From Coriobacteriia bacterium (lineage in GTDB: Bacteria; Actinomycetota; Coriobacteriia; Coriobacteriales; Eggerthellaceae): a stretch of 53,751 bases of DNA. Shown piece by piece: positions 1-53,751 of the stretch. How positions within the stretch are numbered: the first letter of the stretch is position 1; every line of letters begins with the position of its first letter. Below the pieces are notes generated by a model. That model was given only the letters and a program-made list of their open reading frames with translations. It did not search any database and was not told the origin of the DNA. Made by a program: the position numbers and the translations under genes. Location of the stretch: assembly GCA_030523425.1 (NCBI GenBank), contig JAUNIP010000006.1:4558-58308 (forward strand). The letters are read 5' to 3'.

Positions 1-2
1 CC

Positions 3-230
3 GAATTCGAAGCGAAGCTGGCAGCCATGGACCCGGAAAAGGCCGCCAAGGTGCGGGCCGCCATGGAAGCCAAGAAGGCCAAGGCCGCAGCCGAAGCGCA
101 GGCCGCCGCGGATGCCGAATTCGAAGCGAAGCTGGCAGCCATGGACCCGGAAAAGGCCGCCAAGGTGCGCGCCGCCATGGAAGCCAAGAAGGCCAAGGCC
201 GCAGCTGCTGCCGCAGAAGGGGCGGGTGAA
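3..230 (+). repeat. 114-bp in-frame tandem repeat
   Basis: The unit starting GAATTCGAAGCGAAGCTGGC at 3 recurs at 117, exactly 114 bp (38 codons) later, with nearly identical DNA over about 85 bases before diverging. DNA-level identity suggests recent duplication or continuing copy-number change. More copies may lie upstream of the window. Confidence 0.85.
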
Positions 231-233
231 TAG
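3..233 (+). CDS. C-terminal tail of an Ech hydrogenase subunit (5'-truncated), with 38-residue repeats
   Basis: The reading frame is open from the first bases and ends at a TAG at 231-233, so this is the 3' end of a gene that starts before the window. What is visible is low-complexity, rich in Ala, Lys and Glu, and built from a 38-residue unit (starting EFEAKLAAMDPEKAAKV) present almost twice; the second copy degenerates into an Ala-rich end. It looks helical, perhaps coiled coil. The next gene starts 1 bp later and is the large subunit of an Ech-type hydrogenase. In ech operons the gene before echE encodes EchD, the small 30-kDa-like subunit, so this is probably a charged tail on EchD. The catalytic part is not in the window, so identity rests on position only. 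Confidence 0.55.
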   Translation, partial: EFEAKLAAMDPEKAAKVRAAMEAKKAKAAAEAQAAADAEFEAKLAAMDPEKAAKVRAAMEAKKAKAAAAAAEGAGE

Positions 234-234
234 C

Positions 235-1323
235 ATGTCCAAGAAAACCATCATCCCCTTCGGCCCTCAGCACCCCGTGCTGCCCGAACCCGTGCACCTG
301 GACCTGGTGTGTGAAGACGAAACCGTCATTGAGGCCATCCCGCAGATTGGCTTTGTGCACCGCGGTTTGGAAAAGCTGGTGGAAACGCGCGATTTCAACC
401 AGTTTATTTACGTGGCGGAGCGCATTTGCGGCATCTGCGCGTTCGGCCATTCCTATGGCTATGCCACCTGCATTGAAAAGCTGATGAACATTGAAATCCC
501 GCAGCGCGCGGAATACCTGCGCGTCATCTGGCACGAACTTTCCCGTGTGCATTCCCACATTCTGTGGCTGGGTTTGGCTGCCGATGCCTTCGGCTTCGAA
601 AGCCTGTTCATGCACTGCTGGCGCCTGCGCGAACGCGTGCTGGACATCTTCGAGAAGACCACCGGCGGGCGCGTAATCTTCAGCGTTGTGAAAGTTGGCG
701 GCGTCACGCGCGACATCAGCGACGAGCACCTGGCAGAAATCAAGAGCACGCTGCAAGGCATTTCCGCTGATTACGCCCAGATTATGAACACGTTTTTGAT
801 GGACGCTTCCGTGAAGAACCGCACCGTGGGCGTGGGATACATCAGCAAGGCCGACGCGCTTGACTTAAGCATGGTGGGCCCCTTCGTCCGCGCTTCCAAC
901 GTGGACTTTGACGTGCGCATGTTCGGCAACGGCGCCTACGGCGATTTGAGCGATTTCCAGCCCATCACCAGCACCGATGGCGACTGCTACGGCCGCTGCG
1001 TGGTACGCGCGAAAGAAGTGCTGCAATCCATTGACATTATCAACGAAATGATCGACAAGATTCCCGCGGGCGACATTGACGTGCCGGTGAAGGGCGCGCC
1101 CGCTGAAGGCGCGGAAGCCATCGCGCATCTGGAGCAGCCCCGCGGCGAATGCTTCTACTACGCCAAGGGCAACGGCACCAAGAACCTGGAACGCATGCGC
1201 ATGCGCACGCCAACCAGCGTGAACCTAGGCGGCATGACCAAGGCGCTGCAGGGGTGCGACCTGGCAGATGTGAACATGATCATTTTGACCATCGACCCGT
1301 GCATAAGCTGCACTGAAAGGTAG
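235..1323 (+). CDS. echE: Ech-type energy-converting [NiFe] hydrogenase, large subunit
   Basis: Catalytic large subunit of a group 4 membrane-bound [NiFe] hydrogenase; known family members couple ferredoxin oxidation to H2 evolution and ion pumping. The 362-residue length is typical of EchE. Both nickel-ligand CxxC motifs are present: RICGIC (C65, C68) and the C-terminal DPCISC (C356, C359). The protein ends three residues after the last Cys (TER), so there is no long cleavable tail, as in other Ech enzymes. The frame is open further upstream, but the ATG at 235 lies just after the preceding stop, behind a G-rich ribosome site, and gives the normal family N-terminus. Followed 6 bp later by the ferredoxin subunit, so translated as part of one operon. 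Confidence 0.93.
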   Translation: MSKKTIIPFGPQHPVLPEPVHLDLVCEDETVIEAIPQIGFVHRGLEKLVETRDFNQFIYVAERICGICAFGHSYGYATCIEKLMNIEIPQRAEYLRVIWHELSRVHSHILWLGLAADAFGFESLFMHCWRLRERVLDIFEKTTGGRVIFSVVKVGGVTRDISDEHLAEIKSTLQGISADYAQIMNTFLMDASVKNRTVGVGYISKADALDLSMVGPFVRASNVDFDVRMFGNGAYGDLSDFQPITSTDGDCYGRCVVRAKEVLQSIDIINEMIDKIPAGDIDVPVKGAPAEGAEAIAHLEQPRGECFYYAKGNGTKNLERMRMRTPTSVNLGGMTKALQGCDLADVNMIILTIDPCISCTER

Positions 1324-1329
1324 GCCAGC

Positions 1330-1704
1330 ATGGGACTGAAACTTGGAAGCATGACGTTTGGCAGCCTGTTCAAGAAGCCCGAAACCACGCTGTATCCCTT
1401 CGAAAAGAAGGAGCCGCCGGCAGGCCTGAAGGGCATGGTGGAAAACGACCCGGCGCTGTGCATTCTGTGCGGCATCTGCGAAAAGCGCTGTCCCACGGGC
1501 GCCATTGTGGTTGCCAAGGCCGACCGCACCTGGGCCATCAACCGCCTGCGCTGCGTGCAATGCCAAAGCTGCATTTTGGCCTGCCCCAAAGCCAGCCTGT
1601 ACATGAACCCCCAACCCCCGGCCATCACCACCACCATAGAACCCGTAGTGGTAGAAGTGCCCGAGCAACCAAAGAAAGCAAAGGTAGCAGAACCGGCTGA
1701 ATAA
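1330..1704 (+). CDS. echF: Ech hydrogenase ferredoxin-like subunit, two [4Fe-4S] clusters
   Basis: A 124-residue polyferredoxin that passes electrons between soluble ferredoxin and the hydrogenase core. Two classical cluster motifs are visible: C44-C47-C50-C54 (CILCGICEKRCP) and C75-C78-C81-C85 (CVQCQSCILACP). The region after residue 95 is a Pro/Val/Lys-rich tail without obvious fold. It directly follows echE and is the last gene of the operon; an inverted repeat about 15 bp after its stop probably ends the transcript. Role assigned from motif plus operon position. Confidence 0.9.
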   Translation: MGLKLGSMTFGSLFKKPETTLYPFEKKEPPAGLKGMVENDPALCILCGICEKRCPTGAIVVAKADRTWAINRLRCVQCQSCILACPKASLYMNPQPPAITTTIEPVVVEVPEQPKKAKVAEPAE

Positions 1705-1718
1705 GACTACCTGTGGTG

Positions 1719-1761
1719 CGAGCGAGTCAAATAGGTGCCTGACCCCTTTTTGACTCGCTCG
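1719..1761. terminator. 13-bp perfect inverted repeat after echF, terminator or REP-like
   Basis: CGAGCGAGTCAAA (1719-1731) is perfectly complementary to TTTGACTCGCTCG (1749-1761). The 17-nt loop holds TAGGTGCCTGACCCC. A T-run lies inside the loop/right-arm boundary rather than after the stem, so it is not a textbook terminator. The position just after the ech operon suits transcription termination; the conserved-looking loop also recalls dispersed REP-type elements. Confidence 0.6.
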
Positions 1762-1858
1762 TGGTAGGGTCACTTGTCATCTTTTCAAAGTTTGTATGGA
1801 AGCTTCAAATGCTGGGGTTGTTTTGTGTATTCCTGATAAAATAGGTCAGCCCGCACTT

Positions 1859-1885
1859 ACCGGACTTTGGCGTCCGGTTTCTTTT
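1859..1885 (+). terminator. Small hairpin with T-rich tail upstream of the phosphatidyltransferase gene
   Basis: ACCGGAC (1859-1865) pairs with GTCCGGT (1872-1878) around TTTGGC and is followed by TTTCTTTTT, the form of an intrinsic terminator on the plus strand. It sits about 20 bp before the start of the next gene's coding sequence, so it may act as a leader attenuator or stop read-through from ech. Confidence 0.5.
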
Positions 1886-1906
1886 TGAGCAGGGAAGGAG
1901 GGCGCC

Positions 1907-2584
1907 GTGGAACAGCATAAGCATTCGATTGTGCCCCCCGAAGGCGAAGTCTCCAACGAGATTCTGACCATCCCTAATGTTATTTCAACCATCCGCTTGC
2001 TCATGGTGCCGGCGTTTTTCGTTGCGCTTATGTTTGGGCAGGATCTGCTGGCCACGGCCCTTTTCGCTATTGCGGCTTTCACGGATTTCCTGGACGGCTA
2101 CATTGCCCGGCGCACCAACAAGGTTACGAAGCTAGGCCAACTGCTAGACCCGGCCGTTGACCGCTGCCTGATGATTTTCGGCGTGGTGGGCCTGATGATT
2201 ATCGGCCGGTTGCCGGTGTGGATTGTGGTGTTAGTTCTTTTGCGCGACCTGTATTTGCTGGTGGGAGGCTATTACTTGCTTCGCCGGTGGAAGCGGCGCG
2301 TGGCGGTCATCTACCCCGGCAAGGTGGCAACCACCTTGCTGTTTATTGGCTTTTGCGGGCTGGTGCTGAACATGCCGCTGATTCCAGGCCTGGGCTGGTG
2401 CGATTTCGCGTGGCTGCCGGGCTTCAACACGGCGCTGTGTTCGTGGAGCATCTGGTTTGTGTATGCCGGCTTGGCCCTTACCGTGTTCACCACTGCGTAT
2501 TACACACGGGAAGCTTACCGGCAGTGGACCGAAGCTCGGGCGCAGGAAAAGAAGGAAGCGGGTTTGAGCAGACATGCCCACTAA
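1907..2584 (+). CDS. CDP-alcohol phosphatidyltransferase family membrane protein
   Basis: Integral membrane enzyme that joins a CDP-linked diacylglycerol to an alcohol; the usual product in this subfamily is phosphatidylglycerophosphate or a related phospholipid. The family signature is intact: DGYIARR, then G, then LLDPAVDR, matching DG-x2-AR-x8-G-x3-D-x3-D at about residues 63-85. Several hydrophobic helices follow and the protein ends in a charged tail. The start is GTG at 1907, behind a good AAGGAG. A second family member, fused to CinA, lies at 28160-29326; since that one sits in the normal pgsA context, this copy may make another lipid (phosphatidylinositol- or cardiolipin-like). The exact substrate cannot be read from the sequence. 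Confidence 0.85.
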   Translation: MEQHKHSIVPPEGEVSNEILTIPNVISTIRLLMVPAFFVALMFGQDLLATALFAIAAFTDFLDGYIARRTNKVTKLGQLLDPAVDRCLMIFGVVGLMIIGRLPVWIVVLVLLRDLYLLVGGYYLLRRWKRRVAVIYPGKVATTLLFIGFCGLVLNMPLIPGLGWCDFAWLPGFNTALCSWSIWFVYAGLALTVFTTAYYTREAYRQWTEARAQEKKEAGLSRHAH

Positions 2585-4766
2585 TTCTGCACCCACGCCG
2601 CGACGCAGAAGTTCATCATCCGGGCGCCCTAGCGGCAACAACGCATCTCGAAACACGTCCCGCACCCGGCAGGGAAGCGCTTCCACGCGGCCGTCTGTGC
2701 GTCCTTCTGTGGCCCAGAAGAAAGCCTCAGGCCAAAGGAAGGCCAGTGCTTCCGGGCGAAAGGACGCAGGCGCGGCGCGTGGCAAATCTGGCGTAAGCCG
2801 GAACGCCGCTGTTCGCAGTGCGCAGCCTGCCAAGCAGCCGGCACGCAGCATTACTAGCACCAATAACCCAGCCGCCGCACCTGCCCATGCGCGCTTTAAA
2901 GCCCTGCGCACAGTGCTTGCGGCCGTGGCGGGCTTGGTCTTGCTGATGGTGCTGGCCTTCGCCTTCGACGCGCTTACCACGCACAACCGCATATATGCCA
3001 ACGTGAAAGTGGGCACGGTGGACGTGGGCGGCATGACCACCGCCGAAGCGGCCAACGCCATCCGTCAGGCCTACGGCACGCGCGTGGCGGAAGCCAACGT
3101 TACCGTTTATGCCGGTCAGGAAGGCAAAGACGCCGCCGCTACCGCCACTGCGGTCCAAGACGCGGATCAGTCGGTGGAAGAAGTGGCTGCGCAAACCAAT
3201 TCCTGGCAGGTGACCGCCCAGGACCTGGGCCTGTGGATTCCCGCCGAAGACTGGGCACAGGCTGCCTATGAAACCGGCCGCGAAGGCTTGATTGAACGCA
3301 TCCAAACCAGCGTGTTCGGCGTAACCGTGGAGCCAGTGCTAGGCGCAGACCAAACGCAGCTGCAAGACTTGGCAAACAGCATAGACGCGCGCATGGGCAC
3401 CCCCCGCGTGAACTGGGATATTGCTGTTTCAGGCGGCGTTGCAAGCGTCACGCCTGGCAGCGATGGCATCCTGGTGAACCCCGCCACGCTGCAAAACCAA
3501 GTGTCCGCCGTGGTGTTGGGCAACGAAGACGGGCGCGGCGAAGTGATTGCCCACGTGGAAAGCGCGCCAGTGCTGATCACCCAGCAGCAGGCCCAAGACG
3601 CCGCCGACAAGGTGAACGCTGCCTTGGCACGCGGCATAGACTACCGCTACGGCGAATACACCTGGCACGCCGATGGCAACACGGCCGGCGAATGGATATA
3701 CACCGAAATTGTTGAAGACAACGGCACCTACCAACTGAACGCGCTGGTCAACCAGCAAGAAGTGAAGAATTTCCTGCTGCCCCACATAGCGGAGAATTCC
3801 TTCGTCAGCAACGTGTTGGTCACCTTCGAAAACACCGATGACGGCGTGATGGTGTACCCCTACGGCGACTCCACCATGCCCGATGTGACCAACGCCGCCG
3901 TGCAGACCGCCCCGGCGCTGTTCCAGGAAGGCGCTGCCACGCCCGCCGTCACCTTCGGCGACGTAGAGCTGCCCGAAGTGATGTCCTTCGACGAAGCGCT
4001 GTCCTACGGCGTCATCGAGCGCATAAGCACCTACACCACCGAATACACCAACACCGACTATACCCAGGCGCGCAACACCAACATCCACCTGGCTTCCGAA
4101 GAAATCACCGGCTCCATAGTGGCTTCCGGCGAAACGTGGTCCTACAACGAGACCGCCGGTGACAGCACGGCCGACAAGGGCTATCTGTCCGCCGGCACCA
4201 TCATAGACGGCGTGTACAGCGAATCCGTCGGTGGCGGCTTGTGCCAGGTGGCAACCACGGTGTTCAACGCGGTGTATGACGCCGGCTTCACCGTGCAGGA
4301 GCGCCATAACCATTCGCTCTACATTTCCAGCTATCCCATTGGCCGCGATGCCGCCATAGACTACGCCTCCAACATGGACCTGGTGTGGCAAAACGACACG
4401 AACAGCGACGTCATTCTGATTATGAGCTACACCGAAGACACCGTGACCGCTTCGCTGTACGGCGTAAGCCTGCACTACACCGTGACCACCGACGTGGGGG
4501 ACTGGGAAGAAGGCGAAAAGTACGAGATCATCGTGAAGGAAGACGAAACCTTGCCGAAGGGCTACAGCTATGTTGATACCACCGGCACCGACGGCAGCGA
4601 GATCTCCATAGTGCAGACGGTGTTCGACCAAGAAGGCAACGTGGTGTTTTCCAAGACCTACCATTCCGTTTACGACCCCAAAGACGAAGTGGTGAAGTGC
4701 GGGCCGGAAACGGAAGTGAACACTGACCGAAATAATAATGAAGAGAAAACGTCAACTCGTCAGTGA
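2574..4766 (+). CDS. VanW family protein, membrane-anchored
   Basis: Surface protein of 730 residues. Order: a Ser/Arg/Lys-rich cytoplasmic N-terminus (1-108), one membrane helix (about 112-134), a long extracytoplasmic region with two putative peptidoglycan-binding repeats (starting near VKVGTVDVGGMTTAEA), then a VanW domain at about 490-620 including GETWSYNETAG and SVGGGLCQVATTVFNAVYD. VanW proteins occur in vancomycin-resistance clusters and widely outside them; the biochemical activity is not established. The gene overlaps the previous one by 11 bp, so the two are translationally coupled. The setting (phospholipid synthesis, D,D-carboxypeptidase) fits envelope work. It should not be read as a resistance gene: no other van genes are present. 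Confidence 0.88.
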   Translation: MPTNSAPTPRRRSSSSGRPSGNNASRNTSRTRQGSASTRPSVRPSVAQKKASGQRKASASGRKDAGAARGKSGVSRNAAVRSAQPAKQPARSITSTNNPAAAPAHARFKALRTVLAAVAGLVLLMVLAFAFDALTTHNRIYANVKVGTVDVGGMTTAEAANAIRQAYGTRVAEANVTVYAGQEGKDAAATATAVQDADQSVEEVAAQTNSWQVTAQDLGLWIPAEDWAQAAYETGREGLIERIQTSVFGVTVEPVLGADQTQLQDLANSIDARMGTPRVNWDIAVSGGVASVTPGSDGILVNPATLQNQVSAVVLGNEDGRGEVIAHVESAPVLITQQQAQDAADKVNAALARGIDYRYGEYTWHADGNTAGEWIYTEIVEDNGTYQLNALVNQQEVKNFLLPHIAENSFVSNVLVTFENTDDGVMVYPYGDSTMPDVTNAAVQTAPALFQEGAATPAVTFGDVELPEVMSFDEALSYGVIERISTYTTEYTNTDYTQARNTNIHLASEEITGSIVASGETWSYNETAGDSTADKGYLSAGTIIDGVYSESVGGGLCQVATTVFNAVYDAGFTVQERHNHSLYISSYPIGRDAAIDYASNMDLVWQNDTNSDVILIMSYTEDTVTASLYGVSLHYTVTTDVGDWEEGEKYEIIVKEDETLPKGYSYVDTTGTDGSEISIVQTVFDQEGNVVFSKTYHSVYDPKDEVVKCGPETEVNTDRNNNEEKTSTRQ

Positions 4767-4848
4767 GCGCGCGTTTTCGCCTAAGTGCTGATACTATTAC
4801 TACAGACAAGGGCACATCCCTTAGGTTACACACAGAAAGGCTAACAGC

Positions 4849-5274
4849 ATGATTTCTCAGCTTACCGTTTTTCTTGGCAACGAAGAAGGCCGCTTGGCTG
4901 CGGCTGTCCGCACGCTTTCCCAGGCGGACATCAACCTGCATTCCCTGAACATTGCCGAATCCGCCGATTTCGGCATTCTGCGCATTATCTGCGACACGCC
5001 CGAAGCGGCCCTGGAAGCCATGAAAACAGCTGGCTACCAGGCAAGCCTGACGCCGTTGGTGGCAGTGCAGGTGCCCAACGTCAAGGGCGGCTTGGCTTCG
5101 CTGCTGAACGCGCTTGACGAAAAGGACATCAATATCGAATACGGCTATTGCTTCTCGTTGAACGAACAGACCGCCATCGACGTGCTGAAGATCAAACAGG
5201 AGGGCGTGGAGGCTGAGCTTGCCCAGGCAGGTTTCACGATTGTGGCTCCCGCGGACATTTACGTTGTTGACTAG
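4849..5274 (+). CDS. Tandem ACT-domain protein
   Basis: A 141-residue soluble protein made of two ACT domains (about 1-66 and 70-141) and nothing else; the first begins ISQLTVFLGNEEGRLAAAV, a typical ACT beta-alpha-beta start. ACT domains bind amino acids and regulate metabolism; stand-alone pairs are common in anaerobes, often near amino-acid or 2-oxoacid oxidation genes. An IorAB system lies 2 kb downstream, so sensing an aromatic or branched amino acid is possible but unproven. Its final codons overlap the start of the carboxypeptidase gene. The 82-bp gap before it probably holds its promoter; GAAAGG precedes the ATG. Confidence 0.85.
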   Translation: MISQLTVFLGNEEGRLAAAVRTLSQADINLHSLNIAESADFGILRIICDTPEAALEAMKTAGYQASLTPLVAVQVPNVKGGLASLLNALDEKDINIEYGYCFSLNEQTAIDVLKIKQEGVEAELAQAGFTIVAPADIYVVD

Positions 5275-6673
5275 CACCACCACCCACACAAGCTTTTCTT
5301 GGCGCGTACGCATTCTTGCGTGCGCGCTTGCTGTAACGCTGGTTTGCGCGTTTTTGCCCTGCACTGCCTTTGCCGAAGTGCTGAAGTCAGACATCGTGAC
5401 CGGCGAAACCGTTGAGGCGCGCGGGCTGACCATCGCGCAGTGCCCCAGTATAGAAGCGGAATCAGCCCTAATTATGACCGAAGACGGCACCGTGTATTTC
5501 GAGCGCGATGCCGATTCCTACCGCAAGATTGCATCCATCACCAAGATCATGACCTGCTTGGTGGCGCTGGACATGGGCACGGCGTCGGATTTGATCCCCG
5601 TGTCTGAAAACGCTGCAGAAATCGGCGAATCTTCCGCCGGCTTGCAGGCGGGCGACATAGTGGAATTCCAAAACATGCTGTTGGCCCTGATGGTGCCTTC
5701 GGGCAACGACGCTGCCATAGCGCTGGCGGAATACTACGGGCAGCGCATTCTGGATGCTAACGGCGGCACCGGCGTGCTGGATGCCACCGCCTGCGTGAAC
5801 GCCTTTGTGGAGCGCATGAACGCGAAGGCCGCCGAGCTTGGCATGACCAACACGAAGTTCGCCAACCCGCATGGGTTAGACGACGGCGAATACGAAGGCG
5901 ACTTCGGCAGCACGGCGCGCGATATTGCCACCATGGTGCAATACGGCATGAAGAACCTGCTGTTCCGCGGCGTGGTTTCCACCGACGGCTGCGACATTGC
6001 CGTGAAACGCGACGGCGAAACCGTGGTGATCACGCTAGAGCCTACCGACTACATGCTTAGCTGGTACGAAGGCGCATTGGGCGTGAAAACCGGGCACACG
6101 GACTATGCAGGCTCGTGCTTCGCTGGCGCCAGCAAGCGCGGTTCCACCGAAGTGTACGCCATCATCTTGAATTCCTCGGACGATTCGCAGCGCTTCTACG
6201 ATGCGGAAACCTGCATGGACTGGCTGTATGAGAACCTGGTGGACGTGCCGCTGGTAAGCAGCGCCGAAACGTGCCAGATGAACATAGACGGCACCATGAA
6301 GACCGTGCCTATCGTGGCCTACGCCGCCCATTCAGGGTGGGTGAACTGCACGTTCCCCGTCACGCTGGCGAACCCGGACGAAACCCTGGAAGTGTTCCGC
6401 CTGAACGGCAACTTGACCATGGACGTGACCATCAACGACATTTCGGGTGACGTGCATGCGGGCGACATTGTGGGCAGCATCAATTTCTATCAGCACAACG
6501 AACTGGTGCATACCGCCCAGCTTATGGCCTGCAAAGACCAGATTGGGCCTAACTTCTTAGAAGGCATAGGCGTGTGGTTCGACCGCTTTTTGCGCGGTTT
6601 TACCAACGAACCCACCGTGGCCAAGAACCAAATCATTGCAACTACCACCATCTTGATGGATAAGACAGCATAG
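5264..6673 (+). CDS. D-alanyl-D-alanine carboxypeptidase (penicillin-binding protein 5/6 type, S11)
   Basis: Secreted wall enzyme trimming the terminal D-Ala of peptidoglycan pentapeptides. All three active-site motifs are present: SITK (S91, K94), SGN (S146-N148) and KTG (K275). A signal peptide (ACALAVTLVCAFLPCTAFA) precedes the mature protein; a PBP5-like C-terminal beta domain follows the catalytic domain, then an amphipathic segment rather than a clear membrane helix. No ATG fits: the frame reaches back to TTG 5219, but TTG at 5264 (or 5267) gives a normal signal peptide and overlaps the ACT gene by about 10 bp, implying translational coupling. Numbering assumes 5264. Followed 9 bp later by the FHA gene. 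Confidence 0.88.
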   Translation: MLTSTTTHTSFSWRVRILACALAVTLVCAFLPCTAFAEVLKSDIVTGETVEARGLTIAQCPSIEAESALIMTEDGTVYFERDADSYRKIASITKIMTCLVALDMGTASDLIPVSENAAEIGESSAGLQAGDIVEFQNMLLALMVPSGNDAAIALAEYYGQRILDANGGTGVLDATACVNAFVERMNAKAAELGMTNTKFANPHGLDDGEYEGDFGSTARDIATMVQYGMKNLLFRGVVSTDGCDIAVKRDGETVVITLEPTDYMLSWYEGALGVKTGHTDYAGSCFAGASKRGSTEVYAIILNSSDDSQRFYDAETCMDWLYENLVDVPLVSSAETCQMNIDGTMKTVPIVAYAAHSGWVNCTFPVTLANPDETLEVFRLNGNLTMDVTINDISGDVHAGDIVGSINFYQHNELVHTAQLMACKDQIGPNFLEGIGVWFDRFLRGFTNEPTVAKNQIIATTTILMDKTA

Positions 6674-6682
6674 GAGACGACC

Positions 6683-7120
6683 ATGATTGACATTTGCCCT
6701 GTGTGCGGAACGCAGGTTTCAGAAGAGGATTCTGTATGCAGCGCGTGCGGCTTCAAGCTTTCCGGCACCACGCAAAGCTTCGCACCCATTTCGGTGACGG
6801 AATTCGACCTGGATACCACGCCGAAGAATAAGAAATCCACGTTGCGTATCATCCGTGGGCCCCAGATTGGCACCATTTTCATGCTGGGGGTCGAAGAGAT
6901 GACCATCGGCCGCAACCCGCGCTGCAATATTTTCCTGAACGATATGACCGTTTCGCGCGGCCATGCCAAGGTTGTGCCCATGGACAAGGGGTATTGCATT
7001 GTGGACGACAGTTCGTACAACGGCGTGTGGGTAAACGACAAGGCCGTGGGACGCGCGTTTTTGAACCAGGGCGACATTGTGCAGATTGGCGTGTTTTGCC
7101 TGGTGTACGAACAGGAATAA
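6683..7120 (+). CDS. Zinc-ribbon and FHA domain protein
   Basis: A 145-residue cytoplasmic protein. A zinc ribbon at the N-terminus (C5, C8, C19, C22) is followed by a linker and one FHA domain (about 53-143). FHA core residues are intact: TIGR (R77), SRGH (S91, R92, H94) and N113, so phosphothreonine binding is expected. FHA proteins usually report on Ser/Thr kinases; no kinase is in this window, though a matching zinc-ribbon/PASTA membrane protein is at 42694-44247. It is the last gene of the VanW-carboxypeptidase run, so a role in wall or division control is a reasonable inference. Confidence 0.88.
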   Translation: MIDICPVCGTQVSEEDSVCSACGFKLSGTTQSFAPISVTEFDLDTTPKNKKSTLRIIRGPQIGTIFMLGVEEMTIGRNPRCNIFLNDMTVSRGHAKVVPMDKGYCIVDDSSYNGVWVNDKAVGRAFLNQGDIVQIGVFCLVYEQE

Positions 7121-7158
7121 GCGCGATGTGTGCGATTGTGCGCTGGTAAGGGGGATGC

Positions 7159-8892
7159 ATGGAACTGTTGAGTGGCAATGAAGCCATAGCGCGGGGCGCG
7201 TGGGAAGCCGGCTGCACCATTGGTGTGGCCTATCCCGGCACGCCTTCCACCGAAACGCTGGAGAACTTCGCGAAGATGGACGGCGTGTACGCCGAATGGT
7301 GCACGAATGAAAAAGTGGCCGTTGAGGTGGGCGTGGGCGCTTCTGCCGCCGGCGCGCGCGTGTTGGCCACCATGAAGCACGTAGGTGTGAACGTGGCGGC
7401 AGACCCGCTGTTCACCGCTGCCTACACGGGCGTGAACGGCGGCATGGTGGTTTTGGCGGCCGACGACCCAGGCATGTATTCTTCCCAGAATGAGCAGGAT
7501 TCACATTTCTACGCCATGGCTGCGCATATGCCCATGTTAGACCCCTCCGACAGCCAGGAAGCACATGACTTCATGCGCGACGCGTTCGAGCTTTCCGAGC
7601 GCTTTGACGTGCCGTTCTTCGTGCGCTCTTCCGTGCGTATTTCGCACACGAAGACGCCGGTGGAAGTGGGGGAGCGCACGGCGGTGGCCCGCAAGGACTA
7701 CGAGAGCAACCCTGCGAAATACGTGATGATGCCAGCATATGCGAAGCCGCGCCGCAAGGTGCAGCTAAAACGCATTGCACAGCTGGGCGAATGGGTGGAA
7801 ACCTGCGAATACAACCGCGTGGAGCAAAAGGGGAGCGCTGTGGGCGTGGTGTGCTATGGCGCTGCCTACCAGCATGTTGTTGAGGCGCTGCCCGATGCTT
7901 CGGTGTTGAAGCTGGGCGTTTCGTGGCCGCTGCCGAAGCAGAAGCTGGCGGATTTCGCTGCTTCGGTGGATGCGCTGTATGTGGTGGAAGAAGGTTCCGA
8001 CTACCTGGCGGGGGCGGTTGCGGCCTGCGGTGTTACGGTGGCGGAATTCCCCTGCGGGCTGCCGCAGGACGGCGAGCTTTCGCCGGGACTTATCCGCGCG
8101 GCCTTCGGGTTGGAAGCGCCGGAGTTCGCCGAAGCGCCCGCCGGGCTGCCAGGACGCCCGCCGGCGTTGTGCCCGGGATGCCCGCATCGCCTGGTGTTCA
8201 AGGAGCTTTCGCGCCTGAAGGCCATCGTGACAGGCGACATCGGCTGCTACACCTTAGGCGCGCTGCCGCCGCTGGGGTCCATGGATTCCTGTGTTGACAT
8301 GGGTGCCTCGATCAGCATGGCGCACGGTTTCGAACTGGCGCTTGCGCACACCACGCGCCGCCCGGTGTGCGCCGTTATAGGGGATAGCACCTTCGCACAT
8401 TCGGGCCTGTCTTCGCTGATTTCTACGGTATACAACCAAGGCGGCGGCACGGTGTGTGTGCTGGACAATCGCACCACGGCCATGACCGGGCGCCAGGGCA
8501 ATCCCTTCAACGGCGAAACGCTGCAGAAGCGTCCCAGCCGCGAATTGGACTTAGAAGGCGTGGTGCGCGCGCTGGGCGTGGAAGACGTGCGCACGATTGA
8601 TCCCAATGACATGAAAGCGGTGCGCAAGGCGCTGCGTGAAGCCACCGCTTCCAAGACACTTTCCGTGCTGATATTCCGCAGCCCGTGCGTGCTGCTAGAG
8701 CGCGTAGTGAAGCCCGCGTATGTTGTTTCAGGCGCGTGCACCGGGTGCGGCGTATGCTCTGGCTTGGGGTGTCCCGCCATTGCGCGCGACCGCGAAACGG
8801 GGCTGGCCAGCATCGACGCCGGCCTGTGCATAGGCTGCGGGCAGTGCGCGCAATACTGCGGATTCAAGGCCATTGAGCAGAGGGGGCGCTAA
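7159..8892 (+). CDS. iorA: Indolepyruvate:ferredoxin oxidoreductase, alpha subunit
   Basis: Thiamine-diphosphate enzyme that oxidatively decarboxylates aryl pyruvates from Trp, Phe and Tyr catabolism to the acyl-CoA, reducing ferredoxin. The 577-residue length is normal. The N-terminal pyrimidine-binding half begins LLSGNEAIARGAWEAG and contains YPGTPSTE; the TPP-binding half includes ALCPGCPHR and GDIGCYTLG. Two ferredoxin-type clusters close the protein from about residue 527: CTGCGVCSGLGCP and CIGCGQCAQYCGF. ATG at 7159 follows a GGGGG ribosome site. iorB begins 1 bp after its stop. Reduced ferredoxin made here could feed the Ech hydrogenase encoded at the left edge. Confidence 0.95.
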   Translation: MELLSGNEAIARGAWEAGCTIGVAYPGTPSTETLENFAKMDGVYAEWCTNEKVAVEVGVGASAAGARVLATMKHVGVNVAADPLFTAAYTGVNGGMVVLAADDPGMYSSQNEQDSHFYAMAAHMPMLDPSDSQEAHDFMRDAFELSERFDVPFFVRSSVRISHTKTPVEVGERTAVARKDYESNPAKYVMMPAYAKPRRKVQLKRIAQLGEWVETCEYNRVEQKGSAVGVVCYGAAYQHVVEALPDASVLKLGVSWPLPKQKLADFAASVDALYVVEEGSDYLAGAVAACGVTVAEFPCGLPQDGELSPGLIRAAFGLEAPEFAEAPAGLPGRPPALCPGCPHRLVFKELSRLKAIVTGDIGCYTLGALPPLGSMDSCVDMGASISMAHGFELALAHTTRRPVCAVIGDSTFAHSGLSSLISTVYNQGGGTVCVLDNRTTAMTGRQGNPFNGETLQKRPSRELDLEGVVRALGVEDVRTIDPNDMKAVRKALREATASKTLSVLIFRSPCVLLERVVKPAYVVSGACTGCGVCSGLGCPAIARDRETGLASIDAGLCIGCGQCAQYCGFKAIEQRGR

Positions 8893-8893
8893 G

Positions 8894-9496
8894 ATGGAAA
8901 ACGAACAAGGCATGGGTGCTTCGCTGGAAACCACCACGGTGCTGCTGTGCGGCGTGGGTGGACAGGGCACCATCTTGGCCGCTGACCTGCTGGCGAAGGC
9001 CTGCATGGCGGCCAATCTTGACGTTAAGGTTTCCGAGATCCACGGCATGGCGCAGCGCGGCGGCGCGGTTTCCACCGTTGTCCGCTTCGGTTCGAAGGTG
9101 CAAAGCATGGTGGCAGACCATGGCTGCGTCGACATTGTTGTGAGCTTTGAGCTTATGGAGGCCCTGCGCAACCTGCCTTACCTGAAGGCTGGCGGGTTTT
9201 TGCTGGTCAACGATGAGATCATCAAGCCGCAGTCCGTGGCCACGGGCAAGGCCAGCATGCCTGCCCGCATGCACGAAACGCTGCAGGAACAGGGTGCGCT
9301 TCTGATTCCCGCCGCCGACTTGGCGCGCAAGGCGGGTACCGCGAAGGCCGCGAACGTGGCTCTGTTGGGCGCGCTGGCTACGCGCTTGCCGTTTGATTCC
9401 GGCTTGTGGAGCGATGTGATAGCCGCACGCGTGCCACCAAAGACTATTGAGGCGAACCTGGCAGCCTTTCAGGCGGGGCTGGATTTCGCTTCCTAA
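8894..9496 (+). CDS. iorB: Indolepyruvate:ferredoxin oxidoreductase, beta subunit
   Basis: Gamma-type 2-oxoacid oxidoreductase domain, about 200 residues, partner of IorA. Near the N-terminus VLLCGVGGQGTILAADLLA is the family signature, followed by EIHGMAQRGGAVSTVVRFG. The frame is open from TTG 8873, but ATG 8894 sits 5 bp after AGGGGG and just after iorA's stop, so it is preferred. The two genes are adjacent and surely form one complex. gluQ starts 8 bp after its stop. Confidence 0.94.
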   Translation: MENEQGMGASLETTTVLLCGVGGQGTILAADLLAKACMAANLDVKVSEIHGMAQRGGAVSTVVRFGSKVQSMVADHGCVDIVVSFELMEALRNLPYLKAGGFLLVNDEIIKPQSVATGKASMPARMHETLQEQGALLIPAADLARKAGTAKAANVALLGALATRLPFDSGLWSDVIAARVPPKTIEANLAAFQAGLDFAS

Positions 9497-9504
9497 TTCC
9501 CCTG

Positions 9505-10482
9505 ATGACCTGCGATTCTTCCGAACTGACTGAGTGCCCCTTCACGGGGCGCTTTGCGCCTTCGCCCACCGGGCGCATGCATGCGGGCAATATTTATGCG
9601 GCGCTTGTCACGTGGCTTTTGTGCCGCATGAGCGGCGGGCGCGTGGTGCTGCGCATAGAAGATTTGGATCGCGAACGCAGTCGGCAAGAATACGTTGACT
9701 GCGCTCTGCGCGATTTTGAAACCCTGGGGCTCACCTGGGACGAAGGGCCGTTTTACCAGCGTGACCGCGACGATGCGTATGCGGAGGCTTATGAGCGCTT
9801 GTGCGCCACGGGTGCGGTGTACCCCTGCTTCTGCACGCGGGCGGACCTGAAAGCTGCTTCTGCGCCGCACGCGCAGGATAAGTGGGTGTATCCCGGCACG
9901 TGCAGGGGGCTAAGCGCTGCCCAGGTGCAGGCGAAGACAGGGGAGTTGAAAGCTTTGGGACGGCCGGGGCCTTCGTGGCGGCTGGGCGTTTTGGCCGCTG
10001 ACTCAGACTTCGTGCAGCTTGAAGACCTGCTGCAGGGGCCCTATGAGCAGCACTTGGAAACCGACTGCGGGGATTTTGTCATCCGCCGCGCTGACGGCGC
10101 TTTCGCCTACCACCTGGCTGTGGTGGTTGACGACGCTGCTCAGGGCATTAACTTGGTGTCGCGCGGCATAGACCTGCTGCCATCTTCGCCGCAACAACGC
10201 TACTTGCAGCAACTTTTAGGTTTGCCTGAAGTGCAGTATGTTCACTTCCCGCTGCTGGTAGCGCCCGACGGCCGCCGCTTGGCCAAACGCAACAAAGATG
10301 CCGCCATGGACCAGCTGTTTTCGGCCTACGGAAGTGCTGCCGGCGTGTTGGGCCATATTGCGTTCGTAACGGGCTTAGTTGATATCGACCAGCCCCTGAC
10401 CTGCGAAGACCTTCTGCAAGTGATGAATTTCGCCCGCCTAAAGCAATCCTGCGAAGGCAAAATCAGCATCCCGTGGCGCTAA
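9505..10482 (+). CDS. gluQ: Glutamyl-Q tRNA(Asp) synthetase
   Basis: A truncated glutamyl-tRNA synthetase paralogue that attaches glutamate to queuosine at the wobble position of tRNA(Asp). It has the class I HIGH-type motif as HAGN (H26-N29), a KRNKD in the KMSKS position near residue 260, and the zinc-site arrangement C108, C110, Y129, C133 characteristic of the YadB/GluQRS group. At 325 residues it lacks the anticodon-binding domain of true GluRS. It follows iorB closely, an association without obvious meaning. Its last four bases overlap the end of the convergent prenyltransferase gene. Confidence 0.9.
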   Translation: MTCDSSELTECPFTGRFAPSPTGRMHAGNIYAALVTWLLCRMSGGRVVLRIEDLDRERSRQEYVDCALRDFETLGLTWDEGPFYQRDRDDAYAEAYERLCATGAVYPCFCTRADLKAASAPHAQDKWVYPGTCRGLSAAQVQAKTGELKALGRPGPSWRLGVLAADSDFVQLEDLLQGPYEQHLETDCGDFVIRRADGAFAYHLAVVVDDAAQGINLVSRGIDLLPSSPQQRYLQQLLGLPEVQYVHFPLLVAPDGRRLAKRNKDAAMDQLFSAYGSAAGVLGHIAFVTGLVDIDQPLTCEDLLQVMNFARLKQSCEGKISIPWR

Positions 10483-11393
10483 GGCACCAAAAAACACAGG
10501 GCGTAGAAGGCGCCCAGGCAGATGTTCAGGCACAACACCTGCGACATGGCGGGTCCGCGGGTTTTAAGTACTAAGGGGTTGCCCACCAGGGCTTTCACCA
10601 AAGGATAGCTGGTCAACAGCGTGAAAATGAGCACGGGCCATCCCTGTAGGTGAAATACCAGCACCAACACGCAAATGCTCAGGATGATGGCATACACCAC
10701 GCCGTGGTACGCTTTCAGCGCGCGTGGGCGGCCCATCAGCACTGAAACCGTCTTGCGGTTTGCTTCGATGTCCTTTTCGATATCGCACATGTTGTTCGTG
10801 AAGTTGATCAGCCCTACGCCCAGAATGAGTGGGATGGCTTCCACCAAATACATCCAGTCGAACACGCCGGTGAGCACATAGGCGGTGGCAAGCGTAATCA
10901 GCCCGCCCATGGTGATGCCGCTGGCCAGTTCGCCTAAGGGCAGGTACGAAAGGGGAGTGCGGCCTACCGAATACAGCACAATGATGAGGATGCCCACCAG
11001 TCCTATGACCAGGCAAATCCAGCTGGTGCGGAAGACCACATACAGCCCCAGAACAAACGCCACGCCCACAAACACCAAGAACAGCCGGAACACGTGTGCC
11101 GGGTTCACGTTGTTGTACACCAGGACGGCATCCGTTGCGTCAAGCTGGTTTTCCAGCGTGTCGGCGCCTTTCTTGAAGTCCATATAGTCGTTCAGCGTGT
11201 TCACCGCCGACTGCAGCAACACGCAAATGACCAGCATCAGCAGCATCAGCAGCGTGTCGGGGCGCCCCACCACGCTCACCGCGATAGCGCTTCCCACCAG
11301 CACCGGCAACACAGCCGCAACCCACGTATGCGGCGCCGCAAGCTGCACCATCATGGTGGGAGTCAGTTTGCCATATGCGGTGGTTTCTGCCAT
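10479..11393 (-). CDS. UbiA/MenA family prenyltransferase (quinone biosynthesis)
   Basis: Polytopic membrane enzyme attaching a polyprenyl chain to an aromatic acceptor; in Coriobacteriia the likely acceptor is 1,4-dihydroxy-2-naphthoate for menaquinone. The two Asp-rich motifs are visible: NDYMDFKKGAD (N68-D78) and a second, NNMCDIEKDIEANRKT, at about 195. Eight to nine hydrophobic helices are apparent over 304 residues. It begins 6 bp after gshA, so the two are one transcript. menA is the best guess, but other UbiA enzymes share these motifs and no other men genes are present. Confidence 0.85.
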   Translation of the reverse strand: MAETTAYGKLTPTMMVQLAAPHTWVAAVLPVLVGSAIAVSVVGRPDTLLMLLMLVICVLLQSAVNTLNDYMDFKKGADTLENQLDATDAVLVYNNVNPAHVFRLFLVFVGVAFVLGLYVVFRTSWICLVIGLVGILIIVLYSVGRTPLSYLPLGELASGITMGGLITLATAYVLTGVFDWMYLVEAIPLILGVGLINFTNNMCDIEKDIEANRKTVSVLMGRPRALKAYHGVVYAIILSICVLVLVFHLQGWPVLIFTLLTSYPLVKALVGNPLVLKTRGPAMSQVLCLNICLGAFYALCFLVP

Positions 11394-11399
11394 AGGCTC

Positions 11400-12671
11400 T
11401 TAATACATCTCCTGTATGCGTTTGGCCAGGTCTAGGCCTTTTTCTACGAAGTGTTCGCCGTATTCTTGGCGCACGCGGTAGGAATATTTGCAGGTGCCTT
11501 CGGTGAACTTGCGCAGCTGGAAGTCCAAGCATTCTTGGATTTCGGTGGAAAAGCCCTGGTAGAAGTCCTGCATGAAGCCTATCACGTTGATGCCGGCCTG
11601 GCGCACATCGTACACTTCGCCGTTCGGAACCACAATCTTCACAGTCTTCAGGTCGAAGTGCGCCGCGTTCTTGAAGTTCTGCACGGCCTGCACCTGGTCT
11701 TTCACGTCAAAGGGCTGAAGGGGAGTGGAAGCCAGCCACACCAACAGCAGCTGGCAGAACAGCACGTCGCGTACATCGATGCCTTCCTTAGTGAGGGGGT
11801 TCAAATCGATGTTGCGCAGCTCTATGTGGCTGACGCCGCCGCGCAGCGCGTCCATGCCATAGGCACCGTGCGGCTTGATGCGCACGGGGTAGTACAGTTC
11901 GGACGGATATTTAATCAGGCCCATGTCGGCGTAGTGTTGGATGCTGTCAACGTAGGCATTCAGGTTGGAGTAGTCGAAAATGGGCGCGAAGAAGTTCCAA
12001 TAGCCCAGCTCAGAGCCTCGCACGGTGGAAAGCCCCTGGAACAGGTCGATACCTGTTTTGCCTTTTTCCACGAAGCTGGAATCTACCACAGGGCTGGCCG
12101 CAGTTATGGCGGTCACAATCCACCCGTACGCCACCGCGCGTTGCGCCAGGTCAACATAAAGTTGGTTCTTGTACGCATCGAAGTCGTCCAAGCCCTTCGC
12201 TTTGAAATCCGCCTGCAGTAGTTCGTCCGAAAACGAGTAGTTGAAATGGATGCCCGAAAAAGCCATTTTATAGCGCCCGTAGCGGTCGGAAAGGTATTCG
12301 CGATAGATGGTCTTAGAGGCCATCTCACCGGTGAAAATGGCAATCGGGATGTCTTTTTCGCTCTTGATGTAGGGTGGGTTCGAAAACGGCCACAGATATT
12401 CCTGCGGCACTAGAGTGCGCAACGTGCGCTGCACCACGCCGTTATAGTGGTCAAGCATGTCGACCACTTCTTGCGGACTGGAAGCAACCGGCGTATTGAT
12501 TTCCACCTGGTTCTCGCTGAAATCGCGCACAATGTGCTGTTCGTTTTGGGAAAACGGAGTGGGGGACTGCGCCATGAAACCTTTGCCTGTCACCCGCAGG
12601 CTTTCCTTTTCCAAGCCGAACGACCCAGTAAGCAAAAGTTCCTTAACAACGGGATTGGTGATGTCAAACAT
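11400..12671 (-). CDS. gshA: Glutamate-cysteine ligase
   Basis: ATP-dependent ligase making gamma-glutamylcysteine. The N-terminus carries the family's GSFGLEKESLRV substrate-binding segment, and NPPYIKSEKDIP and GIHFNYSF follow as in the E. coli-type GshA group. Length is 423 residues, complete, with no fused GshB domain. No glutathione synthetase is in the window, so the end product may be gamma-glutamylcysteine itself or glutathione made elsewhere. First gene of a two-gene minus-strand operon with the prenyltransferase; a TATAAT-like box lies about 60 bp upstream (12731-12736 on the other strand). Confidence 0.85.
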   Translation of the reverse strand: MFDITNPVVKELLLTGSFGLEKESLRVTGKGFMAQSPTPFSQNEQHIVRDFSENQVEINTPVASSPQEVVDMLDHYNGVVQRTLRTLVPQEYLWPFSNPPYIKSEKDIPIAIFTGEMASKTIYREYLSDRYGRYKMAFSGIHFNYSFSDELLQADFKAKGLDDFDAYKNQLYVDLAQRAVAYGWIVTAITAASPVVDSSFVEKGKTGIDLFQGLSTVRGSELGYWNFFAPIFDYSNLNAYVDSIQHYADMGLIKYPSELYYPVRIKPHGAYGMDALRGGVSHIELRNIDLNPLTKEGIDVRDVLFCQLLLVWLASTPLQPFDVKDQVQAVQNFKNAAHFDLKTVKIVVPNGEVYDVRQAGINVIGFMQDFYQGFSTEIQECLDFQLRKFTEGTCKYSYRVRQEYGEHFVEKGLDLAKRIQEMY

Positions 12672-12924
12672 TACAAAACATCGCTTTCAACGCTTTCCGA
12701 ACGAAAAGTGCGGCGTACAATGCAGAAACGATTATAGGCATTATGCCAATACTGCGCATCTGAAAATATGCCTTGCCCCCACAAAACGTCGCTCATGTCC
12801 GGCAAAGCTGCATAGCATTTTACCCAGCGCTTACTTCCACACTACCTATGGTGTCCGCAAAAGAGTACAATATTCCCGACAGCATGCGTCCATATGTCGC
12901 ATACCATCACAGAAAGGATCAGTC

Positions 12925-13377
12925 ATGCAAAAGAGCGGTTCTCAAAAAGCACTGAAAGTAATTTCAATCATTCTAATTGTTATTGCCGTCCTTGGCATTG
13001 TGTTAACTGCTGCGATTTTCGCTGCCGCCAACATGCCTGAAGTGAAAGAACAGTTGAACGCCCAGATGATGAGCTACGGCTACGATGCCTCCCAGGTGGG
13101 CATGGCGATTACTGTAATAGCCGTCATTATGTTGGTTTCCAGCCTTATCGACCTGCTTATTGGCATCTTCGGCCTGCGGGGCGCCAACGACCCCAGCAAG
13201 ATAGGCGTATTCTGGGTGCTGTGCATTATCGGCATTATCGTCAGCGCTCTGGCAATTTGCTCCAACCTTGCACAGGGCCAAACCAGCAATATGCCTAGCA
13301 ACTTGATCAGCCTGATAGTTGATGCCATTCTGCTGCTGCTTGCCAACAACATCAAGAGCCAGACAAAGAACGCCTAG
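12925..13377 (+). CDS. Small four-helix membrane protein of unknown function
   Basis: A 150-residue hydrophobic protein with four predicted membrane helices at about 12-35, 58-84, 93-115 and 124-142. There is an extracytoplasmic-looking loop after helix 1 and a short charged C-terminus. I recognise no catalytic motif; the GIFGLRGANDPSK loop between helices 2 and 3 recalls a widespread Gram-positive family of small uncharacterised membrane proteins. ATG 12925 is preferred over a start far upstream in the same frame because AGAAAGGA precedes it and the hydrophobic segment begins at once. The gene is monocistronic, divergent from gshA and convergent with another 150-residue membrane protein gene. 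Its terminator hairpin has been split by the IS30 element. Confidence 0.75.
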   Translation: MQKSGSQKALKVISIILIVIAVLGIVLTAAIFAAANMPEVKEQLNAQMMSYGYDASQVGMAITVIAVIMLVSSLIDLLIGIFGLRGANDPSKIGVFWVLCIIGIIVSALAICSNLAQGQTSNMPSNLISLIVDAILLLLANNIKSQTKNA

Positions 13378-13397
13378 GGGATAGAACAAACCAGAAG

Positions 13398-13421
13398 AAA
13401 CCGGCGCCCCGGGGTGCCGGT
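13398..13421. terminator. Terminator hairpin interrupted by the insertion sequence (left copy)
   Basis: AAACCGGCGCCCC (13398-13410) pairs with GGGGTGCCGGT (13411-13421). The T-rich tail that should follow is absent here and is found instead at 15309-15316, after a second copy of GGGGTGCCGGT. Rejoining the two sides restores a stem with one G-U pair followed by TTTTTATTT, and with A-runs on the other side, so the original would have served both convergent genes. Confidence 0.8.
13409..13421 (+). repeat. Target-site duplication, left copy (13 bp)
   Basis: CCGGGGTGCCGGT directly abuts the left end of the IS element and is repeated exactly at 15296-15308 directly after its right end. Confidence 0.75.
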
Positions 13422-13446
13422 GGTAGATTGAATTCTCGTAAGAGAG
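13422..13446 (+). repeat. Left terminal inverted repeat of the IS30 element
   Basis: The 25-bp sequence starting GGTAGATTGAATTCTC matches 21 of 25 bases of the inverted right end at 15271-15295. Confidence 0.8.
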
Positions 13447-13633
13447 TTTCTCCCTTCCAGTCTTTCACAAAGCAGCAGGCGAGGGCAGGCTTCCCCGGAG
13501 TTAGGACACAGCCCCAAACGCGCCCTTTGCGGTTGCGAAGCCAGCAGTAATATCTTTCACTCCAGCCCCGATTTTTACCTCCAGTCTTTCACGGTCGGGC
13601 ATCCCGAAATCCGAAGATTGCATGAACTCCACG

Positions 13634-13654
13634 AGCGCGCCACACCGGCGCGCT
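13634..13654. other. Hairpin in the IS leader upstream of the transposase
   Basis: AGCGCGCC (13634-13641) pairs with GGCGCGCT (13647-13654) around a five-base loop, 45 bp before the transposase start. IS elements often carry leader hairpins that limit transposase expression from outside transcription; that role is inferred from position. Confidence 0.4.
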
Positions 13655-13698
13655 TCGCTTTCCCGTGCAGTTTTTAACCGCATAGGAAAGGAGTTCCC

Positions 13699-15045
13699 AT
13701 GGAAGGTTCCCGGAAGGGGAGAAGGCCGCTCACCTACGACGACAGGGTGGCCATAGAGCACGGGCTGAACAGGGGCGACAGGCTCGCCTGGATCGCGCGC
13801 CAGATAGGGCGGACGCAGCAGGTCGTGGCCGAGGAGGTGAGGCGCAACTGGACCGACGACCCCAGGGGGCACCTGACCATCCAGAACCGCAACATCTGCA
13901 CGAAGTACGCGACATGCGAGGTCAGGAGGCTTTGCAAGACGATGTGCACGGCGCCTTGCCGCAAGTGCCGCGACTGGCTTTGCAACTCGCTTTGTCCGGA
14001 GTTCGAGTGCGCGCCGTGCCCCAGGCTGGACAGGGCGCCGTACTGCTGCAACGCATGCCCGGAGCGCCAGGGCTACGGCTGCTCCCACCTGTACCGGTTC
14101 TACGAGGCGTCCTACGCCCACGACCTGGCCAACGAGCGCAGGAGTGACTCGCGCCGCGGCATAGACTGCGACCCGGAGGCATTCGAGAGGGCCATAGCCG
14201 TGATAAGCGAGGGGCTGGCGCTGGGCCAGAGCCCCGCCCACATCATCGAGGCGAACCCGGGCGAGGTGCCGTTCGGCATGCGCAGCCTCTACAACTACCT
14301 GGGAGGCGCCAAGGCCGGGACGCTGTCGAAGCTGGACCTGCCGCGGGCCGTCCGCTACAAGCCCAGGTCCAGGGCCTCTGACGCAGGAAGGTCGCCCCAG
14401 ATACCGAGGGCCGCCCTGGAGGGGAGGCGCTGGTCGGACTTCTGCGCGCTGGACCCCGCCGACCAGGCCAACGCGGTGGAGATGGACACGGTGGTGGGCA
14501 GGCTCGGCAAGGACTCGCAGTGCATACTGACGCTGTTCGTGCGGCGGATAGGCTTCCAGCTCTACGTCCTGCTGCCCGACAAGACCTCGGGCAGCGTCGT
14601 GTCGGCCATAGACACGCTGCAGGAGGTCTACGGGCCGAGGTTCGGGAAGGTGTTCGGGATCCTGCTCACCGACAGGGGCTGCGAGTTCGCCGACGTGGAG
14701 CGCATGGAGCACGGCCGTAACGGCCGCAAGCGACTGTCCGTGTACTTCTGCGACCCCAGCCAGTCCCAGCAGAAGGGAAGGGCGGAGCGCAACCACGAGG
14801 AGCTGCGCCGCATCCTGCCCAAGGGCAAGACAGACTTCGACGCGCTCACGGGCCGGGACATGGCTGCATGCATGAGCCACGTCAACAGCTACATGCGCGG
14901 GTCCATGGGGTGGGTCAGCCCGATGGACATGGCGAGGGCGCTGTTCCCGAGGGACATGCTCGACGCGTACGGCATCGAGAGCATCGACCCCAAGGAGGTG
15001 AACCTGACGCCAGGGCTGGTGCCGCACGCGATCGTGAAGCTATAG
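13699..15045 (+). CDS. IS30-family transposase with Cys-rich insertion
   Basis: DDE transposase of 448 residues. An N-terminal helix-turn-helix (about 10-50, LTYDDRVAIEHGLNRGDRL) binds the ends; the catalytic core has D260 (VEMDTVVG), D322 (LLTDRGCEF) and E360 (KGRAERNHEELR). Between them at residues 67-128 lies a segment with 14 cysteines, probably zinc-binding, not part of the classic 380-residue IS30 enzyme and accounting for much of its extra length. ATG 13699 follows AAAGGAG. The gene is intact, so the element may still be active. Strong AGG and ATA codon use sets it apart from the host genes. Confidence 0.93.
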   Translation: MEGSRKGRRPLTYDDRVAIEHGLNRGDRLAWIARQIGRTQQVVAEEVRRNWTDDPRGHLTIQNRNICTKYATCEVRRLCKTMCTAPCRKCRDWLCNSLCPEFECAPCPRLDRAPYCCNACPERQGYGCSHLYRFYEASYAHDLANERRSDSRRGIDCDPEAFERAIAVISEGLALGQSPAHIIEANPGEVPFGMRSLYNYLGGAKAGTLSKLDLPRAVRYKPRSRASDAGRSPQIPRAALEGRRWSDFCALDPADQANAVEMDTVVGRLGKDSQCILTLFVRRIGFQLYVLLPDKTSGSVVSAIDTLQEVYGPRFGKVFGILLTDRGCEFADVERMEHGRNGRKRLSVYFCDPSQSQQKGRAERNHEELRRILPKGKTDFDALTGRDMAACMSHVNSYMRGSMGWVSPMDMARALFPRDMLDAYGIESIDPKEVNLTPGLVPHAIVKL

Positions 15046-15066
15046 GCTCCGCCACAGTCGAATAAG

Positions 15067-15082
15067 GCGACGCGCTCGTCGC
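15067..15082 (+). terminator. Hairpin after the transposase gene
   Basis: GCGACG (15067-15072) pairs with CGTCGC (15077-15082) around CGCT, about 20 bp after the transposase stop. It is followed by an A-run rather than a T-run, so termination on the plus strand is only possible, not shown. Confidence 0.3.
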
Positions 15083-15270
15083 GAAAAAACTCTCTTGCAG
15101 TCTTTCACAACTCGTACAGGGGGTCTGACCTGGTGTTGCCTGAAACAGGCGCCGTCTCCACAACTCGCTAAGTTATCAATGCGGATTGAAAGACTCGAAC
15201 AGAGGAATCCTGGGAAATGGCCTGGAAATTGAAGGAGTGGAAGAGAGCGACCCTCTGACCTGCATAAATG

Positions 15271-15295
15271 CTCTGTTAAGAGAATGCAATCAACC
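15271..15295 (+). repeat. Right terminal inverted repeat of the IS30 element
   Basis: Ends CAATCAACC and matches the inverted left end at 21 of 25 positions. Confidence 0.8.
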
Positions 15296-15308
15296 CCGGG
15301 GTGCCGGT
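15296..15308 (+). repeat. Target-site duplication, right copy (13 bp)
   Basis: CCGGGGTGCCGGT, identical to 13409-13421, followed by the T-rich tail TTTTATTT of the original terminator. Confidence 0.75.
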
Positions 15309-15411
15309 TTTTATTTAAGAATGTTAGGTTTACATAACATATATTATCGTGAAAATGATTGGGGTTGGCTTGGTAACAGTGTAGGCACCGGGAAACCGGC
15401 TGTACAAGGCC

Positions 15412-15864
15412 TTAGCCCCACACTGAACTGGTATTCCCAGCATCCCCAATGTTCCCAGTGCCGCCAGCGGCAGTCGGGTCGCCGGAAATTCCGAACATCT
15501 GGTACAGCGCATCCAGGCTGCCCGAATTCATGACTTCCATCATCACGGGCCACAACACCACCAAGGCGTACACGTTCAAGGCCATAGCAATCACGCAAAC
15601 GACCAATGCTATGTTTCTAGACGCATTAAGGGCCTTCAGCAGGCGCTTGGTTTCAGAGCTGGAAGCGTTCAAGCGCTCAAATGCAGCCTTTGAGCGGCTC
15701 ATGCCAATAAACACACAGATAAAGCCTGCAGCGGCCAAAAACACACCGCCAAACAGCAACGAGATTCCTGCGCATATAGCACCCGCCCGGTACATGTTGG
15801 TGACGGATTGCACCTGACGCATGTTGTCGTTAGGCTGCTGGTTCGGCTGATTGTTTGTTTCCAT
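15412..15864 (-). CDS. Small two-helix membrane protein of unknown function
   Basis: A 150-residue protein: a polar, Asn/Gln-rich N-terminus (METNNQPNQQPNDN), a membrane helix at about 26-50, a basic amphipathic stretch (SKAAFERLNASSSETKRL), a second helix at about 80-103, and a Gly/Ala/Thr-rich tail. No known motif. The frame is open to 15972, but ATG 15864 gives a sensible N-terminus and lies 31 bp after dut, so it is probably the third gene of an nrdR-dut operon. The ribosome site is weak. It is convergent with the 12925 gene, and the two once shared the terminator now broken by the IS element. Confidence 0.7.
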   Translation of the reverse strand: METNNQPNQQPNDNMRQVQSVTNMYRAGAICAGISLLFGGVFLAAAGFICVFIGMSRSKAAFERLNASSSETKRLLKALNASRNIALVVCVIAMALNVYALVVLWPVMMEVMNSGSLDALYQMFGISGDPTAAGGTGNIGDAGNTSSVWG

Positions 15865-15895
15865 AAATAGTACTTCTGTTCGTTTTCTAAAACAC

Positions 15896-16339
15896 CTACA
15901 AGGTGCCGCTGCTGCCGAATCCGCCGGATCCGCGCTGGGTTTCTTCCAGATTGTCTTGCTCTTGCAGCGCAAATTCAGGCGTTGGCAGCAACACCAGCTG
16001 CGCTATGCGTTCGCCCCTGCGTGCCGTAAAGGTTTCCTTCGGGTCTAGGTTCACCAAGGCAACCATCACTTCGCCGCGGTAGTTGGAATCTATCAGACCC
16101 GGGGCATTCGCCACGGTGACGCCCCGCTTGGCCGCTAAGCCGCTGCGCGGCAGCACGAAGCCGCCGTATCCCGCAGGGATGGCCAGCGAAAAGCCGCAAG
16201 GCACCAGCAGGCGCTCAAACGGTTTCAGGCTGATGTCCACGGTGCTGCGCACATCCATGCCGGAATCCCCCACGTGGGCATACGCCGGCAATTCGATACT
16301 GGCATCCAAACGCTTAACAGGAACCGACAAAGCCGCCAT
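15896..16339 (-). CDS. dut: dUTP diphosphatase
   Basis: Trimeric dUTPase of 147 residues that hydrolyses dUTP to dUMP, keeping uracil out of DNA and supplying thymidylate synthesis. All five motifs are visible: GDSGMDVRS, PRSGLAAKRG, GLIDSNYRGEVMV, RRGERIAQLVL and the C-terminal RGSGGFGSSG. The ATG at 16339 shares one base with the stop of nrdR (TGATG), so translation is coupled. Pairing with nrdR makes nucleotide-pool control the common theme. Confidence 0.95.
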   Translation of the reverse strand: MAALSVPVKRLDASIELPAYAHVGDSGMDVRSTVDISLKPFERLLVPCGFSLAIPAGYGGFVLPRSGLAAKRGVTVANAPGLIDSNYRGEVMVALVNLDPKETFTARRGERIAQLVLLPTPEFALQEQDNLEETQRGSGGFGSSGTL

Positions 16340-16785
16340 CAGTGCAGCCTTTCCAGCTCGGACGTGAATTCGTCGATGCTCTTGAAGTCCTTGTAAACAC
16401 TGGCAAAGCGAATGTAGGCAACTTCGTCCAGACACGCCAAACGCTGCAGAGTCAGTTCACCTAAATCCTGCGAGCGGATGGTAGTGCGCGTGCTGGTGCG
16501 TAATTCTTTTTCAATGTTGTCAATGAGCTTGTTGATGCTTTCGCTGTTCACGGGCCGCTTGGCACAGGCCATCAAAATTCCCCTGAACAGTTTCTGGCGG
16601 TCGTAAGGTTCGCTTGAACCATCAGCCTTGATGACAACGATGGGCGTTTCGCTCAACCGTTCATAGGTGGTGAAACGCTCACCGCATTTCAGGCATTCGC
16701 GCCGACGCCTGATGGCGCTTCCGTCATCGGAGGGACGGGAGTCGACAACCTTGGATTCCTCATAAGAACACGTAGGACAACGCAT
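16339..16785 (-). CDS. nrdR: Transcriptional repressor NrdR
   Basis: Nucleotide-sensing repressor of ribonucleotide reductase genes. A zinc ribbon (C3, C6, C31, C34) is followed by the ATP-cone domain beginning ETPIVVIKADGSSEPYDR at about 45. Length 148 residues is typical. The frame continues upstream, but ATG 16785 gives the canonical MRCPTC start and follows AAAGG. A plausible promoter (TTGGAT-17-TATCGT) lies just upstream. Confidence 0.96.
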   Translation of the reverse strand: MRCPTCSYEESKVVDSRPSDDGSAIRRRRECLKCGERFTTYERLSETPIVVIKADGSSEPYDRQKLFRGILMACAKRPVNSESINKLIDNIEKELRTSTRTTIRSQDLGELTLQRLACLDEVAYIRFASVYKDFKSIDEFTSELERLH

Positions 16786-16813
16786 GGGTACCTCTTTCTT
16801 TCTTACAAGTGTA

Positions 16814-16842
16814 ACGATACTAGAAAGAGGCGGCCAATCCAA
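16814..16842 (-). promoter_or_regulatory. Probable nrdR promoter
   Basis: On the minus strand, TTGGAT (16837-16842) and TATCGT (16814-16819) are separated by 17 bp and lie about 30 bp before the nrdR start. Reasonable match to a housekeeping promoter; no experimental support. Confidence 0.45.
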
Positions 16843-16846
16843 CACC

Positions 16847-16897
16847 GGCGGTTCTGATTGGGCCACATTTCAGGAAAATGGCCCCATCAGAGCCGCC
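16847..16897 (-). other. Long stem-loop between the SOS-linked gene and nrdR
   Basis: GGCGGTTCTGATTGGGCCA (16847-16865) pairs over 19 positions with 16879-16897, with one G-U and one mismatch, around a 13-nt loop. It lies between the stop of the small SOS-linked gene and the nrdR promoter. There is no T-run after it in the minus direction, so it is not a classic terminator, though stem strength and position fit transcript ending. Confidence 0.55.
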
Positions 16898-16917
16898 ATG
16901 TTAACGGCTATACCGGT

Positions 16918-17229
16918 TTACAGCACCGCCGCCAGCAGAACAACCAGCGCCACGACGCCCCCAAACACAAGGCAGGCGCTTTTCGGCAGGTTCTGGGCGC
17001 TGCGGCCGCGCAGCGTGCCGGTGCGCAGCAAACGCGCGACATCAACGAATTCGCTTTTCAGGAATTCGCCGTAACCGATTTCCTGATAGACGGTGCCATG
17101 AGGTATCTGGGAAGGTGCGGACCCAGGGAATGCGATAACGTTGCCCTTTGCGTGAGCAGCGCTTCCCTGCTGATCCAGCTTCAAGGCGGAGGTGCCACAG
17201 ATAGCGGTGCGTGTTTCAAAATTTTTCAT
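16918..17229 (-). CDS. Tail-anchored small protein of unknown function, divergent from lexA and under SOS control
   Basis: A 103-residue protein: polar, weakly structured N-terminal half, a short region around GTVYQEIGYGEFLKSEFVDV, then a single C-terminal membrane helix (about 85-103, CLVFGGVVALVVLLAAVL) with almost nothing after it. No LysM domain is recognisable. ATG 17229 is preceded by a perfect AAGGAGGT. Its promoter (TTGACA-17-TATTAT) has a perfect LexA box in the spacer. In other Gram-positives the gene divergent from lexA is often a small SOS-induced membrane protein that delays division (YneA in Bacillus, Rv2719c in Mycobacterium). Position, regulation and a membrane helix match; the sequence does not, so a division-inhibitor role is a hypothesis. 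Confidence 0.75.
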   Translation of the reverse strand: MKNFETRTAICGTSALKLDQQGSAAHAKGNVIAFPGSAPSQIPHGTVYQEIGYGEFLKSEFVDVARLLRTGTLRGRSAQNLPKSACLVFGGVVALVVLLAAVL

Positions 17230-17247
17230 TTTTTACCTCCTTGACTC

Positions 17248-17277
17248 TTGCGTAGAACCAATGTTCGTGTTTATAAT
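17248..17277 (+). promoter_or_regulatory. lexA promoter
   Basis: TTGCGT (17248-17253), an 18-bp spacer and TATAAT (17272-17277). A LexA box occupies the spacer and another lies at the expected transcription start, giving direct autorepression. Confidence 0.65.
17255..17266. promoter_or_regulatory. LexA box 1
   Basis: GAACCAATGTTC matches the Gram-positive SOS consensus GAAC-N4-GTTC perfectly. It lies within the lexA promoter spacer. Confidence 0.85.
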
Positions 17278-17301
17278 AGTGCGAACAAAAGTTCATGTCA
17301 A
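17273..17301 (-). promoter_or_regulatory. Promoter of the SOS-linked small gene
   Basis: On the minus strand TTGACA (17296-17301) is a perfect -35, followed after 17 bp by TATTAT (17273-17278). The -10 overlaps that of lexA base for base on the opposite strand, so polymerase cannot occupy both promoters at once. Confidence 0.75.
17283..17294. promoter_or_regulatory. LexA box 2
   Basis: GAACAAAAGTTC is a perfect GAAC-N4-GTTC. It lies between the -35 and -10 of the minus-strand promoter and at the start of the lexA transcript, so it should control both genes. Confidence 0.85.
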
Positions 17302-17310
17302 TAGAATTTA

Positions 17311-17322
17311 AAACATTTGTTC
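17311..17322. promoter_or_regulatory. LexA box 3, one mismatch
   Basis: AAACATTTGTTC differs from consensus by one base in the left half. It is 28 bp from box 2, exactly as box 2 is from box 1, which argues it is a real site. Confidence 0.65.
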
Positions 17323-17348
17323 GGAAATTTTTTTTGAAAGGAGCAGCC

Positions 17349-18008
17349 ATGAGCGACAAACTTTCGAAACGGCAGCAAGCGGTCCTAGACTGCATCAAGC
17401 AATGCATCGAAGAGATTGGCTACGCCCCCACCGTGCGGGACATCTGCCGCCGCATGGGGCTTTCCTCCCCTTCCACGGTCCATGTGCACCTGAACTCGCT
17501 AGAGGAAAAGGGCTACATCAAGCGTGACCCGCTGAAATCGCGCTCTATCATCCTTATACCGCAGCCGGGCGAAGAACAAGCGCAATCCGCCGCGGCAAAC
17601 CTGAAGGCTTCCCTGGGCAGCACCAGCTTCAGCAAGACCATCACGGTGCCCCTGGTAGGCAATGTGGCCGCCGGCACCCCCATCCTGGCCGAACAAAACA
17701 TTGAAGACAATCTGTCCCTTCCCGTGGATATTGTGGGAGACGCGGCGTCCTTCATGCTGAACGTGCACGGCGATTCCATGGTGGAATGCGGCATCAACGA
17801 CGGCGACTATGTGGTGGTGAAGGAACAGCCCAGCGCGAACAACGGCGATATTGTGGTAGCCCTCATAGACGACGGCGCCACGGTGAAACGGTTCTACCGT
17901 GAAAAGGACCACATCCGCCTGCAACCGGAAAACTCTTCCATGGACCCCATCATCACGCGTGATTGCTCCATAGCCGGCAAGGTTGTGGCGGTTTTCCGTC
18001 GTCTGTAG
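17349..18008 (+). CDS. lexA: SOS repressor LexA
   Basis: Self-cleaving repressor of 219 residues. N-terminal winged helix (about 1-65, with the recognition region TVRDICRRMGLSSPSTVHVH), linker, then the S24 peptidase domain with cleavage site A108-G109 (NVAAGTP), catalytic S143 (HGDSMVE) and K180 (GATVKRFY). The frame opens earlier, at 17295, but ATG 17349 behind AAAGGAG gives the standard MSDKLSKRQQ start. The three boxes upstream show strong autoregulation. Convergent with hflX, 18 bp apart. Confidence 0.97.
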   Translation: MSDKLSKRQQAVLDCIKQCIEEIGYAPTVRDICRRMGLSSPSTVHVHLNSLEEKGYIKRDPLKSRSIILIPQPGEEQAQSAAANLKASLGSTSFSKTITVPLVGNVAAGTPILAEQNIEDNLSLPVDIVGDAASFMLNVHGDSMVECGINDGDYVVVKEQPSANNGDIVVALIDDGATVKRFYREKDHIRLQPENSSMDPIITRDCSIAGKVVAVFRRL

Positions 18009-18026
18009 CTAAACCACCGCCTGTAG

Positions 18027-19337
18027 CTACTGCTGGTACGGCGCGAACTGACTGGCCAAAGAAGGGGCGCAGTACAGAGTCAGGTGTGTGCCGTCTTCTT
18101 CGTAGGTTTCGCTGACTATGCGGCAGCGTTCGTGCGCCAGCGCGGCAAGGCTGCCTTGGGCATAAGGGATGACCACGGTCATGCGCTGTTCGCTGGAAGA
18201 CGCAACCTGCGCTATGCGCTGTAGCAGGTCGTCTATCCCCCACCGTGTGTGCGCGGAAACAAACAGTGCCTCCGGGAAGCGCTTCTGCAGGCCGTGCAGG
18301 GTTTCGTCATCTAGCAAGTCGCACTTGTTGAACACCATCAGCTTCAGAATGGCCTGGGCGTTTATCTGTTGCAACACGTCGTCAACCGCGGAAATTTGGT
18401 CTTCGAATTCTTCGCTGGAAGCGTCAATCACGTGCAGGATCAAATCTGCCCCGTTGATTTCGTCTAGCGTAGATTTAAAGGCTTCCACCAGCGTGGTGGG
18501 GAGCTTTTGGATGAAACCGACGGTATCGGTCAGCGTGATTTCGCGTCCTTCGGGAAGCGCCAGCTTGCGCGTGGTGGAATCAAGCGTGGCGAACAGCTTG
18601 TCGTAGCTGAGCACGCCGGCATCCGTCAGGCAGTTCAGCAAGCTGGACTTCCCCGCATTGGTGTAACCGGCCAAGGCTACCTTGTACATGCCGGAAGCAT
18701 AGCGGCTTTCGCGCTGCAGGGCACGTACCTGGCTTAGGTGCTCAAGTTCCTTCTTGATGGAGGTGATGCGTTTGCGCACCATGCGGCGGTCAACTTCCAG
18801 CTGCGATTCGCCTTCGCCGAAGCGCGAGCCCACGCCGCCGCCCATGCGGTTAGATGCCAGGTGTGCCCACATGCCGCGCAAACGCGGGTATAAGTACTGG
18901 TTTTGTGCTAAACGCACCTGCAGCGTGCCTTCCTTGCTGGTGGCATGCAGCGCGAAAATGTCCAAAATCAAAGCCGTGCGGTCTATGACCTTCACGTCAC
19001 GCGGAACGATCTTTTCTAAGTTGGACTGCTGGGAAGGGCTCAGCTCATCGTCAAATACCACCAGGTCAGCGGCGTAAGACCGGCACAAATCGGCAACTTC
19101 TTCGGCCTTGCCGGAACCTATGAACGTGCGTGGATTGGGGGATTCCAAACGCTGGGACGTGCGTGCGACAACATATGCCCCGGCCGTGTCAACCAAGCGT
19201 TCAAGCTCATCTAACGAAGACTGCAAACCCCACTTCTGACCAGGGCGTTCAACCCCCACCAAAAGGGCCCGTTCACGGTATTCCTCTTCGGCGGTGGTAG
19301 CCGCGCCCCGCGTTATTACGCCTTCGAACTCAGACAA
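18027..19337 (-). CDS. hflX: GTPase HflX
   Basis: Ribosome-associated GTPase; known HflX proteins split stalled or hibernating 70S ribosomes under stress. The N-terminal HflX domain contains NPRTFIGSGKAEEVADL and the helical RGMWAHLASNRMGGGVGSRF segment; the G domain has GYTNAGKSSLL (P-loop, about 226), DTVGFIQKLP and NKCD. Length 436 is typical. The start codon is TTG at 19337 after AAAGGA. It is the last gene of the miaB-miaA-dapF-hflX run, a grouping that recalls the miaA-hfq-hflX association elsewhere. Confidence 0.94.
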   Translation of the reverse strand: MSEFEGVITRGAATTAEEEYRERALLVGVERPGQKWGLQSSLDELERLVDTAGAYVVARTSQRLESPNPRTFIGSGKAEEVADLCRSYAADLVVFDDELSPSQQSNLEKIVPRDVKVIDRTALILDIFALHATSKEGTLQVRLAQNQYLYPRLRGMWAHLASNRMGGGVGSRFGEGESQLEVDRRMVRKRITSIKKELEHLSQVRALQRESRYASGMYKVALAGYTNAGKSSLLNCLTDAGVLSYDKLFATLDSTTRKLALPEGREITLTDTVGFIQKLPTTLVEAFKSTLDEINGADLILHVIDASSEEFEDQISAVDDVLQQINAQAILKLMVFNKCDLLDDETLHGLQKRFPEALFVSAHTRWGIDDLLQRIAQVASSSEQRMTVVIPYAQGSLAALAHERCRIVSETYEEDGTHLTLYCAPSLASQFAPYQQ

Positions 19338-19370
19338 GCACTGTCCTTTCCGTATGCTTACTGGAATATT

Positions 19371-20291
19371 CTAAACGTTCACTGTGCCTGCGAAGCTCTG
19401 AACAGCAGCACCTGTCATCATAATATGGCCATCGGCTTGCCAGTTGATATGCAGCACGCCTCCGCGCAGCGCAATGTCGTTTTCGCGTCCCGCGCGCCCG
19501 GTCAGCACAGCGGCCACATTCGTCGCGCACGTGCCGGTGCCGCAAGCCAGCGTTTCACCGCAGCCGCGCTCGAACACGCGCATGGCAATGCCTGTGGGGC
19601 CCACGTGAGCGAATTCGATGTTCGCCTTTTCGGGGAAGGCCTCATGCGGCTCGAAATAAGCCCCTACCAGGTCGATATCAAACGTATCCAGGCACTTGTC
19701 CGACGGATCCTTGAACACCGCATCGGGCAGCGCGTCGAAGTCGTCTATGAACGTGATGGCATGCGGGTTGCCCATGGAAACACAGGTGAAGCGGAATTCT
19801 CCCCACGGCGAAGACAGCGCGGCTTCCTTCACAAAGGGCGTCCCATCAGGCGTTTCGGCGTTCGCTGCCAAAGCCACGGGCACCTCGGCAGGCTCCAAGA
19901 TGGGCTCCCCCATGTCCACGGTGGCCTCCACCAGCTTCTGCTGTTCGTCCACCGTGAACGTTATAGGCTTCGGACCGGCCAAAGTATCAGCCACAAAGCG
20001 GCCATCAGCCGGGTTTACAATCCCACGGTCCACCAAGAATTTCGCGAAGCAGCGCACGCCGTTGCCGCACATCTGAGCCAAAGAACCGTCCGAATTGATG
20101 TAGTGCATGTATGCCGCACATTCCGGACGCGGCGAAGAGCGCACCAAAATAACGCCGTCCCCGCCAATGCCGAAATGCCGGTCGCACAGGGCCGCCACCT
20201 GGGTATCCGTCAATTCGATGGCGCCATTAAGGTCTTCCACAAACACGAAGTCATTCCCCAGTCCGTGCAGCTTTGCGAAGTTCAGTTCCAT
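19371..20291 (-). CDS. dapF: Diaminopimelate epimerase
   Basis: Cofactor-independent racemase converting LL- to meso-diaminopimelate for lysine and peptidoglycan. The catalytic cysteine pair is seen as MCGNGVRCF (C75) and ERGCGETLACGTGTCATN (near residue 240). Length 306 is slightly above the usual 275 because of a loop with many Pro/Glu residues in the middle. It lies 20 bp after miaA. dapA and dapB are at 36.9-38.7 kb. Confidence 0.95.
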   Translation of the reverse strand: MELNFAKLHGLGNDFVFVEDLNGAIELTDTQVAALCDRHFGIGGDGVILVRSSPRPECAAYMHYINSDGSLAQMCGNGVRCFAKFLVDRGIVNPADGRFVADTLAGPKPITFTVDEQQKLVEATVDMGEPILEPAEVPVALAANAETPDGTPFVKEAALSSPWGEFRFTCVSMGNPHAITFIDDFDALPDAVFKDPSDKCLDTFDIDLVGAYFEPHEAFPEKANIEFAHVGPTGIAMRVFERGCGETLACGTGTCATNVAAVLTGRAGRENDIALRGGVLHINWQADGHIMMTGAAVQSFAGTVNV

Positions 20292-20311
20292 AGTTCCTCC
20301 CGTTGTTTTTC

Positions 20312-21274
20312 TTATCGCGTAATGCCTTGCTGCGCCAACACGTCTAACGCTTGGTCAGCAAGCGTATCAAGTTTGTCATCGGCAGCGTCCAGCCACACAA
20401 TGCGCGCATCCTTCTTAAACCACGAAATCTGGCGCTTCGCATAGCGGCGCGTGGCCTGCTTGATGGCGTCTACCGCTTCGTCTAAGCCGCATTCACCCTC
20501 AAGCGCCGAAACAATCTCTTTGTATCCTATGGCCTGCGGGGCCGTTATGCCTTCGCGAAAGCCCGCCTGTAACAAACACGTTACCTCTTCTTCCAGGCCG
20601 GCTGCCATCATGGCATCCACCCGGGAATTGATGCGCGCGTACAGTTGATCGCGCGGAACCGCAAGCCCCAGAAACACCGCCGGCACCTTCTGCTGCAGCG
20701 TGTCCAAGGCTTCCAGCTGGTCCGCATAATGCTTTCCAACTTCCAGCAGCTCCAAAGCCCTGATCACGCGCTTCGTGTTATTCGGATGGATAACCGCCGC
20801 GCTTTCAGGATCCGCTTCGCGCAGGCACTCCCACACGTATTCGGCGCCGTGCTGGTGCGCCAGCGCCTGGTACGTTTCGCGAACAGGGTTGTCAACCTGC
20901 TCCCCAGCAGGAAACTGATAGTCATCTATGGCCGCGCGCACATAAAAGCCCGTACCGCCGCACAGCACCGCGCGCTTCCCGCGCGCCGCAATGTCCGCAA
21001 AGCACACCCGCGCGTACTCCTGAAATAACGAAGCCGAATACGCCTGCCCGGGTTGCACCAGGTCAAGGCCAAAATGCGGCACCAATCGCTGTTCGGGCGG
21101 CACCTTGCCGGTGCCAATATCCATTCCGCAATAAATCTGCATGGAATCGGCGCTGACCACTTCGCCGCCCAAGGCCAACGCCACCTGCTGCGCTAAGTCA
21201 GACTTGCCGCTGGCGGTAGGGCCCACCACACAAATAACTGGATTATCAGGCGAAATGTATTCCGCAGCTGCCAT
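20312..21274 (-). CDS. miaA: tRNA dimethylallyltransferase
   Basis: Adds an isopentenyl group to A37 of tRNAs that read UNN codons. P-loop GPTASGKS (18-25) near the N-terminus; SADSMQIYCGMDIGTGK follows as in all MiaA proteins. 320 residues, complete. The gene follows miaB with no gap: miaB's stop ends at 21275 and miaA's ATG begins at 21274. MiaB acts on MiaA's product, so this is a true pathway operon. Confidence 0.96.
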   Translation of the reverse strand: MAAAEYISPDNPVICVVGPTASGKSDLAQQVALALGGEVVSADSMQIYCGMDIGTGKVPPEQRLVPHFGLDLVQPGQAYSASLFQEYARVCFADIAARGKRAVLCGGTGFYVRAAIDDYQFPAGEQVDNPVRETYQALAHQHGAEYVWECLREADPESAAVIHPNNTKRVIRALELLEVGKHYADQLEALDTLQQKVPAVFLGLAVPRDQLYARINSRVDAMMAAGLEEEVTCLLQAGFREGITAPQAIGYKEIVSALEGECGLDEAVDAIKQATRRYAKRQISWFKKDARIVWLDAADDKLDTLADQALDVLAQQGITR

Positions 21275-22642
21275 CTAACGAATGCTTTCGGGGTCCAGCG
21301 TGCCCGACAAGTACCACGTGCGGGCCGTATCCACCTTCACGGTGGCGAACTTGCCGGCCAAATCATACGCGCTCAAACCCGCAGGCACCGGGGCATGAAC
21401 GGTCTGATTTTTTGGGCTTTTGCCGCTTATCAGGCCTTCATCGCGTTTGGACGGGCCCTCAATAAGCACTTCCACCGTGCGCCCCAGGTGGGGCTGGTTC
21501 GCAGCGAAGGCGTGGTCCTGTACCAAATCAACTAAGCGGTCAAAACGCTGCTGAACGACTTCCTTAGGCGTGTTATCTTCCATCTTCGCCGCAGGCGTGC
21601 CTTCGCGCTTGGAATAGATAAACGTGAACACTTGGTTGTATCCCACCTGGTCAATAAGGGAATACGTGTCTTCGAAATCCTGCTGGGTTTCGCCCGGGAA
21701 GCCCACAATCACGTCAGTTGAAAGCGCAATGTCAGGCACCGCCGTGCGCAACTTGTCTATCAAGCGCAGGTAATGGTGGCGCGTATAGCGGCGGTTCATG
21801 GCCTCTAACACCCGGTCACTGCCCGACTGCACCGGCAGATGCAGCGCCGGCTGCAGCGAACGCAGTGTGGCGAATTGGCTGATCACCTGGTCAGATAAGT
21901 CTTTGGGATGGCTGGTGGCAAAGCGCAGCCGCTCAATGCCCGAAGCGTCCACCGCCTTCAAAACGTCCGCAAAGCGCGGTTCGCCATACAAATCGCGCCC
22001 GTAGGAATTCACATTCTGCCCCAGAAGGGTTATTTCGCGCACTCCGGCGTCCACATAACGCTGCGCATCAGCAGCAATATCTTCCAGCAGGCGTGACTTT
22101 TCCCGCCCGCGCACATACGGCACTATGCAGTAGGTGCAGAAGTTGTTACAGCCTATGGTGATGGGCAGCCACGCCGCCCAGGGCTGTTCGCGATGCGTGG
22201 GCAAGTCAGTGGGAAACGCAGACGATTCGTCAAGCACTTCCACGCGGTGGCCGCCCCGCTGAGCCGCTTCATGCAACAGCAAGGGTAAACTCGCCAGGTT
22301 ATGGGTGCCGAACACCACATCCACGTGCGGCAAGGCCCGCACCAGTTCTTCGCCGTCGCGCTGCCCTATGCAGCCCCCCACCGCCACCAGGCGCTTGCTA
22401 AGAGGCGAACCTTTACGCAACGCAACGTTTTTCAGGGAAGAAACCTGCCCGTACAGGCGCACATCAGCGGCTTCGCGTACGCAGCAGGTCATGAAAATGA
22501 CCATATCGCAGGCTTCCAGGGAATCAACCGCATACGCGCCTTGGGCCTCAAGCATGCCCGCAACACGCTCAGAATCGTGCTTGTTCATCTGACAGCCATA
22601 GGTTATGACATAAAATGCCAGGTCCTGCAAGCCAAACGTCAT
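21275..22642 (-). CDS. miaB: tRNA-2-methylthio-N6-dimethylallyladenosine synthase
   Basis: Radical SAM methylthiotransferase that adds the 2-methylthio group to i6A37. MTTase domain with cluster ligands C17, C53 and C91; radical SAM motif C165, C169, C172 (CNNFCTYC); TRAM domain at the C-terminus. Length 455 is normal. Its downstream neighbour miaA makes its substrate. Two paralogues, rimO and mtaB, are also in the window. Confidence 0.96.
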   Translation of the reverse strand: MTFGLQDLAFYVITYGCQMNKHDSERVAGMLEAQGAYAVDSLEACDMVIFMTCCVREAADVRLYGQVSSLKNVALRKGSPLSKRLVAVGGCIGQRDGEELVRALPHVDVVFGTHNLASLPLLLHEAAQRGGHRVEVLDESSAFPTDLPTHREQPWAAWLPITIGCNNFCTYCIVPYVRGREKSRLLEDIAADAQRYVDAGVREITLLGQNVNSYGRDLYGEPRFADVLKAVDASGIERLRFATSHPKDLSDQVISQFATLRSLQPALHLPVQSGSDRVLEAMNRRYTRHHYLRLIDKLRTAVPDIALSTDVIVGFPGETQQDFEDTYSLIDQVGYNQVFTFIYSKREGTPAAKMEDNTPKEVVQQRFDRLVDLVQDHAFAANQPHLGRTVEVLIEGPSKRDEGLISGKSPKNQTVHAPVPAGLSAYDLAGKFATVKVDTARTWYLSGTLDPESIR

Positions 22643-22654
22643 ATGCGCAAAACC

Positions 22655-22993
22655 TTACGCCAAAGAAGCAGACGCGTCAGCAGAAGACGCCACGCCATGC
22701 AAATACCGAGGCTCCACCGCAAAGCGAATGGCAGTGCGGTATTCGCCGTCAATCACAATGTCAGCAAACGAAGGTACGCAGACCACTTCGATGCCTACTG
22801 GAGAAAGGAAGCCGCGGGAAATGGCGATGGCCTTTACCGCTTGGTTCACCGCGCCGGCCCCTACCGCCTGGATTTCAACCACAACGCCGTCCTTTATCAT
22901 GCCGGCAATAGCCCCGGCAACAGAAGCGGGAGAAGATTTCGATGAGACTTTGAGGCAACTGCCGCTGAGATTAGGTTCCGTGGGTGTAAGCAT
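22655..22993 (-). CDS. spoVS: Stage V sporulation protein S (SpoVS) family
   Basis: A 112-residue protein whose central part (about 14-98) is a near-classic SpoVS fold: LKVSSKSSPASVAGAIAGM, VEIQAVGAGAVNQAVKAIAI, and ERR-like YRTAIRFAVEP. SpoVS is an Alba-like nucleic-acid-binding protein. It is found in many non-sporulating bacteria, and this lineage does not sporulate, so the name reflects homology only. Short extensions at each end are not conserved in Bacillus. It has its own promoter (TTGCCT-17-TACAAT) and precedes miaB by 12 bp. Confidence 0.9.
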   Translation of the reverse strand: MLTPTEPNLSGSCLKVSSKSSPASVAGAIAGMIKDGVVVEIQAVGAGAVNQAVKAIAISRGFLSPVGIEVVCVPSFADIVIDGEYRTAIRFAVEPRYLHGVASSADASASLA

Positions 22994-23047
22994 GTTGTTC
23001 CTTTAGTGTGTGTTTGAACTGCGTTTGTACTGAATTTTGCAACCTTG

Positions 23048-23076
23048 ATTGTACCTTGTACCAATGCTATAGGCAA
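23048..23076 (-). promoter_or_regulatory. Promoter for spoVS-miaB-miaA-dapF-hflX
   Basis: On the minus strand TTGCCT (23071-23076), 17 bp, TACAAT (23048-23053), about 55 bp before the spoVS start. Confidence 0.55.
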
Positions 23077-23108
23077 TTGCGAATAGAAAATGAGGACAAA
23101 ATTCTTAG

Positions 23109-24203
23109 CTATTCATCCTGAACAAGCGGGATGATGGCCTTTAAGCTGCCGCGTTCAACCTTCACCTCTACCGAAACTTGCGGGTCCAGGTAGTATGCTT
23201 CGGCTATGGCGGAGAAGGCTTTCTGCACGTCGGCGGCAAATTGGTCAGCAAGTTCGGGCGAAAGCGCCACTTTGGCGGGCCCGGCGGCCCGGGCCGGCTT
23301 CGGGGAAGGCTTACGGGCCTCAGGCGCATTGCCCGCCACCCCCTGCCGTTCCAGGCAGTCCAACAGCGAATCCAAGGGTTTCAGTTGTCCCTGCATAATG
23401 CGATAAGCCGAGCGGTCGGAAAGCTGCAGGCCCAAAGCATCTGCGGCAGCCACAAATTCCGTCGGGTCCGCAGCGTAGGCCAGCGTTTTCGCGAACGGCA
23501 CCTGGTCCTTCGAATCCGAAAACGCCAAGCGGGAAGCCGGCAGGCACGCCAGCCCAAACTGATACAGCGTGGCGGCAATCTCAACCGGCGAGCCCAGAAA
23601 CACATTCAGCGTCTTGCGGTGTTCCAGGGCGAACTCACAAGCCGTGCGTACGATGTTTCGCGGCCCTCGGATGGAAACCTTGCCGGTTTCGCCGAAGGCC
23701 AACTGCGGAAAGGTGGACTGATCGGTACGCTCTGCCAGCGCTGAAGTGTCCGTGCGCACCAAGATTGACGACCCCCTGCCCGGCTCGGACGCCACCACGC
23801 GCGCCTCTAGGGAATTTTCCTTGATGGAATACAGCGCCATGCCGCGGCCGTGCACGCCCCATTTGTCCATGTGCACGGTATCTAGCTTAGACGTGACACG
23901 CGGCTCGAAGATAAGGCTGTGCAGTTTGGGGGGTATGCCCACGCCGTCATCCACCATCACCATCAGACGCTTTTCGCCTTCCTTGCATGTGGCAAGGAAG
24001 ATGTTGCGCGCTTCTGCATCGCGCGCGTTGCGCAGAATCTCTATGACGGCGTCTTCCGAGCTGCGAATATCGTGTGCAGCCTGGCGCCGCTGCGCCTCTT
24101 CGCTGCGCAAACGAACGAAGCCATCCCCAAGGTCCTCTTGGACCCGGAGATGGCTTTCGCTGCAAACGGTTTCAACGAAGGTGGCTAAGTCTTCGGCGCT
24201 CAT
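23109..24203 (-). CDS. GHKL-type ATP-binding protein of unknown function
   Basis: A 364-residue soluble protein. The first 160 residues form a GHKL (Hsp90/gyrase/histidine kinase/MutL) ATPase: N box with N59 (EILRNARDA), G1 box DDGVGIP (D85-P91), G2 box GVHGRGMAL (G116-L124). There is no phosphoacceptor His domain, no membrane helix and no MutL transducer motif I can recognise. Residues 160-290 are unfamiliar; a Pro/Ala linker (about 296-312) precedes a short C-terminal domain. It starts 6 bp after rny, so the two are co-transcribed. A role in RNA or DNA maintenance is possible, but function is unknown. Confidence 0.8.
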   Translation of the reverse strand: MSAEDLATFVETVCSESHLRVQEDLGDGFVRLRSEEAQRRQAAHDIRSSEDAVIEILRNARDAEARNIFLATCKEGEKRLMVMVDDGVGIPPKLHSLIFEPRVTSKLDTVHMDKWGVHGRGMALYSIKENSLEARVVASEPGRGSSILVRTDTSALAERTDQSTFPQLAFGETGKVSIRGPRNIVRTACEFALEHRKTLNVFLGSPVEIAATLYQFGLACLPASRLAFSDSKDQVPFAKTLAYAADPTEFVAAADALGLQLSDRSAYRIMQGQLKPLDSLLDCLERQGVAGNAPEARKPSPKPARAAGPAKVALSPELADQFAADVQKAFSAIAEAYYLDPQVSVEVKVERGSLKAIIPLVQDE

Positions 24204-24209
24204 GGAGCC

Positions 24210-25784
24210 TTACTTAGCGTAGTCGATGGCGCGGCTTTCGCGGATGACAACCACCTTCACCTGGCCGGGATACTGCATCTCGGTCTCAATCTGGTGAGCG
24301 ATGTCGTGAGCCAGCACGGTGGTAGCGGCTTCGTCGACCACTTCGGGCTCCACCATCACGCGCACTTCGCGACCGGCCTGGATGGCGTAAGTGCGCTCGA
24401 CGCCCTTGTGGGTGTTGGCAATCTCTTCCAGCTTCTCCAGGCGCTTGATGTAGGCATCCAGCGTTTCCTTGCGGGCGCCGGGGCGCGCAGCGGAAATGGC
24501 ATCGGCAGCCTGAACCAGCACGTCAAGCACGCTGTTGGGCTCCACGTCGTTGTGATGGGCTTCTATAGCATGCACAATTTCCGGGCGTTCGCCGAAGCGC
24601 TTGGCCAAGTCAGCACCGATGACCGCATGGCTGCCGTCAATTTCGTGGTCGACGGCCTTGCCCAAGTCATGCAGCAGGCCGGCGCGCTTTGCGGGCACGG
24701 GGTCTAAGCCCAGTTCTGAAGCCATAACACCGGTAAGATAAGCAACCTCAAGCGAATGGTTAAGCACGTTTTGGCCATAGGAAGTGCGATAGCGCAAGCG
24801 GCCTAAGGTCTTCACCAATTCCGGGTCCAGGTCATGGATGCCGGTGTCGAAGGTGGCCTGTTCGCCCGCTTCGCGCACGCGCTGGTCCACGAACGCCTTC
24901 GCCTTTTCATACATCTCTTCGATGCGTGCGGGGTGAATACGGCCGTCCGCAATCAAGTTTTCCATGGTCACGCGGCCGATTTCGCGGCGCACGGGGTCGA
25001 AGCAGGAAATGGTCACGCATTCCGGCGTGTCGTCGATGATCAGGTTCGTGCCCGTAATCTGCTCGAACGAGCGGATGTTGCGGCCTTCGCGGCCAATGAT
25101 ACGGCCCTTCAGGTCGTCACTGGGAATGCTCACGGCCGAAACGGTGGTTTCAGCGGAATGATCAGCCGCCACGCGTTGGATGGCCAGGCTTAGAATCATG
25201 CGGGCCGTCTTGTCGGCCTGGGCCTTCGTGCGGGCTTCCGCGTCGCGAATGATGGTGGCGGATTCGCGCGTCACTTCATCGCGCAGGGTTTCCAGCAACT
25301 CTTCCTTAGCTTCTTCGCTGGTCATGCCGGCAATGTTTTGCAAGCGTTGCTCTATTTCGCCTTTCGCGGCTTCCAGATTGCGTTCGCGCTGGTCAAGCTG
25401 ACCTTGCAAGGAAGAAATCTTATGTTCGCGGGCATCTAGGGATTCCACGCGGCGGTCTAGGGTCTGTTCGCGCTGGGTGATGCGATTTTCCGCAGCGCGC
25501 ACTTCCTTCATGCGATCCTTACTTTCGGCTTCCGCTTCCTTGCGCATTTTCAGCCGTTCGGATTCGGCTTCAAGCTGAGCGCCTTTGATGGTATTCTCTG
25601 CTTCCTTATGAGCGCCTTTCAAGGTGCTTTCCGCTTCCTGCTGGGCGGTTTGCACAATCTTGTCCGCATCGTCTTTCGCCTTCTTCATGGTGCCTTTCGC
25701 TGCTTTTCCGGAAACGAAATAGCCAATGACAGCACCTAGAACCACAGCGATGACGGCGACGAGAACGACAAGTACTATGTCCAT
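24210..25784 (-). CDS. rny: Ribonuclease Y
   Basis: Membrane-anchored endoribonuclease that starts mRNA decay. N-terminal helix (3-25, [20 protein letters not shown]), long coiled coil (about 30-180, rich in Lys/Glu/Ala/Gln), KH domain with [13 protein letters not shown] domain with [10 protein letters not shown]. Length 524 is typical. First gene of a probable operon with the GHKL gene. A terminator-like hairpin with U-tract sits in the region just upstream, about 50 bp before its ATG. Confidence 0.97.
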
Positions 25785-25829
25785 TGCGTCACTCCTTTGT
25801 GGTGTCGGTCAATTCATCCTCACATAAAC

Positions 25830-25852
25830 AAAAAGCTAGGCATACGCCTAGC
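25830..25852 (-). terminator. Intrinsic terminator or rny leader attenuator
   Basis: On the minus strand GCTAGGC-GTAT-GCCTAGC (25835-25852) is followed at once by TTTTTG: a textbook intrinsic terminator. It lies 50 bp before rny, whereas recX already has its own hairpin 150 bp earlier, so it may regulate rny rather than end recX. Confidence 0.75.
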
Positions 25853-26004
25853 ATGAGCATACGAAACCCGGCAAAACCTATATTCGGCTGTTATATAAGC
25901 AATACCCAAAGGGTACGAACACTCGTGCTTGGTCAATGATAAGGCTTATAGCGTGTCGAATGAAGAAAAAGCTGCCAAAAAACTACAAACAGTCAAGAAA
26001 AAGC

Positions 26005-26033
26005 AGGGTGGACGGCAAAACAACGCCCACCCT
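26005..26033 (-). terminator. Terminator at the recX stop
   Basis: On the minus strand AGGGTGG (26027-26033) pairs with CCACCCT (26005-26011), followed by GCTTTTTC. The stem overlaps the recX stop codon. Confidence 0.6.
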
Positions 26034-26673
26034 AACGCTGTGATTCCTCAAACAACCTGGAAGCGGCACTGGAAACGCTGGTGCTATAGCCACTCTGCAC
26101 CAACTTTCGGTACCCTGCGGCGCGCACGTTTTTCGCATGCGGCGGCTTGGCCTGTAGAACAGCCACCGCGCGGTCCAGTTCGGCATTAAAGCCGATGTCC
26201 AAATAGTCTTCGGGCCAGCCCGGCACCGAAACGGGATCTACGCCTTCGCGCAGCAGTTCCGCTTCTATGCCGGGCGCGCCTTTGCCTTTGCGGATCCGGC
26301 TGCGGATGAGCACGTCAGCAAAGCGCAGGTCGTCCACCAGCAGGCAATCCTGGGCTCGCGTGAGCGCGGTGTCGATTTCGTGTTGCTCATAGCCTTCGCG
26401 CAACAGGCGCGCAGAAAGCGATGCTTTCGAGCGGTAACAAGACGAGCACAGCCTGACAATGCGCGTGAAGGCATCAACCGGCGCTTTCGCCGCGTTCTTT
26501 CCTTTTCGAGTGCCCCTCCCCTGCTCATCGGATGTTTCAGCGGTCAGATCCGAACGGCAGCCAGAAACAGGCTCCACCAACGATTCGCTCAGACTATCGC
26601 TTCCAGCGCCGCCCGCCTGCACCGCGTCTATCTGGCTTTGCAGCGTGGCTAACAACTGGGCCTTGGAAGCCAT
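26032..26673 (-). CDS. recX: Regulatory protein RecX
   Basis: RecA modulator of 213 residues. The N-terminal 70 residues are polar and variable; the RecX core of three-helix repeats begins AFTRIVRLCSSCYRSKASL and includes LLREGYEQHEIDTALTRA and YRKLVQSGYS. It starts 6 bp after recA in the same operon, the usual arrangement, and should be SOS-induced with it. Confidence 0.92.
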   Translation of the reverse strand: MASKAQLLATLQSQIDAVQAGGAGSDSLSESLVEPVSGCRSDLTAETSDEQGRGTRKGKNAAKAPVDAFTRIVRLCSSCYRSKASLSARLLREGYEQHEIDTALTRAQDCLLVDDLRFADVLIRSRIRKGKGAPGIEAELLREGVDPVSVPGWPEDYLDIGFNAELDRAVAVLQAKPPHAKNVRAAGYRKLVQSGYSTSVSSAASRLFEESQR

Positions 26674-26679
26674 AGGACG

Positions 26680-27783
26680 CTACTTCTTCTTGCCCGGCTT
26701 AGCCACGGCATACACGGCGTCAGCTTCTTCCTGCGTGCGGGAAATGACCGGTATGCCGCAGATTTCGCGTACCTTCTCTTCCAGTTCGTCACGCAGATCC
26801 GGATTGTCGCGCAGCGTCTGCTTCGCGGCTTCCCTACCTTGGCCCAAGCGCTCTTCTTCGTAGGTGTACCAAGCGCCGCTCTTGCGAGCCACGCCGCATG
26901 CCACGGCCATGTCAAGCACGCAGCCTTCCTTGGAAATACCTTCGCCGTACATCAGGTCGAATTCAGCCTGCTTGAACGGCGGGGAAACCTTGTTTTTCAC
27001 CACTTTGGCACGCACGCGGTTGCCCACGTTTTCGCCGTCCTTCTTGATGGAATCTATACGGCGAATATCAATACGCACACTTGAGAAGAACTTCAGCGCG
27101 CGGCCACCGGTGGTGGTTTCCGGGTTGCCGAACATAACGCCGATCTTTTCGCGCAGCTGGTTGATGAAGATGCAGGTGGTGTTGGATTTGGAAAGCGAGC
27201 CAGCCAGCTTGCGCAGGGCTTGGGACATCAAACGGGCCTGCAAGCCCACCGTGGTGTCGCCAATTTCTCCTTCGATTTCCGCACGAGGAACCAAAGCGGC
27301 AACCGAGTCCACCACCACCACGTCAATGGCGCCGGAACGCACCAGCATGTCGCAGATTTCAAGGCCTTGCTCGCCGGTGTCCGGCTGGGAAATCAGCAGC
27401 TCGTCAATATCTACTCCCAAACGGGCGGCATATACCGGGTCTAAGGCGTGCTCGGCATCAATGAAGGCAGCAATGCCACCGATGGCCTGGGCCTCTGCCA
27501 CAATTTGCAACGCCAGTGTGGTTTTGCCCGACGATTCGGGGCCGTAGATCTCAACAATGCGCCCGCGCGGCACGCCGCCGATGCCTAATGCGGCATCTAA
27601 CGCCAGCGAACCCGTAGGAATAGCATCGATGCACAAATTCGCGCCGTCTTCGCCCAGGCGCATAATAGAGCCTTGGCCGAACTTGTTTTCAATCTGATCG
27701 GTGGTCAGCTTGAGCGTCTTAAGCTTTTCTTCGTTCATGTGAAGTTCGTTCCCTTCTGATGCTGCGTTTACTTCTTCGGTCAT
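26680..27783 (-). CDS. recA: Recombinase RecA
   Basis: DNA strand-exchange ATPase and LexA co-protease, 367 residues. Walker [10 protein letters not shown] (81-89), [12 protein letters not shown], and the L2 loop segment [20 protein letters not shown] are all present; a Lys-rich end (KPGKKK) closes it. The frame runs on to 27948, but ATG 27783 follows AAGGAGG and a promoter with LexA box, so the longer form is rejected. The N-terminal 30 residues are acidic and longer than in E. coli. Confidence 0.98.
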
Positions 27784-27796
27784 ACGGGCCTCCTTT

Positions 27797-27824
27797 ATTA
27801 TACGAACATCTGTTTCAGAGTCAA
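27797..27824 (-). promoter_or_regulatory. recA promoter with embedded LexA box
   Basis: On the minus strand TTGACT (27819-27824), 16 bp, TATAAT (27797-27802). The spacer contains AAACAGATGTTC (27804-27815), which matches the GAAC-N4-GTTC SOS box except for the first base, the same deviation as LexA box 3 at lexA. Confidence 0.8.
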
Positions 27825-27984
27825 GCAAAATTTTCAATTTCGCTTGCATGTACCATAACGCAGCGAAATTGCACCGGGATAACACAGGCATCCCACTTTT
27901 GCCGTAACATGTTCGGCCAAAAAACGCCAGAATCTGATGTCTTTTCAACTGGAAAGTAAGAAATAGTCAAACGAATTTTCCTCA

Positions 27985-28006
27985 AAAAGAAAGGCGGATG
28001 CGCCTT
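27985..28006 (-). terminator. Intrinsic terminator of the rimO/pgsA-cinA transcript
   Basis: On the minus strand AAGGCG-CATC-CGCCTT (27991-28006) is followed by TCTTTTT. It lies 155 bp after the pgsA-cinA stop and about 160 bp before the recA promoter, separating the two transcripts. Apart from this hairpin, the recA promoter and a candidate short ORF, I see nothing else in the 376-bp gap 27784-28159. Confidence 0.8.
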
Positions 28007-28020
28007 AAAGTCAAAACAGT

Positions 28021-28176
28021 TCAATATATGCTACGCTCGTGCAATAAACGGAAAGCCTGTCCCAGATTGACGTAAAAGCATCCGCTGCAGAAAAAAGCGA
28101 CGATGCCGAAAAGCAGGCTGCACACACAGATCCGGGACAGTGCGGCTGGCAGCAAAACGTTAAAGGTGACGGACAC
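28021..28176 (-). CDS. Candidate 51-codon hydrophobic ORF after pgsA-cinA
   Basis: A short frame from GTG 28176 to TGA 28021 overlaps the last codons of pgsA-cinA in another frame and stops just before the terminator. It encodes a hydrophobic, Cys-containing peptide (for example ICVCSLLFGIVAFFCSGCFY) that could form one membrane helix. There is no good ribosome site and no known homologue in mind; two further GTG codons upstream (28191, 28194) are alternative starts. It may be chance. Confidence 0.2.
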   Translation of the reverse strand: MSVTFNVLLPAALSRICVCSLLFGIVAFFCSGCFYVNLGQAFRLLHERSIY

Positions 28177-29326
28177 CTGCCTTGTGACCACCACTAGCGA
28201 TTATTCCAACCTCTCCTTCCGCTGCCTGTAGGACAGCCGTAAGGGCGGCTTCCACGGTTTGGTTGCGAACGCTTAAACGGTCGCCTTCGAAGTGGTGGCA
28301 TTGGGCAGCTGCACCTTCGCGGGTGGCTACGCCCACGAACACGGTGCCCACAGGTTTATTGGGTTCGGCGCCGGTGGGGCCAGCAATACCGGTAACCGCA
28401 ACGGCCACGTCCACGCCCAGCGCCTGACGTGCGCCCTGCGCCATCTGGCAGGCGGTTTCAGCGCTCACGGCTCCTTGCGTAGCAAGCGTATCTTCCCGCA
28501 CACCCAGCACGCTAGATTTCACCGAATTCACGTACGACACCACGCCGCCTTTCACCACGGCGGAGCTGCCAGGCACGTCGGTGAGCGCGGAAGCGATCAG
28601 GCCGCCCGTCAGACTTTCAGCGGTGCCCACCGTAAGGCCCGCAGCGCCATAGCGCTCAACCACCTGCTGCGCCAACGTCGGCTCCTTCGCGGGCTCTTCG
28701 CCTTTCCCGAAGCCCAGCACGAAGCGGCACTTGTACAGGTAATCCAACATAGAAATGATGGTCAGCGCAACTGCAATCAACATGACTGCCCAGGCAAGCA
28801 ACCACAACGGGTTGGAAAGCGAAGCGGCGTTGTTAGCCGCGTAAAAATCCTTCATCAGGAACAGCAAGATGGCAATAATCTGCGTAACCGTTTTCGCCTT
28901 GCCATACCAGCTGGCGGCGATGACCACGCCTTGGCCGGCGGCAATCATACGCAGGCCCGAAATAATGAATTCGCGCGCAATTATCAGAAGCGCAATCCAA
29001 GAAGGAATGACCTGCAGTTCAACCAAGGCCAAAAGCGCGGCGGACACCAAGATTTTGTCCGCTAACGGGTCAACGAACTTTCCAAAGGTGGTCACTTCGT
29101 TGCGGCTGCGCGCCAAGTAGCCATCCACGCTGTCGGTGCAGGCCAAAATGGCGAAAATGATGGTGGCAACCAAGGGCTGCAGCAACGGGTTTTCCACTTC
29201 GAACGGCAGCCATTGCGGCCACGGGCTTAGCAGCGCCGCCACAAACAGCGGCACACCGCAGATGCGAATGAGCGTGACCACGTTCGCCGGCGTCCAAATG
29301 GTGTTTTTCGTTTCGGTGTCAGCCAC
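28160..29326 (-). CDS. Fused phosphatidylglycerophosphate synthase and CinA C-terminal (PncC) amidohydrolase
   Basis: One 388-residue polypeptide. Residues about 10-190 are a CDP-alcohol phosphatidyltransferase (PgsA type) with the signature DGYLARSRNE...FGKFVDPLADK and several membrane helices. Residues about 215-375 are the CinA C-terminal domain (nicotinamide-nucleotide deamidase, PncC) with TVGTAESLTGGLIASAL, GGVVSYVNSVKSSVLGV and VAVTGIAGPTGA. In many bacteria pgsA and cinA are separate neighbours between rimO and recA; here no stop separates them and the linker (KGEEPAKEPT) is charged. The start GTG 29326 follows AGGGGAG and overlaps rimO by 8 bp. The ancestral order rimO-pgsA-cinA-recA is kept. 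Confidence 0.9.
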   Translation of the reverse strand: MADTETKNTIWTPANVVTLIRICGVPLFVAALLSPWPQWLPFEVENPLLQPLVATIIFAILACTDSVDGYLARSRNEVTTFGKFVDPLADKILVSAALLALVELQVIPSWIALLIIAREFIISGLRMIAAGQGVVIAASWYGKAKTVTQIIAILLFLMKDFYAANNAASLSNPLWLLAWAVMLIAVALTIISMLDYLYKCRFVLGFGKGEEPAKEPTLAQQVVERYGAAGLTVGTAESLTGGLIASALTDVPGSSAVVKGGVVSYVNSVKSSVLGVREDTLATQGAVSAETACQMAQGARQALGVDVAVAVTGIAGPTGAEPNKPVGTVFVGVATREGAAAQCHHFEGDRLSVRNQTVEAALTAVLQAAEGEVGIIASGGHKAGVRHL

Positions 29327-30632
29327 GTCGCTCCCCTTCAAGCTCGTAGAACAAACTGTCAACCACCGCAGCTGTAATCACTTCGCCCGGCTGCCCGGCA
29401 TCCACATAGAAGCTACCGTCAACCTCAGGTGCCTGGAACTGCGCACGTCCGTACAGCTGCCCATCCTCTTCGAAGCCTTCTACCAGCACCTGCGCGGTGG
29501 TGCCAATGCGTTCAGCACAGCGGGCCGTACACACGGCGTCGGCAAGGTCGCGAACGGTCTGCGCACGGTCGCGCTTTTCCGCCTCATCCAACTGCCCAGG
29601 CAAATCGTAGGCCTTGGTACCCTCTTCGCGGGAATACGCGAACACGCCCACGTAGTCGAAATCGCATTCCTCAACGAAATCGCACAGCTGCTGGAACTGC
29701 TCATCGGTTTCACCGGGGAAACCCGCAATCAGCGTGGTGCGCAGCGTGATGTCCGGCACAGCGGCACGAATGCGGGCTGCTAGCGCGTCGAATTCAGCCC
29801 TGCTCCCCCGCCGGTTCATGGCGCGCAGGATGCCGGGGTTCACGTGCTGCAGCGGAATATCCAAGTAATGGCAGATGTTAACGTGTGCCGCCATCACCTG
29901 CAGCAGCTCATCGGTAATCCCTTCAGGCTGCACATACATCACGCGGAACCACGTTTCCGGATACGCCGAAGCCAGCGCGTCCATCAGCCACGCAAGGCTG
30001 CTAGGCAAAGCGAAGTCGGTGCCCCAGTTGCCCGTGTCCTGCGCAATCAGAATAATCTCTCGCACGCCGGCATCAACCGCCGCGCGCACTTCGGCATCAA
30101 TGTCCTCAAACGGAAAGCTGCGGTAACGCCCGCGGATGAACGGAATGGTGCAATAGGAGCAAAACCGGTTACACCCGTCGGAAATCTTCACGTAGGCGGA
30201 AAACGGCCCAGCCGTGGGCACATACGAGTAGTCGAAAGCATCCGCGGCCACAGGGCCAGCATCCGCGGCGCCAATGCACTCCCCCAGCACCGCCGCAATG
30301 TCGTCTTCTTTGCTGCAGGGCACAAAACACGCTGCTTCCACCAGCTCTTCGGCAAGCTCTTCGCCATAGCGCGCGGGCATGCAGCCGGTCACCACAATCT
30401 TGGCGTCCCCTTTGGCCACATTAGGATACCCCGCCGCCTCAAACACGGCAGCCAGGCTTTCCTCGGTGGCATCCTGGATGAAACTGCAGGTGTTGATGAC
30501 GATGGCATGCGCGGCCGTGGGGTCATCCACCACCGCATAGCCCGCTTGCAACACGCGGTTGCGCATGTGCTGGGTGTCCACTTCGTTTTTTGCGCACCCC
30601 AGCGTTATGAACGAAACCGCCTTGCGTCCCAT
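29319..30632 (-). CDS. rimO: Ribosomal protein S12 methylthiotransferase
   Basis: Radical SAM enzyme that methylthiolates an Asp of ribosomal protein S12. MTTase cluster ligands C13, C49, C84; radical SAM motif C154, C158, C161 (CNRFCSYC); C-terminal TRAM-like domain. 437 residues. The frame extends 49 codons upstream into yajQ, but ATG 30632 gives the normal MGRKAVSFITLGCAKN start. It begins 17 bp after yajQ. Confidence 0.96.
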   Translation of the reverse strand: MGRKAVSFITLGCAKNEVDTQHMRNRVLQAGYAVVDDPTAAHAIVINTCSFIQDATEESLAAVFEAAGYPNVAKGDAKIVVTGCMPARYGEELAEELVEAACFVPCSKEDDIAAVLGECIGAADAGPVAADAFDYSYVPTAGPFSAYVKISDGCNRFCSYCTIPFIRGRYRSFPFEDIDAEVRAAVDAGVREIILIAQDTGNWGTDFALPSSLAWLMDALASAYPETWFRVMYVQPEGITDELLQVMAAHVNICHYLDIPLQHVNPGILRAMNRRGSRAEFDALAARIRAAVPDITLRTTLIAGFPGETDEQFQQLCDFVEECDFDYVGVFAYSREEGTKAYDLPGQLDEAEKRDRAQTVRDLADAVCTARCAERIGTTAQVLVEGFEEDGQLYGRAQFQAPEVDGSFYVDAGQPGEVITAAVVDSLFYELEGERRG

Positions 30633-30649
30633 GCGTGCAACCCAAGCGC

Positions 30650-31147
30650 CTAGCGGTAATTCACGTACTGCAGCGGCTGGCCGTAATCCTGGTCCTTCAG
30701 GTAGGCAATCACTTCCTGCAGCGTGTCGCGGGACGCGCTGGAAATGCGCAGCTTGTCGCCTTCGATGGTGGGCTTGCACTTCAGCTTCAGGTTGCGGATG
30801 TCCTTGCTGATCTTAGAAGCGGTGTCTTTGTCTATGCCGTCCACGATGGCTGCCGTCTGGCGCACGCTTTGGCCGGCGGCCGGCTGCGGGTCACCCCACT
30901 TCACCGCGCCCAGTTCAATGCCGCGCTTGATAAGCTTGGTGTTGATGACATCTATCACCTGCTTGGCAACAAATTCCGCAGGCGCGGCAACGGTGATGGT
31001 CTTTCCTTGCTTGTCCAAGGAAATCTCCGCCTTTGAGTCCTTCAGGTCATACCGCGTGGTAATCTCGCGTTTCGCCTGCTGGAAGGCGTTGTCCACCTCT
31101 TGCATGTCAACGCTGGAAACTACATCGAAGCTGCATTCTTTAGCCAT
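30650..31147 (-). CDS. YajQ family nucleotide-binding protein
   Basis: A 165-residue protein of two ferredoxin-like domains, with the family start ECSFDVVSSVDMQEVDNAFQ and the segment QTAAIVDGIDKDTASKISK. A homologue in Xanthomonas binds cyclic di-GMP; YajQ proteins also bind RNA/nucleotides, and the general role is uncertain. No GGDEF/EAL gene is in this window. ATG 31147 follows AGGGACG; the longer frame upstream is low complexity from the opposite strand's gene end and is rejected. It lies 28 bp after the RodZ-like gene. Confidence 0.9.
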   Translation of the reverse strand: MAKECSFDVVSSVDMQEVDNAFQQAKREITTRYDLKDSKAEISLDKQGKTITVAAPAEFVAKQVIDVINTKLIKRGIELGAVKWGDPQPAAGQSVRQTAAIVDGIDKDTASKISKDIRNLKLKCKPTIEGDKLRISSASRDTLQEVIAYLKDQDYGQPLQYVNYR

Positions 31148-31175
31148 GGGACGTCCCTTCTGTTCGTGCTGAGCC

Positions 31176-32363
31176 TTAATTGGAGGCGGCGGCGTTGCTG
31201 GTTGTAGTGGTGGCGGCGGCATTAGCGGCCGCGGCATTGGTGGTCTTGTTGGTGTTGGTCTTGTGCTCGGCGGTCCACGCCTCAAGCGCCGCTGGGAAAT
31301 CCACGTTGTACACGTATATGCCGTCGGCGTTGTCCGCAGGCGTGACCTTGTTGCCATCCGAAGTGAGGGTCACGCTGTCGGGGGACGTGGTCACAAACTT
31401 CAAAGTGCCTGTGACCTGGTAAGTCTTGGTTTGCGGGCCGTACACCTCTTCGGCCGTGGAAGGCGTTTCGCTGCCGTCTTCGTACACTTCTATGTAGGCT
31501 GCGGCACCATTGGCCACCGAATACTGGAACGTCACGCACGTAGGCGCGGTTTCCACCACCGGAGTGGTGTTCACCGTGTTGGTGTTGTCGTTTACGGTGG
31601 TATCGGAAATGCCCGTGATGGGGATGTTCGAAACGTTGGTGTCGTCCTTCTTGCTGGTGCAGCTGACCACCGACGTGATGATGAACACCAGAAGCGCGAT
31701 GACGACCACCACTGCAATAACGAACGGCAGATACCTCAAAAACGACCGCGGCTTGCTTTCGGTGAACAGGTTGTCGTAAGACTGCTGCTGGCCAAAGGAA
31801 GAACCTGCTGCACCGCCAGCCCGCTGAGTGCGCCGGGAACCGCGCGAAGTCTCAACGCCTACGCCGCTTCGATAGCTGTAAGCATCGCCGGCATACTGGC
31901 GCGCCGCGCGGTCGGAATACAGCGCGCGCCCGGTCTGCTCGGAATACGGCGGATTGCGCCTTCCTGTGCGCTCGCTGGATTCGTAGGGCCGCGCAGCCGC
32001 ATATCCGGTGCGGCCGCGTTGAGGGCCATCCTGCACTTCAGTGCTGCGCGGACGCCTGCGGCCTTGGGCGGGCATGTCAAACCCGGTATTGAAGTCGGTG
32101 CGCACCTGAGAGTTCTGATACTGGTGCAAGTCGTCCAGGTACCGCGTAGTGATTTCGGTGGGATTCAGCCCCAGGTAGCGCGCATAGGCGTTCACCATGT
32201 TGCGGGCATACCCCTTTGGCGGCATATGGGCGAAGTCGCTGTCTTCGATGGCGCGCAGAATGTCCGGACGAATGCGCAGGCGACGGGCTGCTTCGTCAAG
32301 CCCCACGCCTTTCTGCTCGCGGGTTTCGCGCAGTATGGTTCCAAATGTGCCCAGACCAGCCAT
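31176..32363 (-). CDS. RodZ-like helix-turn-helix membrane protein
   Basis: A 395-residue protein: cytoplasmic XRE-type helix-turn-helix (about 7-75, LRETREQKGVGLDEAARRL), a basic disordered linker rich in Arg/Tyr/Ser (100-205), one membrane helix (about 210-234), a Thr/Asn-rich stretch, then an extracytoplasmic beta domain of the DUF4115 type and a low-complexity Ala/Thr/Asn tail. This is the layout of RodZ, which links MreB to the elongation machinery; in actinobacteria and others without MreB the role is less clear. It follows ftsK by 28 bp, as is common. Confidence 0.87.
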   Translation of the reverse strand: MAGLGTFGTILRETREQKGVGLDEAARRLRIRPDILRAIEDSDFAHMPPKGYARNMVNAYARYLGLNPTEITTRYLDDLHQYQNSQVRTDFNTGFDMPAQGRRRPRSTEVQDGPQRGRTGYAAARPYESSERTGRRNPPYSEQTGRALYSDRAARQYAGDAYSYRSGVGVETSRGSRRTQRAGGAAGSSFGQQQSYDNLFTESKPRSFLRYLPFVIAVVVVIALLVFIITSVVSCTSKKDDTNVSNIPITGISDTTVNDNTNTVNTTPVVETAPTCVTFQYSVANGAAAYIEVYEDGSETPSTAEEVYGPQTKTYQVTGTLKFVTTSPDSVTLTSDGNKVTPADNADGIYVYNVDFPAALEAWTAEHKTNTNKTTNAAAANAAATTTTSNAAASN

Positions 32364-32391
32364 GGCTTGGTGCTCCTTTGTCGTGAAACGC

Positions 32392-34872
<2,481 letters not shown>

Positions 34873-34915
34873 GCTTCTGTCTCCTTATGGTGCAGGTAAA
34901 GTTCGTTTAAAGAGC

Positions 34916-34944
34916 TGCGGGGCAGCCAAATTGGCCGCCCCGCA
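34916..34944 (-). terminator. Strong hairpin after rnj
   Basis: GCGGGGCAGCC (34917-34927) pairs with GGCCGCCCCGC (34933-34943), 11 bp with one wobble. In the minus direction it follows the rnj stop by about 40 bp but is trailed by AGCTCTTT rather than a clean T-run. The ftsK promoter -10 touches its first base. Confidence 0.5.
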
Positions 34945-34973
34945 ATTATACCCCAGTTCGCGCAGGTAAACAA
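34945..34973 (-). promoter_or_regulatory. Promoter of ftsK
   Basis: On the minus strand TTGTTT (34968-34973), 17 bp, TATAAT (34945-34950), immediately after the rnj stop and about 70 bp before ftsK. Confidence 0.65.
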
Positions 34974-34983
34974 AAACCGCACG

Positions 34984-36858
34984 TTATACATCAAGAATAT
35001 GGACAACGGTCATGGGTTTTTGCTTCGTGCGCTCCCACAGAAGCGAAAGCAGGGCGTCCTTTGCAGACTTGGAAAGGTCTTTGCCGGACCTTCCGCTGTC
35101 CATGGCACGCTTTAACGCCCCGGTCACGGTCTTTTCCAGGTCGCGGTTCAGATACGGGTCGTCGCCGCCGGTGATGCCGCGCATGTCTATGCTCACCGGG
35201 CCCACCACGCGCTTGCCGGCCGCGTCCACGGCAGCCGAAACCACCGCCACGCCTTGGGCCACCAACGCATTGCGCTCGTCAAGCACTTCCTGGGATGTAT
35301 CTCCCACCGAAAGCCCGTCTACGTACACGATGCCGCTTTGCACCGGTTCGCCCTGCTTCACGCCGGAAGCGGAAATCTCAAGCGATTCGCCGTTTTCCAG
35401 AATGAACACGTGATCTTCGGCTATGCCGGTGGCGTTGGCCAACTTGGCATGCGCGCGCAGGTGCGTGGCTTCGCCGTGCACGGGCATGAAGTACGTGGGC
35501 TGCACTATGGACAGCACCAGCTTCAGCTCTTCAGCGCCGGCGTGGCCCGAAACGTGCACCATGGCGCGGTTTTTGTCCCACACGTCCGCGCCAATCTTGG
35601 AAAGCATGTTCACAATGCGCGTGACGGCCTTTTCGTTGCCTGGCACCGGCGTGGCGCTGATAATGACGGTATCGCCTTCGTCGATGTCGATGGTCTTGTG
35701 TTCGCCGCTGGCTATGCGCGAAAGGGCCGAAAGCGGCTCACCTTGGCTGCCGGTGCACATGATGACCAGCTGCTCGGGCGGCACGCCCTTCAGGTAGTAG
35801 GCGTCAATCAGGTTCTCATCCGAAATGGTAAGGTAGCCCAAGCGCCGCGCGATGTCGGTGTTTTGCACCATGGAACGCCCGGTGACCACCACTTTCCGGT
35901 GGCACGCCACCGCAGCGTCGCAGATCTGCTGCATGCGGTGGATGTGGCTGGCGAACGACGCGATGATCACGCGCCCCTTCGCGTTTTCGATGATGCCGCG
36001 CAGCGTCTTGCCCACTTCGGCTTCGGAAGGAGTGAACGACGTCTTCACGGAATTGGTGGAGTCGCTCATCATAAGGTCTACGCCAATGGATCCGAACCTG
36101 GCCAACGCGCCGAAATCGGTAAGCACGCCGTCTATGGGCGACTGGTCCAACTTGAAGTCACCCGTGTGCAGCACGTTGCCGGCGGGCGTTTGCAAGAAGA
36201 TGCCCAAGGCACCCGGGATGGAATGGTTCACGTCGAAGAATTCCACCTTCATGCGGCCTAATTGTATGGTTTGGCCACCGTTTACTTCCACCAGCTGGGC
36301 GTTTTTGATGCCATGTTCCTTCAGCTTGCCTTCTATCAGGCCTAACGTCATCTTCGACCCGTAGATGGGCACCTGCACGTCAAGGTCTTTCAGCAAATAC
36401 GGGATGGTGCCGGTGTGGTCTTCGTGGCCGTGCGTGATTACGATGCCGCGAAGCTTGTGGGCGTTTTCCAGCACATAGGTGTAGTCCGGCAGTATGAGGT
36501 CTACGCCGGGATGGTCGTCATCGGGAAACATCAGGCCAGCGTCGTCGACAATCATGTCGTTGCCGCATTCGAACACCGTCATGTTCTTGCCGATAGCGTC
36601 AAGGCCGCCTAAGGGGATGACCTTGCAGGTTACCAACGGCTGGTCAGAGGGCGCGGTGCGCTTTTTCTTCTTGGACCGTTGGCCTTGGTTGGCCGGGGCC
36701 TGTTGTTGGTTGCCGCGGGTGAGCTGAGGGCGTTCGCGCTCTAGCTTCACATGCTTGTAGGAATGAGTGCGGCGTTTTTCGTTGCCGGAGCGCGGATTCT
36801 GCTGCTTTTTCTGCGCAGCATCGCCTTCGCGCTTCTGGCGCTGATCGTTTTGCTCCAT
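34984..36858 (-). CDS. rnj: Ribonuclease J
   Basis: Metallo-beta-lactamase/beta-CASP ribonuclease with 5'-3' exo- and endonuclease activity, 624 residues. A lysine/glutamine-rich N-terminal tail of about 75 residues precedes the catalytic domain (HGHEDHTG at 143-150; the beta-CASP region includes DSTNS and SGHAGAEELK). ATG 36858 is preferred to a GTG two codons upstream because AAGGAAG fits it better. It follows dapA by about 90 bp, with a hairpin between. dapA-rnj adjacency is widespread in actinobacteria. Confidence 0.96.
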   Translation of the reverse strand: MEQNDQRQKREGDAAQKKQQNPRSGNEKRRTHSYKHVKLERERPQLTRGNQQQAPANQGQRSKKKKRTAPSDQPLVTCKVIPLGGLDAIGKNMTVFECGNDMIVDDAGLMFPDDDHPGVDLILPDYTYVLENAHKLRGIVITHGHEDHTGTIPYLLKDLDVQVPIYGSKMTLGLIEGKLKEHGIKNAQLVEVNGGQTIQLGRMKVEFFDVNHSIPGALGIFLQTPAGNVLHTGDFKLDQSPIDGVLTDFGALARFGSIGVDLMMSDSTNSVKTSFTPSEAEVGKTLRGIIENAKGRVIIASFASHIHRMQQICDAAVACHRKVVVTGRSMVQNTDIARRLGYLTISDENLIDAYYLKGVPPEQLVIMCTGSQGEPLSALSRIASGEHKTIDIDEGDTVIISATPVPGNEKAVTRIVNMLSKIGADVWDKNRAMVHVSGHAGAEELKLVLSIVQPTYFMPVHGEATHLRAHAKLANATGIAEDHVFILENGESLEISASGVKQGEPVQSGIVYVDGLSVGDTSQEVLDERNALVAQGVAVVSAAVDAAGKRVVGPVSIDMRGITGGDDPYLNRDLEKTVTGALKRAMDSGRSGKDLSKSAKDALLSLLWERTKQKPMTVVHILDV

Positions 36859-36892
36859 TTTCACTTCCTTTGTATTCAGTTGTTACATAACA

Positions 36893-36916
36893 CCGCGCCG
36901 AAACGCTTCGGCGCGG
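36893..36916 (-). terminator. Perfect 10-bp hairpin between dapA and rnj
   Basis: CCGCGCCGAA (36893-36902) and TTCGGCGCGG (36907-36916) around a four-base loop. No clear T-run follows on the minus strand (TGTTATG), so it may be a weak terminator or an mRNA processing/stability element. Confidence 0.5.
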
Positions 36917-36947
36917 ACACAGCTAAGGTGGTGCGGGGGCGCTTGCC

Positions 36948-37841
36948 TTACAGGACGCCCACCTCACGCATAATGCCAGCAAGCGTTTCCGATTGCTGGG
37001 GCGTTGCATCTATCAGGGGCAGGCGCACACCGCCTACGGGGAAGCCCTCCAGCTTCAAGGCTTCCTTCACCAAAATGGGATTGGTGGTGGCGAACAAGCC
37101 CTCCATCAGGGGCAACAATTTTTCGTTAGCGGCTTCGGCTTCTTCTGTTTTGCCGTCAACGAATAGGTTGATAATTTCTTTCATGCGCGCCGGGGCCACG
37201 TTGCCTATAGTGCTGACAACGCCCACGCCGCCTAGCTTCATGATATCTAACGTGGAAGAGTCATCGCCCGAATACACGTAGAAGCCCTCCGGTGCGCCAT
37301 CGATGATGGCCTTCACCTGCTCCATGTTGCCCGACGCTTCCTTGATGCCCACGATGTTGGGCACGTCGTGCGCCAAGCGCAGCGTGGTTTCGGCTGTCAT
37401 GTTCACGCTGCAGCGGCCGGGGATGTTGTACAGCAAGATGGGCAGGTCAACCGCTTCGGCGATGGCCTTGAAGTGCTGGTACATGCCTTCCTGGGGCGGC
37501 TTGTTGTAGTACGGCACCACCAGCAGAAGGCCGTCCACGCCTAGCTTTTCCACCTGTTGGGCAAAGTCTACCGAATCGGCCGTGCAGTTGTCGCCGGCGT
37601 AGGCGATAACCGGCACGCGGCCTGCGACCGCTTCTACCACGGCCTTGAACAGCTCGATCTTTTGCGGGTAGAAGATGGTGGGTGCCTCCCCGGTGGTGGC
37701 GTTGATCACCAAGCTGTCCGCCCCGCCTTCAATCAGGCGGTCTGCCAATTCGCACGCACGCTTTAAGTCTAGTTCCAAATCCGGCGTGAACGGGGTGACC
37801 ATAGCCGGGATAAGACGACCGAATTGCAGATGAGCAGTCAT
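36948..37841 (-). CDS. dapA: 4-hydroxy-tetrahydrodipicolinate synthase
   Basis: First committed enzyme of the diaminopimelate route, condensing pyruvate with aspartate semialdehyde. 297 residues; the catalytic Tyr and Schiff-base Lys lie in LLYNIPGR and NIVGIKEASG. Follows dapB by 58 bp in the same direction, so the two form one unit. Confidence 0.96.
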   Translation of the reverse strand: MTAHLQFGRLIPAMVTPFTPDLELDLKRACELADRLIEGGADSLVINATTGEAPTIFYPQKIELFKAVVEAVAGRVPVIAYAGDNCTADSVDFAQQVEKLGVDGLLLVVPYYNKPPQEGMYQHFKAIAEAVDLPILLYNIPGRCSVNMTAETTLRLAHDVPNIVGIKEASGNMEQVKAIIDGAPEGFYVYSGDDSSTLDIMKLGGVGVVSTIGNVAPARMKEIINLFVDGKTEEAEAANEKLLPLMEGLFATTNPILVKEALKLEGFPVGGVRLPLIDATPQQSETLAGIMREVGVL

Positions 37842-37899
37842 GTGTTTCTCCTACCTTTACGCCCAATCGTAGCGCAGCACGTGTGCTGTACGGAATAGT

Positions 37900-38670
37900 T
37901 TAGCCCATGAAGTTCTCTAAGCCCACTATCAATCCGCTTTTATCGGTGACGCTTCTGATTCCAAGCAGCACGCCCGGCATGTACGATTCGCGGTCCCACG
38001 AATCGTGGCGGATGGTAAGGGTTTGGCCCATGGACCCGAAAATGACTTCCTGGCTGGCCACATAGCCCATGGAGCGCACGGAATGCACCGGCACGCCTTC
38101 CACCAGCGCGCCACGGGCGCCCGCAGCGCCTTCGATTTCGGTTTCAGCGCCAGGGGCAGCGCTTATGCGGCCGTCACGGGCTTCGCTGATAATCTGAGCG
38201 GTGCGCACCGCCGTGCCCGAAGGGGCGTCCTTCTTGTTGCAATGGTGCAGCTCTATGACTTCCGCTTCCGGGAAGAAGGGGGCAGCCGCCTTGGCGAACT
38301 GCATCATCAGCACCGCGCCCGTGGTGAAGTTGGGGGCGTAAAACAGGCAGGTGCCTTCCAGGGCCAAACGGGCAAGTTCTTCAAGCTTGGCGTTGGAAAG
38401 ACCTGTGGTACCCACCACGCAGTTCACGCCGGCCGGCAAGGCAACGCGCAACGTGCTTTCTACCACGGCCGGCGCGGTGAAGTCCACCAACACCTGGAAG
38501 CTTTCAGCCGCCAGCGCTTCTTGGATGGAAGCATAAGTGGGATAACTGGCGTCAGCAAAAGCATGGGGGTCAATCCCGCACACCAGCTGCATATCTTCGG
38601 CAGCAGAAACGGCGTTAACGGCCGCAGAGCCCATACGCCCCGCGCATCCGGCAACAGCAACGGTAATCAT
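37900..38670 (-). CDS. dapB: 4-hydroxy-tetrahydrodipicolinate reductase
   Basis: NAD(P)H-dependent reductase following DapA. N-terminal Rossmann motif VAGCAGRMGSA, catalytic segment ELHHCNKKDAPSGTA, 256 residues. Upstream of dapA in the same operon; a strong hairpin separates it from pnp. Confidence 0.96.
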   Translation of the reverse strand: MITVAVAGCAGRMGSAAVNAVSAAEDMQLVCGIDPHAFADASYPTYASIQEALAAESFQVLVDFTAPAVVESTLRVALPAGVNCVVGTTGLSNAKLEELARLALEGTCLFYAPNFTTGAVLMMQFAKAAAPFFPEAEVIELHHCNKKDAPSGTAVRTAQIISEARDGRISAAPGAETEIEGAAGARGALVEGVPVHSVRSMGYVASQEVIFGSMGQTLTIRHDSWDRESYMPGVLLGIRSVTDKSGLIVGLENFMG

Positions 38671-38696
38671 AAGTGTTCCTTCCTAAGGGTAAGGCA

Positions 38697-38724
38697 AGGG
38701 GCTTCGGCGGTTGCCGAAGCCCCT
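38697..38724 (-). terminator. Terminator-like hairpin between pnp and dapB
   Basis: AGGGGCTTCGGC (38697-38708) and GCCGAAGCCCCT (38713-38724), a perfect 12-bp stem with a GGTT loop. On the minus strand it is followed by TGCCTTACC, not a T-run, so it may act as a 3' stabiliser or partial terminator. Confidence 0.6.
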
Positions 38725-38754
38725 GGTTCGTTTACGGCTTAGCGTTCGAGGGAC

Positions 38755-40947
38755 TTAGCCCTTGTGGCTGCGACGGGGGGTGCGGCCGTTGTCGCGGTTG
38801 TTGCGGCCCGGGCGATTGTCGCGCGCGGGGCGGCTGTCGCCGCGAGGGGCGCTGCCTTCGGGGGCATCGGGCTTGTTCAGGCGGTCCAGGCTGATTTTGC
38901 CCTTGTCGTCGACGTCGATGACTTCCACTTCCACCATGTCGCCCAAGTTCAGCACGTCTTCCACCTTGCCCACGCGGCCGTTGGCCATGCGGCTGATGTG
39001 CAGCAGGCCGTCCTTGCCCGGGGTCAGCTTGATGAAGGCACCGAAGTCCTTGATGCCCACCACTTCGCCGGTGTAGTGCTCGCCCACTTCGGGCTCCTTC
39101 ACAATACCTAAGATCATGGCCTTGGCAGCTTCGCCGGCAGGGCCTTCCACCGCAGCAATGTGGATGGTGCCGTCTTCCAGAATTTCAATGGTGGCGCCAG
39201 TTTCGTCCTGGATTCCGCGTACCACCTTGCCGCCGGTGCCAATAACGTCGCGAATCTTGTCCACCGGGATGTGGATTGTTTCGATGCGCGGCGCGGTGTC
39301 ACGCAGCTGCTCGCGCGGCGCGGGGATTTCCTGCAGCATGGCATTCAGAATGAACGCGCGGCCTTCCTTGGCCTGGGCCAACGCGCGGGCCAAAATTTCC
39401 ACGGAAAGCCCCTTGGCCTTGTTGTCCATCTGCAGCGCGGTGATGCCTGCTTCGGTGCCGCACACCTTGAAGTCCATGTCGCCCAGGAAGTCTTCCAGGC
39501 CCTGGATGTCAGACAGAATGACAACATCGTCGCCTTCTTTGATAAGGCCCATGGCAATGCCGGAAACCGGGCGCTTGATGGGCACGCCGGCATCCATCAG
39601 GGCCAAGGTGGAACCGCAGGTGGAAGCCATGGAAGAAGAACCGTTCGACTCCATGACCTCGGACACCACGCGGATGGCGTACGGGAATTCGTCTTCGGAA
39701 GGCAGCACGGGGATTAGCGCACGTTCCGCCAGGGCACCATGGCCCACTTCGCGGCGTTTGGGCGAACCCATGCGGCCCACTTCGCCGGTGCAATACGGCG
39801 GGAAGTTGTAGTGGTGCATGTAGCGCTTGCCTTCCACCGGTTCGATGGTGTCCAAGCGCTGCCATTCGTTGAGCATGCCTAACGTGGCAACGCTCATGAC
39901 CTGCGTCTGGCCACGCTGGAACAGGCCGGAGCCGTGCACGCGGGGCAAGTACCCGGGCACAATGTGCAGCGGGCGAATCTCGTTGCTGGCGCGACCGTCG
40001 GCGCGCTCACCGGTTTCTATAACCATAGCGCGCATAGCCTTCTTTTCCAGGGCCTTAGTGGCCGCCGCAATGTCGGCACCCCAGGCTTGCTGTTCCTCTT
40101 CGGTGAAGTTGTCGGCCTTGATGGCGGCCTTCAGCTGCTCAACCTTGGCCATGCGGGAAAGCTTGTCGGCATCGCGCAGAGCGGCAGACATAGCGTCGAA
40201 GTACGGCGCCACCTTTTCTTCGATGGACGGGTCAGCCTGGTGGATGGAATACTCCATGGGCTCCGGGTTCACCTTGGCCAGGAATTCTGCCTGCTTTTCG
40301 CAGAAGGCGGCAATGGCCTTTTGGCCCAGGTTCATGGCGGCCAACATGTCCTCTTCGGAAATCTCTTCGGCGCCGGCTTCCACCATGGAAATGTAGTCGG
40401 CGGTGCCGGCAATGGTCAGCTCCAGGTCGGAATTCGCCTGTTCGGCGTAGGTGGGGTTCACAATGAAGTCACCGGTGGTCTTGTCGCGACCGATACGCAC
40501 GCAGGCTGCCGGGCCGTCAAACGGAGCGCCACCCACCATGAGTGCCGCAGAAGCGCCGGACACGCACACGGTGTCAGGCGGGTTCTGGCCGTCGCATACC
40601 AGCGTGGTGGCCACTACGTGCACTTCCTGCTTGAAGCCGTCGGGGAAGCCCGGGCGGATGGGGCGATCGATCATGCGGGCGTTCAAGGTGCCCTGCTCGG
40701 AAGGACGGGCTTCGCGTTTCAGGTAACCGCCGGGAATGCGGCCCACGGAATACATCTTTTCGATGTAATCCACCGTCAGCGGGAAGAAGTCGTAGTTCTT
40801 TTCTTCCTTGGAAACCACCGCCGTCACCAGGATGGTGGTTTCTCCTTGGGTGCACAGCACCGCGCCCGTGGCCTGCTTGGCAAGCTCGCCGGTTTCCAGC
40901 CTGTACTGCTTTCCGTACAGCTCGAAGGATTCAACAATTTTTTCCAT
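38755..40947 (-). CDS. pnp: Polyribonucleotide nucleotidyltransferase (PNPase)
   Basis: 3'-5' phosphorolytic exoribonuclease, 730 residues. Two RNase PH domains (the second around GRASNEIRPLHIVPGYLPR and HHYNFPPYCTGEVGRMG), a KH domain (IRDVIGTGGKVVRGIQ), an S1 domain (GEHYTGEVVGIKDFGAFIKL), and an Arg/Gly/Asn-rich tail. Downstream of rpsO, the classic rpsO-pnp pair. The 200 bp between them are highly structured; see the leader entry. Confidence 0.97.
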   Translation of the reverse strand: MEKIVESFELYGKQYRLETGELAKQATGAVLCTQGETTILVTAVVSKEEKNYDFFPLTVDYIEKMYSVGRIPGGYLKREARPSEQGTLNARMIDRPIRPGFPDGFKQEVHVVATTLVCDGQNPPDTVCVSGASAALMVGGAPFDGPAACVRIGRDKTTGDFIVNPTYAEQANSDLELTIAGTADYISMVEAGAEEISEEDMLAAMNLGQKAIAAFCEKQAEFLAKVNPEPMEYSIHQADPSIEEKVAPYFDAMSAALRDADKLSRMAKVEQLKAAIKADNFTEEEQQAWGADIAAATKALEKKAMRAMVIETGERADGRASNEIRPLHIVPGYLPRVHGSGLFQRGQTQVMSVATLGMLNEWQRLDTIEPVEGKRYMHHYNFPPYCTGEVGRMGSPKRREVGHGALAERALIPVLPSEDEFPYAIRVVSEVMESNGSSSMASTCGSTLALMDAGVPIKRPVSGIAMGLIKEGDDVVILSDIQGLEDFLGDMDFKVCGTEAGITALQMDNKAKGLSVEILARALAQAKEGRAFILNAMLQEIPAPREQLRDTAPRIETIHIPVDKIRDVIGTGGKVVRGIQDETGATIEILEDGTIHIAAVEGPAGEAAKAMILGIVKEPEVGEHYTGEVVGIKDFGAFIKLTPGKDGLLHISRMANGRVGKVEDVLNLGDMVEVEVIDVDDKGKISLDRLNKPDAPEGSAPRGDSRPARDNRPGRNNRDNGRTPRRSHKG

Positions 40948-40980
40948 ATGCTTTCTTTCTGTTTCCTCATGCGCCCTATT

Positions 40981-41110
40981 GCGCCTGAGCTTCTTCGGAG
41001 GCGCTACTTAACGGTTCACGCTTCCCCGAGCAGGAAAACCTCATGCCTTCCCGACCGGTCCTTTACGTTGGGAAGGTTGCCCTCCCCCTTAGGCAGCCAT
41101 GCGGGCTACC
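40981..41110 (-). promoter_or_regulatory. Structured pnp leader with mutually exclusive helices
   Basis: Read on the minus strand, the rpsO-pnp gap can form: a 7-bp hairpin at 41092-41110; a 7-bp hairpin with GCAA tetraloop (41070-41087, GGGGAGG/CCTTCCC); an alternative pairing of the same CCTTCCC (41070-41076) with GGGAAGG at 41046-41052; and a stem GCGCCT/AGGCGC (40981-41004). The second and third cannot coexist. PNPase is known to autoregulate through its leader in enterobacteria; whether this leader does so is inference. Confidence 0.45.
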
Positions 41111-41115
41111 TAGCA

Positions 41116-41139
41116 CAAAGCCCGCGGATGCGGGCTTTG
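41116..41139 (-). terminator. Terminator after rpsO
   Basis: CAAAGCCCGC (41116-41125) pairs with GCGGGCTTTG (41130-41139). In the minus direction the stem is followed by TGCTAGG, so only the stem's own TTT is available; partial read-through into pnp is likely since I see no separate pnp promoter. Confidence 0.6.
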
Positions 41140-41149
41140 ACGTGCTCAA

Positions 41150-41437
41150 TTAGATGTTGTCGCGGATGCCAAGCTTCTTGATAAGAGCGCGATATTCTTC
41201 GATGTCGCGGTCCTTGATGTACTTCAGCAGGCCGCGACGCTTACCGATAAGCATCATAAGGCCACGACGGGAATGGTTGTCCTTCTTGTTCACCTTCAGA
41301 TGCTCGGTCAGGTTGCGGATGCGTTCGGACAGGATGGCCACCTGCACCTCGGCGCTGCCGGAATCGGTTTCGCTCTTGCCGAATTCCTTGATCAGTTCGG
41401 CCGTACGTTCTTTGGAAATGCTCAGCTTATCAGCCAT
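41150..41437 (-). CDS. rpsO: 30S ribosomal protein S15
   Basis: Primary 16S rRNA-binding protein of the small subunit. 95 residues, a few more than the usual 89 owing to the N-terminus (MADKLSIS); the core [37 protein letters not shown] and IKKLGIR is standard. It has its own promoter and a hairpin-rich leader, suggesting autoregulation. Confidence 0.97.
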
Positions 41438-41454
41438 GACTTCCCACCTTTCTT

Positions 41455-41488
41455 GCGGCTTCGTGCCGCCTTAGGGCGCATGTGCGCC
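41455..41488 (-). promoter_or_regulatory. Hairpins in the rpsO leader, candidate S15 operator
   Basis: GGCGCA/TGCGCC (41475-41488) and GCGGC/GCCGC (41455-41469) lie just before the ribosome site of rpsO. S15 represses its own mRNA in many bacteria by binding structurally varied leaders; these two stems are in the right place, but the fold is not demonstrated. Confidence 0.4.
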
Positions 41489-41573
41489 GGTTTGTCGTGC
41501 TTGAGGCTGAGCGTGCAAGCAAGGCGGCATGCACACCAAGCATCAAGTGTTCGCTGCAAAGCGCAGCCTTTAT

Positions 41574-41602
41574 AGTTTAGTTGGTTATGCGGCGTTGCAC
41601 AA
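41574..41602 (-). promoter_or_regulatory. Probable rpsO promoter
   Basis: On the minus strand TTGTGC (41597-41602), 17 bp, TAAACT (41574-41579), giving a leader of about 130 nt. Confidence 0.45.
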
Positions 41603-41620
41603 GGAAAAATTATGTGAGTT

Positions 41621-41866
41621 TTATGCTTGTGCCTGGGCTTCGCGTAACGCCTTGCACAGCTGATCGGCGCACGACGTGGGACGCGGGCCGCAGGTGTTGC
41701 CTTCCAGCAAATTGCACACCTGGTCTACGGTCATGCCGCGCACCAGCTTGGAAATTGCCTTCAGGTTGCCGTTGCACCCGCCGGTGAAGCGCACATCCTG
41801 CACCACGTCGCCGTCTAGTTCCACATCTATGAAGCGGGCGCACACGCCCTTGGTCATATATTGCAT
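41621..41866 (-). CDS. TSCPD domain protein
   Basis: An 81-residue protein of the small TIGR03905-type TSCPD family; characteristic segments are VRFTGGCNGNLKAISKL and GNTCGPRPTSCADQL. It has five conserved-looking cysteines. The TSCPD domain also occurs at the end of class II ribonucleotide reductases, where it binds metal or nucleic acid; the free form's function is not known. It lies alone between recO and rpsO, with AGGGGG before its ATG. Confidence 0.85.
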   Translation of the reverse strand: MQYMTKGVCARFIDVELDGDVVQDVRFTGGCNGNLKAISKLVRGMTVDQVCNLLEGNTCGPRPTSCADQLCKALREAQAQA

Positions 41867-41924
41867 GGTTAAACCCCCTAGTGCTTCGTTTTTTCAGGAA
41901 GTATACCACGCAGCGCGCACGGCT

Positions 41925-42689
41925 TTAGGGCTGCGCAAAGGTAATCAGGAAATCCAACGCCTTCAACGGCGAACCCAAATGCGCCTGGTTCCAGCTTTGG
42001 CACAACGCCAGCAGCGCGCTTTCCACCTGCGCGTTGGCCTGCAGCTGGGCAATGTCTGCAAAGCGCGTATGCAGCAGCAGGTCCGCCCATTGCAGCAGCG
42101 CCTGGGGCACTTCCTGGGCAGGAACGTGCGCCTTGCAAGACGCGCACACCACGCCGCCTTCTTGGAAGCTGAACCGCACCCCGCCGCCTTCTTCGGCAAC
42201 GGTGCTTCCACAGCCCACGCAGACATGCAGGCTGGGAGCCAAGCCGCAAAACGCGAACGTCTTCAGCAAGTGCGCAGCGCACAAAAGCGTGCTTTTGTTG
42301 TCAGGCGCGTGCTCCATGCATTCCAGTGCCGCAAGGGTCATGTCATACAGCTTGGGGTTTTCCAGCCCGTCTTGGGAAACGCGGGCTAACAGCTGTGCCA
42401 TGGGTGCGGCGGCTGTGGCTTTTTCCAGGCTTCGCCGTATGGCAGTGTTGCCCTGCACCAAGCGCGCTTCCTTGCAGATGTCTAACGACTTGCCGCGCGC
42501 CAGAAGCACGTGCGCCACCGCATACAGTTCCAGCCTGCTGCTGAAGGAGCTGCTAGGCTTGCGGGCACCTTTCGCCACAAAGCGCAGCTGCTGGCCGTCT
42601 GCGGCCAGACACGTCAGGATGAGGTCGGTTTCCCCCAGTTTGGTTTTGTTCAGGACCAGGCAGTCAGCCGTATACGTTGGTTGGGCCAC
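41925..42689 (-). CDS. recO: DNA repair protein RecO
   Basis: Loads RecA onto SSB-coated DNA. 254 residues: OB-fold N-terminus (YTADCLVLNKTKLGETDLIL), helical middle, and a zinc motif CVGCG...CASCK near residues 157-177. The start is GTG at 42689, 4 bp after the PASTA gene's stop, so expression is coupled to that membrane protein. Confidence 0.93.
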   Translation of the reverse strand: MAQPTYTADCLVLNKTKLGETDLILTCLAADGQQLRFVAKGARKPSSSFSSRLELYAVAHVLLARGKSLDICKEARLVQGNTAIRRSLEKATAAAPMAQLLARVSQDGLENPKLYDMTLAALECMEHAPDNKSTLLCAAHLLKTFAFCGLAPSLHVCVGCGSTVAEEGGGVRFSFQEGGVVCASCKAHVPAQEVPQALLQWADLLLHTRFADIAQLQANAQVESALLALCQSWNQAHLGSPLKALDFLITFAQP

Positions 42690-42693
42690 AGCG

Positions 42694-44247
42694 CTAACTT
42701 ATGGAGACCACTTTGTCGTTGTCGTCGAAGGTAAGCGTGCCTTCCACGGAACGCGCTTGCAGGTAGATGACTTGGCCCAAGAACGTGGTGTAGGGCCGCG
42801 CCGTCACCGAAAACGCCACTTGGTTGTTGCCCAAGTATGACAAGGAATCCAACGAATCCACTTCGTAGTTGGTGGTGCCTAGCACTATGGACTTGTTAGA
42901 AGCGAAGTAATCGCGCGCGGCCTGCTGCAGGCGCGTGGCGCGCATCTGGCACACGTTCAATGTGATGGTGGTGCCGGATTCCACGCGTTCCCCCGCCGCC
43001 GGATAGGTGCTTATGGCCATGCCTTCGGGAACCACCGTTGATTCCATATAGGCGACATACACGGTGTAACCCGCGTTGTTGATGGTTTCCGTGGCGGCCT
43101 GCTCAGTTTGCCCGCTTACGTCAGGCACGGTGTAGGCCTGGGCCACCACCAACGAAATCTTCGCGGTAGACTTGGCCTTCGACCCGCTTTCAGGAGAAAT
43201 GCTTAACACCTGGTTATCGTATTCGTCGGACTTCTCGTAGGAAACGTCAGTGATGTTTTCGTAGCCGGACGCAGCAAGCTTGGCAGTGGCGTCTTCCACC
43301 GAAAGCAAGTGCACGTCGGGGATGACGCGGCTTGTGGCCACGTAGAGCACCACTTCGGTGCCCTTTTCCAGGCGCGTTCCCGGCGCGGGGTCGCTCATCA
43401 GCACCAAGCCTTCAGTGTCATCGGAAGCAACAGTTTCCACGCGCACGTCGAAGCCGTTGTTTTGCAGCACATAGGTGGCATCAGCCTGGGTTTCGCCCGC
43501 GCAGTCGGGCAGGGTCTTGCCGCCCCACAGTTCCAGGTAGTAGGTGCCCAACGCGGCGGCAGCACCCACCGCAAGCAAGCAGATAATCACAATAATGGCA
43601 ATCTTGCCGCCCTTACCGCCGCCCTTCGCGGCGCGTTCAGCGGCTTTTTGCTTCTTGCGCAGCGCGCGGGCTTCCTTGCGGCGATTCTTGTCGTTGGGGT
43701 CCGGCGCCCTAAAATCGGTGCTTTCCGGGGTTTCGGCGGCGCCGGTGCGCTTCATTTCCATGGTGTCGCCTTGGCTCCACGCCTTTTCGGGGGCCTTGTA
43801 GTCAGCACCCACCACGCCTTCGTTCACCTGGGGAATCTTGCGCGTCAGATCCGCCTGGGGATGGGCGGCTTCGAATTCGGTGACATCGAACATCACCTGG
43901 GACTCAACGTCTAAGCCCGAAAGCGGAGTCACTTCCGGCACGCGGCTGATCACGGCATGTTTCGATGCTTCCAAGGGGTCCATTTCCATGGTGCCGCCAG
44001 AACCGCTGGCTTCCGTTGGCTCTTCTTGGGCATTAGGTGCGGCATCCGGCGTCTGCGAAAGGCACTCCCCTTCCGCAGCGCCTTCGCCTGCCTGTTGGTC
44101 CGCGCCTTCGTCCGTAGGCAAATCAGCAGGTTCTTCGGCCTGGTCAGGCACAACGGCAGGCATGTCCAAATCAATCAGACGCGCCCCGCATTCGTCGCAG
44201 AACTTCGCGCCTTCCCTGTTTTCACTGTTGCAATTCGGACAAATCAT
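42694..44247 (-). CDS. Zinc-ribbon, membrane and PASTA-repeat protein
   Basis: A 517-residue protein. Zinc ribbon C3, C6, C17, C20; a long acidic disordered cytoplasmic part (30-185); a Lys/Arg-rich stretch; one membrane helix (about 216-236); three PASTA repeats (about 246-309, 310-377, 378-447); and a C-terminal domain (450-517). PASTA repeats bind muropeptides or lipid II on Ser/Thr kinases and PBPs, but there is neither a kinase nor a transpeptidase here. It could carry wall status to a cytoplasmic partner, with the FHA zinc-ribbon protein at 6683-7120 as a candidate. Directly upstream of recO. Confidence 0.87.
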   Translation of the reverse strand: MICPNCNSENREGAKFCDECGARLIDLDMPAVVPDQAEEPADLPTDEGADQQAGEGAAEGECLSQTPDAAPNAQEEPTEASGSGGTMEMDPLEASKHAVISRVPEVTPLSGLDVESQVMFDVTEFEAAHPQADLTRKIPQVNEGVVGADYKAPEKAWSQGDTMEMKRTGAAETPESTDFRAPDPNDKNRRKEARALRKKQKAAERAAKGGGKGGKIAIIVIICLLAVGAAAALGTYYLELWGGKTLPDCAGETQADATYVLQNNGFDVRVETVASDDTEGLVLMSDPAPGTRLEKGTEVVLYVATSRVIPDVHLLSVEDATAKLAASGYENITDVSYEKSDEYDNQVLSISPESGSKAKSTAKISLVVAQAYTVPDVSGQTEQAATETINNAGYTVYVAYMESTVVPEGMAISTYPAAGERVESGTTITLNVCQMRATRLQQAARDYFASNKSIVLGTTNYEVDSLDSLSYLGNNQVAFSVTARPYTTFLGQVIYLQARSVEGTLTFDDNDKVVSIS

Positions 44248-44383
44248 GCAGTTGAACTCCCTTTACGCATTACTGGCTTATTGTAAACACAGAATGCTTC
44301 ACAAATGCGGAAATCCACGCACTTTCAACTTCTCCACGATTTCTATAAGGTACGCAACGCATGCGGCTTGGGCAACATCCCTG

Positions 44384-47300
44384 CTACTTCCAGCTGCCGC
44401 TGACGGCTGCATGCTGGATGGCGCGCGCGTCCAAGGCGTCCAGGTGCTTGTCGGCGTTTACGTCGGCCATCAGCCAGCGGATGGTGTCGGGGCGCTTGAC
44501 ACCGAAGCTGACGCCATTGGCCATGTCCAAGGTCAGTTGGGCGTCAACCACGTTCAGCGTGCCATTGCCGTTGATGTCACCGGCCACCATGCCGGGTTGC
44601 TCGTAACCGGGCTTGCTGACCACCTGCTTGGTGTCGCCCTTCTCATACATCACACAGTACGAGAATTCACCTTGGCCGGCCGTCACAATGTCCATGCTGG
44701 CCCACGCGCCCTGGCCATTGTTATAGTCCGGCACCCAGTACATGGTGGAACGCGAAGGCGAGCCGGCGATGGTAGACAGCAGGTATGTGGCCGACACGTC
44801 GGTACGCTTGTCGAAGTAAGTGCTGGTGGCGGTGATCAAATACACGCAGTCGCCTTGCGCAGGCGTGTAGTCAATAAGTTCCTGGGTGGATGTCAGCGCG
44901 TCGCCTTGCGGCGCCAGGAAGTAGGGGGTGCTGCCGATGCCGGCCATGGACAGGCTCTTGAACATCAGCGTGCCATCATCGCCGCTACGGCCTAGCACAT
45001 ACACGGTGCTGTTGCAGCTAGCGGCGCCTATAGAGCTCACATGCGTGGTGCTGAACACGGCGCCCGGCAGCGACGTCCAGCTGTCGTTGGGTGCATCGTA
45101 ATACCAGGTGTCCACCACGTTGGCTGTGTCGCCATTCATCTGCGGGCCCACCACCACCGCGCCTCGCGCGGCGGCCGCTACGCCCTGCACATACACCTGG
45201 CCGGCGTCAAGGTAGTCAGACGTGCCCTGCGGCAGCGTATAGAAAGCTTTGCCGGAAACACTCCAGGTGCCTTTGTTTGTCAGTCCGCTGTACGTGTACA
45301 CCTGCGCGTTCTGGCGCGGGCCGCCTTGGCCTTGTCCATCGGTGGCAAATGTTTCATCCGCATGGGAACCTATGCTCACCATGCCAATCCCGGTATTCAC
45401 GGTCACACCGCCCACGCCAACTTGCAGCATGTCTTCCATGGTTGCATACGACTTCAGGTTGTCGGAATACACCTTCTTCACGCTGGTGGTCTTTTCTTCG
45501 CCGATAATCCACAAGGCCTTGTCGCGATAGCACACCGTGCCAAGCACCTTGGTGCTATCAAACGCACAGGCGTCGGAAATCCAATCACCGAAGGTGTCGT
45601 TGTAGGTAAGCAGATGCGGAAGCTTGGATTTGCTGGTTTCGCTTGCCGCCATGGCATAGATGTAAACCTGGGTCTCCGACGCTGTCATGGAGCACAACCC
45701 TTCCGACACCGAAAGGCCGCTGCCGGTGTCGTTGGGCAGATGGATGCACGACCACGTCTTTCCTTCTGGGTCATAGCGCAGCAGGAAAGAGTAGTTGTAG
45801 GGTTCGTAAAGCATCAGGGCGAACACGGCCTTGGCAGTGGCCGTCATGTGATATACATCGGCGTCCGCTGCGTTGAAGGTCTTGCCTTGGAACTTGCCCG
45901 TGGGGATGGTGACTTCCATGCTAGGCGCAGTCAGCTGCGTGTAGCCACGCGTGCCGCCTAAGGTAAGGGTCATCAGGCACTTGGCGGTCTTGGTGCTGCC
46001 GTCAAGGTTTTCGCGCGTCAGCTGCACGGTCGCCAAGCGGTCAGAGCCGAAGGGCGCGGCGAAGGTGACGGCAGTGTCGGTCCAGCTGGTAACGCTAACC
46101 GGGGCGCCATCGATGGTCAGCGTGGACGTGCCCTGTTCATCGCCGAAGAAGTAACCTTCCAGCGTAACCGTGCTGTTCGTGCTGTTGAAGGTCATGCGGT
46201 TAGGCACGGGCGTCAGAGCATCAGAATTTTGGTCCACGAAGCTGGTGTAGGACGTTTCCGCGTTCACCACGCCGCCGGTGGCGCATTTGCCATCCAGCGC
46301 CGCGTTCTGCGTCACGCCGCCCTTCACGTACGCGACGATTTCCTTGGCCGTTGCCTGGGCGGTGGGCATGGTGTCCGCCGGGTCGTTGGGGTCTATGGCC
46401 AACTTGTCGGCTGCCGCCGAAGCCAGCAGGCTGACCACGCCCGCCGCATTGGGAGTGGCCATGGACGTGCCGTCGCTGTAATAGTAATCGGAGCGCTCAA
46501 AGCCCATGGCAACGTTGTCCAGATACACCGCAGCATTGGTCATATCCGACGCATTGGTGGTGCCGGCCAGCAGCATGGTGAAGCTTCCGTCTGGGTTCAA
46601 GGCCTGCTGCAGCGTGGCAAGCGGGATACGTATGGAAATGTTGGTCCAACTGCCGTCATAGGTACGCAAACCGTTCTGAGCGCTGGTCCACTGGTAGTTC
46701 TTCTGGTAGTACAGGTTCAAACGCGACGGTTGGGAAATTTCTTGGAACCCGCCGATGCATGCGAAGTACACATCGGAGTTTCCCTGGCTTTTCGCCTGGG
46801 TTATCAGGTCGTTTATGTTTTGGGCCGAAACATCCATGCGCACGTAGTAGTTGGTGCCCTGGCCCACTTCCTTCAGCGCGCTCAAGTCCAGGCGCGCGCG
46901 GTAATTGCTGTCGTAGCCTAAGGGCTCTACGGAATAAATGTTGTTAGACAGCAGTTGGCCGGCGTTCATGTCGGTGCCGTAAGTGTACAGCGAATACGTC
47001 ACATGTAGCTGTGCGCCCTCTTCTTCGAAGGTGTCCATGAACAGGGAGCGGGTGGTGTCTAAGCTGCCATCAGGAAGAACGTCGGTGGCCCAGGGGATGT
47101 ATTCGGGCTCCATACCCATGGTGGCAGGCGGCGAAACCTTGTAGGTGGACGAACCCGCCAACACGCGCGTGCCGGGGCTGAACACGTCCACGTTGCGCTG
47201 CCCATAGCCGCTGAAATCGGCAGCCTTGCCGGTGCTGCTCAGCGCGCCTACCTCCAGCACGTAGTCGCTGAAATGGGCCATGCCGGGGTTTTTGTCGTTG

Positions 47301-48565
47301 TCCGTGCTGTTATTGCCGGCGGCGAACACGCTGATGATGCCATATTCGCCGGCATCGTTGATTATGGAGGAAAGGGCGCCATCGTAGGCGCTGCTGGTGT
47401 AGGAGGGTCCCCACGAATTGTTGGTCACGCACACGTTCACGCCGCACTGCTTGGCGGTGATAACGTAGTTGTAGGCTTTCAGGGCGGAATCCGACGTGCT
47501 GGTATCGCCTATCATGCGCACGGCCATAATCTGCACGTTGGGGTTGATGCCCGTTATGCCTATGTCGTTCCATTCGGAAGCAATGGTGCTAGCGCAGTGC
47601 GTGCCGTGGCCCACAGAGGTGTCCATGGGGTCGTCGGTCAGGAATTCGTTCGAGGTGTCGATGCCATACTTGCCACCGCCAAGGTCGGTGAGCGCCTGGT
47701 ACTTTTCGCCGTCAGCCCACATTACGTTTTTCAGGTCGGGGTGGTTGTAGTCCACACCGGTGTCGATGACGGCCACCACTATCTTTTCCTCGGTGCGAGC
47801 AGCGGCGCCGGCATCCCACGCGCCTTCCACGTTCAGCGTGTTGGAGGATTCCGCGTAGCCCGTGCCGTTTAGGGCCCACTGGTATTTGTACATCGGGTCG
47901 GTGATGGTGGTACCGCCGGGGGTGGTGGTTTCCGTGGCGAAATCGGCTGCGGGGGTGGCATCGGCGGTGGCAGAGGCTTCAAGCTCGGCCGCCGCCTGCG
48001 TGGCGGTTTCCGCAAGCGAAGCGTGGTCGGCATCATAAAGTTCGTAGTAGAAGTTGGGCTGGGCGAAGGCAACGCAATCAAGGGTGTTTAACGCCGCCAC
48101 CAGCTGCTCGGTGTCTTCGCCGGAAACCTTCACGATGTCGCATTCGTCGGCGCTGGAAGCGTCAAGCGCGCCTAAGGCGCTTGCAGCTGCTTCGTCGGTG
48201 GTGCCGTCTGCTTCGGCCTGCTGCACCTGCGTGGTCAGGGATTCCTGCACTGCGGTGGTGGAAACGCTGGCGACCGATTCATTAATGGTGAAGCTAACGC
48301 CGGCCGCGGTCTTTTCGGTTGAAAGCATGCCGAACACGCCGTCCGCCTGGGTGGCGGCAGCCAAGTCGTCCACCGTGCCGTTCAGCACCACCAACGCTTC
48401 GCCGGGCACGTAATCAACGCCGGGTTCGCCGAAGTCCTGCACGTTCAGCGCTACGGCCTGCGTGTCATTCGTGGCATCGGCGGCCAAGGCCGGGCTGGGC
48501 ATAAGCCCCACCACCAAACACATGCTGGAAAACAGCGCGATGAATTTCCGAATCCCTTGCTTCAT
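44384..48565 (-). CDS. Secreted subtilisin-family (S8) protease with inserted domain and C-terminal dockerin
   Basis: A 1,393-residue exported protein. Signal peptide 1-28 (ends SPALA); propeptide-like region to about 215; S8 catalytic domain with D268 (VIDTGVD), H320 (GHGTHCA), N418 (FAAGNN) and S701 (DGTSMATP). About 220 residues (473-690) are inserted between N418 and S701 and look like a beta-sandwich domain (LYLDNVAMGFE ending). After the protease come an IPT/TIG-like domain (about 800-880), a Kelch-like beta region, and a type I dockerin made of two calcium loops (GDINGNGTLNVVDAQLTLD and ADVNADKHLDALDARAI). No LPxTG or membrane anchor is present, so attachment may be by cohesin or not at all. 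Substrate unknown. A TATAAT lies about 60 bp upstream. Confidence 0.9.
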   Translation of the reverse strand: MKQGIRKFIALFSSMCLVVGLMPSPALAADATNDTQAVALNVQDFGEPGVDYVPGEALVVLNGTVDDLAAATQADGVFGMLSTEKTAAGVSFTINESVASVSTTAVQESLTTQVQQAEADGTTDEAAASALGALDASSADECDIVKVSGEDTEQLVAALNTLDCVAFAQPNFYYELYDADHASLAETATQAAAELEASATADATPAADFATETTTPGGTTITDPMYKYQWALNGTGYAESSNTLNVEGAWDAGAAARTEEKIVVAVIDTGVDYNHPDLKNVMWADGEKYQALTDLGGGKYGIDTSNEFLTDDPMDTSVGHGTHCASTIASEWNDIGITGINPNVQIMAVRMIGDTSTSDSALKAYNYVITAKQCGVNVCVTNNSWGPSYTSSAYDGALSSIINDAGEYGIISVFAAGNNSTDNDKNPGMAHFSDYVLEVGALSSTGKAADFSGYGQRNVDVFSPGTRVLAGSSTYKVSPPATMGMEPEYIPWATDVLPDGSLDTTRSLFMDTFEEEGAQLHVTYSLYTYGTDMNAGQLLSNNIYSVEPLGYDSNYRARLDLSALKEVGQGTNYYVRMDVSAQNINDLITQAKSQGNSDVYFACIGGFQEISQPSRLNLYYQKNYQWTSAQNGLRTYDGSWTNISIRIPLATLQQALNPDGSFTMLLAGTTNASDMTNAAVYLDNVAMGFERSDYYYSDGTSMATPNAAGVVSLLASAAADKLAIDPNDPADTMPTAQATAKEIVAYVKGGVTQNAALDGKCATGGVVNAETSYTSFVDQNSDALTPVPNRMTFNSTNSTVTLEGYFFGDEQGTSTLTIDGAPVSVTSWTDTAVTFAAPFGSDRLATVQLTRENLDGSTKTAKCLMTLTLGGTRGYTQLTAPSMEVTIPTGKFQGKTFNAADADVYHMTATAKAVFALMLYEPYNYSFLLRYDPEGKTWSCIHLPNDTGSGLSVSEGLCSMTASETQVYIYAMAASETSKSKLPHLLTYNDTFGDWISDACAFDSTKVLGTVCYRDKALWIIGEEKTTSVKKVYSDNLKSYATMEDMLQVGVGGVTVNTGIGMVSIGSHADETFATDGQGQGGPRQNAQVYTYSGLTNKGTWSVSGKAFYTLPQGTSDYLDAGQVYVQGVAAAARGAVVVGPQMNGDTANVVDTWYYDAPNDSWTSLPGAVFSTTHVSSIGAASCNSTVYVLGRSGDDGTLMFKSLSMAGIGSTPYFLAPQGDALTSTQELIDYTPAQGDCVYLITATSTYFDKRTDVSATYLLSTIAGSPSRSTMYWVPDYNNGQGAWASMDIVTAGQGEFSYCVMYEKGDTKQVVSKPGYEQPGMVAGDINGNGTLNVVDAQLTLDMANGVSFGVKRPDTIRWLMADVNADKHLDALDARAIQHAAVSGSWK

Positions 48566-48679
48566 GGATGTTCCTTCTTCCTAAAAAGCGCAAATAGAAT
48601 GCTTAATAACACCCAATTATAAAAGCCAAGGTAACACGATTTGTGAAGAGAAAGAAATTCGCACGAAAATGTTGGAGTG

Positions 48680-49711
48680 CTACACCTGCAGGCCTTCGCC
48701 GTAGCCGAAGCGGCGGATCTGGTTGGCGTCACGGCGCCAGTTCTTCTTCACCTTCACGCGCAAGTCCAAATACACCCGCGAGCCCAGCAGAGCTTCCAAG
48801 TCTTGCCGCGCTTCGCTGCCGATGCGCTTGATGGAGCGACCCTGCTTGCCTATGATCATGCCCTTTTGGCTTTCGCGTTCGGTGTACACGATGGCATAGA
48901 TGGTGTCTAGGTTTTTCTTGCGGTCGTATTCCATGCTTTCCACCTGCACGCCTATGGCATGGGGGATCTCGTCTTGGAACGTGCGCAGAATCTTTTCGCG
49001 GATGAATTCGGCCACCACCACTTCAATGGGCTGATCGGTTTCCATGTCGGCCGGGAACCACGCGGGGCCTTCGGGCAAAAAGAACGTCACTTCTTCAATG
49101 AAGGCGTCCACGTTGCGGCCGGTCACGCTGGAAAGGCCCACCATGGCGTCCCACGCGCACAGCTTGTCGGCCTCCAGGCGCTGCTTGGCAATCTGTTCCT
49201 TGTTGCAGATGTCGGTCTTGGAAAGCACGCAGATCTTCTTCGCCTTGCATTCGCGCACTTGCGCCGCCACCCAGCGGTCGCCCTTGCCTATGGGCTGGCC
49301 GGCGTCTATCAGCATGGCCACCACGTCTACATCTTCCAAAGCCTTCAGCGCGCTCACGTTCAGTTCTTCGCCCAAAGCGTCTATGGGTTTGTGCAGGCCG
49401 GGTGTGTCCACCAGCACCATCTGGAAGTCTTCGCGCGTCAGCACGGCGCGGAAGCGATGGCGCGTGGTTTGGGCGGTAGAGGAAGTGATGGCAATCTTTT
49501 TGCCCATAATGGCATTCAGCAGGGTGGACTTCCCCGCGTTCGGGCGCCCCACCAGCGTCACAAAGCCGCTTTTGAAGCCTTCCTTCTTGCCTGCGAACGT
49601 GTAGCCGCCGGTGGCGTCTGCCAAGGCAGCGCCGCCCTGTTCGTCCAGATTGCCGGCTTCCGCCAGTTCCTCCAGGCGCTCCAATTCTTCCAGGGTGTCA
49701 AACCCGTCCAT
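48680..49711 (-). CDS. era: GTPase Era
   Basis: Binds the 3' end of 16S rRNA in 30S maturation. 343 residues: an acidic N-terminal extension of about 45 residues unusual for Era, then GRPNAGKST (55-63), STAQTTRHRF, DTPGLHKP and SKTD, and a C-terminal KH domain including KGMIIGKQGRSIKRIG. The frame opens far upstream, but ATG 49711 follows AGGGGGG and the dgkA stop. Downstream of ybeY-dgkA, the standard order. Confidence 0.95.
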   Translation of the reverse strand: MDGFDTLEELERLEELAEAGNLDEQGGAALADATGGYTFAGKKEGFKSGFVTLVGRPNAGKSTLLNAIMGKKIAITSSTAQTTRHRFRAVLTREDFQMVLVDTPGLHKPIDALGEELNVSALKALEDVDVVAMLIDAGQPIGKGDRWVAAQVRECKAKKICVLSKTDICNKEQIAKQRLEADKLCAWDAMVGLSSVTGRNVDAFIEEVTFFLPEGPAWFPADMETDQPIEVVVAEFIREKILRTFQDEIPHAIGVQVESMEYDRKKNLDTIYAIVYTERESQKGMIIGKQGRSIKRIGSEARQDLEALLGSRVYLDLRVKVKKNWRRDANQIRRFGYGEGLQV

Positions 49712-49722
49712 ATCCAGCCCCC

Positions 49723-50142
49723 CTACAGCCCCAACAGCGCCAATAGGCGCGGCAGAAACACCACAATGCCAACGGCCAGCGAAGCCAGCGAAGCAATGAG
49801 CGCTGCCCCGGCCACCGCATCCTTCGCCTTCTTGGCAAGCGGGTGCCATTCGGGACTGACCATATCAACCACGGCCTCAATGGCGTCATTCACGCATTCC
49901 AGCGCCAACACCAGGGCTATGCAGATGATGACCGCCAGCCATTCCGTGGGTGAAATGCCAAGCGCAAAGCCTAGCACCACGGCCAGCACGCCTACGGCGG
50001 ATTCTATGCGGAAGTTGCGTTCGTGCGATGTGCGCGCAATGCCTTCGAAGGCGCACCCGAATGACTTGACCAACGAAAACCCGGAAGGACGCACCTTGCC
50101 GCCGTCTTGTTGCTCCAGGTTGGTGTGGGAAGGTTCGGTCAT
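49723..50142 (-). CDS. dgkA: Diacylglycerol kinase / undecaprenol kinase family
   Basis: Small membrane kinase of 139 residues with three helices and the family core ALECVNDAIEAVVDM. In Gram-positives this group phosphorylates undecaprenol rather than diacylglycerol. It starts 2 bp after ybeY and precedes era by 11 bp. Confidence 0.92.
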   Translation of the reverse strand: MTEPSHTNLEQQDGGKVRPSGFSLVKSFGCAFEGIARTSHERNFRIESAVGVLAVVLGFALGISPTEWLAVIICIALVLALECVNDAIEAVVDMVSPEWHPLAKKAKDAVAGAALIASLASLAVGIVVFLPRLLALLGL

Positions 50143-50144
50143 GG

Positions 50145-50675
50145 CTAGTCCTCTTGTCGTCCGTGGAAGGGATGCCCCTGCAGAATAAGGGTCTCAACGG
50201 CGGAATCGTCGCCGCGCTGATCACCCCAAGCACGCAAGATTGCGCTTTCACGCTGCTTCATCTGCTCGGCTTCGTCGTCTTCCACGTGATCGTAACCGCA
50301 CAGGTGCAGCAGCCCGTGAACCACCAGCAGCGTCAGCTCGCCTTCGAACGTGGTGCCGAAATCCGCCGCCTGGCGCTGCGCCACATCAGGCGCAATAACA
50401 ATGTCCCCCAGTTGGAAGGGCTCATCTTCCGCTTCCGGCCACGCGAAGTCATCATCCAGGCCGTCGCATTCGAAGGAAAGCACGTCAGTAGGCCCCTGCT
50501 TGCCTCTGTATTCCGCGTTCAACGCCGCCATTTCTTCGTCGTCCACGAAGGTGATGGAAACTTCGGTGGTATCAGGCACTTCTTCGGCGCGCAGGGTATG
50601 CTCGGCCAGCTGCCGCAGCGGCAGCGGCTCCACATCGGCCTGGCGGTATTCGTAATTCAGCAGGATATCCATCAT
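50145..50675 (-). CDS. ybeY: Endoribonuclease YbeY (rRNA maturation)
   Basis: Zinc-dependent ribonuclease for 16S rRNA 3' processing and ribosome quality control. Three zinc His in HGLLHLCGYDH (H120, H124, H130). 176 residues. ATG 50675 overlaps the phoH stop by 4 bp (ATGA). Works in the same 16S maturation step as Era, two genes on. Confidence 0.95.
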   Translation of the reverse strand: MMDILLNYEYRQADVEPLPLRQLAEHTLRAEEVPDTTEVSITFVDDEEMAALNAEYRGKQGPTDVLSFECDGLDDDFAWPEAEDEPFQLGDIVIAPDVAQRQAADFGTTFEGELTLLVVHGLLHLCGYDHVEDDEAEQMKQRESAILRAWGDQRGDDSAVETLILQGHPFHGRQED

Positions 50676-51628
50676 GTGCCCTGGTCAGCCTTCGCATAAG
50701 CGGCAACAATTTCTTGGACCAACGAATGGCGCACCACGTCGGCACCGGTGAAGTGGTTAAAGGAAATGCCATCCACGCTACCTAGCACGCTTTGCACGTT
50801 TTTCAAACCCGAAACGCCGCCCGGCAGGTCAAGCTGGGTGATGTCGCCCGTGATGACCATCTTAGATCCAAAGCCCAAGCGCGTCAGAAACATCTTCATC
50901 TGCTCCGGCGTGGTGTTTTGCGCTTCATCCAAAATGATGAAGCTGTCGTTGAGCGTGCGTCCGCGCATGAAGGCCAACGGCGCGATTTCGATGATGTTGG
51001 AATCCATCATGGCGTTGGCGCGCTCGGCGTCCATCATGTCATACAACGCGTCGTAGAGCGGCCGGATGTAGGGGTCAACCTTTTCGGACAAGGTACCCGG
51101 CAGATACCCCAGGCTCTCCCCCGCTTCCACCACCGGGCGTGTGAGCACAATGCGGCCCACTTCCTTGCGCTTGAGCGCCGCCACGGCCATGGCCATGGCA
51201 AGGTAGGTTTTCCCGGTGCCCGCAGGCCCTATGCCAAACGTGACGGTGCTGCGGCGAATAGCATCCACATACCGCTTTTGACCAGCGGTTTTGGGGCGAA
51301 TAGCACGTCCGCGATACGTCAGCAGAATGTCTTCGCGCAGTGTTGATGGGCTGAATTCCGCGGTGTGCAGAAGCTCGATGGCATGGCGCACATACTGCTC
51401 GGTGGGGGCGTCCCCGCCTTCGGACAGCTTGATAAGGTCGCTGAACAAGGCGGTCAGCTGCTGGACTTCCAGCGGGTCGCCCTTCAGGTCAATTTGGTTG
51501 CCCCGCACAGTAATGCGGCTGGAAAAGGAATCCTGCACGATGCGAAGGAAGGAATCCTGCGGGCCTACCACGCAGGTGGCCGGGACCGAATCGGGCAGGG
51601 TTAAGGTGATTTGTGTGGCTTCTGTCAT
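50672..51628 (-). CDS. PhoH-like ATPase
   Basis: P-loop protein of 318 residues with a KH-like N-terminus, Walker A GPAGTGKT (134-141), Walker B FIILDEAQNTT, and LTRLGFGSKMVITGDITQ. PhoH-YbeY pairing is nearly universal, implying an RNA role. Start overlaps the mtaB stop by 4 bp. Confidence 0.94.
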   Translation of the reverse strand: MTEATQITLTLPDSVPATCVVGPQDSFLRIVQDSFSSRITVRGNQIDLKGDPLEVQQLTALFSDLIKLSEGGDAPTEQYVRHAIELLHTAEFSPSTLREDILLTYRGRAIRPKTAGQKRYVDAIRRSTVTFGIGPAGTGKTYLAMAMAVAALKRKEVGRIVLTRPVVEAGESLGYLPGTLSEKVDPYIRPLYDALYDMMDAERANAMMDSNIIEIAPLAFMRGRTLNDSFIILDEAQNTTPEQMKMFLTRLGFGSKMVITGDITQLDLPGGVSGLKNVQSVLGSVDGISFNHFTGADVVRHSLVQEIVAAYAKADQGT

Positions 51629-52845
51629 AGGCCCATTGTAACAGGGATTAACGCGCCTGCAGCGAAATCATCGGACACTTCCACCACGTGGTAGCTTTCG
51701 GCGGTGGCCACCCCGCCGGGCTCTACCAGCGCCAGTTCGGTGGTGCCTGCACGCAGGGAAAGATCGGCCACGCGCAGTTCTTCGGACAGCATGCGAAGTT
51801 GCCCGGCGCGGTGCTGCTTCACAGCGGCCGGCACTTGGTCTGCACGCTCGGCCGCCGGCGTGCCCGTGCGCTGCGAATACGGGAACGCATGGATCTTCAT
51901 GAAGCGGCATGCACGTGCCAGCTGCAGGGTTTCGGCGAAGTCGGCTTCGGTTTCCCCTGGGAACCCGGCAATGATGTCGGTTGAAAGCGCCAACTGCGGC
52001 AGCGCGGCGCGCAGACGCTCCACCAGGTTCGCGTAGTCTTCAGCGGTGTAAGGGCGTGCCATTTCATGCAGCACCTTGCTGCTGCCAGATTGTAACGGCA
52101 GGTGCAAATGGCGGCACACCCGCCCGTCAGCGGCCACCATCACGTCCACCAAGCGGTCGTCTATATCGCACGGCTCTATGCTCGAAATGCGGAAGCGCGG
52201 CGACGGGCCCGAAGGCACTTCGGCTGTGCGGCGCAGCAGCTGTTGCAGCAGGGCCGCCAAGTCCCAGGTGCAGCCATCGTGTTCGCTGGAATACGTGCCC
52301 AAGTTGATACCGGTCAGCACAATTTCTTTCGCGCCGGCACCGGCCAGCTGCACCACTTCGCGCTCTACCGCTTCCACGGGCACACTGCGCGCCGGGCCGC
52401 GTGCCACATGCACTATGCAGTATGTGCACGCGTTGTTGCAGCCGTCCTGCACTTTCACGCCCACCCGCGTGCGGAAGCCTTCCTGGAAGCGCACAGCGGG
52501 CTGCGCGTGGGCGGGTGCCTGGTAGCGGTCCTGCAGAAACGCAAGCAATTCCGCTTTCGGTACCACCTGCACGCGCGGGTCCATGCAAGCATACACTTCG
52601 GGCATCAACGCGGCGGCACAGCCGGTCACAATCACTTCAGCAGCTTGGTTTTCCCGCAGCGCATGGCGCACCGCTTTTCGGGTTTTCTTGTCCGCTTCGC
52701 CAGTGACCGTGCAGGTGTTCACTAACACCACGCTTGCCTGGTCAAGGGGGGTTTCTGCGAATCCGCGCGAAAGCAGCAAGGCCGCCGCTTGGTCGGTTTC
52801 CACGCGGTTCACCTTGCAGCCCACGTTGATGGTGTGCAGCCTCAT
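51625..52845 (-). CDS. mtaB: tRNA t6A37 methylthiotransferase
   Basis: Radical SAM enzyme converting t6A37 to ms2t6A37. MTTase ligands C10, C45, C76; radical SAM C136, C140, C143 (CNNACTYC, followed by VARGPARS typical of the MtaB group). 406 residues. Overlaps rsmE by 4 bp. Third methylthiotransferase in the window. Confidence 0.93.
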   Translation of the reverse strand: MRLHTINVGCKVNRVETDQAAALLLSRGFAETPLDQASVVLVNTCTVTGEADKKTRKAVRHALRENQAAEVIVTGCAAALMPEVYACMDPRVQVVPKAELLAFLQDRYQAPAHAQPAVRFQEGFRTRVGVKVQDGCNNACTYCIVHVARGPARSVPVEAVEREVVQLAGAGAKEIVLTGINLGTYSSEHDGCTWDLAALLQQLLRRTAEVPSGPSPRFRISSIEPCDIDDRLVDVMVAADGRVCRHLHLPLQSGSSKVLHEMARPYTAEDYANLVERLRAALPQLALSTDIIAGFPGETEADFAETLQLARACRFMKIHAFPYSQRTGTPAAERADQVPAAVKQHRAGQLRMLSEELRVADLSLRAGTTELALVEPGGVATAESYHVVEVSDDFAAGALIPVTMGL

Positions 52846-53636
52846 GGGCGTCCGCTCATCAAACCAAGCTGGTAGCGCACCAGCGCCGGAGCCACAATGC
52901 CGGCTGTTTCGGTGCGCAAAATGGTTGGGCCCAGGGTGACCAAGCGTGCTGCAGGGTTGGAAGCAAGTAGCAGGTCCACTTCCGCTTCGTCAAGCCCGCC
53001 TTCAGGCCCTACCACCACCGCAATACGCGCGGTGGCCACTTGTTCGGGCGATGCCTGCCCCAAGGCGTCCTGCAGCGCCTGCTGGATAGTGCACGTGCGC
53101 GGAGCTTCTTCCCAGGCCACCAACACCGCGTCAAAGTCACGTATCAGTTCGCACGCGCGGCGCACGGGAAGCGGCGCGTTCACGCCGGGCACCGCCGGCT
53201 GCCCCGACTGCATGGCAGCGCTTTTCGCAATGGCGCGCCAGCGCTGGGTCTTCTTGCCCGCTTTCAGCGGGTCCACGCGCATCACGCTGCGCTGACAGGC
53301 CACGGGAACGAACAGCCCCACCCCCACTTCCGTGGCGTGGCGGATGACCAGCTCCATCTTTTCGCCTTTGGCCAGGCCCTGCAGCAAGGTTATGCGCGGG
53401 CGCGGCGCAGGCGATTCGTGGCCGGCAATGCGCACCAGCATTTCACCTGCTTCGAAGGACACCACTTCGCATTCGAAATAGTCCTGCACGGCGTCAACAA
53501 CCGCCAGGTGCTCCCCCGCGCACAGACGCAACACCCCGGCATGCTTCACGTCGTCGGGGTCTAGCTGCAGCGCAAAGCAATCAGCCGTCTGTTCGGCCAG
53601 CACCTGCGATGTTAGAAAGAAGCGCGGCAGGCTCAT
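52842..53636 (-). CDS. rsmE: 16S rRNA (uracil1498-N3)-methyltransferase
   Basis: SPOUT-family methyltransferase of 264 residues: N-terminal PUA-like domain and C-terminal knot with VVGPEGGLDEAEVDLL and LGPTILRTETAG for S-adenosylmethionine. First complete gene of the rsmE-mtaB-phoH-ybeY-dgkA-era operon; the preceding gene stops 12 bp upstream. Confidence 0.95.
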   Translation of the reverse strand: MSLPRFFLTSQVLAEQTADCFALQLDPDDVKHAGVLRLCAGEHLAVVDAVQDYFECEVVSFEAGEMLVRIAGHESPAPRPRITLLQGLAKGEKMELVIRHATEVGVGLFVPVACQRSVMRVDPLKAGKKTQRWRAIAKSAAMQSGQPAVPGVNAPLPVRRACELIRDFDAVLVAWEEAPRTCTIQQALQDALGQASPEQVATARIAVVVGPEGGLDEAEVDLLLASNPAARLVTLGPTILRTETAGIVAPALVRYQLGLMSGRP

Positions 53637-53648
53637 AACGGGCGCTTC

Positions 53649-53751
53649 CTAGTTGAACACGTCGCGCAGCTTTTCCAAGGGGCTGCGCACGTCGGACACC
53701 TCTTCGCCCATTTCGGCGGCCAGCTCCTCCAAAATCTCGCGTTCGCGCTTG
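53649..53751 (-). CDS. C-terminal fragment, possibly DnaJ
   Basis: The last 33 or so codons of a minus-strand gene that starts beyond the window; TAG at 53649-53651. The visible end is charged (KREREILEELAAEMGEEV, then SPLEKLRDVFN). A leucine/glutamate helix followed by a short basic amphipathic end is how many actinobacterial and firmicute DnaJ proteins finish, and dnaJ is a frequent neighbour of rsmE. Too short to be certain. Confidence 0.4.
   Translation of the reverse strand, partial: KREREILEELAAEMGEEVSDVRSPLEKLRDVFN

Follow-up and report, generated by a model that had tools for sequence, protein, structure and literature searches.

The lexA-linked inhibitors known so far exert their effect at a late stage of division, and accounts of the SOS division inhibitors of Gram-positive bacteria often present them as unlike one another although they occupy a single site. 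The small gene divergent from lexA in the genome studied here, called X below, raises the question of whether it is one more occupant of separate origin, as an earlier note on this DNA proposed, or a relative of the LysM proteins found at the same position, and of what its product might do after DNA damage. The window, that is, the whole stretch of DNA analysed, has a length of 53,751 nucleotides and comes from a genome of 1.97 Mb (92 contigs, 99% complete); the relatives compared within the family belong to other genera.

X is read from the minus strand (16918-17229) as an open reading frame (ORF) for a protein of 103 aa without LysM, predicted to be tail-anchored. A distance of 119 bp separates its ATG from the start codon of lexA, and its leader ends, after the second palindrome on the X strand, in AAGGAGGT-AAAAA-ATG; the ribosome-binding site AAGGAGGT (17235-17242, minus strand), already pointed out in the earlier note, stands five bases ahead of the ATG. 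The divergent neighbour lexA (17349-18008, plus strand; TIGR00498, E=3.9e-69) encodes the presumed repressor. The downstream neighbour is nrdR (16339-16785, minus strand; Pfam NrdR zinc ribbon and ATP-cone), and the order lexA-X-nrdR is conserved. Just 3' of X lies a strong imperfect palindrome (16847-16897; folding z = -5.7 for a 141-nt stretch), a long stem without a T-run behind it that could be a terminator or a REP-like element. Elsewhere in the window, the plus-strand ORF at 13699-15045 presumably encodes an IS30-type transposase, which it resembles.

The X protein gave no match in Pfam or PHROGs and no meaningful match in NCBIfam. The AlphaFold2 model, built with 53 sequences (mean pLDDT 68), shows residues 1-58 as disordered, a helix at residues 59-70 and a confident helix at residues 83-102 (pLDDT about 96). 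The N-terminal motif GTSAL occupies codons 12-16 (17182-17196), and its residues G12, A15 and L16 are invariant or conserved in at least 90% of the family alignment A1. The second conserved motif, VIAFPG, predicted to be cytosolic, lies at codons 31-36 (17122-17139) and corresponds to II-x-FP in translations of the X family and to an LxEGG-like stretch in those of the LysM homologues. The predicted juxtamembrane helix (codons 59-70, 17020-17055) stands beside the conserved LRxGxxxG. The predicted C-terminal transmembrane (TM) helix (codons 83-102, 16924-16983) stops at residue 102 of 103, which leaves no extracellular C-terminal segment; in 78 relatives, charged residues make up at most 1% at each of the last 18 positions. 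A single C-terminal membrane helix and the absence of LysM, both claimed earlier, are supported for X. The family consensus in A1 is MxNFxxxYxVxGTSALxP...IIxFP...variable linker...LRxGxxxG...Q....G....A.A......G.

The X promoter (17273-17301, minus strand) combines TTGACA (17296-17301) and TATTAT (17273-17278) with a spacer of 17 bp and reads TTGACA-TGAACTTTTGTTCGCAC-TATTAT on its own strand. It matches at 11/12 positions. The 1.4-kb region has one other promoter-like site, a weaker one, where shuffled sequences would give 0.7 such sites; this agrees with the strong promoter described before. The spacer contains LexA box 1, GAACTTTTGTTC (17283-17294), a perfect palindrome and the single box of the earlier note. 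Two additional boxes were found: box 2, GAACCAATGTTC (17255-17266), also a perfect palindrome, 28 bp from box 1 and within the inferred lexA promoter, and box 3, AAACATTTGTTC (17311-17322), with one mismatch. Perfect GAACN4GTTC occurs at two sites in the whole window, both between X and lexA. The lexA promoter, read by eye on the plus strand, comprises TTGCGT (17248-17253), 18 bp and TATAAT (17272-17277), and its -10 element overlaps that of X. As lexA and X share the -10 region and box 2 lies in the lexA spacer, one LexA array could close both promoters. The sole other promoter in the window with a box in this layout is that of recA (27797-27824, minus strand), TTGACT-16-TATAAT with the LexA box AAACAGATGTTC (27804-27815) in its spacer; the identical layout supports the reading of the motif as a LexA operator.

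For the examination of conservation, tblastn searches, with the surroundings of the hits, and lexA loci were surveyed in 119 genomes of the family of the source genome (f1) and 197 genomes of the class; ORFs at these loci were called by a script and corrected by eye, and a 36-aa ORF of family f11 (L265) was left out of the comparison. A small divergent membrane protein stands between lexA and nrdR in most of these genomes. X homologues occur at this position in dozens of genera of the Eggerthellaceae-like family, that is, in most family genera, the result of the search beside lexA that had been suggested earlier. X is missing from about 11 of the 101 sampled family genomes; about a dozen gene-less loci may include assembly faults, and one such genome (G060) is of low completeness. 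The family diverges fast. The motif G[ST]xA[LVRI] is present within the first 30 aa of 69 of the 78 distinct family proteins, against 0.28% of shuffles.

The three-box array with the TTGACA promoter beside lexA is conserved across the family. Adjacent to box 1, the -35 hexamer was present at 77 of 78 loci carrying a long form of X and at all 11 carrying a short one (88/89 together); where the gene is absent, it was found at just 1 of 12 loci (p=9e-13). The promoter is kept with the gene and gone without it, which assigns it to X. X has disappeared together with the -35 element at ten loci (L079, L075, L189, L200, L206, L209, L210, L215, L217 and L222); at most gene-less loci the LexA boxes persist, in line with lexA autoregulation. 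Judged by these operators, X is probably under LexA/SOS control and so damage-inducible, as the earlier note had it. No study of LexA in Eggerthella lenta came up in a search of the literature.

The order contains two large sister families, f4 and f10. Their proteins at the lexA-divergent position, like those from other orders of the class, share with X the lexA-X-nrdR position, the LexA boxes and a single TM helix. Unlike X, they carry an extracytoplasmic LysM after this helix and end in it. Pfam LysM was detected in 34 of 38 lexA-divergent proteins from the LysM-bearing families and outgroups, in 0 of 53 members of the X family and in none of the ten proteins examined from f3 and f5-f9. The LysM proteins of f4 and f10 resemble X at the N-terminus, where they carry the GTSAL motif in forms such as DGTSALKT..LVLIEGG, EGTAALKP..LTLIEGG and GNLALKL. 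A profile built solely from the 78 family N-termini was scored against 12,400 shuffles as a control. All of the shuffles scored below eight proteins of f4 (G210, which lacks LysM, and seven that carry it) and below four from f6, f8 and f9, while proteins of other orders gave background scores. The f3 and f5 proteins did not match the profile, and we do not claim them as proven homologues of X. An alignment of the X family with the LysM proteins by hhalign gave E=1.8e-5 across the first 22 residues; past the N-terminus it found no alignable homology, and overall identity is low.

The shared N-terminal motif and the lexA-X-nrdR position together mark X as a LysM-less derivative of a lexA-linked TM-LysM protein of the ChiZ/YneA type, a descent traced through about 22 N-terminal residues, a limited length, and through position. 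The LysM-bearing f4 shows an independent loss of LysM in G210 and G248, two species of a single genus, whose proteins terminate in a TM helix. In the LexA tree, the LysM-bearing families, the outgroup orders and a LysM-less f7 genome form one supported group (95/90), and the LysM-less f1, f3, f5, f6, f8 and f9 fall outside it; the deep branches are weak. Because long branches leave the deep families loosely placed, the number of LysM losses is given as at least two, with a single loss before f1 as the simplest reading for the X family.

X has also been shortened within its own family, to forms of 57, 55, 48, 34 and 23 aa that retain the TM helix. In genus g6, a 23-codon ORF (MSRFEFPIAFALSTVVSFVMLFA and alike) of exactly the same length stands at the X position in 8 of 8 readable genomes (L048, L054, L058, L069, L071, L278, L279 and L281), with promoter, boxes, ribosome-binding site and start distance as in X, and encodes almost nothing beyond the TM helix. 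ORFs of 23 codons are easily overlooked in annotation, and those of g6 were likely missed. Genus g18 (L188, L194 and L197) has a form of 33-34 aa, and the forms of 48, 55 and 57 aa occur in other family genomes. The TM helices of short forms are closer to those of longer members than shuffled sequences would be (0 to 16 of 2,000 shuffles as good); one is identical at 10 of 20 positions to the TM helix of an 80-aa protein. On the LexA tree g6 branches from within the family, and the sister of this clade is a genome whose X has 75 aa (99/92).

Selection on these forms was examined as pN/pS from raw proportions, with synonymous sites near saturation. In the long forms the pooled, uncorrected ratio was 0.42 for the N-terminal, 0.52 for the middle and 0.33 for the C-terminal part, the lowest value indicating that purifying selection is strongest on the TM part. 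For the 23-aa form in the eight genomes, mean pS was 0.58 and mean pN 0.16 (ratio 0.27), third-position variation was in excess (P=3e-5, without tree correction), and one genome pair differed by nine synonymous and zero replacement changes. That selection still keeps a bare helix of 23 residues suggests that the helix is the part of X that does the work.

Two readings would deny X either this ancestry or a function. On the reading of the earlier note, X would have come to the site independently, and would then share no ancestry with the LysM proteins; the absence of LysM and of any Pfam match, the low identity and the confinement of the hhalign homology to the N-terminus speak for that. A motif in common that scores beyond all shuffles, the profile match, the same position and orientation as the LysM proteins, and the further loss of LysM seen within f4, a family that otherwise bears it, make it very unlikely, and the claim of an independent occupant is given up here. 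Fast divergence, progressive shortening and loss in some lineages would also fit a remnant that lost its function with LysM and erodes neutrally. This is about as improbable, as pN/pS lies well under 1 in all parts of X and in the 23-codon ORF, the 23-aa length is exact in eight genomes, and the promoter is retained only where the ORF is. With one occupant tied by descent to LysM proteins, and with intermediates still living, dissimilarity among the occupants of the site need not mean independent origin.

What X might do was approached by comparison with known systems. Two traits of the kind formed by YneA, ChiZ, DivS and SosA are found in X, a place beside lexA under LexA boxes and a small size with one predicted TM helix; the LysM domain of YneA and ChiZ is absent. 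ChiZ (Rv2719c) of Mycobacterium tuberculosis likewise lies beside lexA and has a disordered cytosolic arm and one TM helix, but differs in its LysM and reported hydrolase activity; according to a review, this LysM appears unnecessary for function (PMC3989709). DivS of Corynebacterium and SosA of Staphylococcus are, like X, lexA-linked proteins of the SOS type with a single TM helix, and inhibit division without LysM (PMC6851548); no sequence likeness to X is shown, and they have an extracellular C-terminal part after the TM helix, whereas X ends at it. An analogue of the 23-34-aa forms is SidA of Caulobacter, a tiny SOS-induced TM peptide of 29 aa that blocks division through FtsW (PMC4211646); it belongs to another phylum, and neither homology nor lexA linkage is claimed. 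YneA of Bacillus subtilis is repressed by LexA, as X probably is, and shares with X the lexA linkage and the single TM helix, which is N-terminal in YneA. Its TM segment alone goes to the septum by binding TM7 of FtsW, but YneA without LysM is not toxic and does not inhibit division (PMC13396833). Loss of LysM could thus mean loss of inhibitory activity in X, and this is the main counter-evidence to what we propose.

We hold with moderate confidence that X is an SOS-induced TM-helix inhibitor of septal wall synthesis descended from a LysM protein. In the lineage of X, the lexA-divergent TM-LysM protein of Coriobacteriia lost its extracytoplasmic LysM and kept the disordered, presumably cytosolic arm (GTSAL...IIxFP), the juxtamembrane helix and the C-terminal TM helix. 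After DNA damage, RecA would trigger LexA self-cleavage, the boxes in the divergent promoters would be freed and X would be strongly synthesized. Its TM helix might then dock within the membrane on the FtsW-FtsI septal wall synthase and keep it inactive, so that division waits for the return of LexA, and the cytosolic arm may help targeting or turnover. The TM helix is the last part retained, which suggests a TM-to-TM block of the synthase; FtsW, of whose FtsW/RodA family the genome encodes three proteins, is named as the target by analogy only. We infer the induction, topology and target of X, as well as the arrest of division. More tentatively, and with less than even confidence, repeated paring, of LysM at least twice and then of the cytosolic arm, may have left a 23-residue SOS-induced TM helix that blocks the septal synthase alone. 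If true, the TM helix and not LysM would be the irreducible effector, the opposite of the YneA finding.

Other membrane activities have to be weighed against such a block. TisB is a precedent for an SOS-induced membrane-active peptide; its helix carries charged residues, and control by an antisense RNA is another trait of its kind. With LexA control and erosion to a hydrophobic helix of 23 aa, X could be such a peptide, lowering the membrane potential so that cells grow more slowly or persist more often. Its essentially uncharged C-terminus does not form an amphipathic charged helix, and its position and N-terminus link it to the division-inhibitor type of LysM protein; we regard this role as unlikely. 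The dependence of YneA on its LysM would instead suit an SOS membrane protein with a target outside division, e.g., in the regulation of envelope stress or proteolysis. Such a target is only slightly less improbable, since the lexA-linked TM proteins characterised in Gram-positive bacteria and named in two papers are division inhibitors (PMC6851548, PMC3989709).

For the proposed septal block, nature provides a series behind the same promoter, from the LysM protein of about 145 aa through tail-anchored proteins of 75-150 aa to the 57-, 55-, 48-, 34- and 23-aa forms. It amounts to a ready-made deletion series for finding which part of an inhibitor stops septal synthesis. At the LysM end of this series, the lexA-divergent proteins of other orders of the class (L254-L275) end in a recurring -[VML]AxR tail (MVASR, MAAR, EVAQR), which may be recognised by a CtpA-like protease; signals of this sort have been proposed in SosA and YneA.
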